NCBI GenBank assembly: GCA_911728435.2
Contig: OU452203.1
Coordinates: 11,243,651 to 11,307,650 of the forward strand
DNA length: 64,000 nucleotides
Reading direction: 5' to 3'
Source: Apoderus coryli
Taxonomy: Eukaryota > Arthropoda > Insecta > Coleoptera > Attelabidae
The position numbers and the translations under genes were made by a program. Position 1 is the stretch's first letter; each line of letters begins with the position of its first letter. This document shows, piece by piece, positions 1 to 64,000 of this stretch. The notes under the pieces were generated by a model, which searched no databases, had not been told where the DNA came from, and saw nothing but the letters and a program-made list of their open reading frames with translations.

Positions 1-1501
1 TTAAAACTTGGATTACATTACATTACAATTGTAAAAACAAAAATCTGTTAATTTAGTGTTTAAAACAAGAACCTACGACTATCTTGGTTGATTTTAGTGT
101 TTTAAATCAAAATCTGATGAGAACCGAACTTAAAATTTTGATTACATTACGTATCAATTGTAAAGGCAAAAATTTGTTCATTTAGTGTTTGTTAAAACTA
201 AAACCTACGACTACCTTTATATCAAAAAAGAGCAGCCTTATGTAGAATTCCTGTGCAGACTGATATGTTTCACATGGCGCTGAAATACTTTTAGTTGAGT
301 GCCAATTGTACTTCTGAAAATAAATTGTTTATGACATGTGAAAACGATAAATACAATTATTGTTTTGAAATTCACTTACACCTAAATCCAAATTGTAGAT
401 TATCCCTCTCAACCATAAATTGTTTAGCAAGCCTCCAGCCATCAATTGTTACTATTGTCCAATTCAACACTTCATTTACGTTTTTTGTCTTGGAAATTAT
501 AAGCACGAGTCGAGAAAATACTCAATAAAATCACTAATTTTACGCGTTACCAGCTTACTATAGATATGAGTTATCTGGAACAAAGTAGGTACTGTTTAAA
601 AAATAGTGTAAGATTATTTATTTTGCTTATATCTACTTTTTGAATACAAAAATTATTATTCGAATTTAAGAGTACCTACCACTTCACTAACACTCCTCCA
701 TTAAACTCCATCCCATTCCATTCCATGCCTAACCTTAACAAAACTAGGGCCTATGGGCACTCCTGGAAAAAAAAAATTCTTAAGAAAATGGTTATAAAAC
801 CTTTTACAATAATTATTTGTAACAAAAATAATTTAATAAGAAAAACGCTTGATTTTATTTGTAACCTGATTTACGTACCCTGCCATGTTAAATATAAGTA
901 ACTATATAAAGTTCATACTATTCGCATAGCTTTAACTTTATTATATTAGAGTAATCCAGAAAAACAAGTCTTTACAAACTTTTATAGACATGTGAACGAC
1001 GATCAAATTTCTCATGTTATGTGTAAAAATATTTTGAATAGGGTTTAAAAATTTGCTTTCGAATTGAATATATAAAAAATTAACGTTACTTACACCTGAT
1101 TTCTCCTTCCTTTGTTTCATCTCCTAGATACCATTTACAGCACCAATAATCCATATTCCATGCATAATTCCAAGCACAAAACACATTTGAATCAAAAAAG
1201 TTAGTAGCTGGTAATATTAGAAACCACATTACGGATGCGAAGTACGCACATATTATTATAACACCTTACTATTACGCGACGCAGTCGATTAAAAATTTAT
1301 TAAACATCTGCAAAACACAAAAAAAGAAAATGTAAATATATCGCCTTAACTTAGATTATGACATCAAAATTTAAGATATTACAGAGAATCTAGAACCGTC
1401 AACATATACTCCACGGTGCTATACCATCTCTTTACAGTTCAACTAACGATTGTGTATTGAATAAAATAATATTTTATATCATAAAAAATTAGAAAACCTA
1501 T
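1..1501. repeat. 1.5-kb direct repeat, copy 1
   Basis: This stretch recurs at 2363-3888 in the same orientation with scattered substitutions and small indels. It is cut by the window start, so its left end is unknown. The first 230 bases contain an internal tandem repeat of period 129 (units start near 1 and 130). The reading frame at 295-528 is mirrored in copy 2 only because the DNA is duplicated. It resembles no family I know, so I do not call it a gene. It could be two copies of an unrecognised transposable element or an old segmental duplication. Confidence 0.85.
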
Positions 1502-2362
1502 CATCCAATAATTTTTGATTATATACTTCTTACTAAAAGGTAATTTTCAAGAAATGAGAAAATCAGTAAAACTTCCAGTCTTGATACAACAAAAATTACG
1601 TTAATGCACAGAAAAAACTAAGATGTACAACAATAATAACATTTAGAGCTGGATGAAGCGATTGCTGCCCCATTTACCGCAACTGCTTGCGGTCAATTGT
1701 ATTGCGGTTTGTGTATCAAAGTAATTTTTGTGGTGTCAAGACTTGATTTGGATCACTTGGAGAGATGGAGCTTTTAATTCAAAATTGGCAAAATATTGTA
1801 TTTGCATGTCTGCCTAAAACGCAATGATAGTTGGATTTTAGAAACACAACATAACACATCCTACTAATCGTGTTCATCAATGGCTTGTAGAAAGTAGAAC
1901 AGTTTACCCTCGAAGCGCACCTATGTAGAGTGCAGTGGAAACTAATATTTCGAAAAAATTAAATATTTTCATCAAACTGACCTGCAATAAGCAAAAACAT
2001 TTGAGGGTCTACATTTATTCCGAGTTGTATCACCATCATAGCTGGTTGGGGGATGTTTCTTCGCAAACTTTGTATTTTCTTATCGGCAATTCTACTACTG
2101 TTCGGAATAAACTATTGCTATCGTGTGCTATACCTGTAAAACCAATTGCTTTGAATTTCTATAGTCATTGCAGTATTAATAAACCAACCTGCTTTAAGTA
2201 AATCGTATTTGGCAGTTCCTAAATTGGCTTTGTGATGTTCATTATATCGGTCAACAGAAGCTGATAGTTGATTGAGGCTGCTCTTTGAAATTTTATTAAG
2301 TAATTGAAATTTATTTTTGATTGATTTTAAAGTTTTAAACCAAAAATTGATGAGAACCGAAC
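1502..2362. other. Spacer between the two direct-repeat copies; no gene recognised
   Basis: The 860 bases between the copies contain a short open frame (1935-2201) with no recognisable motif. The end of the spacer, from about 2320, is already a partial unit of the 129-bp internal repeat that opens copy 2. I see no RNA gene or terminal repeats here. Confidence 0.5.
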
Positions 2363-3888
2363 TTAAAACATGGAGTACATTACATTACAATTGTAAAGAC
2401 AAAAATCTGTTTATTTAGTGTTTAAAACAAAAACCTAAGACTATCTTGATTGATTTTTAAGTTTTAAATCAAAATCTGATGAGAACCGAACTTAAAATTT
2501 TGATTACATTACGTTTCAATTGTAAAGGCAAAAATTTGTTCATTTAGTGTTTGTTAAAACTAAAACCTACGACTATCTTGATATCAAAAAAGAGCAGCCA
2601 TTTGTAGAATTCCTGTGCAGACTGATATGTTTCACATGGCGCTGAAATACTTTTAGTTGAGTGCCAATTGTATCGTACTTCTGGAAATAAATTGTTTATG
2701 ACATGTGAAAACGATAAATACGATTATTGTTTTGAAATTCACTTACACCTAAATCCAAATTGTAGATTATCCCTCTCAACCATAAATTGTTTAGCATGCC
2801 TCCAGCCATCAATTGTTACTATTGTCCAATTCAACACTTCATTTACGTTTTTTGTCTTGGAAATTATATGCACGAGCTGAGAAAATACTCAATAAGATCA
2901 CTAATTTTACGCGTTACCAGCTTACTATAGATATGGGTTATCTGGAACAAAGAAAGTACGTACTGTTTAAAAAATAGTATAAGATTATTTATTTTGCTTA
3001 TATCTACTTTTTGAATACAAAAATTATTATTCGAATTTAATAGTACCTACCACTTCACTAACACTCCTCCATTAAACTCCATCCCATTCCATTCCATGCC
3101 TAACCTTAACAAAACTAGGGCCTATGGGCACTCCTGGAAAAAAAAAATTCTTAAGAAAATGGTTATAAAACCTTTTACAATAATTATTTGTAACAAAAAT
3201 TTAATAAGGAAAATGCTTGATTTTATTTGTAACCTAATTTACGTACCCTGTCACCCCGTATAGTATATGTTAAATATAAGTAACTACTCGTACTATTCGC
3301 ATAGCTTTAACTTTATTATATTAGAGTAATCCAGAAAAACAAGTCTTTACAAACTTTTATAGACATGTGAACGACGATCAAAATTCTCATGTTATGTGTA
3401 AAAATATTTTGAATAGGGTTAAAAAATTTGCTTTCGAATTGAATATATAAAAAATTAACGTTACTTACACCTGATTTCTCCTTCCTTTGTTTGATCTCCT
3501 AGATACCATTTACAGCACCAATAATCCATATTCCATCCATCATTCCAAGCACAAAACACATTTGAATCAAAAAAGTTAGTAGCTGGTAATATTAGAAACC
3601 ACATTACCGATTTGTCGAAGTACGGACATATTATTATAACACCTTACTATTACGCGACGCAGTCGATTAAAAATTTATTAAACATCTGCAAAACATAAAA
3701 AAAGAAAATGTACTTATATCAATTTAATTTAGATGTTGACACCAAAATTTAAGATATTATAGAATCTATAACCCCGCACATAATAATTATACTCCACGGC
3801 GCTATAACATATCTTTACAGTTCAACTAACGATTGTGTACTGAATAAAATAATATTTTATTTGAATCATAAAAAATTAGAAAACCTAT
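2363..3888. repeat. 1.5-kb direct repeat, copy 2
   Basis: This is the second copy of the sequence at 1-1501. It opens with the 129-bp minisatellite units (CTGATGAGAACCGAAC occurs at about 2476 and, with one change, at 2347). It then runs colinearly to the shared tail GAAAACCTAT, after which the two copies diverge completely. Small differences include an added GTATAGTATATG near 3258 and different lengths around 2670 and 2950, so the duplication is not very recent. Confidence 0.85.
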
Positions 3889-5034
3889 TTTGGTATAATA
3901 CGCAAAAAAAGTCGATATTCCTATCTTCATGCCATAAAAATATAAAAAATTATCATTCTAGTGTAGTTCTATAGAAAATATTTTAAAATATTTCAAACAT
4001 ATGAAAGCAAAAAACAAAATAACAGATAATGTAAACAACTGAGTAATAAATCGCGTATATTCTTTTATATAGATCACTCTGTTGGAAGAATATTAAAAAA
4101 TAATAATAATCTACTTAAACTGACAAATCACTAAAATTGTGTTTTCATTATTATGTGTTTCCTTCTTCTCTTTAGTGGTTAATTAACAATTATTATAATA
4201 CTTAATAATAAAAACACAATTTTATGATATGTATAGAAAATTATTGATAGTAGTTTTTTTAGTCCTATAGAATCATTTGATAAAGTGTTGTTTACATACT
4301 AAAAACGATTAAAAAATAAGTTCATAAGTATCCATCTCCTATAGGACTGATGCAACAATCTTAACGTAATATTTACTACATTATAATATGACTTACCCCA
4401 ATAATTAAGAACAATTTATATTTCCATCACAAATTATAACTTTTTATTTAACTAAACTTAAACTAATTTAATTTTTTTAAAACTGCGAAACATCGAAAAT
4501 CACTTCAAAAACAGTACAATACTCATTCGGGTACCTGCCAATGCTGTCAACAATTAAACGATCGCGGCACGTAATAGACCGAATGCTATTTATAGCCACC
4601 GCACACTGCAAATGTTTAACCGAATAAAATAATATAACTACATAAATAATACAAGTACAGAAGCATTTTATGTTGTACCAAAACGAACAACAGAAATGAC
4701 ATTGAATAACAAAAAAAAAACAACGATCGATAGAACTCGTACAATAATTGAAAATATAAAACATTCTACAAAAAAAAAAGAAAGATCCTAATTAGAAAAA
4801 TGTTTAGTTTTTTAGGCGTAAATAAATATCTTCAAAATGAACCGTATAATTACAGGGTGTGCGTAAACTTAAACCACATTAATAGGAAACTTAAAATATT
4901 TTATTACATAATTTGTCAATAAAGTACAGGCGGTTGATAATTTTACCTTGCTGGCTGTTTATTTCAATTGATTAATTCACACCTTCTAGTAGATCTGTAC
5001 TGTTTTTAAACTAGGGGTTAAAAACTTAAAAAAA
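3889..5034. other. AT-rich DNA with no recognised gene
   Basis: The minus-strand frame at 4477-4764 is low-complexity and matches no family I know. At 4853 the sequence ACAGGGTGTGCGTAAAC has the shape of a Tc1/mariner-type inverted-repeat end, but no partner end or transposase is visible next to it. Confidence 0.4.
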
Positions 5035-5650
5035 AAACTTATTTCCTATACATGGGAGATATATTGACAAGTTATTTATAGCTTTGATAGAATATAACCT
5101 ATGAAATGTATCAGTAAAAACATAGGCGTTCGTGGATAGTGGAAAAGAGGTCAAAATAAGAAAAATATTTCCTACTCGTATATAAAATTATTGGAATAAA
5201 TTCTTCATAGTTGTGATAGAAAATAACCTAAAAAGTGTCACATAGTTGGTTGACACAGGCGTTCAGAAATAGTGTAAAAAGGGGTTAAAAATGAAAAATA
5301 TATATATATATATATTTCGCAAACATACCAGAAAAATTGGCTAATCATATAGTTTTGATATAAGATAACCTGTAAAATGCGGCATGCAAAAACTTAATTA
5401 CATAAATAGTAGCAAAGGGCTCAAAACAATTATACTGTAAAAATGATATATTTAGCCATTTGAGTAGTTGAACTGGTATCATAAATACACGACAAAAAGC
5501 TTCTGTACCATAGGCGTCCGTAAAAAGTCTAAAAAAGAGTTAGAAAAACCTATATCAACGATAACTCAAAACTCGCAGATTTTTAACAAATTTGGTAGAA
5601 AAATACTATCCGAGATATTGAATAATTTTTCATTGATTTAATAGAATATA
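5035..5650. repeat. Repeat family A: diverged tandem units of about 130-190 bp
   Basis: Units repeat the phrases ATTTCCTA, ATAGCTTTGATAGAATATAA, CCTATGAAATG, ACATAGGCGTTCG and AAAAGGGGT with heavy divergence. Successive units can be followed at about 5040, 5170, 5310, 5450 and 5580. The same unit recurs at 12790-13060, 39800-39876 plus 41022-41100, and 53240-53530, so it is a dispersed family. A (TA)n run lies at 5298-5318. No coding potential is seen. It could be the tail of a larger transposon. Confidence 0.7.
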
Positions 5651-5654
5651 ACTA

Positions 5655-5712
5655 TAGATTTGCCCGAATCCCTGGCGGGAGCCTCTATTTATGAATTGCT
5701 TGTTGTCTTAAT
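5655..5712 (-). mobile_element. Retrozyme-family fragment without ribozyme core
   Basis: About 58 bases resemble the junction of the hammerhead units at 11.28-11.33 kb: GCCCGAATCCC, then GGGAGCCTCTATTTA, then GAATTGCTTGTT. The similarity starts and stops abruptly and does not include the catalytic core. It lies directly against a family A unit. Confidence 0.6.
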
Positions 5713-6239
5713 AATTGATGCCAACGCAAGACCACTCAGCACTAATATTGTCTAGGAGTTTTTCAAGGAAAATAATATAAACCTTCTGAAATTGCCTCAG
5801 AAACCTTGGTTTGTATCAAAGTTACCGGGTGTTAAAGTTTTATAATTTTCAGAAAAAAAAATAGCAAGTACTTACCAAGTAGCAAAAATTAAAATTATCA
5901 AATAAAAATTAATGGTATAGGTAATTCAAACTTTTAGATCCTTTATTTCTAAAATATTGACTTTAAGTTCAATAAAGACATTTGGTCAAAATTCGGATTG
6001 TTTTTACAGTAGTGCTATAAAATAATCATTAAAATATTGCATCCTAATCACCTTGTGTACAAACTAATACATATTGGTCTAAAGATTTGACGACTAATGT
6101 TTGAATACCTTATACTCTAAATAATAAATAAGGTGGGCCAAAAGAAGTCATCAGGTGGCTTTTGCACTCTTAGAAGATCTGTGTTACGACAAAACCGGAA
6201 AGTAAAAGTTTTAATGATTTGGTAACGTAGTTGGAATAT
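5713..6239. other. No gene recognised
   Basis: AT-rich sequence with no motif, repeat or structure that I can support. Confidence 0.4.
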
Positions 6240-6765
6240 CATTGCTGTTTTCGCAGAACGCTATAATTTTTATGCAGCAACAAAATCAAGTAACGAAATA
6301 TAAGTATAATAGTGCGATTAAGACGTCTAGCAACTTACTACAAATTTGGAAATATATTGGATAATGTCTTGCGTGTAAGTTTATATGTGGCTTCGAGCAA
6401 GGAAAAATACTGGATGCCATGTTCCTAATGGATGAAAACTTAAGTTTTGGCAAGCGGTTAAATGTGCATTAATGACATATCCGTTTGGGGTCCAGGGCAA
6501 GAGATTCAGCAGTATCATGGTCGGGGGAGCAGAGGGGGAAGTACCTACCACCGTACAACCACACCCATCTCCATCAGGACGACGTCAGCAATTTGAATGT
6601 TTGTGTAGTGTGTGCGGTGAAAATCACGAAAGTGTTCGATGTTTTTATCGAGAATATATTTGCCATTTTTGTGGCTTAAAAGGTCATTTAAAAAATGTAT
6701 GTAAAAGAAATACAAATTTTATAAATATTGAAATTGTAGATAGCAGGCTAAATAATCTAGAATAA
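6240..6765 (+). pseudogene. Ty3/gypsy gag remnant with paired zinc knuckles
   Basis: Gag packages retrotransposon RNA into a cytoplasmic particle. The clearest part is the frame 6472-6765, which ends in two zinc knuckles. The first is CSVCGENHESVRC (C-x2-C-x3-H-x4-C) and the second CHFCGLKGHLKNVC (C-x2-C-x4-H-x4-C), both typical of gypsy nucleocapsid domains. Upstream, in shifted frames, faint gag-like text can be read from about 6240 (AERYNFYAATKSSNE, then FICGFEQGKILDAMFLMDEN), so several frameshifts and stops separate the matrix/capsid part from the knuckles. The protease and reverse transcriptase of the same element follow at 6830-7805. The element cannot make a working product as it stands. 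No long terminal repeats were identified. Confidence 0.75.
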
Positions 6766-6829
6766 ACAAAAATGTAAATAAACAAACAAGATATGATTTA
6801 CCATTATTTTGTTTAAAATCTGTTAATGA

Positions 6830-7805
6830 AAATCCGATAATGGTTGAGGTTTTCTTAGATAACAAAACTATTTTATGTTGAAATTGATTCGGGTGCATCA
6901 AAATCAATTATTTCTGAACAACTTTGGAAAAGATGTTTTAAGAATAAACCGTTAAAAAGTACAGAAATAACATTTGTCACTTTTGTAAATATACAAGCCA
7001 TGTTTTGGAATATTTTGTCGAGGCGACAATTTACTACTGGGTAGGGATTTTATTTCGAAATTTAATTTAGGTTTCAAGCAGCTGAATTATGTTGGAAGTA
7101 ATAATAATATTGCTATGTTGATAAATAAAAAACCCGAAGTTTTTAAAAATGAATTAGGTACATTTATGAAGGGTAAATTATGCATCAAATTAAAGGACGG
7201 ACGGGGCAACTCCAAGATTTTCAAGATATAGACCTATCGCACATGCATTATGGGAGAAAGTTGAGTTAAGCTTGAATTGGAAAAATTAATAAAAATTGAT
7301 GTTTTGAAACCTGTACAATATTCTGAATGGGGTACACCGATAGTGCCAGTTTTAAAAGTATATGGGGTAAGTGATAAAATATGCGGTGATTATAAAATTA
7401 CAGTTAATCCGTATATAGAGATTTGTCGATCCCAATACCAAAAATAGAAGAATTGTTAGCAAAACTTTGTCATGGTGTCACATTTTCTAAAATTGATGTA
7501 ACTTTTGCTTATCAACAAATTCCGTTAGATGAAGAAACAAAGAAATTTACGGCAATATCCACTCATAAAGGAGTTTATGTCTATAATCGACTACCATTTG
7601 GAATTAGTTTAGACCCAGGTCTATTTCAACAATTTATTGAACAAATTTTGGGTGATATACCCGGTGTTTGTTGGTTTTTGGATGACATCTTAATTACGGG
7701 GTAAAATGAACAAGAACATATTTCAAGATTAGAAGAGGTTTTGAAAAAGATTAAGAGATTGTGGCTTGACAGTAAAAAAGAAAAATGTATCGAAATCTTT
7801 GAAAA
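6830..7805 (+). pseudogene. Ty3/gypsy protease and reverse transcriptase remnant
   Basis: After the gag knuckles comes a retropepsin-like active site, DSGASKSIISEQLWKR, near 6880-6930, reached only through a frameshift. A degraded linker follows, then the reverse transcriptase. The frame at 7423-7704 carries the gypsy motifs in order: IPKIEELL, FSKIDVTFAYQQI (catalytic Asp of motif A), YNRLPFGI (motif B), and FLDDILITG (the Asp pair of motif C, here FLDD for the usual YLDD). A stop follows the GGG codon at 7702, and matching text goes on to KKEKCIEI near 7795. RNase H and integrase are missing: the element ends where a Harbinger fragment starts on the other strand. The family resembles the K02A2.6-type gypsy elements common in insects; that placement is an inference. 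Confidence 0.85.
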
Positions 7806-7906
7806 AAAGTGAAATTGTCAATATCTTCAAAATAATTCGGCCTTTCATAATTCCTCCTTGGAAATCCATGTTCAATTAATTCGAAAACGGCAAGATCATC
7901 ATCCAT
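7787..7906 (-). pseudogene. PIF/Harbinger transposase-like N-terminal fragment
   Basis: A 40-residue stretch beginning MDDDLAVFELIEHGFPRR and containing NYERPNYFED and FFQRFR matches the N-terminal part of Harbinger (HARBI1-like) nucleases as I know them. The usual continuation into the DDE nuclease domain is absent, so this is a scrap. It abuts the broken end of the gypsy remnant. A longer open frame extends upstream to 8026, but that extension is low-complexity and not family-like. Confidence 0.65.
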
Positions 7907-8851
7907 ATTTTTAATCGCCACACAAAACACAAAGTAAAATAACCCAATATTGAAAAATATAAAAGCAATTTTAAGGTTAAAATTCCATTTAGGAAGAGAA
8001 TCTTCGTCCCTTAACTTAAGGGACACTGTAGCGGTAAAAGTTTTCAGTTACTATGCGTTCAATAGTATATTGAGAAATGGAATCTGCTAGTCCTCTATCA
8101 CATGTACCAGGCTAGTCAGTAGGGTTCGACCCAGTTCCTAACAGACTCCAGCGAATGGAATTCCAAAATGATCATGGATCAGCAATGGGCGCCAAAATAT
8201 TTTTGAGTACAAAAATATACAAAAAATTTTCTTTTAATGAGAAAGATAATTATGTTGAATAAAGATAAAGGTAAGTAATTTTAAAGAAATGATGCTATGT
8301 TCCCTAAACAATTCAGAAACCCTATCGCTAATCAGATTAGATCACTCGTTAAGATGTGTATGATGAAATCAAACTACAATAAGTAAAATCAATACTTATA
8401 ATAAAAACAAAATTTAAAAAATTATTACAATTGGATACAATACTGACTAGACAAAAAGAAAATTTTGATTCTATATCACGTGTTGTTATTATGTTTAACA
8501 AACTCTTTGAAGTAATTATTTTATGTTTGAAGCTATGAATTATGCCATGCCATTATTAGAAACTTAAAGCACTTTTTAACGACTTCTCGCAAATACTAGA
8601 ATTTACAAGCACCTGAAACAGAAAGCACCGTAGATATAAAGTATATTTTCTATGATTTTTGGTAGGTAGGTATAGTCATCGTAAAAATATCTATAATAAA
8701 TATACTGTGGTATAGTGATAGGCAAAACAGTCATTTCACGAATGTTCTGTTTTTTCTCCTTAATCATATATAAGCGGTTCCTTTGTAGAGTTGGTCAGTG
8801 TAGATTAAAGCAGTTAAAGTCTGTTTTAAATTTGTAATAGTCCGGTCTGTA
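7907..8851. other. No gene recognised; possible LTR-like promoter stretch near 8768
   Basis: The only suggestive signal is TATATAAGCGG at about 8768 with GGTCAGTGTAG about 25 bases later, which resembles a TATA box plus arthropod initiator (TCAGT) as found in retrotransposon LTRs. No second LTR copy was found, so this stays a hint. The block near 8110-8150 contains GGGTTCGACCC, but no tRNA can be folded around it. Confidence 0.3.
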
Positions 8852-9859
8852 TACCGGGTGTACCACCGGGAAGGGATTCGATCGATTATGGAGAAACTAC
8901 ACTGTGGAACAAGCTGAAAATCAGGTGTAGTCCGTAGGTCGATGGGACCAATTCGGCCAAAAAGTTTTCAAGAATCTAGTATTTCCGGTTATACCGGAAA
9001 TGGGTGTCAACTTCCTTATTTTAAATACGACCCTATATAAATGATATATTTTTTGGAATCTCCTTGTATTTCTAAACATATTCTGTGCATAATATGTTAT
9101 AACTATCGTCAGCCGTTTTCGAAATATTTTTAAATTTATGTCAAAAATGACGTTTTCAGAATAAAGAATAATAAGAATTTTTTATTATATGGAAGCTTTA
9201 ATAATCTAAATTGTTAGAATATCCTAGTAGATATAGACCTACATTAGGCGCCTACGTATTTTTTTTAGTAAATATTAATACAGGGTATTTGAAAAAAAGG
9301 CAAAAAATTGAAAGAAGTGTCAAAATCAAAATTTTTAAATGGCAACCATCCATTTTATAATTTTTTTACATAAAAAATAAGGGCAAGTTTATGAAAGGTT
9401 GTCTATCCCAAAAACTGATAGTTTTCAAAATATTGACAATTTTACATTTTTCTATTACAATAGTCATATGAATTTGAAATTTAATTGACTTAAGTTGGCC
9501 ATGATGGCTGAAGAAAGCAAATAAATATGATCGGTGTTTAGAAGTTCAAGGTTAAAATTTTGAACATTTGTTAAAGTATTTTTTTTATGAGTTGACCTTA
9601 GATAAGTTTGTATCATAACATATTATGCATGTAATATGTTTATAATTACAAGGAGATTCTTAAAAAAATTTAATTTATATAGAGTCGTATTTGAAATAAG
9701 GACGTTGACACCGATTTCCGGTATAGCCGGAAGTACTAGATTCTTGAAAACATTTTAGCCGAATTGGTTCTGTCTAAGTACAACACCAGAATTTCAGATT
9801 GTTTCACAGTGTAGTTTCTCCATAATCGATCGAATACCTTCCTGGTGGGACACCCGGTA
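8852..9859. mobile_element. Non-autonomous DNA transposon with long terminal inverted repeats (1008 bp)
   Basis: The left end TACCGGGTGTACCACCGGGA and the right end (reverse complement TACCGGGTGTCCCACCAGGA) stay similar well inward, through CGATCGATTATGGAGAAACT, TTCCGGTATA-type blocks and the CAAGGAGAT block. This gives inverted arms of about 250 bp. Each end is followed by TA (8850-8851 and 9860-9861), the duplication expected of Tc1/mariner-type insertion. The interior (9100-9600) shows no transposase. Superfamily assignment rests on the TA duplication and the GGGTGT-type end, and is tentative. Confidence 0.8.
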
Positions 9860-9861
9860 TA

Positions 9862-10962
9862 TACACTTACTATACACATAGAAACAAAACTGTCAGCTTT
9901 TTAGCACAGCGTACTTACTATTAGGCTATACTATATAAATTCTAATTTTCACGTACGGTAAAAATATAATAATAAATTTTAATTTCTGTGGCGAGCATTT
10001 TCCAACCCTCCTATTCATCTGTGTATGCTTTAGCGGAATATAATTAATGTCAATTAGCACGTATTTTTATAGTGGCCTTAATTGATCCAAAAGGAAAACA
10101 AAGAAGAAAAGCTATGTAAACCCATGACAAGCAGGAATTAAATTTAAATTTGTTCGGGAAATGAATTTTTGTTCATCAAGTTAAGCATTTTTTGAATTTT
10201 ATATTTAATTTTATGACGGGCGAGCTGTTGATTTGGAGGCACTCATTTTGTATGGTGTATTCAGGCATACATACACAAGCAAGGTGAAGTAAACAAAAGT
10301 TTTTATCTAATTTATTATTTGAAAAGAATTGTATCGTGTTAGTGGTGTTTTAAAAAAAAAAAAGTTTACCAGTTTTGGCAGGTTTGTTTGTTTCTTTGGC
10401 CGAATATTCAAGCTGCTATGGGATCTGTACTTTATCTAGTCATAGCAAAAATATTTATGGGAATTTTTGAAGATTGAGCCCCAAGTTTTTACTCATTTAA
10501 ACCATATAAATAAATTATTATTACTAATTAAATATGGAACATATATTATGTTGATGACGATAGTCTGACATCATGGTCGTGATACTATTCTTGTTTTTCT
10601 TAAAACCCGATTACAAAAAAATAATCAAACGCCAAATATATGTATATAAAAATTTGCTTTTATTTTAGCTAAAATAATGATAGGCCCATGCCTCCAAACT
10701 GATAGCCGAAAGCTTACGACTACGATTTCAATTGAGATTATAACGACTATACAAGATATAAGCACAGATTAAACAGTATCGCAGTTGTACCAATAGAAAC
10801 GTGGTAACTACCCATATGGGCATGCGCATGTTGCTTTTACATCAGCTGTCCGTTACATAATAGCTTTGTCTCTTTCAGATCAGAGAGATAGATATAGAGT
10901 TGAGGTTTATCCAGTCTAGGAAAGCGAACCCTAACGGCATTTTATTTGTTAATTTTATTAAC
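9862..10962. other. No gene recognised
   Basis: AT-rich DNA with poly-A and poly-T runs. I see no coding motif, tandem repeat or hairpin worth annotating before the target-site duplication at 10963. Confidence 0.4.
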
Positions 10963-10974
10963 TACTATCTATTA
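10963..10974. repeat. 12-bp target-site duplication, left
   Basis: TACTATCTATTA here is repeated exactly at 12324-12335. The two copies bracket the whole hammerhead array and its inverted unit, which marks that block as one insertion. Confidence 0.85.
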
Positions 10975-11014
10975 AGAATTGCTTGTTACATAAAGCAACA
11001 AGACTTTAAGTTAT

Positions 11015-11118
11015 GTTGGAAATTTATTTCACACTACCATGCTTCCACCAGACGGCCGTTTCGTCGATCCACGACTCATCAGTGGTGATCGGCAGGCAGT
11101 GTGACCTAAATTTCCAAC
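11015..11118 (-). ncRNA. Hammerhead ribozyme, type I, array unit 1
   Basis: On the minus strand the core reads CTGATGA, then stem II GTCG-TGGAT-CGAC, then GAAA, then a short stem III within ACGGCCGT, then the cleavage triplet GTC (cleavage between the complements of 11051 and 11050). The inner part of stem I pairs ACCA with TGGT next to the core. After an internal loop, the outer part pairs TCACACT with AGTGTGA and GTTGGAAATTTA with TAAATTTCCAAC. All invariant core residues (C3, U4, G5, A6, G8, A9, G12, A13, A14, C17) are present. Stem III is very short, as in Penelope and retrozyme hammerheads, which often act as dimers. Predicted to self-cleave; activity is not shown here. Confidence 0.93.
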
Positions 11119-11350
11119 ATTTACAAAGAGCTTATACTAGCACGAGAATTGATTGAGAAAGAGATGTTTGTGGCGACACCTAGCGTGAACAGGCAATATG
11201 CCGGGTGAAATACAGTTCACTACGATGGCCGGACAAGAAGTAACAACTCCATTATATCCTATTGCCAACACTAGATGCGCCCGAATCCCCTAGCAGGGAG
11301 GCTTTATTTAAGAATTGCTTGTTACATAAAGCAACAAGACTTTAAGTTAT

Positions 11351-11454
11351 GTTGGAAATTTATTTCACACTACCATGCTTCCACCAGACGGCCGTTTCGT
11401 CGATCCACGACTCATCAGTGGTGATCGGCAGGCAGTGTGACCTAAATTTCCAAC
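11351..11454 (-). ncRNA. Hammerhead ribozyme, type I, array unit 2
   Basis: Identical in layout to unit 1, exactly 336 bp further on, with the same core, stem II loop and GTC cleavage site. Cleavage at units 1 and 2 would release a 336-nt RNA monomer. Confidence 0.93.
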
Positions 11455-11686
11455 ATTTACAAAGAGCTTATACTAGCACGAGAATTGATTGAGAAAGAGA
11501 TGTTTGTGGCGACACCTAGCGTGAACAGGCAATATGCCGGGTGAAATACAGTTCACTACGATGGCCGGACAAGAAGTAACAACTCCATTATATCCTATTG
11601 CCAACACTAGATGCGCCCGAATCCCCTAGCAGGGAGGCTTTATTTAAGAATTGCTTGTTACATAAAGCAACAAGACTTTAAGTTAT

Positions 11687-11790
11687 GTTAGAAATTTATT
11701 TCACACTACCATGCTTCCACCAGACGGCCGTTTCGTCGATCCACGACTCATCAGTGGTGATCGGCAGGCAGTGTGACCTAAATTTCCAAC
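11687..11790 (-). ncRNA. Hammerhead ribozyme, type I, array unit 3
   Basis: Same core as units 1 and 2. One base of the outer stem I differs (GTTAGAAATTT in the plus-strand reading at 11687 instead of GTTGGAAATTT), which weakens one outer pair but leaves the catalytic core intact. Confidence 0.92.
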
Positions 11791-12022
11791 ATTTACAAAG
11801 AGGTTATACTAGCACGAGAATTGATTGAGAAAGAGATGTTTGTGGCGACACCTAGCGTGAACAGGCAATATGCCGGGTGAAATACAGTTCACTACGATGG
11901 CCGGACAAGAAGTAACAACTCCATTATATCCTATTGCCAACACTAGATGCGCCCGAATCCCCTAGCAGGGAGGCTTTATTTAAGAATTGCTTGTTACATA
12001 AAGCAACAAGACTTTAAGTTAT

Positions 12023-12130
12023 GTTGGAAATTTATTTCACACTACCATGCTTCCAATTACCACTGATGAGTCGTGGATCGACGAAACGGCCGTCTGGTGG
12101 AAGCATGGTAGTGTGAAATAAATTTCCAAC
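12023..12130 (+). ncRNA. Hammerhead ribozyme at the inversion junction
   Basis: Here the array reverses direction. The plus strand carries CTGATGA at 12063-12069, the same stem II and loop, GAAA, and cleavage site GTC ending at 12094. Because the 5' side of stem I now comes from the oppositely oriented unit, its outer part (12023-12055) is perfectly complementary to 12098-12130 over 33 bp. Only the bulge AATT interrupts the helix near the core. The usual internal loop of stem I is therefore lost. That loop normally contacts loop II, so cleavage may be slower in this copy; this is inference. Confidence 0.85.
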
Positions 12131-12323
12131 ATAACTTAAAGTCTTGTTGCTTTATGTAACAAGCAATTCTTAAATAAAGCCTCCCTGCTAGGGGATTCGG
12201 GCGCATCTAGTGTTGGCAATAGGATATAATGGAGTTGTTACTTCTTGTCCGGCCATCGTAGTGAACTGTATTTCACCCGGCATATTGCCTGTTCACGCTA
12301 GGTGTCGCCACAAACATCTCTTT

Positions 12324-12335
12324 TACTATCTATTA
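12324..12335. repeat. 12-bp target-site duplication, right
   Basis: TACTATCTATTA, identical to 10963-10974. Confidence 0.85.
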
Positions 12336-12406
12336 GTTCCATGACATTTTTTACTTTACCGAAAATACGTACTAAAAATAAAAAAAAATAAATTGCATAC
12401 TACCTA

Positions 12407-12525
12407 CTACAAATCTATCAAAATTCTTGTCAAAACATCAAAATCCATTGTCAAAAAACTTTGTGTTACTCACACTTTTCACAATGGATTATGATGTTTT
12501 GACAAGAATTTTGATCGATTTGTAG
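12407..12525. repeat. Inverted repeat with 45-bp arms
   Basis: The left arm (12407-12451) and right arm (12481-12525) are reverse complements with two mismatches and contain TCTTGTCAAAACATCA and its complement. The loop is 29 bases. It could form a long hairpin RNA or be a tiny fold-back transposon. Its role is unknown. Confidence 0.8.
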
Positions 12526-12639
12526 GAGTATGTGATTTATTTAACAGAAAAAAAAAATTTCACGTGGTGGATTAATGAATTTCTCCTAATTAGTAACTAA
12601 ATGATTGTAACAATAATGATAAAATAGCTTTTCGTAATT

Positions 12640-12790
12640 TTGATTACCACCACTGATGATGCTGGGACTGCGAAACATGTTTAGTAAATGTAAAATTTTT
12701 TTAGAGAAACCTATTAAATTTATGACGTGGAGGTTGCCTTTTATTTCAAGAATATATTATTCTACTCCACTTCAATATGAACTACTACTT
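12640..12790 (+). other. Hammerhead-like motif with conserved downstream tail
   Basis: CTGATGAT at 12653, a weak GC/GC stem and GAAACATGT near 12672 resemble a hammerhead with one extra U before stem II. About 60 bases later comes AAATTTATGACGTGGAGGTT followed by CCTTTTATTTCAA. Related arrangements occur at 29.9-30.2 kb and 58.16-58.39 kb. Stem II is poor here, so this is probably a decayed or non-catalytic relative. Confidence 0.35.
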
Positions 12791-13060
12791 TAAAATATTG
12801 AATAATTTTTCATTGGTTAATTACAGAATAACCTAAAACATTAGCCTAAAAAAAATTAGATCACATTGGCGTTAGCAAAGAGCGTAAAATGGGATTAAAA
12901 ACATATTTCCTAAACATAGCAGGAATATTGACTAGTTATTTATAGCTTTGATAGAATATAACATATGAAATGCATCATAAAAAGCTTGCTTACATAGGCG
13001 TTCGTAAATAGTGGAAAAGGGGTCAAGATAAAAAAAATATTTCGAACATAAACTTTTTTT
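12790..13060. repeat. Repeat family A copy
   Basis: The phrases AATATTGAATAATTTTTCATT, TAGCTTTGATAGAATATAAC, ACATAGGCGTTCGTAAATAG and AAAAGGGGTCAA recur here in the same order as at 5035-5650. Confidence 0.7.
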
Positions 13061-14129
13061 CATATATACCGTGCAAATTGATTTAATTTTTTTTTAATAT
13101 ATCCGTCAATTTTAGCCTTCAGCAAACCCTTTTGAAAATCAATTTTATTTGTTTATCTCAGTTAAAGACACCCTGTGTTGTTTTGTAATTATGTACACTT
13201 TATTTGTTTTATTGAATTAGAAAAATTCAAACGTCTAATGTTATTTTTTGTTCATTATAGCTGTATACTTTTGTAGGTATGTATGTTTTTTATAAATTAT
13301 TTTATCTATTTGTAATTTGTTCTACAACACAAAATTGTTTTGGATTTTATCTAAGTTATCTAGTTAATTACTGATCATGTAAATATTAATAAAGACAAAT
13401 CCCTGAAAAAGACAATTTACTTGGCGAAATGTTGGTTATGACAACGAAATCTTTGTATTTATTTATTTGAATTGGTTTTCAAAAATAAAATATATCAAGC
13501 AACACGTTGTGAAAACATAAATTCCCAAATTTTATCTTCATGATCAATTTGAATGCATTAACTTTTATACTCAGAATGATTTAGTAAAATATTATAGCAT
13601 GTAATTAAAATTCTATTTTACATGTATGTGTATAAAGTTACGTTGCTATTCAACTTTCGTTTGGGAATTAATATAAATGTTTCTATATTAAATGGATAGA
13701 TAGCAGGAAAGCTTTTTCACAAGACCATCTGAGATATCCTTTATAAATGTTGGGTAATATAGGCAGTGGAGCGTATATTTAACATAGCCCAGCTAGAAAA
13801 TGGGCGCATATCCTTTTCAGCTTAGAAAGAAACATTACCGGTTTTAGCGTGACATGCGGCTATTTCAAAATAGAATCCTATATTCTATTACGTCTATTTA
13901 CTACATACACTGTTGCCAGAGGACCATATAATATATGCAGCGAGTTTAATTTAAATAAATAGTGTTTCTTATAAAAAAAAATCTTTTGTAATAGCTCAGG
14001 ATAACAGGTGCGTCCATTAACTAAAGGCTAGATAACAAGAACTGAAAATAAAGTTTCATCCCGTTAATTTCTCGTAACTTCTACGCCAAGTTTCGTTTTT
14101 TTGGAATTATGATATTTCGGAATACGCCT
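13061..14129. other. No gene recognised
   Basis: Contains CCCTGAAAAAGACAATTTAC with GGCGAAATGTTGG just after it (about 13400-13440), a TGAAAAAG...CGAAA motif also seen at 19.09-19.13 kb on the minus strand. Such motifs commonly accompany retroelement tails. Nothing else is supported. Confidence 0.4.
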
Positions 14130-14133
14130 ATAA

Positions 14134-14166
14134 TAGTCTATTTCAGAACTGTGTAGAGTAATAAAA
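14134..14166. repeat. 33-bp inverted repeat, left partner of 16589-16621
   Basis: TTTCAGAACTGTGTAGAGTA and flanking bases are the reverse complement of 16589-16621 with three mismatches in 33. The pair encloses two mariner-type remnants. Confidence 0.7.
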
Positions 14167-14429
14167 CCTCATTAGGTATGCAAAAGGCATACGGGTGACC
14201 CACGGATAATATCGGCCACTTGCATAGTTTGGCATTGGTTTCAATGCAAACTTCTTATACTTTTCATTAAGTTCAGGTAGTAGGTTTCACCGGGTTTTGG
14301 TTCAAATAGTTATTGTTGTAATGCCGAGCACAGTATATATTAAATTTACGTAATTTTCGAAAATCAAATCAAATGTTCACATTCAAATTGTTTATTAATA
14401 AACACATAATAAAACAAAAACATTTCAAT

Positions 14430-15350
14430 TTACAAAGGCAAGTGTTTGAAATCCTCAGTATTTTGTTCAATGCATGCGTACAAACTGTGAATAAAATGAT
14501 TTTCTACAGGGCCTATTGCTTCGTTTCTAATTTGTGCTAAAGCTCCGTAAATGCGAACAATAACATCATCCACTGTTGGGTAGGACATGGTAAACCATAT
14601 TTTCCAGATAACGCCAAAGCCAAAAGGGTTGAGATCCAGGGATCTAGGGTCCTTCACGATCAATCCATTGGTTGGGAAAACGTCGATTTAATATCTCTCA
14701 AACATTTAGAGAATAACGGGCAGGTGCAGCATCATGTTGAAACACAATATTTTGCCGCTGTACTAAAGGAGCTTCTTCCAGAAAAGTTGGTACCCTGTTA
14801 TCGCAACAATTGCCATAGTTTTCGGCGTTTAGTATCCTAGGTAGAAACTGTGGTTCTATTATCATATTCCCCAACAGACAAATCCACACATTTAAGCTCC
14901 AGCGTGCTTGCTTATGTGATTCTCTAATTTGGTGCTGATTTTCGTAATTCCAACAATGCAAGTTGTGCTGATTAATCACTCCTTGCTGGTTAAAATGGGC
15001 TTCATCACTCCACAGTACTTGTTTAAAAATGTCTTCATTTGCGTCCAGGCAATTTAAAAAAATCTACAAAATCGTAAGCGCAACTCGCGATACCCAGGAT
15101 GTAATTCTTGAATCGGCTTTAGATGATATGGATGCAGATTTTCTCTTTCCATGAATCGGTTTTTATCAAGGATGACTAGATTTAAATTATTAATTCCAAG
15201 TGAAATATTTGTCTAATTTCAATATTCAAAATGGTCATAATTTCATAAGGACGCATTTTTCGAAATTTTGACATAAGTGATTTTCGTCTTATTTTGGCTC
15301 GTAGATTATACCTCCAAAGGGCGGGGATTTTTTTTTGGGACAACCTGTAT
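14430..15350 (-). pseudogene. Mariner-like transposase remnant
   Basis: Tc1/mariner transposases cut and paste their element in the nucleus with a DDE/D catalytic triad. Two minus-strand frames give the central and C-terminal parts. The first (14698-14979) includes SLNVWICLLGNMI and VFQHDAAPARYSLNV, the second catalytic Asp region. The second (14430-14663) includes DPRSLDLNPFGFGVIWK, matching the third catalytic motif (usually PRSPDLNPLDFFLWG), then the tail with YPTVDDVIVRIYGAL. A frameshift separates them. Upstream sequence to about 15350, where ACAGGTTGTCCCAAAAA (minus strand) looks like the left inverted-repeat end, is too decayed to read as a DNA-binding domain. The third motif has lost residues, so the protein would be inactive. 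Confidence 0.8.
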
Positions 15351-15489
15351 TTACGCTTTCCCGAGTACATCCTGTGTGTATCCATTCATATACATTGCAA
15401 ATGGTACGCCAAAAGCGTGCATTTATTATACCAATAAAGAATTAAAATTTAAGAAAAATTTATTTGAACAAAATCAAAATTATCAATAA

Positions 15490-16080
15490 TATGCATATAG
15501 GGTGTCCGTAAAGTAAATGAACGGGTGATTATTTTGCAAAATAAATAAAAGAAAATCCGAGACACATCAGTTTTGGATCCGAAATCTGCTCATGTTTGCT
15601 TCAAATTGCAACCTCTACTTTCGTCCTGAATACAATGATGTGCCCCATTTCGGGGGTAACATAAGAAAATGTTTAAGAAATTGCAGGTTTTCCTAAGTCA
15701 AGTTTATAACTGTTGTTATTATACTAAACCAATGCGCGTCTGGGCCATTCAATCTTGAATCAGACTATACTTGGATATGGTTCAGCCACATTATGAGATC
15801 GCCCGATTTGAACCCCTTAGACTTATTTATATTCGGACATCTTAAAAACCGTATTTGTAAATAGGCCGCAAATTTAGATCAATTAAGGCACAGCATTCAA
15901 TACAAGATGCGATTCATCTCCCCGAGATCATAGAAAACATGCAACACTTGTTTGTGGAAAGGTTAGCCCATTGTCAAACCATTAACGGTGCCTACTGTGA
16001 GCAACAACTGCTCTAGGTATTACTCCTAAAAACACAATTAATTAGGTATTATTTCATTTCATTGAAACCCTTAGACTGTT
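15490..16080 (+). pseudogene. Second mariner-like remnant, opposite strand
   Basis: The sequence begins AGGGTGTCCGTAAAGTAAAT, a typical mariner-type end. Decayed coding text near 15780-16010 includes MRSPDLNPLDLFIFGHLKN (third catalytic motif) and later IIENMQHLFVERLAHCQT near the C terminus, with frameshifts between. Only about 180 codons of the C-terminal half are recognisable. It differs enough from the minus-strand remnant at 14.4-15.35 kb to be another subfamily. Confidence 0.7.
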
Positions 16081-16082
16081 AC

Positions 16083-16330
16083 TTTCCTGACCCATATAGG
16101 GAAAGTATTGTGAACGCGCTAAAAAAATTGAGGGATAGACGACGGATTCAGGTCAGTCTCCTAAGACGATTTCCAGATGGAAGTCTGTCTGTCTGTTCAG
16201 CCAATTAAGCTAAGTTTTGGTGTACAAGTTTAGGGGAGTCCTAGGATGAACCCAGTAGCTTTTGGTTGAAATGGCTTTAGCCCTGTCATAGGGATGCACA
16301 CAATCCCTAAATTGTCATCATTTTATAAAT
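16083..16330 (-). repeat. Short interspersed repeat family B, minus copy
   Basis: The reverse complement holds the family landmarks: ACAGGGCTAAAGCCATTTCA, CATCCTAGGACT, a degenerate TTAGCTTAATTGG, a CAGACAGACAGAC run, and the end GTTCACAATACTTTCCCTAT followed by GGGTCAGGAAAGT. It matches the plus-strand copies at 28.96-29.23, 30.35-30.55 and 30.6-30.96 kb. Confidence 0.75.
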
Positions 16331-16799
16331 TTTCTTATAATAGTGTTAACAATATGACATATCAGCAAATACTAATACTACAAACACGTGCATGAAATGA
16401 AGTATCTTGTGCCGACGGTAAGAGCCCCAGCTGAGTGTTATTTTAAGCTGTGCTAATACAAAACACATGGCCCCGAAAAGTGATACCTAACTCAGGAAAA
16501 AATGTTTTTTTGGCCTTACGGGTCGGTAACAAAATAGTTATGTGTATGGACGTCCACGAAATTCTGGCAAACTGAACGGAACTTCCCATTTTATTACTCT
16601 ACACCTTTCTGAAATAAACTATACTTTCTGATTTTGGAGGATTCTGATGAACATTAGTTATTGTGGAAATATAAGTAAATTATCTATTATCACTCTAAGA
16701 ACCGCTTTAATGATCACCATTAATGCTGTTCTCCCGGCCGTATAATAATGTAAAGGTATCTGTGACACTAATACCATAAGATTCAGGAAAAAAAAACGA
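16331..16799. other. No gene recognised; right 33-bp inverted repeat at 16589-16621
   Basis: Apart from the inverted partner of 14134-14166, I see no feature in this stretch. Confidence 0.4.
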
Positions 16800-17160
16800 T
16801 GGACGCTGTCCTAAGCAATCATGAATCTATATCCGACATGACCATTAAAGACCGCCAAAACGTGAAAAAATGGGCCTGAGTGAGGACAATAAATGTCGGT
16901 TTTGCAAAGAAGCACAGATACCACTGAACATGTGTTCTGCGAATTCATGGCACTGTACTGCAAAATGCTTAAAAACTTTAACACCCGACGAGGCAAAGGA
17001 ATTGGCCTCTAGTGAGATCGTCAACTTCATGAAAAGTTTGGGCCTCTAGATTATAGACAAAAACTGATATCTATAGGTCTGAGTGAGCAGAGGCTAAAGG
17101 ACCTAAAGGACTTCACTACAGCCTACAATGGGAAGACAATTTGCTTTTTCGGAATTACTT
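16800..17160 (+). pseudogene. LINE C-terminal fragment with zinc-knuckle remnant
   Basis: GLSEDNKCRFCKEA followed, one frame over, by TTEHVFCEFMALYC forms the C-x2-C...H-x4-C knuckle found after the RNase H/reverse transcriptase region of several non-LTR retrotransposons. Downstream text LKTLTPDEAKELAS and SEIVNFMKSLGL ends in a stop at about 17047, and a further frame reads LSEQRLKDLKDFTTAYNGK. There is no reverse transcriptase upstream, so this is a short 3' remnant. The clade is not determined (R1/I-like arrangement). Confidence 0.6.
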
Positions 17161-18329
17161 GAATTAAGCCGCGCGTTCCGTATGTTTTTATTTTTGTTGA
17201 ATGAGAAATCTGTAAGAGTCTGATGGTAACAAATACATTCATAAATGTTGTATAGCTAACCTAGGTATAAATTTCAACGATTCGTTCTAAATTGGAAGAA
17301 AACCAAAAAAAAATATCGTCCTAATTGCCGTAATCTTGTTTATTTCAGGATAAAAAGTAAACTAAAAGGAGAATACAAAACTAAGCGAGAAAATAAAAAA
17401 TGAGGAGGCGGTAAACCGTTATTTTCGGGGGAGAAACTGTGTACGGCAATAAATAAATCTTGTTAAGCCCAACAGGTAGCGGGTAGTCCATATTAATGGC
17501 TTCTCATAATAGCAATTCGTTTTCTAAAGTATCTGTACAAGACATTGCTACAGCTCTGGCTTGAGTGGCACAAAATTTATTGGACATAAGAATTATATCT
17601 GTTACTAGAATGTTAAAATAAGGTTTTTATAATGTTCACAATTTGCCATTATTTTCAGTTTGTTATTCCCGGCATTTCATACAGTTGAAATAATGCTTAT
17701 TCTATATACAATGTTGACAATTATAGGTGGCCTAAAAACTTGTACAGGGAAAGTTACAATGGAAATTGAAATTGCTGGTCAGTATTAAGGGTAAAATAGG
17801 AACACCTGAATTGGGGAAAAGTTATACAATTTTTGAAGTCCGTAATAATAAGATAAAACAAATTTTATTCATACTGAATAAAGGCATGCAAAATGATAAT
17901 ATCACAATTTTCACCGTTGTATTTTTCAAATTATTTGAGAAATTTGATTTGAAATAATCGAAAAATAGATAGATATATAGATGCAGGATATCTACCATCC
18001 AAGTCTTTTGTTCAGAAATGTATTACTTGGAACAAACAGTCATATTCAAAAGAGTTCAGTTTGACATTGACCGACTTCCGGTTTTATCGTAACTAGCCAT
18101 TAAGTAGCTTATTTTAAATGAAATGCTAGGTTTTTTTCACAAATAATTCATATTATACATAAAAAAAGAAGAAACATGTCATTATATTCTATGACTCTAG
18201 CTGATGTTAAGATATTTGAAGTTGAAGTAAAAATTATTATTATAATTACAAAAAGATTGATGTTTAAATGCGTGAAAATGGTAAAAATATTATACAGGGT
18301 GTAATTTGGTCACCCTGCATTTTAGTACA
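17161..18329. other. No gene recognised
   Basis: The frame at 17766-17957 has no recognisable motif. ACAGGGTGTAATTTGGTCAC at 18295 followed by CCTG is a short palindrome-like mariner-type end next to the transposase scrap at 18330. Confidence 0.4.
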
Positions 18330-18500
18330 CTACCTATTCTAGTTCCTCAAGCTCGAGGTGAATACTGGTATTATTTAGATGGGTTTACGGCTCATTCTTG
18401 TGTAAATTTTTATGGGCAATTATGTGCACTATTGAAGAATAGATGGACAGGTTGAAAAACCTTGGAGAGGGCCGTCTAGATCACTAGATCTAACATCACT
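18330..18500 (+). pseudogene. Mariner-type transposase scrap
   Basis: YYLDGFTAHSCVNFYGQL resembles the second catalytic Asp region (usually QQDGATAH...). It is followed after a frameshift by RGPSRSLDLTSLMT, which resembles the third motif (PRSPDLTPLD). The rest is missing. Confidence 0.55.
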
Positions 18501-18514
18501 TATGACTAAGTATT

Positions 18515-18565
18515 TGTGTGTGAACCATTCACACATTGTGATCATAAACACCATGTTTATGATCA
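18515..18565. repeat. Two adjacent perfect hairpins with CCA loops
   Basis: TGTGTGAA-CCA-TTCACACA (18517-18535) is followed closely by TGATCATAAACA-CCA-TGTTTATGATCA (18539-18565). Both stems are perfect (8 and 12 bp) and both loops read CCA. They lie about 90 bp before the ribozyme unit at 18664. Confidence 0.75.
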
Positions 18566-18651
18566 ACCTGTGACTTCTAGAGAAGAAATGTCACAACTGC
18601 GCTAAACATGAGAATATTCATCTGTTCATATTAAAATGGCTGTTACATCAC

Positions 18652-18896
18652 ACTTGTGACATTAATGAATTTCTTGTTGCATAATGTAACAAGACTGTAA
18701 GTCTTGTTGGAAATTTGTTTCACACTACCATGCTTTCACCAGACAGGCCGTTTTGTTGATCCACAACTCATCAGTGGTGATCGGCAGGCAGTGTGACCCA
18801 AATTTCCAGCATTTACGAAGAGTTTATACTAGCACCACCAGAGTTGAAAGACAACAAGATGTTTTCGCCAAAAACATCTTGTTGACTTGTGATATT
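18652..18896 (-). mobile_element. Retrozyme monomer 2 with 12-bp target duplication
   Basis: The unit at 18664-18884 (221 bp) lies between ACTTGTGACATT (18652-18663) and ACTTGTGATATT (18885-18896), a 12-bp duplication with one mismatch. It contains a minus-strand hammerhead and shares TTCTTGTTGC, TTGTTGGAAATTTG, GTGTGACC and TTATACTAGCACCA-type phrases with the 336-bp array units, but lacks about 115 bp of their body. One end carries a perfect 14-bp hairpin (18852-18884, loop CGCCA). Divergence and a dead core mark it as older than the array. Confidence 0.8.
18706..18810 (-). ncRNA. Decayed hammerhead ribozyme
   Basis: The minus strand reads CTGATGA, stem II GTTG-TGGAT-CAAC, then AAAA where the core needs GAAA, then a stem III with an extra base (GGCCTGTC). 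The change G12 to A removes the residue that acts as general base, so cleavage is not expected. All three stem II/core changes fit C-to-T or G-to-A at former CpG sites. Confidence 0.85.
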
Positions 18897-19380
18897 GTTT
18901 TGTTTATTTAATTTTTTAAGATTATTTATTTATAAAATGAATTTGTGTCCGTAAATATAAATGAAAAATACTTTTTTGGTTTTATTTTATTTCTTTGCCT
19001 TATTATAAGTATTTTTATTTCTTAGCTTTTTCTTCATTTTAGGTCATAGAATAAGAATACACAATTTTTACTTACGTTATACTTTAATTTGACGTTTCGA
19101 CCATCGCTGTAGTCTTTTTCAAAAATTCTAAAATGTTTTTTTTATTATTTACTACTACACTTAAAATTTAAAATTTACATTTAAGACTCACCTGGTATAC
19201 GTGAATATCAGACAACTACACTCTACATCATTTTCGACATTATAATTCAACACATAACAAATAAATCACACTAAACCATAGAATAATAAACTGTGACTAA
19301 ACTACATACAAGATTTGGTAATATTACATATTCTGCCCTGCTAAGGAAGAGGGCCACATGTGCACTTCGGATAGTTTTGA
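18897..19380. other. No gene recognised
   Basis: On the minus strand at 19085-19130 lies TTGAAAAAGACTACAGCGAT followed by GGTCGAAACGTC, a TGAAAAAG-stem-CGAAAC motif like that at 13.4 kb. No other feature is supported. Confidence 0.4.
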
Positions 19381-19384
19381 GAAA

Positions 19385-20882
19385 ATAATAATAATAATAA
19401 TCTCTTTATTGTCTAACAGGTAGTGCTACCCAATAACAAGACAAAATCTTACATTAACAAAAACAATTGCCTAGCATTAGCATACAAAAATACCCAACTT
19501 AGAACTAACTGAAAAATAGAAAAATACAAAACAGGAAATACACGCATCAAAACGAAAGAAAATTGGGAGGATTACAAGAACAATTAATAATAACAATAAA
19601 TAATTAACACATGAACATAATTCAGCAAAACAAATCCAAATCAGTAGCCCGCAAACATGTCTCTAAACTTTTCTTAAAAGAATCAAGCGATACATTAAAA
19701 AAATCAACGTTTTCATTAATAACTAATCGGTTGCTGTATTTACAAGCCCGAAATAGCGGTGCTTTAGATTCATAATTAGAACGAATCTGTGGCACCCAAA
19801 ATAAACTAGCGCTTCTAGAGTGAACCCTAGGGACACGAAACCATAGCTGCTGAAGCAACCGAGGACAATCCAACATATTGATGATCAACTTAAAAAGAAA
19901 GATCTGAGACGCGAAGATGCGTCTCTCGGCTAACGGCCGGAATTCGAATCTTGCCAGTAACAGGCCGTGCTCACACCCACGAGGAGGAAAATATCCATCA
20001 ATTTTCAATGACAAATATTTTAAAAACTTACGTTGGATACTCTCCAATCTCTGTATATGAACACGGTAGATGGGCGACCAAATGATTGTACCGAATTTCA
20101 AAATAGACACAACAAAGGCTAAATAGAGACTCTTCAGGCAGTCCATGTTGTTGAATTCTCTGGTCTGTCTAAAAATAAATCCCAACATTCGCAAAGCATT
20201 AGCAGAAACTTGCTCAATGTGGTAGTTGAAATATAAGTCACCATCCAAGTATACACCAAGATCTTTGATTACAGCGCAGCGTTCCAAATTTGAATTATCG
20301 ATGGTGTAGTTTCGCAAAAACGGATCTTGACGTCTTGTAAATGTCACCGACTTACATTTGTTCAGATTTAGAGGAAGTCTATTTAGATCACACCATTCTA
20401 AGAGCCGACACAGATCTGTTTGAAGCTGTGCGCAATCGTTCTCACAAACAACAGTACGATACAATTTTAAATCATCCGCAAACAACAAATAATTACTATT
20501 GAAATCAGAGCCAATATCGTTTACGAATATTGCAAAGAGAAGAGGAGCCAACGTACTGCCCTGCGGAGTTCCACTTGAGGCTGTGAATGAACTTGAACTG
20601 AATCCATTTTATTCAACAAATTGTTGCCTTGCTCCCAGATAGGACTGAAAAAAAGATATCAGATTCCTGCCGAAGTCAATGTCGCACATCTTCTGTTGAA
20701 TCAGGGAATGATCAATCTTATCCAACGCCTTGGAAAAGTCAGTATAAATTGCGTCGACTTGCAAGCCTCGACCGACAGCCGGAATTACATCCTGCAGGAA
20801 AGTGGTTAGATTGCTCACCGTAGAACGACCCTTAATGAACCCATGTTGCTGGTAAACTAGCCTATGTTTTATTTGCCCAAAT
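19385..20882 (-). pseudogene. 5'-truncated LINE with reverse transcriptase (LINE-1 of this window)
   Basis: Non-LTR retrotransposons copy their RNA at a nicked target with this reverse transcriptase. Reading leftwards from 20882, the domain opens with QQHGFIKGRSTVSNLTTF, then YTDFSKALDKIDH (motif A; the usual Phe is Leu). An in-frame stop (20606-20608) comes next, then SGTPQGSTLAPLLF (motif B) and FADDLKLY (motif C, residues 24-27 of the frame 19622-20551). The thumb and C-terminal region include RKFLKYLSLKIDGYFPPRG. The frame is otherwise open to its stop at 19622. The 3' end has AATAAA and an (ATT)n tail at 19387-19402 instead of poly-A. Endonuclease and the first third of the reverse transcriptase are missing. 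Same family as 31.2-33.16 and 61.95-62.59 kb. Confidence 0.9.
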
Positions 20883-21779
20883 AACGTTTAAAGATTTGCA
20901 ACTTTTCATTTGAACTTATTTCGATTGATATTCAACGTAGGCTCTTGATTTTTTTACCAAAATGTTTAGAAATAACTAATGATTACCTACATATTGTAAA
21001 ATCGTGTGAAATTTGGGCGTAACCCTAAAAATCCCTTCACATGCGGCGGTATACGTTGTTCATTTCGAAATTTTACTAGCCATAAAAGTCGTTCGTGAAG
21101 GTTTTTGGTAACAATTTTATTGTTTATTTGTTTGTTATAACAACAAACGGTCTTCATAAAATCGTAATTTTAATTTGTTTAATGCAATATTATAGGGTAT
21201 TCTTAAAATCCACAGAAAAAATACATTACAATATAGGTAGGTACAAAACAATTTATTTTCAAACAAACTCACATTATGAAAATAATAAAGTAAAGTACGA
21301 ACATAATCAAATTAGAAAAAATTATAAAACGGTTTAAAAATTTTCAAATTAAAAAAGTCTTTTGGGAATGAAATTAAGTTCTATGTTAATTTGGGAATCG
21401 TAAGTTGTTTAATAAAAAATATTATGATGACCTCGTTTTAGAGTATCCTTTAGCAAGGCCTGTTTTTATTAATTTTTAAAAATTCCAAACAAATTTAGAT
21501 TTTTTAGCGAGTTTTGATATTGTAGATTTCAAAAATATTACCTCAATTTCGAAAAAATGCACATACGGCTTTCTTCCGTAGCAGGGCAGTATTATATTTA
21601 TGATATGGAGAGGTAAAAATAATAAGTTCGCCTGGGGTAGGTACTTGCAATTCTTTAGGTCAGTAATTTTAGTTTCACTATAAACTAAAACAATATCTAT
21701 TTCAAACTCGTATTTAATTCCTATAATATTAACAACGTACTTATACAAAACTTGAAATATTCCTGCAACCAGTTCTGCA
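20883..21779. other. No gene recognised
   Basis: AT-rich. The minus-strand frame at 21476-21784 and the plus-strand frame at 21095-21337 show no family motif. Confidence 0.4.
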
Positions 21780-22130
21780 AGCATTTATAGCCAAGCACGA
21801 AAAGAACATAATCCACCCCTCGGATGTCCCAAGGGAGAATTTATGTCGTCGTTACTGTCAGACGCCGCTGTTTGGATATTCTGCAGGAGCAGCAGCGGTA
21901 GCAGCAGCAACAGCAGGCGGTGCTCTACTATAGCAGGAACACTCTCACACCTACACATACATAGGACCATACAAACACTTCGCTATTCAACTCGATATTG
22001 TATATAGTATATACCACTACCTCCGTTTCTTTTTCCTTGCTGGTTTTTTCCTGCTGCTTGTCTTGGTTTGCGTCCCTGAGGTGTTGTGATCCTCGGCTCG
22101 AATTACAATCCAAGCTCGATTTCAAATAAC
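21780..22130 (-). other. Compositionally distinct block with CAG/AGC repeat; possible host exon
   Basis: This 350-bp block is clearly less AT-rich than its surroundings and has no transposon similarity that I recognise. It contains an imperfect AGC run (about 21882-21920) that would read as poly-Leu or poly-Ser/Gln depending on the frame. Overlapping minus-strand frames (21785-21970, 21928-22125) are short. It could be a 5' untranslated exon or regulatory segment of a host gene on the minus strand, but no splice site or promoter convinces me. Confidence 0.3.
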
Positions 22131-22549
22131 TATATTGGACTTGACCGGAATAAAATCACAGTTGAATGCTGCCTTTGTCTGTATTTTATTTTTATTTTGT
22201 TTGCAACGCTTATTTTAAAATCAATTCAACTCAATCGTTTGTTGTTTAAATTTTAAATGACTACATGAGACATTGTGCTGCAAAAGAACAAATTGTATTT
22301 TAGTAAGGTTGGTTTTCTTACAGCCAGAAGAATAAGGACTTTTTCACCATCATGACAATTTTTTATTTTGCAATTTTATGAGATTGTTGTTGTACTGAAC
22401 TCAAGTTAATTATGTTTGGAGTTGAGCATAATTTGCCGTTCAAAATTTTTGAACATTTACTCCAATTTATTTGCTTACTTGCTGATCGCAACATAACATA
22501 ATATTCACTAGTAATTGCCTAATAATTGTTGTCCGTTACTAAAATAGAA
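22131..22549. other. No gene recognised
   Basis: AT-rich sequence leading into the outer hAT element. No terminal inverted repeat of that element was identified here. Confidence 0.35.
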
Positions 22550-23043
22550 AAGAAGAAAAGGTAGTGGATTCATTTTTTGGACTGACAGAATTAGAATCAT
22601 CCATTGCTGATACAATATTCTCTGCAGTCACTAATATTTTCTAAAGATATGAAATTCCTATGGAGAATATAATTGGATTTGCTTCTGACAATGCATCGGT
22701 TATGATGGGACACCTAAACGGCGTAAAGGCTAAATTTCAGGGGATTTTGCCCAATATATTTGTCATAGGTTGTCTTTCGCATTTATGTGCCTCTAAGGTA
22801 TGTGCCACATTGCCAAATCAAATAGAAGATTTTGCGCGTAGTATTTACAATTATTTCTCACAGCACAAAGAGTCAACACGAATTCAAAGAGTTTCAGCAC
22901 TTTGTTGGAGCTAACCGCACAAAATGTTGAGACCGGTGCAGACAAGGTGCCTTTCTTTGGAGGCTGTTGTCAGTCGAATATTGGAACTGTGGAACCCTTT
23001 ATCGCTCTATTTTCGCTAGTTGAAAATGTTTACGGAGCCAGGG

Positions 23044-23273
23044 AAATATTGAATATGTAAAAGGATGTGTTTGGCGACATCTAGTTTTCTCTGTACCGTG
23101 TGGGGTATATACCACATTATTTACGAGAGTTTGGCTGTCAACTACTGACCGATCACCACTGATGAGTCGTGGATCGACGAAACGGCCGTCTGGTGAAAGT
23201 ATAGTGCTTGACAGACAAACTCTCGGATTTTAAGTCTTGTTTTGTTAAACAAGCCCATTTCAAATATTGAATA
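23044..23273 (+). mobile_element. Retrozyme monomer 3 inside the outer hAT, with exact 12-bp target duplication
   Basis: The 206-bp unit (23056-23261) is flanked by AAATATTGAATA at 23044-23055 and again at 23262-23273. Taking away the unit and one duplicate rejoins the hAT reading frame exactly (...EIL then NNLNNSIF). It starts TGTAAAAGGATGTGTTTGGC, carries one plus-strand hammerhead, and ends TTGTTAAACAAGCCCATTTC. It shares only the catalytic region and short phrases such as TGGCGACA-CTAG with the 336-bp array units, so it is a separate subfamily. Confidence 0.9.
23124..23225 (+). ncRNA. Hammerhead ribozyme, type I, in retrozyme monomer 3
   Basis: CTGATGA at 23159-23165, stem II GTCG-TGGAT-CGAC, GAAA, ACGGCCGT stem III, cleavage site GTC ending at 23190. 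The inner stem I pairs CACCA with TGGTG. The outer stem pairs 23124-23141 with 23208-23225 over 18 positions with a single mismatch. That outer stem sequence (CGAGAGTTTG...) is unrelated to the one in the array copies, yet pairs as well. All invariant core residues are present, so cleavage is predicted. Confidence 0.93.
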
Positions 23274-23686
23274 ATTTAAATAACTCAATTTTTAAATTAT
23301 ATTTTCAATTTTTGAATCATATTTTAAAAATTATTTGTAAAATGAACTTAGAATTCCAAAGCGAATTGCCTAGAATCGACAAAATAATTCCAACTATAAC
23401 CATGAACTTCAAAATGATTTCAAATTTTTATTTAAAAAATGAAATAGTTAATAATATTCCAATTAATAATATTGTCACAATAAAATTTTAATCCTGGAAA
23501 TCCTGATTATTTTAAAAAGCTTGAAGATATTTACATGGGCGCCGGAAGTAATTAAATTAGTGGAGGGCAAGGCAAAAAATACTAAGTAAGCAAAACAAAA
23601 GTATTTTGTATATAATATGTGGCAAAATACCTAATAACTTCTTTTGAAGTTTAATTTATATACTAAGTACTTAAAATATTATATAA

Positions 23687-24180
23687 TTAAAAAAAAAACC
23701 TGAGATAAACTGATCCTGATCGGTTATAACATAAATTGAACATAAGTCTAATCAGAAACACGTCTTTGTTCTTATTTACATGTTCTCTGTGTACGCTGAG
23801 AAGACATAATCCAGATAGTCTTTCTTCACTCATGGTAGACCTTAACCAAGTTTTCACCCGTCTTAAGGTACTAAACGATCTTTCAATAATTGTGGCCGTT
23901 GTTGGAGATAAAGCTAAAAAATAGCAATTGCTTTTTTTGTTACTAGGGAAAAACTCACAATGTTTTTCCAATAAATCGGCGAACTCTAACTGAATATTTT
24001 CATTTTTATTTTTCTCTATCCACATTTCATCCCATGTTTCACTCTCAGTCTCTAAATTTTCTAAATCGTATACTTTGGAATTTTTTCTATTAATTTCCTA
24101 TACTCTTCTGTTACAGTTAACTCTGGATGAAACAGTCACAAAAAAAATGCAATTTCTGTTTCTTCCGAAAATCTTATCTC
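23687..24180 (-). pseudogene. Inner hAT transposase, C-terminal part
   Basis: The frame 23687-24025 contains LALSPTTATIIERSFSTLRR and VKTWLRSTMSEERLSGLCLL, the hAT C-terminal dimerisation domain with its ERSFS and LRSTM signatures. Just upstream, LETESETWDEMWIEKNK and, after a frameshift, PELTVTEEYRKLIEKIPK continue the protein up to the point where the LINE is inserted near 24200-24300. The first part of the protein is on the far side of the LINE at 27755-28330. Broken by frameshifts and the insertion. Confidence 0.85.
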
Positions 24181-24317
24181 AATTGAGCGGATAATTTAAT
24201 GTAGATATGGAATAAACAAAGAAACACGGTAATATTCCTCGCAAGACTTCGTTTCGTAATTAGCTCTATAAATCGCCTTTTTTATAAATACTATTAAAAT
24301 AACAGAATCTAAATGCA

Positions 24318-25810
24318 GTGAACAAAAAAATAATTTTATTTCAATCGTGCATCAAAATGTTCAATCACTCGGTAATTTCGGTGGAAAAGATCAGCTACAT
24401 GTTGCAATCATATCCACGATGTCAAATTTTATGTGTGACTGAGCATTGGAAGTCAGAATGTCAACTAAAATCTTTGGGTATTCCTGGTTTCAAGTTGGCC
24501 GCATTTTTCTGCAGAGAAGAGGGAAAACACGGTGGATCAGCGGTGTATGTTAAAAAATGTGTGAAGTTCAAGATTGTATCACAGTTAAAGAAAGTATCAG
24601 TAAGTGGCGTTTTTGAATGTGCGGGTATAGAATGTTTTTTCGGTGATGCTGAAATTATTGTAATTGTAGTATATAGACCACCCACAGGAAACTTACAAGA
24701 GTTTTTTATAAAAATAGAAGCATTATTAAATAATATTTTTAGGCCTAACAGAAAAATGTTTATAACCGGAGATTTTAATATTGAACTTCTTAGGGATAAT
24801 AAGCAAAAAAATAATTTATTATCTATGATGACCTCATTTCAATTATCCCCCGTAGTATTGACTAACACGCGTGTAACGTCAGCGACATCAAGTTGCATTG
24901 ATAATATTTTCACAAACGTTGAATGTAATCTTGTAGAAGTCCTAGAGAACCATGTATCTGACCATATGGCTCAAAAAGCTGATTTTGAAGTCAAACTTCC
25001 AATATGTTACAATAAAAACTATATTAGATATTATACACAAATGAATAAGGAAAAGTTTGCCGATGCTTTAAGAGTACAGGATTGGTCGGCTGTTGTTGAT
25101 GTTGCGCCGTGTGATGTTGATGAGCAATGGGAAATATTTTCTAATAAATTTTGTTTACTTTTCAATCAGCATTTTCCATTACAACTAGTAAAAACAAAAA
25201 AAAATAAAAAAGTAGACAATGAGCGCGTTAACGAACTTAAAGGTAATTTAGATAAACTATTCGTATTGTCAAAATTTAGCAATTATTCTTTGGAGTTATA
25301 TAGAACCACAAAAAAAGAATATGATATACAATTAAAAAATATAAGAACCCAGAATTATGGAAATAGAATTAAAAATGCGGATAATAAGTCAAAAGTTATG
25401 TGGTCAATATGTAAAGAAATAACAGCAAATGAAAAAATCGTAAATATGGCCGTGGATGGTGAAGCCGAGACAATAGCAAATCAGTATAATGACTATTTAT
25501 TATCTATAATTCCGCAACTGTTATCGGATATACAAGATTTGCCACATACTTGTTCTATAAAAACAAATAATATGTCTATGTATTTAAAACCAACAACTGT
25601 GAGCGAAATAGGCGATTTAGTTAATATCATAAAGATGAAACATAGTAGTGGAATAGATGAGATCCCGAGCAGCATTGTGAAGTTGGCTATTTCGAATATT
25701 AAATATATATTGTGTTATATAATTAATAATTCTTTAAAATATAGTATCGTACCAGCAAAATTAAAAATAGCTCTTATAAAACCATTATTTAAAACGGGGA
25801 TACAGGTAAC
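24318..25810 (+). pseudogene. LINE-2: apurinic-type endonuclease and start of reverse transcriptase
   Basis: The endonuclease nicks target DNA to prime reverse transcription. The frame 24318-25886 shows TEHW (residues 41-44, catalytic Glu), YRPP (119-122), GDFNIEL (151-157, catalytic Asp/Asn), SSCIDNIFTN (191-200) and SDH (214-216, catalytic His). The first motif, HQNVQSLGN, can be read at about 24350 in the next frame, so an early frameshift removes the true N terminus. A long linker with PTTVSEIGDL and HSSGIDEIPSSIVK (start of the reverse transcriptase) follows. A single-base frameshift near 25795 then moves the reading to the next frame, which continues at 25811. No ORF1 lies upstream. Jockey/CR1-type layout; clade not fixed. 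Confidence 0.9.
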
Positions 25811-27139
25811 TTGGAGAATTACCGTCCGATTAGTTTGCTTCCCAGTTTCTCTAAAATATTTGAATTGGTTATGGCTTCCCGTTTAATATGCTTTTTCAAT
25901 GACTGTAATTTGCTTCATCCGCAGCAACATGGTTACTTGAAGGGAAAATCCACGCACACTGCTATTTTTGAGTTTTTGAATAATATTTTGAGAAATTTGG
26001 AAAAATCCGACATTTCAATAGGTTTATTTATAGATTTGTCTAAAGCTTATGATAGCCTAGACAGATCTTTATTGCTTAAGAAACTAGACTTATACGGTGT
26101 GCGCGGAAACTCTTTAAAGTGGATAGAATCGTATCTGACTGACAGATATCAAATGGTGAAAGTAGCAAAGGATGGAAAAACAGCTTGTTCGGAGATGAAA
26201 ATAAATAATTTCGGTGTTGCACAAGGAAGCATTCTCGGACCAATTCTTTTTCTAATCTATTTTAATGACATACATTACATTAATCAAAGACAAAATATAG
26301 CATTGGTGAATTATGCTGATGACACAAATGCTCTCATAGGAGGTCAGAATATAGACCAACTGCTGTTTGACCTAAGAAGTTTTTATGTTAATCTCGCGCA
26401 ATGGTGTACGGCAAACAAATTAATAATTAATTCAGAAAAGACTAATGCCATATTATTCAGAACAAAACAAAATAAACTTGCAAAGCCAAATGAAGTGAAA
26501 CTTGATTCAGATACTGAAATAGCGCTTGGTTCACAAACGAAATTTTTGGGAGTTTTAATTAATGAATTTTTAGACTGGGCGAATCATATAAATTCTCTAA
26601 CAAATAAATTGAATTCTGTGTGTTATGCTTTAAGAGTTGTAGCTCGGTATCTGAATAAAGAAATATTAAAAATTTTATACCATGCAAACTTTGAGTCTCG
26701 TTTAAAATATGGCATTGTTTTTTGGGGTAGAGACAGTAATGTGCAAAATATTTTTGTGGTTCAAAAACGATGTATTAGAATAATAAATAATATGTCTTAT
26801 TTACAATCGTGTAGAGGGGTATTCCGGTCAGAAAAACTAATGACTGTAACTGCGTTATATATTTACGAATGTTTAGTATTCTTTAGTAATAATAGAGATA
26901 AATTTGATAACCCATCTGAAATTCACGAATATAACACAAGAACAGTTGACGTAACATATCCAATACATCGTTTAAACGTTTTTGCTAATAATGCACCTTA
27001 TATGTGCATAAAATTATACAATAATTTACCGCCTAGGATAAAAAACATTAAAGTGTCTAAAATATTTAAAAGAGAAATCAAAACATATTTACTACATTTA
27101 GAACCATATTGTTTATCTGAATATTTGAATACAATGTAA
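25811..27139 (+). pseudogene. LINE-2: reverse transcriptase
   Basis: This 442-residue frame continues LINE-2 after the frameshift. Motifs in order: ENYRPISLLPSFSKIFE (2-18), QQHGYLKGKST (38-48), FIDLSKAYDSLD (73-84, motif A), GVAQGSILGP (135-144, motif B with Ala where Pro is usual), NYADDTNALI (167-176, motif C), KFLGVLINEFLDW (thumb). The ending includes RLNVFANNAPYMCIKLYNNL. It is open throughout, so only the upstream frameshifts prevent a full endonuclease-reverse transcriptase. After the stop comes a short 3' UTR with AATAAA (27250) and an (ATT)n tail to about 27284. Inserted inside the inner hAT. Confidence 0.93.
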
Positions 27140-27254
27140 AACTGCATAATATTTTCCTTGGGTGTGTATTTTTCTTTTTCTTTTGATATTAGTGTAGTTG
27201 TAGTACTTATTTTGACGTGATTTCACTTTATGTACTGACATAATTTTGAAATAA

Positions 27255-27284
27255 AGATTATTATTATTATTATTATTATTATCA
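27255..27284. repeat. (ATT)n microsatellite tail of LINE-2
   Basis: About nine ATT repeats directly after the AATAAAG signal, marking the LINE 3' end. Confidence 0.85.
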
Positions 27285-27339
27285 TATCTCAGCTTTATCC
27301 ACTGGTTTATTTCTTATCCACCCGGGAAACTATCCGGTT

Positions 27340-27710
27340 TCCAAAGGGTGGTTGGTTTTATGATAATATTTTGCGCACTATATGAGAAGTTCCTAGAATT
27401 GCTGTTTTTTGAAGATCTAAAATGGAGTGTTTACCTGGTATTTCGTCTATGAATTTTTGGAGTGAGCAGGATACAGTGCCAGTAGCACCGAGGACCACGG
27501 GCAAGATTTTAGTTTTCGTGTTCCACATTCGCTTTATTTCTATCTCAAGATCCCTATATTTCATTATTTTCTCTGTTTCCTTCTTATTAATGTTCTTATC
27601 CGTTGGAATAGAAACGTCAATTATATAGCACATTTCGTTTGTTTTAATAATTATATCAGGTTTGTTACAGTGTATTGTTCTGTCCGTTATCACAGGTTGG
27701 TTCCAAAGAA
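27340..27710 (-). pseudogene. Restriction-like-endonuclease LINE C-terminal fragment
   Basis: The frame 27358-27693 reads ITDRTIHCNKPDIIIKT, then MCYIIDVSIPTDKNI, EKIMKYRDLEIEIKRMW, ILPVVLGATGTVS and AILGTSHIVRKILS. This order is that of the C-terminal PD-(D/E)xK endonuclease region of early-branching non-LTR elements (PD in KPDI, Asp in IDVSIP). No reverse transcriptase is present, and the piece is bounded on both sides by ATT microsatellites, so it is a truncated insertion next to LINE-2. The exact clade (R2/NeSL-like) is an inference. Confidence 0.7.
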
Positions 27711-27713
27711 TTG

Positions 27714-27752
<39 letters not shown>
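27711..27752. repeat. (ATT)n microsatellite
   Basis: About 13 ATT repeats. It marks the 5' side of the endonuclease fragment and the return to inner hAT sequence. Confidence 0.9.
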
Positions 27753-27753
<1 letters not shown>

Positions 27754-27754
27754 A

Positions 27755-28330
27755 TTTGATTTGATCCCACTCTAGGAATTCTTAGTGGTAGGTCAAATTT
27801 ATCACCAACTTATTCAGATTTTTGGAAAATTTCCTTAAAATATTTTTCAACGTCAATCTGATTTTTTAGTGCAGACAAAAGTGTTTTAATATGGTTTTTT
27901 TGCCGAAAGAAGATTTATTATTTCTCCTTGTAGTATGTTGCACACCGGTTCCAATTTAGCACTATAATGTGAAATTATGTGGAGACAGAGTATGAATTTA
28001 CAAGTCGAAACTGCAGCTAATAATTAATTAGCTTTTGATCGTGTCTCTGTGCTGAATTGCATTGAATAAGCCAAATGTCTCAAAGCCCCTCTTATGTCTT
28101 CGAAATTTTCGGAAAATATTCTGATGGATTTGTACCTTGAGGACCCTTGTGTCACAAAATCATGGGATTTTAGGGACATATTTTCTTCTATATGGACTGT
28201 CACGGAAAAATTTAATAACTTTGTTGATAGAATCTGCAGTATTCTGTATATCTTGGATACGGTTTAAATCATTTACCGCTAAACGTATGTGATATTTTCC
28301 TGTATTGACGTGTTCCAGGGGGGGCAAGCG
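27755..28330 (-). pseudogene. Inner hAT transposase, central part
   Basis: Minus-strand text, in several frames, reads INKVIKFFRDSPYRRK, YKSIRIFSENFEDIRGAL, LAYSMQFSTETRSKA, LCLHIISHYSAKLEPVC, ALKNQIDVEKYFKEIF and KFDLPLRIPRVG. The order follows hAT/DUF4371-type transposases between the catalytic Asp block and the C-terminal dimerisation domain. At least four frameshifts or stops. It continues at 23687-24180 beyond the LINE. Confidence 0.75.
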
Positions 28331-28371
28331 CCCCGTCTTGCCCCCCCCCCCCCCCCCTTCCGGCGGCCATG

Positions 28372-28960
28372 GATATTTATCTCGGTGCTAGTTTTAAACT
28401 GACACTTGCCAATAATTTACATAAATTATCCAAGCCAGAGGTCGATCAAGTTCGGGTAAATTGTTTAAATTTTTATGTCACGTTGTGTTCAGAAATTAGA
28501 ACGAGGGTCGAATTTTCCAATGAAGTCCTTAATGAAATTACAAATGTATTGTACATCAGGAATATGTTTAATGATGATAAGCCTAGTTTATGGCGGTTAG
28601 TAGGAATGTTTTCAAATATAATAAAAGTTGATTTCATTGAGGATTTGAATTTGGAATGGCGACTTCTTTCTGAACATAAAGTAGATGAAAATTTAAGAAA
28701 TGTGGAAAATGTAATTATTGCTTTTCTAAGAAAATGTAAAAATCATAGGGAAGGATGTGATCAGCTTACCACATGGTAGTAGAAGAATATTTTCTATTTT
28801 GTGCATAATAAAAAACAAATATAGAAAGAGTTTAAATGTAGCTACAGTAGAAAACTTACTTCATTCTAAATAAATTAAAAAAAATAATACTGGTATTTGA
28901 CGGGAGGTCCCCGATGAATTAATTATTTGGAAACAGGCTGCGGCAGCGTTGCTGAAATAG
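28372..28960 (+). pseudogene. Outer hAT transposase, C-terminal part
   Basis: The protein broken at 23533 resumes here after the 8-bp duplication: DIYLGASFKLTLANNLHKLS, NCLNFYVTLCSEIRTRV and IKVDFIEDLNLEWRLL lie in the open frame to 28779. A shift at about 28765 then gives LPHGSRRIFSI and SLNVATVENLLHSK, the C-terminal dimerisation region. The ATG at 28369 is a coincidence of the insertion junction, not a real start. Sequence past 28900 is uncertain. Confidence 0.8.
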
Positions 28961-29230
28961 GCAGTCGACCTATCGCTGTAACGCAGATAAAAAATGCTTT
29001 AAAATGATGTATTACCCAACCCGTACTGATATACGAAAATTTAGCGGTTGTGTCCACCCCTATCACAGGGCCTAAGCGATTTCAACCAAAATCTAATGGC
29101 TTCATCCTAGGACTGCCCCAGGCTCATATGCCAAAATTTAGCTCAATTGGTTAAAGCGTTTGGACGCTACGTGGTAGAATACATACAGACACACATACAC
29201 ATACATTCACACAGACAGACAGACAGACAG
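28961..29230 (+). repeat. Short interspersed repeat family B, copy
   Basis: Starts CTATCGCTGTAACGCAGATA, continues AAATGCTTTAAAATGATGTA, GCGATTTCAACCAAAATC and TTAGCTCAATTGGTTAAAGC. It ends in a run of ACACA and CAGACAGA. The segment TAGCTCAATTGGTTAAAGCG has the form of a tRNA D-arm and pol III A box, so a tRNA-related SINE is possible, but no B box is visible. It may equally be the 3' part of a LINE. Confidence 0.7.
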
Positions 29231-29916
29231 AATAGAGTGTGTGTTATTGACAGGCTGCGGTCTGTCGGGTATAGAGTGGTTCGGCAAAAGTGGCGGAGGA
29301 ATTAGCAGAAAATTAGATCATAATTATTTCTATGTTCCAAAGATCAGCTTTTCTAGAAAACAAAAAAACAAAATGAGGTCATGAACAAGAGTTATGATTC
29401 TATCAGATATTCATACTTTCTGAAGTTGCCTTATAAAGGTGATTCACTGTAGTATAGTAGCCAGCTAAAAGAAGGAAAAAGAGAGGGAATTATGTCCCGT
29501 TTCCACATAAATTAGACTAGATAAAATGTAACATTTATCATCGTTTTTTAAAACGTGCCCCATGAAGAGAAGAAGAAAAGAATTATTATGATCCTCCACT
29601 CATAGCCATGAGATGATAATATTTCTATCTCTTTTTTTATGTGCATTCATTGCTTGACACCATCTTTATTAATATGTTACATTACTTTTATACAAACTTT
29701 GTTCAATCCGCTAAAATTTTATTGATCTGTTATTCAAAAAAGAAAATTGCCGCGTATTGTAAGACAAGCGGCAAATTTCCAAATCCATGCTGGTTTAAAT
29801 AGACCGCCAACACATAGCATCTTAAATCACTCTATCGTATATCTGTCTGACGTTTTATAATAAATATTTTAATTTGAAGAAGTAGTCCATACTCTCAGTG
29901 GAGTGCTAAGTTAATT
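29231..29916. other. No gene recognised
   Basis: AT-rich; nothing supported. Confidence 0.4.
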
Positions 29917-30202
29917 CAAAGCAAACAAAATCGTCCCCTCCACAAATTTTTTTTTTATTTGTAAAATTCAGTTAAAAAACATACATGTTTCGAGAATACA
30001 GATCCTCATCATCAGTGCTAACCCAGTGTATGTATTATATATATATATATATTAAATCATTCAAAATCTCGTTTTAAATATGTACGTCTTGTGTGTGTCT
30101 GTTACAATGCTTTTAGATCTGTATCCTCGAAACATGTATGTTTTTTAAATGAATTTTACAATTAAAAAAAAATTTGTGGAGGTGACGATTTTGTTTGCTT
30201 TG
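29917..30202. repeat. Inverted repeat carrying a hammerhead-like motif
   Basis: The arms start CAAAGCAAACAAAATCGTC (29917) and end with its complement at 30202. They stay alignable through CCTCCACAAATTT, GTAAAATTCA and ACATACATGTTTCGA. The left arm, on the minus strand, holds CTGATGAT-GAGGAT-CTGT-ATTCTC-GAAACATGT: a 6-bp stem between hammerhead-like boxes with one extra U. The right arm keeps only CTCGAAACATGT. A (TA)n run lies in the loop near 30037-30051. Confidence 0.65.
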
Positions 30203-30349
30203 GAATAAATATTTTATATATTTCACAATATATAAAAATAATTTAAATATAAATCATCTTGCCTGAGAACTAACTATAAAATTTAATATAACTATGCATT
30301 AAATATCTATCGAATTAAATCTCATTGCTTTTTGATGAAAAAAATACAG

Positions 30350-30545
30350 TGGAGACAAATGGTAGCTTAAAAATGATGTATCAGTCGACCCCTGCTGCTA
30401 TTTGAAACTTTAGCGGTTGTGTCCACTTCCATAACAGGGCTTAAGCGATTTTAACCAAACACTAATGGATTCGTCGTACGACTGCCCCAAACTGGTATAC
30501 CAAAATTTAGCTCAATTGGTTAAAGCGTTTGGCCACAGTTAAAAT
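30350..30545 (+). repeat. Short interspersed repeat family B, truncated copy
   Basis: Matches from AATGATGTATCAGTCGACCC through GCGATTTTAACCAAAC to TTAGCTCAATTGGTTAAAGC and TTTGGCCAC, then stops before the CAGA run. Confidence 0.7.
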
Positions 30546-30594
30546 AATAGACAATTCGCCGCGCTTGTAGTATAGTACATTATGGAAGCAAATA

Positions 30595-30958
30595 TCAAAA
30601 GTGACCCATCGCTGTAAAGCAGATAAAAAATGCTTTAAAATGATGTATCACTCGACCCCTACTGATATATGAAAATTTAGTGGTTGGGTCCAGGGCTTAA
30701 GCGATTTTAACCAAAATCTACTGGCTTCATCCTAGCACTGCTTCAAACTCATATACCCAAATCTAGCTCAATTGGTTAAAGCGTTTGGGCACTATCGTGG
30801 TAGAATACATACAGACACACACAGAGACAGACAGACTTCCATCTGCAAATGGTGTTAATCGTCTCAGGGAACATCAAAATGGTTATATCCGTCTTTATCT
30901 AAAATTTTATTTTTAGTGCGTTCACAATACTTTCCCTATGGGTCGGGAAAGTCAAATA
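30595..30958 (+). repeat. Short interspersed repeat family B, longest copy
   Basis: Runs from CCATCGCTGTAAAGCAGATA through the A-box-like TAGCTCAATTGGTTAAAGCG and a CACACAGAGACAGACAGAC run. It then reaches TTCCATCTGCAAATGG, TTCACAATACTTTCCCTATG and GGTCGGGAAAGTCA. This defines the family's 3' end, shared with the minus copy at 16083-16330. Confidence 0.75.
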
Positions 30959-31169
30959 TATTGGTAAATAATAATTGTGAGAAAACCATTGTTCTAGAGC
31001 ATCCGGCTTAAGTAGGGCTACATGACTTTCATGCACCATTGCAAAATCTTGACCGCCGAAATTTTTGGATATAAGCGCTGATTCAGTGTAAGATTTACGA
31101 AGGTTACCTTTGATGTTTTAACAAAATATGGAAAGAAAACAACGTTTTTCGGAAAAAAAAAACTATTGT

Positions 31170-33165
31170 TTTTTATTATATAGCAACCGATCCTAAAAGT
31201 TTCTGGTCCTTCTATAACACTAAAAAAGGTCATTCTAGAATACCCGGGTTAATGGTTCACGATGGCATTAGCTATGATACTCCGGGTGGGATTGTTGATG
31301 CTTTCGCGGATTTTTTTAAGAGCGTGTATGTGGATTCTGATCTCCCTTCGGATGTGATTTCGGATGACTTTGGTATTTGCTCGGATCATATTACCCTGCC
31401 GCATATTGATGAGGATATGATTATAAAAGCTGCGAAGAGGCTTAAGCCAAAGTTAACTGCTGGAACTGATGGAATTCCGTCGTTTATTGTTAAGGATTGT
31501 ATCGGTGCCTTGGCTGCCCCTTTATTGCATATTTACAGAGGCGTGCTTGCCTCTTGCCGTTTCCCTGTTGTATGGAAGGATGCCAGAATTACACCAGTGC
31601 TGAAGAAAGGCGATAACAACTTGATATCGAATTACCGTCCCATATCGATACTCTGCAATTTCTCTAAGCTATTCGAGATAATTATCCATGAATATCTTTC
31701 TCAGCGGTTGGGAAGAAAATTGGATAGTGAGCAGCATGGGTTTATTTCCGGAAGATCATGTACGACGAATTTGTCTGTTTTATCGCACCAGACATGTGTG
31801 GCCATTGACAATCGAGCGCAGGTGGACGTTATCTATACTGATTTTCAAAAGGCTTTTGACCGGATAGACCACTATGTTCTCCTCTCGAAGCTCCGAATGT
31901 GCGGATTGTCGGTTCCATTTGTGAATCTGTTTCAGTCCTATCTTATGAGTAGATCGCAGTTTGTTGAGTATGAAGGTTCTAAATCTTACAGATTTACTCC
32001 CAGATCCGGGGTGCCCCAGGGATCTGACCTTGGACCGCTGCTCTTTTTAATATTTATGGATGACCTGCTCAAGGTCATTGGTGTCTCTAGGCTTGCATTT
32101 GCAGACGATCTTAAGTTATTCGCTGTGGTGGATTCTTTGAGTGATTGCGAAGCATTGCAGGAGAATTTGAATATCGTGAATGACTGGTGTGGAATTAATA
32201 AATTATCGTTGAATGTATCCAAGTGTTGCGTGTCAACGTTCCATAGAATTAAGAACCCAATTCTCTTTCAATATAAGATAAATAATGATATACTGAAGCG
32301 CGTGTCTGAGGTCACTGATTTGGGTGTTGTCTTCGATACCAAATTCACATTTGCACCACATTATTTCGCTATGATTCGGTCGGCCTCTAGAGCGCTTGGT
32401 TTTGTGTTGCGGAATGGTGGAGACTTTGGTGTATCCACTTTGAAACTCCTCTATTATGCATTTGTTCGCAGCAGATTGGAGTTTGCTTCATTGATTTGGA
32501 ATCCTGTGTACGCTTGCTATGTTGGAGATTTGGAGACTGTGCAGAGGCGATTTCTGAAGTACTTGGCTTATAGAGAGGACGGCATTTATCCTGCAAGGGG
32601 TTCAAGTCATCAAGACTTATTGAAGAGATATGGTATGCGTTCGCTTAGTCTACGCAGAGATATAAACTCCGTTAAGTTTTTATATAATTTAATTCACAAC
32701 ACAACAGACTGTGAATATTTGCTGTCTATGTTGCATTTTCATATTCCGCGTCCCGGAGTCAGGAGTAGTCCTACTTTCAGATTGAGCACGCCCAACTCTA
32801 ATGTTCTCATTCAAAGTCCAGTTTTTTATATGTGTAATTGTTATAATTCAATCTCTAGTAATTCTGAGGCTGATCTGTTCAGTGATTCCATTGGACAAAT
32901 AATCCAAATGTTGAATGCTTAGTTTTTATTTTTCTCTGTGATTTGTGAATATTGATTTCCTCTTTCTTCTCTTTTAAGAGAATCCTTAATTTTTCTTAAA
33001 TTTAATTTGTTTGTTTTTTTTTATTTGTTTTCTTTTTTTAATTTAATTTAATTAAAGTATATTATTACTTAGTTTTAGGTATATGTATTATTTTGAATAT
33101 ATTTATGATTTTTGTATCCTGTTAGTGGGCCAATGGCCTGTTGGATGAATAAATATTATTATTAT
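31170..33165 (+). CDS. 5'-truncated LINE with uninterrupted reverse transcriptase (LINE-3)
   Basis: The 556-codon frame from 31252 to 32922 is open, and family-like text extends upstream in frame to about 31180 (ATDPKSFWSFYNTKKGHSRI), so the ATG at 31252 is internal. Motifs (residues from 31252): GTDGIPSFIVKDC (71-83), NYRPISILCNFSKLFE (127-142), EQHGFISGRS (160-169), YTDFQKAFDRID (195-206, motif A), SGVPQGSDLGPLLF (252-265, motif B), FADDLKLF (283-290, motif C), then a thumb and a C-terminal region with RRFLKYLAYREDGIYPARG. The endonuclease is missing, so the copy is dead on arrival, a common result of incomplete reverse transcription. The open frame and higher GC suggest a recent insertion. 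The 3' end has AATAAA and (ATT)n at 33149-33170. Confidence 0.92.
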
Positions 33166-33500
33166 TATAATATTCGCTTTTGCATACGTTCGAACCAGTT
33201 CTCAAAACATGTTTTCGACTATGATGGTTGTACCTCTGAAAAAAGGTTTCGAGCGTTTTTCTTTTACTTTTCGGAAAAAAAGAACAGGTTAGGTGTTGAT
33301 AAATCAGGGGAATATGGACAATGGCACAATATCTGATTGCTGCTGGAATTGTCATAACGAAGAATGCGACGTTTTTGATTGTTCGGCATGATTTCGTCTA
33401 TGACTTTTGGCAAACAAATGACTTTACATTTAGCGTTCGTCGCTGTCCACCATATCGCATTAACATATGTCAAGTTGTTTGAATTTTATAGTGATAACAC
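33166..33500 (-). pseudogene. Mariner (DD34D-type) transposase C-terminal remnant
   Basis: Read from right to left: RRILRYDNSSSNQI (usual HDNA second catalytic region), HCPYSPDLSTPNLFFF (third motif, usually YSPDLAPSDFFLF) and, after frameshifts, CFENWFERMQKRI, the standard mariner C terminus. The first half of the protein is missing. It abuts the (ATT)n tail of LINE-3. Confidence 0.8.
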
Positions 33501-34089
33501 ATGTAAAAAGCACCAACTAGTGGTCGTTTGTAAAAACATAAAATGTCACTCACGTATTTACGTATGACAAAGCCGTAAGTGTATAAGTTCATTGTTTACA
33601 GAAAAAATATTCTGCCAAATTTTTGGTTGGATTTCACAGCCGCCCAACAATGTGTTGCTAACAAACTGAACTAAAACTCGCTGAACCAAAAACATACCAA
33701 TTCAGCAGTTTTTCCTGCGATTTTCTCTCTTTCTATCTTTCTGTCAAACCACATAGAGTCAGCGGTGGTGTGAATGTATGCGTGTGCTCTGTTGTGGGAA
33801 TGATTTAAAGACGGATCTATGCATATTAAATGATAATAAAAACGATAAATTACACTGGCAGAATAATCATCAAGCAACAATAGAAGCGCGTACAGTAAAA
33901 GAGGGTTGGATTCTGTCAGCTTCATACATTTTTAAATTTCAGATAATAAAATCTCTATACAAGGCTGTACTAAAATATCAAGATCAGATTAATTTAAGAA
34001 ATAATAAGATAAGATTGAGGCATGATGGGTATAAAAAATCGAATCTAAATCGAGTAATTTGGAAGAACTAAATGAATGATGATGAATGA
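33501..34089. other. No gene recognised
   Basis: The frames at 33671-33925 and 33778-34071 overlap on opposite strands and show no family motif. Confidence 0.35.
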
Positions 34090-34665
34090 AGATCAGGTGG
34101 TTGAACAATAACATAACGTGCGACGGAGAGGTGAGAGCGAAGATGGAAAAGGCACGTAGGGCATTCAGCAAAGGGAAACCAACTCTCACTAATAGAAACG
34201 TCACAGTTTAGACGCGGTTAAGAACACTTCGGAGCATTTTTTTTGTACGGACGTGAGACATGAACGCTTAAAGTTGACGTCATGAATAAAATAGAAGCGT
34301 TTGAGATGTGGTGTTATCGGAGAATCCTGAAGATCCCGTGGACTGCAAATATCAGTAATGAAGAAGTACTCAGATAGCTGAATAAGGATCGAGAACTCCT
34401 GAACACCATAAAAACAAGAAAGGTCAGTTATTTTCGGCATATAATGCGAGGTACCAAATATTACATCCCTCAGGGAAAGGTTGAGGGCAGAAGATGGATA
34501 GGTTGCAAAAAGCTATCGTGGCTGCGAAATATTAGAAATTGGACAGGACTGGGAGTAGAACAACTGTTCCGAGTAGCGACAGATAGAGACCAATTCAACC
34601 AAATTGTCATGGAGTTAGCCCACGCTTGAAGATAGGCATGGCACCGAAAGAAGAAGAAATGAAGA
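34090..34665 (+). pseudogene. RTE-type LINE 3' fragment
   Basis: Text in several frames reads EKARRAFSKGKPTLTNRN, IEAFEMWCYRRILKIPW, LNKDRELLNTIKTRKV, FRHIMRGTKYY and GRRWIGCKKLSWLRNIR, ending at a stop at 34627. This is the C-terminal region after the reverse transcriptase of RTE/BovB-like elements. A GAAGAAGAA tail follows at about 34649-34659. Frameshifts (about 34230, 34375 and 34470) make it non-functional. The reverse transcriptase itself is absent. Confidence 0.8.
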
Positions 34666-36630
34666 ATGGTTTCAGATTGATCAAAATCAGATTCAACTCC
34701 TCATTCACATAATATCAAGGCATATAAAGTGCTCGGGGGATACCCACTATTGACGTTTTAAAATCATAAAATTAAAATAGTAAAAAGTCTTGTGTTTTGT
34801 TAGAATACTCATATCCGGTGGTTGCACAGGGTAAGTGGCTGGAAGGAACGTTAAATTGATAACTAAAATACGATTTCTCTTCCAAAGTGTGAGAAATTCT
34901 CCCCTGTGAGGGAACTATGAGAGATAGCATCTCTCAAACATCAATAACATGAATAAAAACAGTCGTATACTGTCGGCTATGACTCAGTACTACCTACCAC
35001 ATTGAATATTTCATTCCGATATGTCCATTTTGTATAAAATAAAATAATTTAGCATGTCTTTCGTAAATGCCCCGTTAGCAGATAACACGTTGTTTAGAAC
35101 AACGTTCTGGCTTGTTAAGTACAAACTTTCTCGCATGAGGTAAAGCAGTCTGTACACTTTGCATGTTTGTCTTATTCTAGTCGGTGCATGCAGTATTTTA
35201 ATCCTATATAGTAGCGAATAAGCTTCTTTTATTTTCATTAGCGTTTCTCGGTGAAATCGTTAGCAAGTTTTTCATACTCGATACTTTACTCGCCAATTTG
35301 TGAAGCCACAAAGCAGATACGACAATACAGTGCGAAATGTACTAAATACGGATTTATTGAAAATTCCACCAATACATCTTCTTTGCTAAAAAAACATTTG
35401 TTAATTGGTCAACTTACAATGGAATTTGAAAGCTGCCTTAATTACCTACTTTGCCATAGCTGACGCCTAATGCCGATAAAAACAAGCCTATGAACTATAA
35501 TAGAGGCTGTACTATTGTCACATCCGATATATTGTAATAAAAATATTGCATCCGGTCGAACTAAGTATTTCTCGCTGATTAATAATTTGTAAAAGTTCAT
35601 GACTCTAACATCGGTATTGAAATAGACAAAATTTGCTGATTCACATTTCCACACAAGTGGTACGACGCCAGGAATAAACAATTTCATTGGTCGATGTTCG
35701 AATGAGTGAAAAAAAATAAATTTATAAATATTGGTGTAACAGGAAGTTACAGGAGATTTTTATTTGCACTTCTGTGTAGTAAAGTTTGAAGAGACTGGTT
35801 GGAGACTTGGCAGCTCGGAGCATGAAGTCTCTTCAAAAGCTCCTCCAGGTTCTCTTACCACAAAACTCTTTTTTTTTTTTTGTGGTTTTCTCTCCAACTT
35901 CGGCGAAGTAAGCTCCGAGTTTTAGAAGCATCGAAAAGCACTAATCTCCCCGTTGAGTAGTGTCTTTAACTTTTACGGTTATCAACACGAGTTTATGGTA
36001 TTAGTAATTATAATTTTAAACATTTGTGAAACTGCAAATTACCGATGATAATGATTGTTATGTAAGTACAGATTTTAAATATTGTAATTTATAATTTTTT
36101 TTGAGGCTTGTCCTTTTTCATTGAATTAATTTTATTATATTTTAAATAATTAATTTAATAAATAATAGTATAATATATTTAACTTTCCTTTTTACTTTTT
36201 AGTATCGTTTTCTAAATCTAATCAAGTAACGCTTAACTGAGAGACGCAGTTCAAATACAGACCGTCACTAGTTTACGAAGGAGGACCATTAAGATCTTCC
36301 TTATGTGAGCTTGATGTGCGTGGGCGATTCTCGAGTAGCTCTACAAGCCAAGCGAGTAAATTATTAAAACCAATAGAATATGATCAATAAATATCAATCC
36401 TTTTTCTATATTTTATATTTCTTTTAACAAAGTGGAGCCCGCTTACCTGAATCTTCGAATACTTTTGTGACATAGCGGAGGCTCTACCTATTATGGCTTA
36501 TTCTATTTGTCACACTATATAACTATTCTAAATCATACAAAAACCTTTAATGAAACACTTGTTTATTACATACAACGGTATATTATATTTAAGAAGGAAA
36601 AGTTAGGTGTGTGCACGTACTTTATTAAGA
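34666..36630. other. No gene recognised
   Basis: The short frames (for example 35011-35238, 35442-35687) lack family motifs. Around 35780-35930, GCTCGGAGC and GCTCCGAG with a poly-T tract form a loose inverted arrangement that I cannot assign. AATAAATATCAATCC then TGGAGCCCGC near 36396-36440 could be a retrotransposon LTR end plus primer site, but no second LTR was found. Confidence 0.35.
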
Positions 36631-36633
36631 AAT

Positions 36634-36777
36634 AAGAAGAGGACTTTGTATTTCGTGCAGAGTTTTTTATTTTATGGTCAGAGTGCTTTCGGGCCATGGC
36701 CTCACCTGACGAGTCAGATGGATCGAAAGCCCTCTGACTATTAATAAAAAAAAAACTTTGCACGATATACAAAGTTC
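36634..36777. repeat. Imperfect inverted repeat with CTGACGAG/CGAAAG loop motif
   Basis: Arms with GGACTTTGTAT...TCGTGCA...GTCAGAG and their complements enclose CCTGACGAGTCAGATGGATC and CGAAAGCCC. The stem would be about 55 bp with mismatches. The boxes recall a hammerhead but do not give a proper stem I or III. Confidence 0.6.
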
Positions 36778-36981
36778 CATTCTTTCTCCTTAAAAACGTT
36801 TAATAAAACTATATTTGTATTAAAATAGAAACAGAAAAAAAAATACGTTTCTCAAACAAACAATATTTTAAGAAAAAATTATTATTCTCAACCGTACAAA
36901 AACCTAAAATAAAATACATATTATGCAAAATATATAGAACAAAAATGTTTAGAAATATTCAATTAGTAACATAAAATGAAA

Positions 36982-37563
36982 AATAATTTCGTGGCATATC
37001 GGACAAAATGATTGCTAAATTATACAAAATCCCTTGTGTAGGTAAAACCAGTAAATTTGTTCGCTATGCCACGAAATTATTGTTCATTCATTGTATAGTT
37101 TTGCTTTATTTGACATCGACGACAGAACGCTTGGAGACGGCCATTTTAAGCGTTGCTGATACCCAAATATTTTGGGTGATGCTAGCAGAAGGATAAATGG
37201 TCTCCTGCTAGCGTTTTGTGTTTACACCATTTTTATTTTCTATTTCTACGACTGGTGTTACGTATACATTGGACTGTTTCGGCCTTTGTATGGTGGGATA
37301 TGCGTTACTATGTGTATGTAGATGGTACGGTTTACATATATCTACTGTTGTGTATCTCACTGTGCTTAAATGCAGGCCGATATTGTAGATGGGCAATGAC
37401 TTTCGGAATCTGACGAGCTCATAATAAGAGCCAAACGAATTCGTCAGTATCTGTCGATACATGCCTCGGTCTGGTGCTACTGAATTAGGCTGAGGCCATG
37501 CTAAAAGAAACAAAATTGTGTAGGTAACACCAGTAATTTTGTCCGCTATGGCACGAAATTATT
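36982..37563. mobile_element. MITE-like element with partly duplicated inverted ends
   Basis: AATAATTTCGTGGCATATCG at 36982 is inverted at 37054-37081 (GCTATGCCACGAAATTATT) and again at 37535-37563, where TGTGTAGGTAACACCAGTAA also repeats the text before 37060. So one 100-bp palindromic unit is followed by a second right end about 480 bp away. The interior has a GCTAGCAG hairpin (37178-37212). No transposase. Confidence 0.65.
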
Positions 37564-38054
37564 TTTAATTTTATTATATTTACGGACACAAATTCATTGT
37601 AGAGTTTCATATTTCTAAAATTTTAAGAAGGAACACAAAAGAAAGAAGAGAAGTGATCTTCGATTTTTATTTTTTGATTCGCCATAAATACGCCACTGCT
37701 AGCAATTCTAGTGAAACGCGCGTCGAAATTTAAAAAAGTATTCTAGTCAGTGGTACAATGTATTTCTATAATATAACATTATTGTGCTGCCCTATTACCC
37801 AAGAACTCTAAAAAAGTTTATTTTGTTTACTTCAACTATTAATTTTTAACATTTTGTATTTTTTCAGAGTAAGTATTTCATACAAATTAACAAAAATAAA
37901 ATGTATTTTCTTGCAATGCATGTATGATATTGCGTTTTTAATTTCGCTGGTGGGAATGGAGGCAAGCAGTGGGATACTTTTAGCCATGACTCATCGTTAC
38001 TATCAATACTATTACCAAAGTAAAAGTAAGCAAAGAAAGTGTGTTTAAACCATT
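37564..38054. other. No gene recognised
   Basis: AT-rich; nothing supported. Confidence 0.35.
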
Positions 38055-38400
38055 ATGGAAGACATTTCATCGCTCAATGCTCATGCAACCGAAAACACAA
38101 CAGATTGGTGTGCTGGCCTGGATTTACACAGGCGACGAAACTTGGGTTCATTAGTATCAACCTGGGTCCCAGCAGGACTATGTGACATAAAAAAGTAAAC
38201 CACTATCCAAAATGTTCAAGGTCACACAGTCAGCTGGAAACTCATGTTCCTTGTTGCCCTGCGCAAATCGGCTGCGATATTATAAATCACCCACCTAATA
38301 GTTTAGAGCTGGCCTCGAGCGCCTCTTATTTGCTCCCAAAAATGAAAAGGGAACTCTGTGGGAAGAAGCAGTGCTTCAGGTATGAACAAATTAATTGATC
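38055..38400 (+). pseudogene. Mariner transposase remnant
   Basis: TGDETWVH...YQPGSQQDYVT near 38130 matches the first catalytic Asp region of DD34D mariners (GDETW), with a stop inside. KLMFLVALRKS follows, and HPPNSLELASSASYLL and PKMKRELCGKKQCF represent the third motif region with its key Pro-Asp lost. The segment with the second catalytic Asp is deleted. Confidence 0.7.
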
Positions 38401-39799
38401 TGAGAAGTTTATTAGGGTTGTCTGTAAATATATTGAAAAAGAAAAATAATATTGAATTTTTATTTGATACTCTTATCTCATGTTCCGCAGAACTAAAACT
38501 TTTTACTTACTTTTTTATTATCGCCTCGACAGGAATATAACCTCGGATAGGCTGAGAATGTCGCTTTTCCTTGAACCGATAAAAATATCGAGATCAATAA
38601 CAAAAATAAAGAAATAGAACGTTAAAGATGAGTCACCTCCTTACAAAGGCGTTTCCAGCAGAGTTAAAATTACAAACTTTCCTCGAATAATTAATATGTA
38701 AGTATATACTTTTTTAGAAAATTGAAATAAATTAATTAAAATGAACAGGTTGGTCTACAATATAAGACGCAACTCTTCTGAAAGGCATTATTGAAAACAA
38801 ATAAATAAATTCAATAAGATAAAAACTTTTGGATTGAATTTTATATTTTTTTATCAGTTGCTGAGCATTTTAATGGTAAAAAGTCAAATCGGTTTTTCCT
38901 TTCTTATCCAAGTTTGAAAATTTTCCATGTTAAATATTTGTCTATTGTGGTCGGCAGTTCTAGTATACATCACGCAAAATAAAGGAAATTTTGCTACCCA
39001 CATGATTCGTGATATTTACGTTTTCTTTTTCATGTAAGCATGAAAAAACCGTGAGAATTTCACCGTGTGAAATGTAACTAACCAACACTGAAAACAAAAA
39101 TTAAACATAGAATAGAGGCGAAAGAAAAAAAAAGACCATCCGCTTATTGTTTCATTATTGTTGCTGCCCCAGTTATGTTTTACTGATGATGCCGGCCAAA
39201 TTCATTATATTATGTAAGTATACAAGACGGATACTACCCGAAATCGATAAATTATTTAATTTTCACGATGGAAACCTCAGCTCTTTGTGTTAGTTCATAG
39301 GGATTTCCTGATATTCTCCTGCAAATAATGCTCGATTTTCAGTTCGATCTCGGATCGTTGTTGGGTATTGGAATGATAGGTCGGATTATGTTAAAATCAG
39401 TTAAATTTTTCTGTACAAAAAAGTAGAGTTTATCCTATCGTGTTAAATTTAAAATTCTTTTGTTGTTACGAACGAGTGTGTACGTAGTCAGTCAAATGAT
39501 TTTTAAGAACAAAACGTTATTATTCAACGCAAATTATATCCGAAATTTAAATTTGATCATTTTTTTAGTTTTCTACATAATATGTATTCGTATTCAATAT
39601 AAATATTTAAACATTTAGTAATTATTCGTAGGACCGGCTCTTTCCTATTTCCGTATACCATACACGAAAACATGCGTTCTGTATGCGTTGTATTCTAATT
39701 TTATCTACGCTAGATAAGCAAGACCCGTACAGAACATCTATCTATCTAATTAAAATGGGATAATACTAATCTATCGGTCTGTTTAATTGTGGTCTGTGG
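38401..39799. other. No gene recognised
   Basis: 1.4 kb of AT-rich DNA without coding motif, tandem repeat or notable hairpin. Confidence 0.4.
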
Positions 39800-39876
39800 G
39801 GGTGTAAAGATTCCAAAGTATACAATAACCTCCTTGTCTATCCCCAAACATGGCAGAAAAATTGGTCAATAATATA

Positions 39877-41019
39877 CAGCGTGATTCATTATGGTTGCAA
39901 CAAACGGGTGTCCAAATTTAGTGCTCAAATTAGCTTTATTGTTCATTTCTCAAAAACTAGCTAACCGATTTTGACAAAATTTTACATGCATTTGTGGACC
40001 GATAACCTAAAATAATCTGCATTATTTTGGCTTTCATTAACTGTTCATTGGCGTAGATATAGGGGGCATTTGGGTAAATTTTACACATAAATTAATTAAA
40101 GACAGCTTTGACAAGCATCATTATTTTAAATTATTCCTTTTTTAAAAAGAGCAACCTATAACCTACAAAAACTTTAATTACGTCGATGTTGTTGTGTCTA
40201 CCATTTTTATGGAAACCGATAAATTACAAGTTATTGGTAGATTTAAACCCAAATAACGTTTACCAGAAAACAAAATGAAAAATCAATGTTGCCGTGGAAA
40301 ATGATTTAATAATAACAAATTACTTAACAACAAATTTGAAGGCCTATCACTACAATTAAAAAATTTGACAATAACAAACTGCCCTCCGTTGACATTGATG
40401 CATATATTATATATCTTTCAACTAATGAATTTGTAGCTCTAATAAAGGTAACATGATCGTTTCTTATCTCCCTAGAAGCTTCATGAACTCTCTCCAGTAG
40501 TTGGTTTTCATTTATAATAATTGGTACACTGTAAACCAATTATTTCATGTACCCCAAAAAAAAAAGAAGTCAAGCGCCTTCAGCCCGGTGATCTTGGAGG
40601 CCACTCAATAGGACCTCTCAAACCAATCCAATTGTTTCCAAACAGTTGATTACCTACCAGGATGCGCAGGGGCTCCGTCATGGCAACTTTGATTTGTCAT
40701 TTGGTTTTCTGGTAAACGTTATTTTGATTTAAATCTACCATTAACTTGCAACTTATCGTGTAAAACGTATCCAAATGTCCCTATATCTACGTCAATGAAC
40801 AGTTGATGAAAGCCAAGATTATGCAGATTATTTTGCATGCAAAATTTTGTCAAAATCGGTTAGCTAGTTTTTGAGAAATGAACAAAAATGTTAATTTAAC
40901 CATTAAATTTTGACACCCTGTATCTCGATAACGAAGCATTTGCGGACATGTGTTCAATGGCAAAAAATACTTCCATTACTTTCAGGAATCTTTTCGTTTG
41001 TTGCAACCATAATGAGCCA
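39877..41019 (-). mobile_element. Mariner-like element with long inverted repeats and TA duplication
   Basis: The ends CATTATGGTTGCAACAAACG (left) and its complement (right, before 41019) are flanked by TA at 39875-39876 and 41020-41021. Inverted similarity reaches far inward: CAAAAACTAGCTAACCGATT, CCCAAATAACGTTTACCAGA-type blocks and ACTGTTCATTGGCGTAGATA all have inverted partners. The arms are about 400 bp. Length 1143 bp. It carries a transposase scrap in the middle. Confidence 0.85.
40324..40700 (-). pseudogene. Mariner-like transposase, C-terminal fragment
   Basis: Minus-strand text NYWIGLRGPIEWPPRSPG (third catalytic motif, normally PPRSPDLTPLDFF) runs into the frame 40324-40539, SVPIIINENQLLERVHEASR then IRNDHVTFIRATNSLVER. 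A frameshift in a poly-T tract near 40555 separates them. Only the last third of the protein is present. Confidence 0.75.
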
Positions 41020-41100
41020 TAGTTTTGATATAAGATCTGCTACAAAATGCAGCATAAAAAAACTTGTTTACATAGGCGTTCATAAATAATAAAAAAGGGG

Positions 41101-43032
41101 TTTTCAGAGCAGGTCTGGTATCAAAATCAATGTCCACATTTTTTTCAGGAAAAATCGCAACTGTTCAGGCAGTGAGATTCTGATATCCTTTTCGAAATTG
41201 ATTGAATTTTGTTATACTCAGTTGTTCTAAACGCGATTGTAGAAAATCCTATTCTTAGTTCCAAAATCGCATTACACTTAGATTTTCAAGAAGAAAGATT
41301 TAATGATTCGTTTGAGGCAGATTGCACGACGAGTTGTTTGTATAAATTGACGGTTTCTCAAAAACGATAATTTTCTCTACTAACAAAGTTCGTGTTATCA
41401 AGTTACAATGCTAAAAAGTTTTAAAGGTTTTTGTTTGGAAATATCAATATCCAAAATAATAAATCTTATTTTGTATATTTATATTTCTAACTAAAAACCG
41501 AACCAAAAACGAGATAAAAAATCAAATGGTTTACATTACCACCTAGCTTAGAATTTTATGAATAATTCAATACCCGCCCTATTAGATGTCTAGAGAATAA
41601 AACGGTAAAAAAACACTGAAACTCTCTCTTCTTTCTCTTCAAGTTTTTTTTATATTTAAATATAATTTTATCAAAAATAATCGGTTCGTTAGAGTTCATT
41701 TCAGATTCAAAATGCGTGCGGTAGAGAAAGAGGTGTCCCGCATGGGCTAAATTCCCAAATACCCAACACAGGAAAATGTGGAAACAGAGTGGAAAGGGGC
41801 TTTAAGGATTTTTTTTCATTCACCCCAGTCACTTTGTATAAGGATTGTAAAAAATGGATTGTTGGATTCATGATGAGAAAATAGAATGAATATTTCTAAC
41901 AACAGGTTAATATACCTTTATTTAACTAATTTTTTAAATAAGACCGATTGTGGCTACTATATAGTGCAATCTAGATAATTTAGTAATGAAAGAATTGAAA
42001 ATTAGTATTATTAGTATATTTCTTAATAAGTAGTGTGCAAAGTGATACGTTTCCGCATGGGATTGACGTAGCGACGTGCCAGCGGAGTTCCGAAAAGGCA
42101 CCTTGCATACGTGTTAGCAACACCTACGAGCCCGAGGTAAAAAAAAACTACATTTATACAAATCTTTATTCAAAATTTCATAACACCGCAGCAAGAACGT
42201 AACTTAATCAGTTTTTTATAGAAAATTTAACAATTTAAGTCTTAATTATTCATATTTACTACAAGAGAAAAGTTTGAAACATTTTGAAGAGTAATTACAG
42301 ACGCTGCCCAGGCCAACCTAAAAATAGCATTAACTTTTACTAGTAAGTAGATTTCATCAATAAATTTTTCCACTTTTTCTTTAGTAACATTTAGAATTTT
42401 TCGGTATGAATCCGACACGTTTTTTAAGGAACGCGGTAGCTTAAAATACTTAAATCCTTCTCACCTTTATAATTGTTTGAATATGGACTTTTTGCTTCAT
42501 AAGCTGCTTAGTTGATATACCTTTTGCAGTTCCACAATTTAGCCTCAGAAAACTTCTCCCTTTATAACTTGTGTCATTCATTCTTCTTGCACCAGTTTGT
42601 AAATTTGTTATACTGTTTCTCATATTTTTTCCTTGACTTAGCAGGTATTAGGTTCAAATTTGGAATGTTTAGGTACTGCTTCCAGTAAACATTCAGATAA
42701 GTGGTAATCGAAGCATGTTTGGAATTGATCTGCGTTTCGAATAATTATAGGTATTTTTACAATTGCAGTCTCAGATTTGTTTGTATTGATTTTCTTGTTA
42801 CGAAACTAATAAAAGTTTTGTTAGGTAAAAAAAAATATATATATATCTTTGTCAGATTTATCACTTTGACAAAATAATTATACTCGTATCTTGTGATTTA
42901 TGTATTATTATGGCCATACTCAGACTATCTCGGCAGGGAGCTGGAGATGGGAGAATCAAGAATTAGGGAGCCTGGACATCTTTGGTGAAACACATTCCAT
43001 CTCTAAACCTCCCTAGTGACGAAACTAAGAAA
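41101..43032. other. No gene recognised
   Basis: Nearly 2 kb of AT-rich sequence. A short (AT)n run lies at 42834-42846. The block 42905-43015 (CATACTCAGACTATCTCGGC, CATTCCATCTCTAAACCTCC) looks like transposon tail sequence but I cannot name it. Confidence 0.35.
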
Positions 43033-43720
43033 AAATATAATAATAATAATAAATGCCTTTATTAAAAATATATAAATACATTATATATCAAATCATCAAC
43101 AAGGCAAAGTTTAGCTAATAAGCTATTCCTTAACACTTAACCTTCAAGATGACTTTATAAATAAATTTATAAATTATATATAACAAAACAAAAAATAATA
43201 AATTGATGCGATACACTAAGAAAAAAGAAAGAAATGAAAAAATATGCATCAGAGAACCAAATCACTCGATTTAAAATTCACATATCTTTTATTTCCTTCC
43301 TAAAACTAAAAGGTCTTAAACTAAAACAATTGTAATATGAATTATATAAATTCACTATTTGATATGTAAAGATTCTTTTAAATAATGCAAGCGAATGCTG
43401 AGGCATGATCAACAGGTTCACATTACCATATGTCTGTTATGTTTTGAACTATTTGCAACCTATTCTTAGTGCGATAATCGAGGCAAGGATAGTATGCTAA
43501 ATGGTAATAGAAAAATATCGGCATAATCAGTGATTCGCAAAGTTATTTCCTCATTTTATAATTCAGAACATAAGATCTCTGAATTAAGCTTTTACAGTGC
43601 TCCTTAAACCTTAAATTAACATCAAAAATCAAGCCCAAATATTTAGCTTGATTCACACTAAAAACTGTTTGGTTAAATTTACAGAATATATTTATTTCCC
43701 AAAATTTTGTTTAAGGTAAC
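43033..43720 (-). pseudogene. Decayed LINE 3' end (LINE-5)
   Basis: On the minus strand the tail reads AATAAAGGCATTTATTATTA then TTATATT, like the other LINEs here. Upstream text VNQAKYLGLIFDVNLRF, HCKSLIQRSYVLNYKM, LCESLIMPIFFYYHLAYY and PCLDYRTKNRLQIVQNITDI matches the thumb and C-terminal region of Jockey-type reverse transcriptases, with stops. The preceding part of the protein is at 45960-46110, beyond an insertion. Confidence 0.75.
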
Positions 43721-45955
43721 ACTATATATATTTGTAATAACAATATGGATTTTAAAGTAATAAACAGGCTTTTTTATTTCAAGCAAAATATTTTGTCCTT
43801 TATTTTGCATATTCAAGTAATTTTTCTGTTAAAAATAATATATATGTACTTACATTAGTCATTTTAATGAATTGGAATAAACAAGAGATAGTTAGTTAAA
43901 TTAAACAAAGATCTGGGTTAATATTAACAGAAACTAATCATCTGAATAATATCATTTTTGTTTATTTGACAAAATATATTTGTAAAATTATAAACTTGTC
44001 AAGGAATCAGATTTTTTCGGCAAATAAATATTTTGTGGTACCTGCAAGGGAATTACGCTCAGTGTTGTCACTTCCTATAGGGTCTAGCTACCTAATCTGC
44101 AAAATAGCAATATGATAGACACCTAGGTATATTCCTGTGTATTTTACTGCTACACTATAAATGCATATAATAAAATATATATCTTTACACAATAATTTGC
44201 TAATAAATATTATATTAATATTACTTAATTCGTTAAGTTTGGTTTATCGATATCTCCCTATACTTATAATAGACATCTCCTGGTACTTAAATTTATTGTC
44301 AAAATGTAAATGTACGATCTGAGATATTTAGATATGATTGATATAGTAGATTAGGTACATAATTTCCCTAAAACTTCAACATTATTTATTTCCTATGAAT
44401 GGTAATTGCTGGAATCTCTGGCAACAACGTCTGCTGGCTGTGTTTTGTTTCTAAGTAGCTTTGATTTTTGATTAACTGAAAAACCGACAGCAACCTTGAA
44501 AGCGGGGATTCCCAATATAAACATTATTCTATGGCAGTGATGCTTGGACGCTTTTTGTTGCATTTGCTTCTGTCCTTGCATTTTATTTTAGTTAGAGTTA
44601 GTTTTAGCGGTAAAAACTGTGGTTTTAGTTACTATTATAATTATAAATTACCAAGAACTGATCGGTGTTTGTTTGTTGTGTCAGTTAATGATATCTATTA
44701 ATACTGTTGAGTTGGTAAGTACCATTTTGTTTATGTTATTAATTATTATAGGTAATATGTAGTAACAACAATAAATATTATAATAATAATAAATAATAAA
44801 GTATAATATATTTATTATTATATAGGTAATTAGGTAGGTAGTAGAAAAAATTTTGATGTACCGCTAGCCACTGAAAACTAGTTTGGTAAACATTAGTAGG
44901 TATACCTACCTAATTCTCCCAATTTTGATAAAATCGATAACGTTTTTAATAAAATATACCAGTTTCTTTCATAAAGACTTTTAAAATTCTAATATGTGTG
45001 CTCCAACTTATTTTTGGCAAACAGTTAATATGTTTTTACTATTTCCCTACATTGAGTATTTTTGTTATAGATTGATTTAGAGTTTGAGAAGAGTGAAAAG
45101 TAACAAAAATAAGCACTCGAAGTTTTCAACTTTTCAACAAGAGAGTCGTGCGAAATTTATGGATTGGTTGTGGGGTGTTTTTAATATACTAAAATAATTA
45201 AGTACCTTACAGTTATAATTCATATAAATAATTTAGTAATTTTCTTTACCCACATTTAGTTAGGTCAATAATTCTATTTAACAAATATTTAGTCTTTGTT
45301 TCTACTTATGAAATTTGTGTATTAATTTTGAGTTGTCTATTTCGTTAGTTTTTTTAAACCCTACAATGTTTTAATTTTTTTTTACTTTTAATTTTATTGT
45401 TAGAGAATAAAGCCAAACTACAAATAAATGTTTTTGTCTAACAAATGTTGGATTCTTATTTCAAACTTTAAATAGAAAAAAAAGTGATTATTTAGTTAGA
45501 GTGATAAAGTGTGTAAATTCAAGTAAGTAAATCTAGAATCAAATATACTAGAAATACTTATTTTGATTAAATATAAATTGTATTAGAAGAAAAAAACGCA
45601 TTTTCAAATCAACGTCAGTATAGTGTTTATCCTAACAGAATATATTAATTAAGAGAAATATTGGTTACTTTGATTTAACAAAATATTTTTGTTATATTAA
45701 GTAGCTTATTAAACAAGTTAATGCAGATGTAGGTTGCCTTAAAAAATATTTTGTTGAATTTACCAAATATTTATTTCTCTTAACCCTAGCTTTATTTATG
45801 GTAATTAGGACTTAGTTGGCATCTAACTAAATGATTTTGTTAGTGCAAACAAATATTTAATCGTGGGTATAGAAACAAATGCTTTTGTTGGATTAGCTAT
45901 ATTTTTGTTAAATTAACCAAACTCTTTTTATCGTGTTTGTGAAAGGTAATTGTGT
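43721..45955. other. AT-rich insertion splitting LINE-5
   Basis: About 2.2 kb very rich in AACAAATATTTTGTT-like phrases (for example near 43790, 43975, 44020, 45690, 45755, 45870). The LINE text stops at 43720 and resumes at 45957. No transposase, tandem period or clear terminal repeat could be fixed. Probably a non-autonomous element. Confidence 0.4.
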
Positions 45956-45956
45956 G

Positions 45957-46166
45957 TCATTTATTTTGATAACTAGATTGGTTTTTTGAGCAAAATACCA
46001 TGACCGTAGTTTCACCTGGATTGATTTTCAAGTTATAGGCCAAAGAATATTTATATAATATAATTGCTTCTAAATTATTATGATATGTGATTGTTTTAAT
46101 ATAATTCAAGTTAGTACAGTTAAAACACAAAAAATATAAAAATTGAAGAATACATGTTTTATTCAA
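45957..46166 (-). pseudogene. LINE-5 reverse transcriptase fragment
   Basis: YKYSLAYNLKINPGETTVMV followed by FCSKNQSSYQNK resembles the region just after the catalytic YADD of Jockey-type reverse transcriptases (usually ...LNAKKSKVMLF). It continues into 43720 in protein order. The catalytic box is not preserved. Confidence 0.6.
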
Positions 46167-46286
46167 TAAATACGTAATATTAAGATATTACGTATTTAAT
46201 TTCTTTCTTTTTTTTTTCCTTTTCTTGGGATGAGGTTCACAAATTTAAAAAAATAAATTAAATTAAATTTGTGAACCTCATCCCAA
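46163..46286. repeat. Two neighbouring palindromes
   Basis: AAATACGTAATAT-TAAG-ATATTACGTATTT lies at about 46167-46196. A second inverted repeat has arms of 23 bp (46225-46247 and 46264-46286, TTGGGATGAGGTTCACAAAT and complement) with a 16-bp AT-rich loop. Confidence 0.75.
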
Positions 46287-49179
46287 TGTTTTTAGGAGCA
46301 TATCCAGTCTTGATTCTGCGAAAATGTTTAAATGAATTTTATTTTAAATACATTATTTTATGCGAATGTAATTTCTTTAAAATATTTTTATGAATATTGC
46401 TATGTTTGTTTGGATAATATCTAAACTTTCGTAGAGTCTATTGGAAGTTATATTTTTGACTATTCCGCTATACTCAACTTTGACTATAGTATTTTTTGTG
46501 TGATTTGTAACTTAACTACATTTTGTGAATATTTTTATGTACTTACCTTGTTATAATTATTATGTTTGTGAAAATAAATAATGGAAATTTTACTTATCAT
46601 GAACGCCTTTTTTTAACTACAAAAAATTATTCTGCATAAGAAATGGTAATTTACGACAATAATTCTTGGTTGTCGTGGATTTTTTTTTTTTTTTTAAAAT
46701 ATAGTAAAATTTGGCCATTGTACCTTTTTATATTCCCACCGTCTTTCCATCACAGATTTGTCTCCATTTTCTTTCAAATAATGCAATCCATTATTTTAGA
46801 AAACTAAATCAGTAGCTTAGTCAGCTGTCGCTACTCTCGTCAAACAATGCTCGATAAACAAAGCGCGGTACATATTTGATATGGCGCGTCACAAAAAAAA
46901 ATCGGTGAAAAATTGTAGGTGCTAGATAAAGAACTTTGCAACCAAACACTTCTTTGATGCTTTGAGCACAATTGCCTCGAAGTTGGATATAACAAATTTT
47001 ACGAATAAATAAAATAAAGTTTATCGATTAATGAAAAGTTCATTACATTTTTCCCATTTAGCAACTTTACTGTTGTGTAAAATGGCCATTAAACAATACT
47101 GAACAATAGTCAGATATGACGGTTGGAATGTAAGAAATTACAATATCTAAAAATTTCCAAATTATGCGGAATAATATACTTAACAAAACAAAGGTTATAA
47201 ATCCTAAAAAAGAGTACGACACAAACGATGCCCAATATCGCTCCTTTATATGTACAAATAATGCTCGCAAATGTTGCCAATCTTTACAAGCGCTCCTGGT
47301 ATTTCCAGCGGTTGCCTTTTACTAATTTGACTACCTCGTAGAGGTTACGACCGGCGAGCACTCACCAACAATTTGAAGGGGTTGTAGAAAGAGCGGCGAA
47401 TTACTTTGTATCCATGTACATCCGACGTGCCGCCATTATTTAAACTGTTACGAAAAAGCCAAGAAGTTAGCAAAAAATAGGGTGACACCAACTTTTGTAG
47501 GGTCTGAACTGTTCTGCGGCTTAGGGCAAGACACCTACAAGGAGAAGTTCAGGATTATGGAGGAAACAGACTGATACACTCCAAGAAACTTCAATCATGA
47601 AAGACACAAAATCTGTATACATTATCGGTTACTGTTAACAATTGACTTCCAGAACCGATTACGAGATTAGGAAAGAATAATGTAGTTCTATAATCAAGCA
47701 GTCATCAAGTAATTAAAAACAACACAATGTTTATGAAAGTAATTAAAATTTTTTACTTTAGTACCACTATATGAGATTATTTTTATTTATAAATCACGCT
47801 GTGAAAAACAATATGTAAATTATATTAGTTAAAATATTCACTCTGTATTATAACGTATTCCTGTTAATTTCCAAATATTTAATGTTAAAACATCAACAGC
47901 AAAGATCAAACGAAATTAATGATCTAAATACAACATTTCTAGAACAAACATAAACACATATACATCGAAGAAAAGGTTTAAAATTAATTAATAATCCTAT
48001 AAAATGATATTTTCAAATTGTAGCCTATAACAAAAATGACTCGTACCGATTGGTTAAAATCCGCTTAACTGGAATATTTAATTTATTTAAACTGGCAAAA
48101 GAAAATGAAGAAAATATACATGAATATAAACGAAAGTAAATATCGTAAAAACTTTTTTACTGGTTTAACTGGAATTCTAAATATATAAATAGAAAATCTT
48201 TTGAATTGAAAATGGCGTGTGTTGAAATTTATTTGGATCCACGTCGGCATAAATCAATTAATACGGGCATGGTGTAAAAATGAGTATAAACACTGTTATA
48301 ATAGGGATGTAGAAAAACCGAATAACAATATCATAAAAGTTCTCTAATAAATAATTTATTACATTTTTTGTAACAAACTTCCTGCATTAAAATGGATAAG
48401 GACTTAGAACCACCAACACATACTTTATCTTAGCTTTTACAAACTTTCTCTTGCCACAAAAGCGAACTTTTCTTGCACTGTTATTTATACATGATTATGA
48501 TTATAGTAATGTACCGTAGGTATGTTTTGATTTTTCAAACACAATCTGATATTGTTCTGGGTTAGTGGCAAGAAAATCAACGCCCAGACTTAGACATACC
48601 CGTGTAGTTTTTTTAGTGCAAAATTACTGCTTAAGTGCTCTAAGTCCTATCCTGTCTTTTCCTTAGTTTAGCTATACAGGGTATGTCCTACTAAAGAAGT
48701 ATATCTTACTGTATCAGAAGTGTAGGAAATTTATTTTTCCTAATTGCGTTGTACATTTTGCAAATACGCACGTAGACCGCTGCCCAAAAAAGACATAAAT
48801 AGTAATGTTTTGGTTGTTTAAATGGAACACTCTGTATTTAAGGGAGGTAATTTGAATGTCCGACAAAAATAAATGCGATCCGAAATCCCCCATAAAATAA
48901 CTTATAAGTAACACTTTTTTAAAATTTGAAAGCCAAATTAATAACACAAAAATTTATTAAGAACTACTGAACTTGTTATTCTTGAAACTTCTACACAGTC
49001 TAATTCAACATCTACTAACGCTACTGATTCTGTTAGGAACTGATCTCCAATTTCAGTTGTGCTCTAGGGACAAATGGATAATTTGTCTTTATAGTTAGAT
49101 ATAGAATAGAGGTGAAACCTCGAACTATCTTGGCAGTGCCTCAAAGATATATCTTGGGATCACTTATGTTTTTATACAG
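46287..49179. other. No gene recognised
   Basis: The minus-strand frame 47067-47270 is hydrophobic but short and without relatives I recognise. 47300-47560 is somewhat less AT-rich with no family motif. ATACAGGGTATGTCCTACTA (48674) and GGAACACTCTGTATTTAA (48823) may be the ends of a 160-bp mariner-type MITE. Confidence 0.35.
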
Positions 49180-50165
49180 CGTGACCCATTTTTATCCAGC
49201 AACATTTAAAATTTAGATTCTACTGATCAAAATGAAGAACTTTTATTCTATATTTTTTTTTTCAATAAATCTTCATCGATTTCGAGATATTGGCATTTAA
49301 TGTTTTTTAAGTTTTAAATATTTCTGAACACTTAACCTTTTCTAGAACTACACTTACAAGAAAAAATCATCTTATATCAACTGAAAGGTAATGAAATTCT
49401 CTTTCAAATCATGCTAAAGACATTTTTAAATGCTTCAAGTTTGAAAACTGTAAATATTGCATTTTTTCTCTCTCACATCAAAAAATGTTATAAAAGCCTA
49501 GCAAAACTTGTCAATATCTGAAAAACATGGATTGTGATAAGAAGTTTTAATTGCAGTTAATAAAACATTGTTTTTTCACGCTGCGTTTTTCCTATAAGGT
49601 TAAAAAGTGAATTTTTCTTTACTTTAAATTTAAAAAGAGGTCTATTGATTATGCGAAACGAACATCTTTGGTTGCATGAAAATCCGTATGCCATGCAAGA
49701 ATATCGCTTCCAACATCAATTTATTTATTAACTATCTTAATGGTGAATATTTTTACACTTTTTGCAAGAAGAACTTCCTGTCCTTTTGGAAGATATAATG
49801 CTAAATGTAAGACAGCGACTTTGGTTTCAACTAGATGGTTGTCCTGCACATTACAGTCGACCTGTTCAAAACTGGCTAAACTTTAGTTATCCTGTGCGCT
49901 GGATCGGAAGGGGTGGACCTATAGCTTGGCCTGCAAGAGCCTCCCATCTTACACTTGATTTTTGATCTATGGCGACTTTTAAAGGCTCTACTTTACAGAA
50001 ATCCTATAAAACAAGAGAAGAGCTTATTGATTTAATCCAGGTTTCCTACCAACAAGTAACATAGCAACGGCAACGCGTTCGGTATTTCAAAGGTGTCGAA
50101 GTTGTGTGGCACACAATGGAACCCACTTTGAAGCATTTCCTCGGCAATAATTCAAATTTTAGACT
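49180..50165 (+). pseudogene. Mariner-like transposase remnant
   Basis: The element seems to start ACAGCGTGACCCATTTTTAT (49177). Decayed text includes RNEHLWLHENPYAMQEYRFQ, then the frame 49762-49965: LQEELPVLLEDIMLNVRQRL, WFQLDGCPAHYSRPVQNWL (second catalytic Asp) and GRGGPIAWPARASHLTLDF (third motif, usually ARSPDLTPLDF, catalytic Asp lost). The frame continues past the stop as KTREELIDLIQVSYQQ. Same subfamily as the minus-strand remnant at 14.43-15.35 kb. No right end found. Confidence 0.8.
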
Positions 50166-50179
50166 AAGGGATTTTTGTA

Positions 50180-50665
50180 TTAGGTAAGAATTTTTGTATT
50201 TGCAAAGTAAAATGTATGGTTCATAGATGTTTGATGATTTGTTAAAGCAGTTTTATTTTTTTTATCATATTTGTGGCCCTTAATATGATTTTCTAAATAT
50301 TGGGATGTTTGTCCAATATATATCGAAGGGCAATCTATACAAGAAATTTCGTAAACTATGTTACTCCTTTTATTTTTAAACGTTTTGGACTTCAGGTTGC
50401 TAAAAAAAAATTTGTGTAAATTATATCCTTTATGGCATACTGTAATTTGATATTTTTTCATGAACAGTTTTGAAAATTCATTTGACAATCCATTTATGTA
50501 TGGTAAAGAGAGAAACCGATTTATTTTAGTATTTTTTTAATTATTGTTTGTTATATTATTATACAGTTTGTTTATCCTGTTTTTGAAAATTTTATTTATT
50601 ATTTGTGCTGGGTAATTGTTTCTTATTAGAGCCCTTTATGCCAAAAAATTTTTTTAAAAAAAAAT
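50180..50665 (-). pseudogene. Penelope-like element: linker and GIY-YIG endonuclease fragment
   Basis: Penelope-like retroelements end in a GIY-YIG nuclease that nicks the target. The frame 50180-50488 has a linker (YQITVCHKGYNLHKFF) and then IVYEISCIDCPSIYIGQTSQ, the GIY-YIG core with its Cys pair, followed by YLENHIKGHK and TALTNHQTSMNHTF. The Arg expected in the NRIxxHK-type segment is His (ENHIKGHK), so the nuclease is probably dead. Upstream text NNYPAQIINKIFKNRINKLY and INRFLSLPYINGLS continues the protein to about 50665 with stops. The reverse transcriptase domain is not present. Relevant because hammerheads are known in Penelope-like elements and retrozymes. Confidence 0.85.
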
Positions 50666-50698
50666 CTAGTATATAACAGATTAAATCATTATAAAAAA

Positions 50699-51225
50699 TT
50701 AATCTGAATATTCGGAATCAGTAACCCAGCTGTAAATACATGCCTCGTGATCCCAAAAATTGCAGGCTTTGCACCGAACTTCCCTAGATTTTCTAGCAAA
50801 GTATGGAGACAAGCACACCAAGCAAAACTCTTCGTTGTCATCATCGTCTTTTTCATTGAAAACTGCTTTCTTTTTTAATGTTTTTGAAATTATTTTCCTT
50901 ATTCTCACATACCTGTTTTGATCCTCTCTTATTCTTTGCTTCTGGTTGCTTTTTTTTTTCTTTTCTAAGTAGGTTTTCTCCGGTGTATCTGTTAGAATTG
51001 ATGATTCGAGCAGTGTAGTACGGTTAATGTCAGTAGTATCGGTTTCATTTTCTGTAACACTGTACATTTTCATCATCAGGAACTATAATTAGCATTCTAT
51101 CTGTGCCAGATGACGGCATGAACCTTGTTCTTGAAATATGTCTCGACTGAATGGGCGAATACCACAGTACGTACTTAAACTCTAAACAGTCAATTGAAAT
51201 TGTTTAGCCATACTATTCCGTATCG
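50699..51225 (-). pseudogene. Pogo/Tigger-type transposase C-terminal fragment
   Basis: CGIRPFSRDIFQEQG near 51175 matches the GI(W/Y)PFNRDIF block after the DDE domain of pogo-family transposases. Downstream, the frame 50699-51076 ends in a zinc-finger-like domain: FCLVCLSPYFARKSREVRCK, then ACNFWDHEACIYSW. The Cys/His spacing fits the PHD-like C terminus found on many insect pogo proteins. A basic stretch (KKKKSNQKQRIRE) lies between. The catalytic domain is missing. Confidence 0.7.
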
Positions 51226-53239
51226 TATGGCGTGAATAACCTTGTGTAATTGGACGCAATAACAGCAATTTGACAATGCTGTAAATGTTGAAAAGTTTAT
51301 ATGATGATGACGTCTATGTATACATTTATTTGACGTTGACCTATAGATTAGATCAGAATAATAAACTGTTATTTTGATGACTTTTTTGAAAATAAAAATG
51401 TGGTTACTTCTCGTTATACCTTTGGTAAAAAAAGGAAATATATGGTTATAGGTACGTTAGCACAAAAACAAAATGTGCGAAAACTTTGCTCAAAACCTTA
51501 TATATACAATTTAAGTAGCACTTACTTTAGCGCGAAGGCACTTTAACTTGTTTTCCTACACAAGGCGAAGAGTATACGAAATAATAGTATATAGGTACAT
51601 TGAGGGTTTTGGGGGGTAAATAATAGCAGTAAGGAAGAAGTAAAAGCAAGTAGTGTAGTAGCGAAACGTGTCAAATATTATCTTTTCTTATAAACTTATA
51701 TATAACCGCCAAACAAAAGCTTTATTATTTATGGATTGAGACAACCACAAATGAAGTTAGGCGACACTTTATTATTGCCTTTGAACAAAAAATTTTATTA
51801 AGTGACATTAGGGTAGAAAGCAGTGTAAGAAAGTTTTGAGATTGTTGTAGCTGTTAAGTTTGGGATAATAATTCAGCACATTACAAGACCTTATAAAAAA
51901 AGATTTAGCATGGAATGTCTAACAAAGAAAGAAAACATCTAATGTGGTTTGCAAATCGTGTTTGGAATTAATTTGAGAAAATTCACCAAACTCTTAGCGA
52001 ACTCTCCGAAAAACTTGTTGAACATTGAAAACAATTTTCGTAGATATTGAATAATATTTGACCCTTTAGGTGTAAAAGAAAAAGTAAAATACAACAACAC
52101 TCAATAAATAGATTATAAATGTAAAAACAATATTATTTGACTTGCCAGATTTGAGCGATGAATCTGTTTTCTTAATATATCACCGGCAGGGGAATGTGTG
52201 ACACAATCATCTAAATTATCCGAGGAAGGTGTTATCGTTCCAGTTCTGATTTAATTCGACTGAAAAAATGGACTTTTCTAGCTCGAAAGTTTCTTTTTAA
52301 GATAAGCTATTTAAAATCTGTCGCAATCAGATGCTATCCGGAAATATTTTTCACATATATTTCATTTAATATTTCAGTTCTTCAGCTAATGTGTAGGTGT
52401 TATTGGTGTTATAATAGGCTTTCTATCCGAGTTGAAGTTTCAAAGTTTGAATTTACAGCTAGCTCAAAAACATAAAAATGTGGATTTTTGTTAGTTTATT
52501 TGCTAAAACATATCAATATATTTTTATGTCGAACAACACCAGTCTATCAATGAGAGAGAAATATTGCATACTAATGATACTCCACAGAGAGTAGACGTTT
52601 TCCATTTGAGATAAATATATCCCACTCCCCTTCGTAATGGATTTCTTTCGTTCTTCAAGAGATATAATAAAAATATTTCTAATTTCCAATGAGCTAATAA
52701 TTCTAGCGATTTGATAGGTTTTTGCCCTTAATCAGTGGATTAGCTAGTTCCCAGTTATTTTACGTTGTGTACACTGTAGGTACATAGGGTGGGCACTTTC
52801 TTAGGGGCCAGTACCTTTTCTCAGAAACTACTGTGTTAAAAAAATGTTAATAAGTTAAGTTTATTGGCTTTAAAGAGATTTTAAAATTATTTGAGTGTTC
52901 ATAATACAAGTCCAGAATTTCATGTTATATGTTTTTATATTAATTGGAATAATTAAAAAATGTCAGTTTCATACCAACTCCTTAGTCGAATTTTGTGTAA
53001 TTTAGACAGAAACTAAGATTATGTATTTTTTTATTTAGTTTATGATCAGCAAAAAATGTCTTGGGCGGTCGCTAGTTAAGATTATATCATACAATATCAC
53101 CGATAACTTAAAAAAGCTAAAGTTAATTTATACAGAGTGTCGCAAATCGTCGGAAAAATTTAGCAAATTTCGGTGTGCAATTTCCAAGTTGTTTTTTTTT
53201 TTTAAATGGCACCCTGTATTTGATACTTTTTAGTGAAAA
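51226..53239. other. No gene recognised
   Basis: 2 kb of AT-rich DNA. ATAGGGTGGGCAC at 52787 and GGCACCCTGTAT at 53207-53218 could be the ends of a 430-bp mariner-type MITE, with a further internal end ATACAGAGTGTCGCAAATCG at 53131. Confidence 0.35.
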
Positions 53240-53530
53240 ACATGTTTCCTAAATATAGCAGAAATATTGACTATTGAGTAAATTATATAGCTTTGAAAGA
53301 AAATAACCTATGAAATGTAGCATAAAAAACTTGTGTACATAGGCGTTCGTAAATAATGGAAAAGGGGTCAAAATAAAAAAAATATTTCCTATATAAACTT
53401 ATTCGAAATATGAAATAATTTTTCATAGTTGTGATAGAATATAACCTAAAAATTGTCACATAGGAGAATTAAAAATTGGCTATTGTATTATAGTTTTGAT
53501 AACATAAAATAACCTACAAAATGGGGCGCG
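53240..53530. repeat. Repeat family A copy
   Basis: TTTCCTAAATATAGCAGAAA, ATAGCTTTGAAAGAAAATAA, ACATAGGCGTTCGTAAATAA and GAAAAGGGGTCAAAATAAAA recur as in the other copies, with a second partial unit to about 53525. Confidence 0.7.
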
Positions 53531-54659
53531 AGATGCCCAAATGTTCAAATACCTCTCGGTGCAATCGCACGGTAGTCAAGTTCCTGTTGGCGCGGAGGGA
53601 TTTTGTGATATTGTGAAAATGTGGTCAATGTATTTTTGATATTGCAACGACGATCGCCATGCATTACCTGGACTAAGCAATGAATGACAAAGTAAGCAAC
53701 CTGAATGAAAGCCGTTGGATTGCTGCTGTAAAATGATTGAGTTCTGTCTGTGAAAGATGGAATTCATATTTTTTTCACAGACCTCGTAGACCACTGAAAA
53801 AAAATAATATCCAATAATTGTATTTAAGATTTTAGAACATGCAGAACCTTTTATGAAGAATAACTTGTTTTCATAAAATTAATAACAAAAAAGTTTTCCA
53901 TATGTTTCCAACTTAGTGAGATATATTGTATAAACTTTTGAACTAAGGTTATTTTAGGGAAATGAAGGACTGCAAACAAATTTTTCAATAGTTCGATTGT
54001 GGCGAATAATGTTGATGAAACACCCTGTATATGAAGCTTTATAGCTAATATGATTTTCTTCAAAGACCCTGTATTATAAACGTAAAATTATGGGGTAGCT
54101 ACTTCGCTAAATATAATTTACAATTAATTTTATGTTGATTTCTTCTTTGAAGAATAAACTTCAAAATAGTAGGTACTGTTTCGAATTGCAACTAACAAGT
54201 TTTGACATTAGCTACTTTCCAATTCATGATATATCAAGTCAACGCAACTTGGATATAGATATTACGTCCATATAAATATAAGTTTAATCTGCATTGTGTT
54301 GTATAGTTACTAAAAGTAACATTTTAACCGGCCTTGTCGGATAAATTTTACGACAATTAGCAAACCAAATGTGTGTATAGGTATATATGTGAGTGTCAGG
54401 GTGTATGTGTGTGTCGGTTGCAACCATTTTGCAAATTAGTTTAGTTTGAAGTTGAAAAGGGGTATGGCATGCCATGGCATAGCATGGCACCTACAGGCCT
54501 CCAACTTACAAACAATAACAACATCAGGATGTAATAAACAATAAATTTGGAATATCTGGTTTGAAAACCATTATCATGCAAGCTTGCTTGTCAGAAGCAC
54601 ACTATATTTTAACTAGAATCTTATACACATTCATCAGCATTCGCTCGCTAACGAGTATG
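53531..54659. other. No gene recognised
   Basis: Contains ACACCCTGTATATGAAGC at 54021 (mariner-type end) and a small CATGGCATAGCATGGCA repeat near 54470-54487. No coding motif. Confidence 0.35.
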
Positions 54660-55460
54660 AATTATTCCAACTCAGGGATTTCTGTTGTGACCTCTAGGAT
54701 AGCTAAACAGACCGATCCTCGAGCTGCAAACCTTGTCACAAAATTGACATACCCATCACCATCATCTACCAGCTGTTATAGGTGTGCTGCCCTATCGATG
54801 CGTTCTCTCTCCTTTCGATGCTGTCTCTTTATATCCTCATGTCGTCGACGCTGCTCTTTAAAAACTTGATGACCCTCGTAAATGGTACGCCTCCATCTTG
54901 GTCGGTCATTCGCGATCTGCTCCCAGTTGCTCACAGTTTCGCTCGGTTGTCCTTTAGGCATTCGATGTTAAGCTTTCGCCTTAATTTCCTTCCCTGTTGT
55001 TGTCGTTTTGCAGGTACGGTCATACGGGATCGCACAAGTGTCCAGCCATCATCAGCACTCGTTAAAGCTTTGGTGCTCTTCACATCATGTCGGTTACGAG
55101 CGCGAACAATTACGTAGTCAATCATATGCCAGCGCTTAGACGTTTAATTTTGCCATGTCGTCTTAAACTTGTTTTTTGACTAAAAAGTGTCTTTGTAATA
55201 ACAAGATCTTGTTCTGCGCATTTGGTTCGCAGCACTAGACCGTTGGAGTTACACTTCTACTCCTTTTTTGCCGATGGTATTAGGCCAGAGAGCAGAGACT
55301 CGACCAACTCGAGCGTTGAAGTCTCCTAGCAGGATGATCTTCTCGGAGTCAGGAACGTTAGTCAGCACTCTATCAAGCTGCGAATAGAATTCTTCTTTTA
55401 ATTCTTCATCGTTACCCATGGTTCCGGCTTAGTTTGCAAATCCGACACCATGGATACGGG
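54660..55460 (-). pseudogene. LINE endonuclease remnant joined to a C-terminal remnant
   Basis: Minus-strand text near 55270-55440 reads ELKEEFYSQLDRVLTNVPD then KIILLGDFNARVGRVSALW and IGKKGVGVT, the Asp/Asn block of an apurinic-type LINE endonuclease. IDYVIVRARNRHDVKSTKAL (near 55080-55125) and SADDGWTLVRSRM follow, the second being a decayed form of the usual ADCxTDHRLV, with the catalytic His lost. Then NDRPRWRRTIYEGHQVFKEQ and RRRHEDIKRQHRKERERID resemble the C-terminal end of such LINEs, so the whole reverse transcriptase seems deleted between the two. Confidence 0.7.
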
Positions 55461-55737
55461 GTTGATTGTCGTTTCTTCCTTTCAAAAGAATGGTTTATGT
55501 TTTAGATTAAATAGTAATTAACGTAACAAGTCCGGAAAATAGTTTTTTTTTTGGACGAATAGACAAAATTCTAGGACGAGGCGTAGGTGAGTCCTGGGAG
55601 TCTCTGAGTCCAAAAAAACTATTTTCGGGCGTGATGCGTTCAATATTTTTTCGGCAACCGTGTAGAATAATAAATCAATGAGACGACACATTTCTTTATT
55701 TATTTATTATACATTTTTATTAAAATTCGAGCAATTG

Positions 55738-56365
55738 TTAACCCTAGAGAACTCGCGCTAAGAAAATTACGGCAGAACTCGCGCGTGACCATTTCTCTCA
55801 CTATTATTGTGTATTTTTTTTATTGTGACGAGACAACATTAAACTCAAATAATTACGCATAATTTTTAATGAAGTTCTGCATCTTTTTTTTGGCTTTTCA
55901 GTTTTTTCTTCTTGCGCAAACTCCACAAAATCCAGCTTGATCTTCTGCCGTTACACGTTCGGGTTCAGGAATGCCTACCAGTTCTCTACTTCGCTGTCTT
56001 CTGTTGAATGGCATACATATTACTGAAGCTCGGTATACTAAGTGTGGTTTCATCAACTGCTTTCATCCTCAGAAACATTTGACGATTTTCAATAATTTCT
56101 GTATTGTCTTTATATTTTTGGAAAATACAAACGCCAGAACTCGCACAATGAGAGAATCACTCAAACCTGCACTTGATCAACAACTTCATATTATATCGAA
56201 GAACACAATGTACTGAATTTTGAATTTAACTAATCAGGGGGCGCAACGTGAACACAAAGTCAGCTAGAGACCGAGGTAGGCTCATCCAGTATCTATATCG
56301 TGAAATCTTGCGATTTTAGGCGAAGCGTGAGAGAAATTCTCATAGCGCGAGTGCTGCAGGGTTAA
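55738..56365 (-). mobile_element. Short piggyBac-like element with TTAA duplications
   Basis: TTAA at 55738-55741 and 56362-56365 bracket ends reading CCCTAGAGAACTCGCGCT and, in complement, CCCTGCAGCACTCGCGCT. piggyBac elements insert at TTAA and start CCC(T/G). Minus-strand text RRQRSRELVGIPEPERVTAE then DQAGFCGVCARRKN (about 55900-55995) resembles the piggyBac C terminus with the start of its cysteine-rich domain. At 620 bp it is an internally deleted, non-autonomous copy. Confidence 0.75.
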
Positions 56366-56424
56366 TATTAAAGGGATTCAATTTGTTTGAAATAACAACA
56401 TCGACGTGATTCCTCCGTGATAGA

Positions 56425-56446
56425 CCGGGAAGTACGTACTTCCCGG
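56425..56446. repeat. Perfect 22-bp palindrome
   Basis: CCGGGAAGTAC followed by its exact reverse complement, with a further CCGGGAAATGC copy of the half-site directly after. Confidence 0.85.
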
Positions 56447-56720
56447 ACCGGGAAATGCTACTTTCTCAAAGAAAAAGCCGAAAAAAGTATTGTTATGTTT
56501 TGTCGTTGTGATATGTCAGTTTAGAGAAAAATATAGAATTTTTATTGGAAACTCTTGAATTGTCATTGAGAGTGTGCAATTTGGTTTTACTTTAATTTCA
56601 TTTAATCCTAATTTAACAGAGAGAGTGTAAATTTGAGGTCCGGACTGATGCTAATACCGTAAATTTGACGTCGCATCGGTAGGTACGTTACAAGTTCGGT
56701 AAATAAAATTCCAGAGAACA

Positions 56721-57736
56721 TTTTACTTGCTTATTTCTACGAAAAACACCTTTAGAACCTTTCTCATTGAGGTCGGAATATTCGATAATAAAAGCCACCT
56801 TGGCCGTCAAGGAAATATCAATTTAAAAAATGGTTCCAATTTTTTTTTTTTTTTTGAAGTGAAAATCAGTGGGATGATATCACGGAAAAATCAAATATAT
56901 TTACCAAGGGACAAGTATCTCAATATCTGGAAGAACCTCCAGAAGAAAAATATTTGTTCATGAAAGTTGGCATAATTATTGCAAATGTTGGAGCATGTCG
57001 TAGAGACGAATTCGGCAAAATTACGAAAACAATTTAGTGATTAAAATTCCATATATTTACAAAACATAATGAGGAACGCTTCAGAGTTGTTTGTAAATAT
57101 TTTTAAAATATATATGAATCTTCGTTCAGGAAATATTTCACATGACCGCTTATTTGTAAATTATCGAAAGTCAAGTTGTCGAAATAAATACTTTTGGAAA
57201 AATAACATCTGTGATACCAACTTACCTGTGGCTGGAAAATGCACATCAATATACAGGCCACTGTTTTATCAACTGCTGACAGTGGTGGAGACGTTTTAGT
57301 TTTAAAGCGTGATATACGGTTTCAGAGACTTATGTTGAAGACTCTCTCCAAAACAAAACTCAAATTGCCAACAAAATACTTCAACCCAAATTATATAAAT
57401 GTGGGCTTGCACTGTAGAAATCGATAAAAGAACTGACACCCAGTTTGTGCATTATAGTCTTCATAATGCCCTTGGTACATAAAAAGCTATAAAAGTGTTC
57501 TGATTCTATAAATGTTATTTTTTTTAGTTATAAACACCAAAGTGATATAAGCAGTGTCTTTTGATATCGGAAAAATGTCTTTATTTTAAATATCACTCCC
57601 TATACGTAAAATTTATAGTTTCTCATTTATTTTCAACAATTTAATCTCTGCTTTTGATTACGGTAACGTAATATTCTCTGTCCATAACGCTATCGCCTAA
57701 ATGGAGTATGTCGATCCCTTAGAAAATAATTGTATC
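56721..57736. other. No gene recognised
   Basis: The frames 56727-56963, 57069-57299 and 57239-57427 show no family motif. Confidence 0.35.
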
Positions 57737-57743
57737 GCTGTAC

Positions 57744-57774
57744 CAAAGATTAATCTACACAATAGATAGTCAGC
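57744..57774. repeat. Left terminal inverted repeat of the P-like element
   Basis: 31 bp, perfect reverse complement of 61281-61311. Confidence 0.9.
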
Positions 57775-58164
57775 CCAATGCATTAAAATGAGAACATCTC
57801 TAAGTATGCCAGCCACTACGTGGCGTAGACTAGCGTGTAAAGCATAGAGCAGTATTGTCACAGCCAGAAACCGTTTTGTAGTTTATTAATATCAGAAACA
57901 AAACGCAACGTATAACAATTATTTACATCATTTGCAACAGTTATGCACCGACAATGCTGTATTGTCAGAGAGAGAGATTGATGAAATTCTGTATTAATCT
58001 GGAGGGGATACGTAGGGAGGGTAGAAAAAAAAACAAGCGATTGTGGTGTGTGTCGTGCTGTTGCCGATTCGTCGGTAAAAGAAACACACAGGGTGATTTA
58101 TTACAAGTACAGTATTGAAATAAAAGCCTTATCTCTATGAATTAAATTTAATATAATAATATTT

Positions 58165-58392
58165 AATCCATGTCATACATGTTTCAAGACTAGACCAGTC
58201 CCATGATCAGTGGCGAACAATCATTAAATGAAAAGCTTTTAGATAGAAACATACTTCTGGCTCCATTGTAATAATTTGTTGATGTATATAAAAAAATCTA
58301 AATATCTAAAAGCTAAAAGCTTTTGATTTAATTATTGCTCGCCACTGTTTATGGGACTGGTCTAGTCTTGAAACATGTTGTATGGCATGGAT
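58165..58392. repeat. Fold-back repeat with decayed hammerhead-like motif
   Basis: The arms (58165-58244 and 58313-58392) are complementary with some mismatches through ATGTTTCAAGACTAGACCAG, GTCCCAT, CAGTGGCGA and AAAAGCTTTTAG. The left arm on the minus strand reads CTGATCAT, a 6-bp stem GGGACT/AGTCTT, then GAAACATGT. The G8 position is C, so it would not cleave. Related to the motifs at 12.65 and 30.0 kb. Confidence 0.65.
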
Positions 58393-58881
58393 TAATGATT
58401 ATTAGGTATATTAAATTTATTTCGTGGATATTAGACTTTTATACCAATACCGAAATCAAGTAGGTATTAATGTACATTATTCTTTGTCAAAATTATAACT
58501 CCACTTAAGAATTGACTAGATACTTTTTCAATTTATTACATATATTTTAAATATTTCACGTAGACAATGTGGCAAAGATGTAACAAGATTGTTGTAGATC
58601 TTATAATACCTATAATAAAAAAATTATCAGTGCTACCTATATTATATTAGGTATACATATTATGGTTGTTTTCATACCTACTGATTTTGTTTTGAAGAGA
58701 ATTACCTAATATATTAAATTAAATTTAATCTTTGGCTGCGTAGTTATTTTTTTTGTGAATATTTTTTAACTTATTTTGTGTTTTTCTAATTTTAGACTAA
58801 TTATATTATTTTGTGTTGTGTTTTTTTTTTATTTGAGAAACTTCCTAGTTAGTGACTAAATAATTTTTGTGTTTTGTGAAA

Positions 58882-59023
58882 ATGGAAAGAAACAATTCGA
58901 AATTAAGTCGTAACCAATGTGCTTTTCGAAATTGTAACAACAGTTACAGAAACAATCGAGAGGTACATTTCTTTCGATTTCCTAAAGAAGAAGATCGATG
59001 CAGAAAATGGGTTATAAATTCAG
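58882..59023 (+). CDS. THAP-domain first exon of the P-like element
   Basis: THAP domains are C2CH zinc-binding DNA readers, found at the N terminus of P transposases and of domesticated relatives. From the ATG at 58882 the exon encodes 47 residues beginning MERNNSKLSRNQCAFRNC, with the first two Cys of the C2CH set. Then come EVHFFRFPKEEDRCRKW (the conserved FP and W) and INSG. It ends at CAG|GTATAAG (59023/59024), a strong splice donor at a common intron position in THAP genes. The second half of the zinc set (C-x2-H) would be on the next exon, which I could not identify. Only 15 bases upstream of the ATG are obviously AT-free of stops, so this ATG is the natural start. Host THAP gene exon trapped in the element is the alternative. 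Confidence 0.75.
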
Positions 59024-59392
59024 GTATAAGTTCCACTTTATAGGTTTAGGTACTTAAATTTTACTTCTTTTTAATGTTTCTTCGGGTAAATAATAAGTTC
59101 GGTAGGAATAGGGCTTTGGGTATCAAACAAAAAAGATAGAAAATAGAAATTTGACATAGGGGTAGTTCTAAGCATTTACAAGTTTGTGACGTGTAGCGAT
59201 TTTCGATGCCGCCCCCGGAGGTATACATGAGGGCGGCGCAATGCCGTTTTAAATATCTCGTTTCGCTTTCTTGGAAAATAAAAAATTATAACTGATAACT
59301 GACACTTAGTACTTAACCCATTAATCCCCAACGTTGCGTAAACGAAACATTTTTTAAATTTTTTTTTCCAATGTGCCAGTAAAAAAAATACT

Positions 59393-59490
59393 TGTGTTGG
59401 CAATAGGATATAATCAGTTGTTACTTCTCGTCCGGCCATCGTCTATCAACTTTCTCTCACCGGGCATATTGCCTGCTCACACTAGATGTC
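59393..59490 (+). mobile_element. Retrozyme-body fragment without ribozyme core
   Basis: TGTTGGCAATAGGATATAAT, TGTTACTTCT, GTCCGGCCATCGT, CACCGGGCATATTGCC and ACTAGATGTC follow the 336-bp unit (reverse orientation of the array) for about 100 bp with roughly 80% identity. The catalytic region is not included. Confidence 0.8.
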
Positions 59491-61280
59491 TGCGTAAAAT
59501 TAAATGTATCCGTTTGGTGGGTAGTTTTGATTACAATAAGTCGGTGCCAAGCCCAAGCTCGAAACAAAATAAATCTATATTTACCTACTACCTATTTGGC
59601 TTGGTACCGACTATTATGTGCATTGTTGTCTTTTGAATGATATTTGTATTTTGTTATTTTTCGTATTTTTTATTAGTTCTTTTGACAGCTCTGGTGTCAT
59701 CAATACACCTGTATCCCGAATTGCACCAAATTGCGATGCTATTGAACAAGCATATAATCCTAAATATAATATTATTTTTGAACTTTGAATGTACATATGA
59801 AATTTGTATCTTAAAATTAGTCAAAGAATCACCCTTTAAAGTTTGTACAAGTACTTATGCAACACCCTGTATACATAGATACTTTGATTTGCAATTTGCA
59901 AATCTGTTAAACTAGGTAATGCTGTTTTTTTTTTATTTACTTTCAAATATGGTGTTATGTAATTGTATTCAAATTAAATGTTTGGGGATGATATTTACGA
60001 GTTTTATTTTTTTATATAGAGAAACTGTTATTCAGTTTTTAAGGATCAATCTGAAGCAGACGATTGTACTTGTTAAAACATGAAAAAAGTTATTGTCGTG
60101 ATACTTTTAACACCCTGTTGGTGGGTTTTTAAAGCTTTTTACGAAACGTGTTAACAATACAATCTACATAAATCGTTATTTTTTTAAAGTTTTATGATCA
60201 TTGCACAAAAACCAATATTAGGGAGACTGTAAGTTTTTTTTCAATTCGGCGTTGCAGAATTTGAACCTAATTGTGATAATTGTGTTATTTTACTAGTATA
60301 GATATTTTTGAGTAAATTAATTCGGTTATAATCGATGAGTAGAATCTTTGGAGTAAAATACATTTCACAAAAACCCTGAACCATGTTTCTCAATAGATTT
60401 AAATTTTCATTAAAAACAGATTAAAAATTCTAATTTTTTACATCCTGCATTTCGAAACCGTATTTTTTTAAATAATTATTGTCATGCTGGAAATTTCAAA
60501 CCTTATTTACTTCAGCAACTTGTAAAAAGCACAGCCTTTTTAATATTAACATTTCTTAAAATCGATAATACGCGATAACGATGACTTTCTATCAATATCA
60601 CAGAAGGATACATTTATTACGTATATAATTTGTTAGATTTTACATCTCCGAATTGAAACACACGCAAAAAATGTGCATAAAAAAGTTAGGGTAGCATTTC
60701 ACGCCTGTATGAGTCTGAGATTTATTTTTTCATAATGTTAACAAGTTGAATCTGCTGTTTGAGTTTGATCCTTAAAACTGAATCAGATAATAAGCGGAAG
60801 TCCTATCTATAACGCCAAATTTCGTTAATTTAAATATAACTTTTTGATGCATCCTTATATCCGAAATTTAAAATTAAATGACTAAAATAATATTATTTTA
60901 GTCATTTAAAATTATTGTCTAAAACATTTAATGAACCAGCCCTGTATATTTATACTATTATAGTAATTTCTTTTATTTTCGTCCATACACATTAATCTTT
61001 GCGTAGATAGGTGTACGTATACCATATAATTTTATATTAACCGACAAAAAACACTGCTGCACAGTAGTACATATATGATACCTATAATATAAAAACAAAC
61101 TCCCACCTCGTAGGGGAAAGTATACTCGTCCTTGTCTAACATTGCCCATATGATTATTTTATTTCAACACAATACATATAACACCATCTACAATTTCCAT
61201 AATTTCCATGGTTACATGTTTTTCTAATAGATGTAGCTCGTGTCGAGACAGTTTCAATTTTTGTTTTCTTTCCCATATAC

Positions 61281-61311
61281 GCTGACTATCTATTGTGTAG
61301 ATTAATCTTTG
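61281..61311. repeat. Right terminal inverted repeat of the P-like element
   Basis: 31 bp, perfect reverse complement of 57744-57774, followed by the second GCTGTAC. Confidence 0.9.
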
Positions 61312-61318
61312 GCTGTAC

Positions 61319-61944
61319 ATACCTATCGCACTACCCCCCAGTTAGAATTCGTACAACAAGTTTTACATGCCGTTTGGTTTTCTCTCCCCCAAAAACAAGA
61401 AGGACAACCAGAATAAAATTTAGATTTAAATTATATAGTTGGTACAAGGCAGGGAAGTTGGACAAGCCAAGCCAGCCAATTTTATGTAGATTATCTGCTG
61501 AGCTGTTTCAAACAATTTTTTTGTTCTCTCGACTGTAAAAGGAAAGCCATTTATCTAAACAAGACATAAAAGTAGTTAAACCTAGGTGATTTCTGCATTA
61601 ACTAACAATATAATGTGCATATGATATGAATGATTTACTTTCACATATTCTGGTAATTTCGATTAAAAATCTTAACATACCGGGACAGCCTAGGAACACG
61701 CTTCTCTTATGGTTTTCCTAAAAATCATTAATTTGTGAACATTATTTAGTGTCTTGGTAAAAATTTGATATTTCCATGTGTATTAAATTTGAAGAAAAAC
61801 TGTTTAGGTTGTTGACTAATAACCTTCATATTAACTTATTGATGTAAACAATCAATCTGTATAGGAAACAGGGTGTTCACACGTAGTAAACAAAAATGTG
61901 TCGCTATTTAAATGGGTGTGACTTGATTTTTTCAAATACCCCGT
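61319..61944. other. No gene recognised
   Basis: The frame 61293-61538 overlaps the element end and has no motif. ACAGGGTGTTCACACGTAGT at 61868 is another isolated mariner-type end. Confidence 0.35.
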
Positions 61945-62592
61945 AAATTTTGGTTTAGCTGCTGCTTTATTATGCTTATGTGCGATCCAAGTTGGGGTAC
62001 TGTTGTCCAGTGTGGTTTCCTTACTATGGGTATTATATTACCATGATAGAGTGCAGCGAAAATTTCTTAAATATCTTTGTTTTAAAGTGGATGGAGTGTA
62101 CCCACAACAGGGTATGCAATACCAGTATTTTATTGAATGCTTCGATATTAAGAGTCTGGAATTAAGAAGGGTACAGCAATGTTTACGATTTTTGTATTGT
62201 CTATTCAGTGGTAGAGTGAACTGTGACAGTATTTTGATGTGTTTTCATTTTTGGGTTCTGCGATTGAATTCTAGAAGTGATATGACATTCTATACACCTC
62301 AAGCGAGAACTAACCTGTTGCTGAAATCGCCAATTTATAATATGTGTAATTTATTTAATCAAATAAGTGAAAACTGCGATCTATTTTTTAGCTCACTGCA
62401 TGAGATACTTGTAGAATCTGATCAACGATTTTCATTGTAATCTGTATTTTTTCAGATGTAGTGCCACTGTTTCTGTCTCATTTATGTTTCATGTATGTTA
62501 TGTAATACATATTTATTTCTATATCTCTTATGTTAAGGTTGCTCTGTAAATGGAATTTTCTGTTGAGCAATAAAGCAATTATTATTATTATT
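61945..62592 (+). pseudogene. LINE 3' fragment (LINE-4)
   Basis: YAYVRSKLGYCCPVWFPYYG, then after a frameshift RVQRKFLKYLCFKVDGVYPQ, and DIKSLELRRVQQCLRFLYCL in the frame 62003-62440. These match the C-terminal region of the LINEs at 19.4-20.9 and 31.2-33.2 kb (compare FLKYLAYREDGIYPARG). No catalytic motif is included. The 3' end has AATAAAG and (ATT)n at 62577-62592. Confidence 0.85.
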
Positions 62593-62875
62593 TAGATTTG
62601 TCAGTACTCAAATTGCTACACTTTCGCTCAAAATGCGTTTTTCTATTAACCTCATTTTTTTTTTGTATTTCGTCAAAAACAGAGCATGCTCATATGATGC
62701 TAGTTATTATAAACAAAACACCGTTTAATTCAGCTCAAACTAGTGAATTTGAATTAAAATAATAACAAATAAGTAGGTACTAATTACTAAACTAAATTTA
62801 ATAGCCAAAAACAAATTAAACTACTAGTCTGTCAAATATTCAAAGTGAGTCTATAAAATGGATTGATATACTATG

Positions 62876-63701
62876 CAGTGGTTCCCAAACTGGGGGCGCG
62901 CCACGTTGATGGGGCACAAATAAACATTAAGAGGGGGCGGGAGTCCTGAACAAATTTAAAATCACAAAAACCTATATTTTGACAAATTTCTTAGCAGCTA
63001 TTGCTGATCAAAACATTCAAATCAAATTTGGGGCATTTAAATGATTATTTTATGTTGCAAAGCAACATATCAGCAAATAATGTAATAAGCTGCTCAAGCC
63101 TTTTTAGAGAATCTGCTTTTATGGAAACGTCATTTGCAAACCAACACACCAATATTTTCATCAATTCCAAAATTGGTTCCATTAATAGACAATAATGGCA
63201 ATACCAAAATTGAAGAGATCAGAGCAGATATTATATCGCATTTCGATAAACTTCAACGATATTTTTCCAATTTAAATGATAATGAAGATAAATTTGCATG
63301 GAATCCTTTTGGTATCGATATTTCATATCACTTTCAAGAACTTAAAAGACGAAAATAACATTTGGAAATTACTTCATTCTGAATAAAACATTTCCCATCA
63401 ATTCTTTAATTGCAGAAATACCTTTGAAAACTTATAATATGCGATTCTGGGCCACTTACTTATGCAAGAAAGTTTTTTTTTTATTTTAAAACCCACGGAA
63501 TCGACTTGATGTTGCTAGCAATATAAGCTGAGCACTTTCAAAGAGACACCAAGAATCAATCTAAAATATGTTATATATTTCAATATATGGTTGGTATTTT
63601 TGTAAAAATAAAGTTTGTGTTTCTATAGTAAGGAAGAGGGGGGCGTGACCAATTTGTGATTTCAAAAAGAGGATCTATAAGAACAAGTTTGAGAAGAACT
63701 G
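62876..63701 (+). mobile_element. Short hAT element of the ZBED5/FAM200-like group
   Basis: The left end CAGTGGTTCCCAAACTGGGG and the right end (complement CAGTTCTTCTCAAACTTGTT) resemble the CAGTGGTTCTCAAACT ends of this hAT group. Flanks share ACTAT only, so the 8-bp duplication is not clear. Length 826 bp, internally deleted. Confidence 0.65.
63001..63500 (+). pseudogene. hAT transposase remnant in the short element
   Basis: LLQSNISANNVISC-like text in shifted frames, then PIFSSIPKLVPLIDNNGNTK, EEIRADIISHFDKLQRYFSN and DKFAWNPF in the frame 63134-63358, then FPINSLIAEIPLKTYNMRFW and ATYLCKK. The order follows the C-terminal half of ZBED5/SCAND3-type hAT proteins (compare ATTYLCESGFS in the family). 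The catalytic N-terminal half is deleted, and frameshifts are frequent. Confidence 0.65.
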
Positions 63702-64000
63702 GACTATAATATATTTATAATCAGCATATAGCAATATTAGCCTCCAGAAAATATACCAGCAGTACACTAGTACTATAACACATTAGTAGGCTCGCTTGTT
63801 TGGATGTGACAAGTGTCGAGGCCGATTGTAGATCAATATTCTTAGAAGAGTATTTAATTTTCCACGTTTGTTAGAGCTTGGTAATTTTTGATTCTTCTTT
63901 GACAAATTCCTTAATAACTTATACTTTAATAATATGGTTGCAATTACCAATTACCACATAATCTGCATCGACGCGACATCGGCTCTAGATAAGCTCACGG
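63702..64000. other. No gene recognised
   Basis: Short AT-rich end of the window with nothing supported. Confidence 0.4.

Follow-up and report, generated by a model that had tools for sequence, protein, structure and literature searches.

In the genome of the beetle Apoderus coryli, insertions of a 336-bp retrozyme family typically consist of two cDNAs that begin at two fixed sites of the unit, one site at each end of the insert, and that meet head to head between target site duplications of 12-16 bp. We consider it likely, at a probability of about 0.82, that a staggered break offers both of its strands as primers, from which an enzyme of the Penelope type reverse-transcribes one ribozyme-made RNA circle in rolling-circle fashion. 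Such apparent two-sided copying off one RNA circle suggests that elements of this kind are moved by the machinery of Penelope-like retrotransposons.

The array, its ribozymes and its neighbors

The array occupies positions 10963-12335 of the window, by which we mean the whole 64,000-nt stretch of DNA analyzed. It is a single insertion of 3.2 head-to-tail units of 336 bp followed by an inverted piece of 264-268 nt. Successive units begin at 10975, 11311 and 11647, at intervals of exactly 336 bp, and a fourth, partial copy ends at 12055. Units 1 and 2 are identical, and neither the 73-nt fourth copy nor the 264 nt of the inverted piece at 12060-12323 differs from the unit. Unit 3 departs from unit 1 by two substitutions in 336 sites, the only differences across 1,345 bases of the array, 12056-12059 being excluded. 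The GC content of the unit is 43.8%, and no listed ORF of 90 or more codons lies inside the array.

Read from the chromosome inward, both outer ends of the array present the strand complementary to the ribozyme, as expected when both target strands prime cDNA on the ribozyme RNA. The first cDNA (10975-12055, the plus strand being the cDNA strand) starts at a site named P1, at sense position 76-79 after the ribozyme cut, runs for 1081 nt or 3.2 laps, and stops at sense position 4. The second cDNA (12060-12323, the minus strand being the cDNA strand) starts at a site named P2, at sense position 229, and is identical to the unit over its 264 nt. The letters ATTA at the head-to-head junction (12056-12059), where the unit has ATCA, may be filler; alternatively, the second cDNA extends through them with one change. 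The inverted piece is accordingly 264 or 268 nt long. The original prediction described a terminal inverted unit; the piece is indeed inverted and inside the block, but it is a partial unit and not a whole one. This inverted piece is the key to the mechanism. Matches to miRNA families over the inverted junction were taken as hairpin artefacts of the inverted repeat.

The block had been described as bracketed by a 12-bp duplication, and the word TACTATCTATTA is found exactly on both sides, as the left (10963-10974, plus strand) and right (12324-12335, plus strand) target site duplications, and nowhere else in the window, with one mismatch allowed. The last three bases of the left copy (TTA) also match the unit, so that 9-12 bp of the duplication are independent of the element. 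As a chance control, random position pairs in the window, with 6 nt of slack on each side, gave a 12/12 match in 11 of 20,000 cases and an 11/12 match in 49 of 20,000. A search of the 64-kb window with the joined flanks found no empty site for this array.

Four complete type I hammerhead cores are present in the array, three on the minus strand in units 1 to 3 (11045-11088, 11381-11424 and 11717-11760, each 32.3 bits to Rfam RF00163) and one on the plus strand in the inverted piece (12057-12100, 30.3 bits). The full cores and the exact 336-bp repeat reported earlier are therefore retained, with the count raised from three to four. Scores of 30.3-32.3 bits fall just below the gathering score of Rfam Hammerhead_1 (34); the scan of the window at this threshold reported no hammerhead, and the near-threshold matches come from the E-value mode. 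The core letters and helices align in full to RF00163 (alignment for unit 1), with a short helix III (ACGGCCGU); a long stem extends helix I. In neither of the two families described below does the hammerhead correspond to the computed free-energy minimum, and the enforced ribozyme fold is 8.7 kcal/mol weaker. Folding with just the core kept open did not give the hammerhead either. Self-cleavage of the retrozyme RNA is plausible, judging from the sequence. Nothing was found with the ribozyme core in viral and prokaryote sequence collections. Between P1 and P2 lies a branched hairpin that is stable in both families (z -2.6 and -4.1, against mononucleotide shuffles).

Two more complete copies with the same two-sided cDNA layout are located in the window. 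An older copy of the same family (family A; 18652-18896, plus strand) is enclosed by duplications ACTTGTGACATT and ACTTGTGATATT that match at 11 of 12 positions; its P1 cDNA extends from 18664 to about 18866 and is followed by a short inverted P2 stub (read by eye), and its hammerhead core is mutated and has no Rfam match at E 1. The other copy (locus L048; 23044-23273, plus strand) belongs to a second family, B, and has 12-bp duplications AAATATTGAATA matching at 12 of 12 positions; an inverted P2 piece from 23056 to about 23088 is followed by the sense strand up to P1, and its type I hammerhead lies at 23153-23196 on the plus strand (RF00163, 33.8 bits).

Several other features of the window were recorded. 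Old fragments of the retrozyme unit, about 85% identical and without clear ends, occur at 59391-59490 and 5655-5704. About 310 bp to the right of the array, a hammerhead-like core (CACCACTGATGA...GAAAC; 12648-12680, plus strand) shares 12 identical letters with the unit and is possibly a decayed retrozyme, or a chance match. The hammerhead-like match at 36706 was treated as chance, its GAAA being paired within a long hairpin; the 180-nt segment 36611-36790 folds into a very stable hairpin of -74 kcal/mol, which includes a CTGACGA...GAAA string, and is probably a foldback element rather than a ribozyme. An inverted repeat at 12404-12528, with 53-bp arms that are 92% complementary and 19 nt apart, is of foldback or MITE type in appearance. 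LINE-type reverse transcriptase genes lie at 24303-27139 (two overlapping frames and an endonuclease domain), 31114-32922 and 19622-20887. The nearest named relatives of two reverse transcriptases are from beetles and other arthropods, and the best named matches of the 25793-27139 frame are from beetles. The C-terminal dimerisation region of a hAT transposase was detected at 23687-24097 (minus strand, E 4.6e-5).

Start sites and duplications across the genome

Using the 336-bp unit, we searched the genome (428 Mb, 129 contigs). Of 1,421 first-look candidates 40 were scored, and these gave at least 209 matches, spread over many contigs; the scored candidates are the most similar ones, thus the sample leans to young copies. 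The family-A set comprises 40 loci, namely the window array and 39 loci with flanks among the matches listed. A dynamic-programming fit to a 336-nt circle, numbered from the ribozyme cut, divided each locus into stretches of sense strand and of cDNA strand.

Both orientations are present in 31 of the 40 loci. In all 31 the cDNA strand is on the left and the sense strand on the right, with 3' ends pointing outward at both ends of the insert. P1 is found at one end and P2 at the other in 28 of these 31 loci, where the start sites fall at positions 76-84 (P1) and 227-235 (P2) after the cut; P1 is on the left in 13 of them and P2 in 15, and none of the 31 loci has P2 at both ends. If the start sites were chosen independently, 28 opposite pairs would arise with a chance of about 4e-9 (2 to the -28). 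All 28 loci carry a duplication of 12-16 bp (12 bp in 15 loci, 13 in nine, 14 in three and 16 in one), among which that of L042 has a mismatch and some of the longer ones share letters with the unit.

These duplications agree with the earlier expectation that other copies in the genome would carry flanking repeats of about 12 bp, and they exclude the converse picture of copies found only as satellites without duplications. Left and right flanks swapped among the 28 loci yield 12 bp or more in 23 of 756 pairs. In-place growth of a satellite, whether by unequal exchange or by rolling-circle amplification of DNA, would account for the identical head-to-tail units. We regard it as scarcely credible in view of the duplications that flank 28 of 31 two-orientation loci, the paralogous empty sites of two sister insertions, and the variants private to a locus that recur on both of its arms (both described below). 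The proposal that the array was inserted as one block, from an oligomeric or circular RNA, is thus supported by the genome-wide loci.

The three remaining two-orientation loci are exceptions of two kinds. The left ends of L019 and L020 are at positions 110 and 96, and both loci are without a duplication. L033 has P1 at both ends and is located inside a 97%-identical palindrome that takes in its flanks. The palindrome extends for about 1.1 kb or more per side and is either a real inverted duplication or an assembly artefact.

P1 or P2 is also the start in the nine single-orientation loci; six of them have a duplication of 8-14 bp, and none was found in L012, L024 and L036. Extra material at two loci was counted as separate insertions: a 96%-identical sense-strand copy 220 bp to the left of L032, and older adjoining pieces at L014. 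The retrozyme L018 lies within an apparent tandem array with a repeat of about 110 bp (seen as self-matches).

The cDNAs in the 28 loci with a P1/P2 pair range from 35 to 2,667 nt, the longest pair being that of L017 (2,667 and 2,124 nt). Six of the 56 cDNA stops are at P1, where 2.2 are expected (p 0.02, post hoc). The stops bear directly on whether the second arm could be made by self-priming (snap-back) of the first cDNA, as part of PMC3846280 proposes for rotifer Penelope elements. Head-to-head arms are what such cDNA synthesis should produce, and it should also leave arms that stop at equal positions; the two stops lie within 15 nt of each other in 2 of 28 loci, with 2.6 expected. Moreover, all 28 loci have the other start site at the end of the second arm, and the inverted piece of the window array has a ribozyme segment that is missing from the adjoining arm. 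One or two loci, such as L010 with its stops at 333 and 335, may have arisen by snap-back, which is refuted for most loci; as a general account we consider it very improbable.

Two sequence preferences were considered and rejected. A 13-nt motif common to P1 and P2 (10 of 13 letters, equaled by 184 of 49,560 position pairs of the unit) was given no weight: it was picked post hoc and is absent from the ends of Penelope-like elements (PLEs). A preference for primers with a 3'-terminal ATT, as in a lizard PLE, looked good in the first three copies; the 28 loci show merely a T/A-rich trend.

Family B was defined from the 333-nt unit of L064 and is represented by 28 loci (30 cut out minus 2 duplicates), with further loci in the table. 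The two families are 58% identical over 328 aligned columns and nearly identical over the ribozyme, and their start sites are at nearly the same distances from the cut. Duplications of at least 12 bp enclose 16 of the 28 family-B loci, of which 14 show clear P1/P2 pairs (five ends read by eye); in the other two, the second end is decayed (L051) or P1 only is seen (L068). Two further loci have duplications of 8-10 bp, and by this method no duplication was found in 10 of the 28, where some may extend beyond the fitted stretch.

Eight empty-site candidates for sister insertions were aligned. According to the original prediction an empty site should collapse to one copy of the duplicated word, and this holds for two sister insertions, L030 and L041, in paralogues: repeat copies without the insert hold the word once, with at most one substitution. 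The L030 empty site differs from two window copies by one or two substitutions in or beside the word and has no gap nearby. The L041 site, compared with three stretches in two loci, has 0 or 1 substitution in the word, and its alignment contains a 20-nt length difference about 11 nt to the left of the word. In contrast, the paralogous copies of L013 lack the word altogether, and this case is ambiguous, a simple empty site not being seen.

Variants shared by the two cDNAs

Sequence variants that distinguish loci are shared by the two cDNAs of a locus. At site 58 both cDNAs agree in 24 of 24 loci (permuted mean 14.1; reached by 0 of 20,000 permutations) and at site 280 in 20 of 20. Agreement is found in 25 of 26 loci at site 176, L025 having one odd unit, and in 22 of 23 at site 42, L016 being mixed. 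Variants restricted to a single locus, at sites 55, 94, 107, 228 and 243, occur in every unit of both cDNAs (for example, 55G>A in 7/7 units, 94C>T in 6/6 and 107G>A in 3/3). The 40 loci contain 41 partial variants, some of them junction artefacts; nearly all are confined to one odd unit, as a later mutation would give. The clearest exception is 42T>C, present in 2 of 4 units of L016. As the variants are uniform within a locus on both cDNAs, a single small circular RNA, copied many times by two polymerases, best explains both cDNAs on this evidence.

The template might instead be a linear multimeric RNA, produced by read-through transcription of an array already present, with the rest of the mechanism unchanged. 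Source arrays are nearly uniform and their transcripts would likewise give uniform units; in addition, 7 of the 56 cDNA stops fall no more than 10 nt from the ribozyme cut (3.5 expected), and the first cDNA of the window array stops 3 nt short of it. This clustering at the cut is weak (p 0.09), and the stops are spread round the circle, on cDNAs as long as 2,667 nt. A linear multimer should also pass on variants of single units as partial patterns, whereas the partial variants observed are nearly all single odd units and the locus-private variants are in all units on both sides. We therefore regard a linear template as unlikely, though a serious alternative, and retain the circle as the probable template.

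Penelope-like elements and the insertion reaction

By its sequence characters the family belongs to the metazoan non-LTR retrozymes, a previously known type of element. It has a complete type I core (32.3-33.8 bits) in a tandem unit of 150-450 bp with a GC content below 50%, without an ORF or LTR, and its copies are scattered through the genome and flanked by target site duplications of more than 4 bp. The retrozymes described by Cervera and de la Pena (2020; PMC7229834) similarly combine a type I hammerhead and short helix III with tandem organization and the lack of LTRs and of a long ORF, and the present family matches them in unit length (336 nt, within 170-400 nt), GC content (44%), duplications of more than 4 bp and the presence in the same genome of PLEs with hammerhead-like motifs. 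It differs from that account in its head-to-head insertions and in two fixed RNA start sites used one each; the words "inverted" and "head-to-head" are absent from the main text of PMC7229834. Circular RNA has been shown for those retrozymes; for the family described here it is predicted.

Plant LTR retrozymes, as presented in parts of PMC7229834 and PMC7761336, are likewise hammerhead-bearing non-autonomous retroelements with circular RNA. In contrast to the beetle family, they have a type III hammerhead, LTRs, a tRNA primer site and 4-bp duplications, and are thought to be moved by Gypsy-family elements. Among the papers listed by searches of a mainly open-access journal literature, none reports a two-start retrozyme insertion, as judged by title and opening of the abstract.

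For metazoan retrozymes, PMC7229834 suggests that the circular RNA is copied, perhaps in a target-primed manner, into tandem cDNA, and regards PLEs as a strong candidate for the partner; in the parts of that paper that deal with it, the partnership rests only on common type I hammerheads, tandem form and co-occurrence. PMC7761336, in its corresponding part, describes metazoan retrozymes as without a conserved motif from which the partner could be deduced, and favors Penelope-like elements.

We searched the genome for GIY-YIG domains and considered the best 150 of 1,260 candidates. By eye, these 150 include at least 18 pairs within 5 kb, all with the minus-strand member on the left and the plus-strand member on the right. 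In four GIY-YIG (Penelope-like) insertions, the ends of which were read, the 3' ends face outward; each insertion has a long end and a short one, lying 28-34 nt apart, and the duplications measure 14, 12, 12 and 14 bp. One ORF of 774 codons combines reverse transcriptase (RVT_1) and GIY-YIG domains. Thus, the genome holds elements of autonomous type with the same insertion signature as the retrozymes. Hammerhead-like strings precede the 3' ends of these insertions and occur, in total, in 12 of 22 PLE pieces, a raw count of regular-expression matches, and Rfam at E 0.05 reported no hammerhead in the two PLE pieces given. Several Penelope-like families coexist in the genome (L078-L105), and four pieces of one short GIY-YIG frame class (L089, L090, L099 and L103) have no such string. 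The window itself contains a Penelope-like relic, the GIY-YIG end of an ORF (50183-50536, minus strand; PF01541, E 9.9e-5).

Rotifer Penelope elements have inverted pLTRs, one of them with a 31-bp tail, and 8-10-bp duplications, and self-priming was proposed for them (PMC3846280, in part). Purified lizard PLE protein carries out extension on both strands of DNA, and its synthesis begins at two neighboring sites within the RNA (PMC11167929). PLEs with pLTRs and tails, as described in parts of these two papers, resemble the retrozyme in outward 3' ends, inverted arrangement, short duplications, two internal start sites, cutting and extension of both strands, a hammerhead, a 30-40-bp tail at one end and AT-rich targets. 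The purified enzyme shows the same start site use on both strands (PMC11167929, in part), in contrast to the one-each rule of the retrozymes. The retrozyme further differs from PLEs in having no long ORF, in its many-lap cDNAs and in a distance of about 153 nt between P1 and P2, with a hairpin between them. Its start sites have no common sequence with the PLE pieces looked at: the P1/P2 region matched none of the 22 PLE 3' pieces, which represent part of the PLE families.

A LINE, such as the LINE-type elements of the window, could also be thought to have moved the array, the inversion being ordinary twin priming. Twin priming is known for L1, and LINE-type reverse transcriptase genes are present in the window; LINEs are also named beside PLEs as possible partners in a part of PMC7229834. 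Against this, the array ends without poly(A) or a 3' repeat tail, inversion is found in 31 of 40 loci, 28 of which have fixed internal RNA start sites used one each, and the four GIY-YIG insertions read have this pattern, in a comparison that covers GIY-YIG ends alone. We consider movement by a LINE improbable and favor the Penelope-type enzyme.

The reaction that we infer from these data would proceed as follows. The 336-nt RNA of the non-autonomous retrozyme would be cut to unit length by its own hammerhead and then closed into a circle. The target would be cut in a staggered fashion by an enzyme of the Penelope-like class, with reverse transcriptase and GIY-YIG endonuclease, so that the two exposed 3' ends overlap by 12 nt. 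Both ends would serve as primers on a single shared circle, where synthesis starts at P1 from one of them and at P2 from the other, and each polymerase would cover anything between part of a lap and about eight laps. Both cDNAs are antisense to the ribozyme; their final head-to-head joining would place direct units on one side and inverted units on the other, with the 12-bp duplication outside them.

The anatomy of the insertions provides direct evidence on the partner of the retrozymes and makes sharp predictions: two start sites, one per DNA strand, and a 12-nt stagger. Repeated in tens of loci, it turns the published guess on how RNA circles enter animal chromosomes into a specific, testable mechanism. 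It can be further proposed, with less confidence but still on the favorable side, that animal retrozymes and Penelope-like elements in general insert by an obligate two-start reaction, in which a dimeric enzyme makes a 12-nt staggered cut and extends each strand on a different start site of a single RNA; for the retrozymes, this would be one small circle copied by two polymerases for many laps. If true, the obligate two-start reaction would settle which machinery moves animal retrozymes, and would replace self-priming as the cause of inverted Penelope elements.
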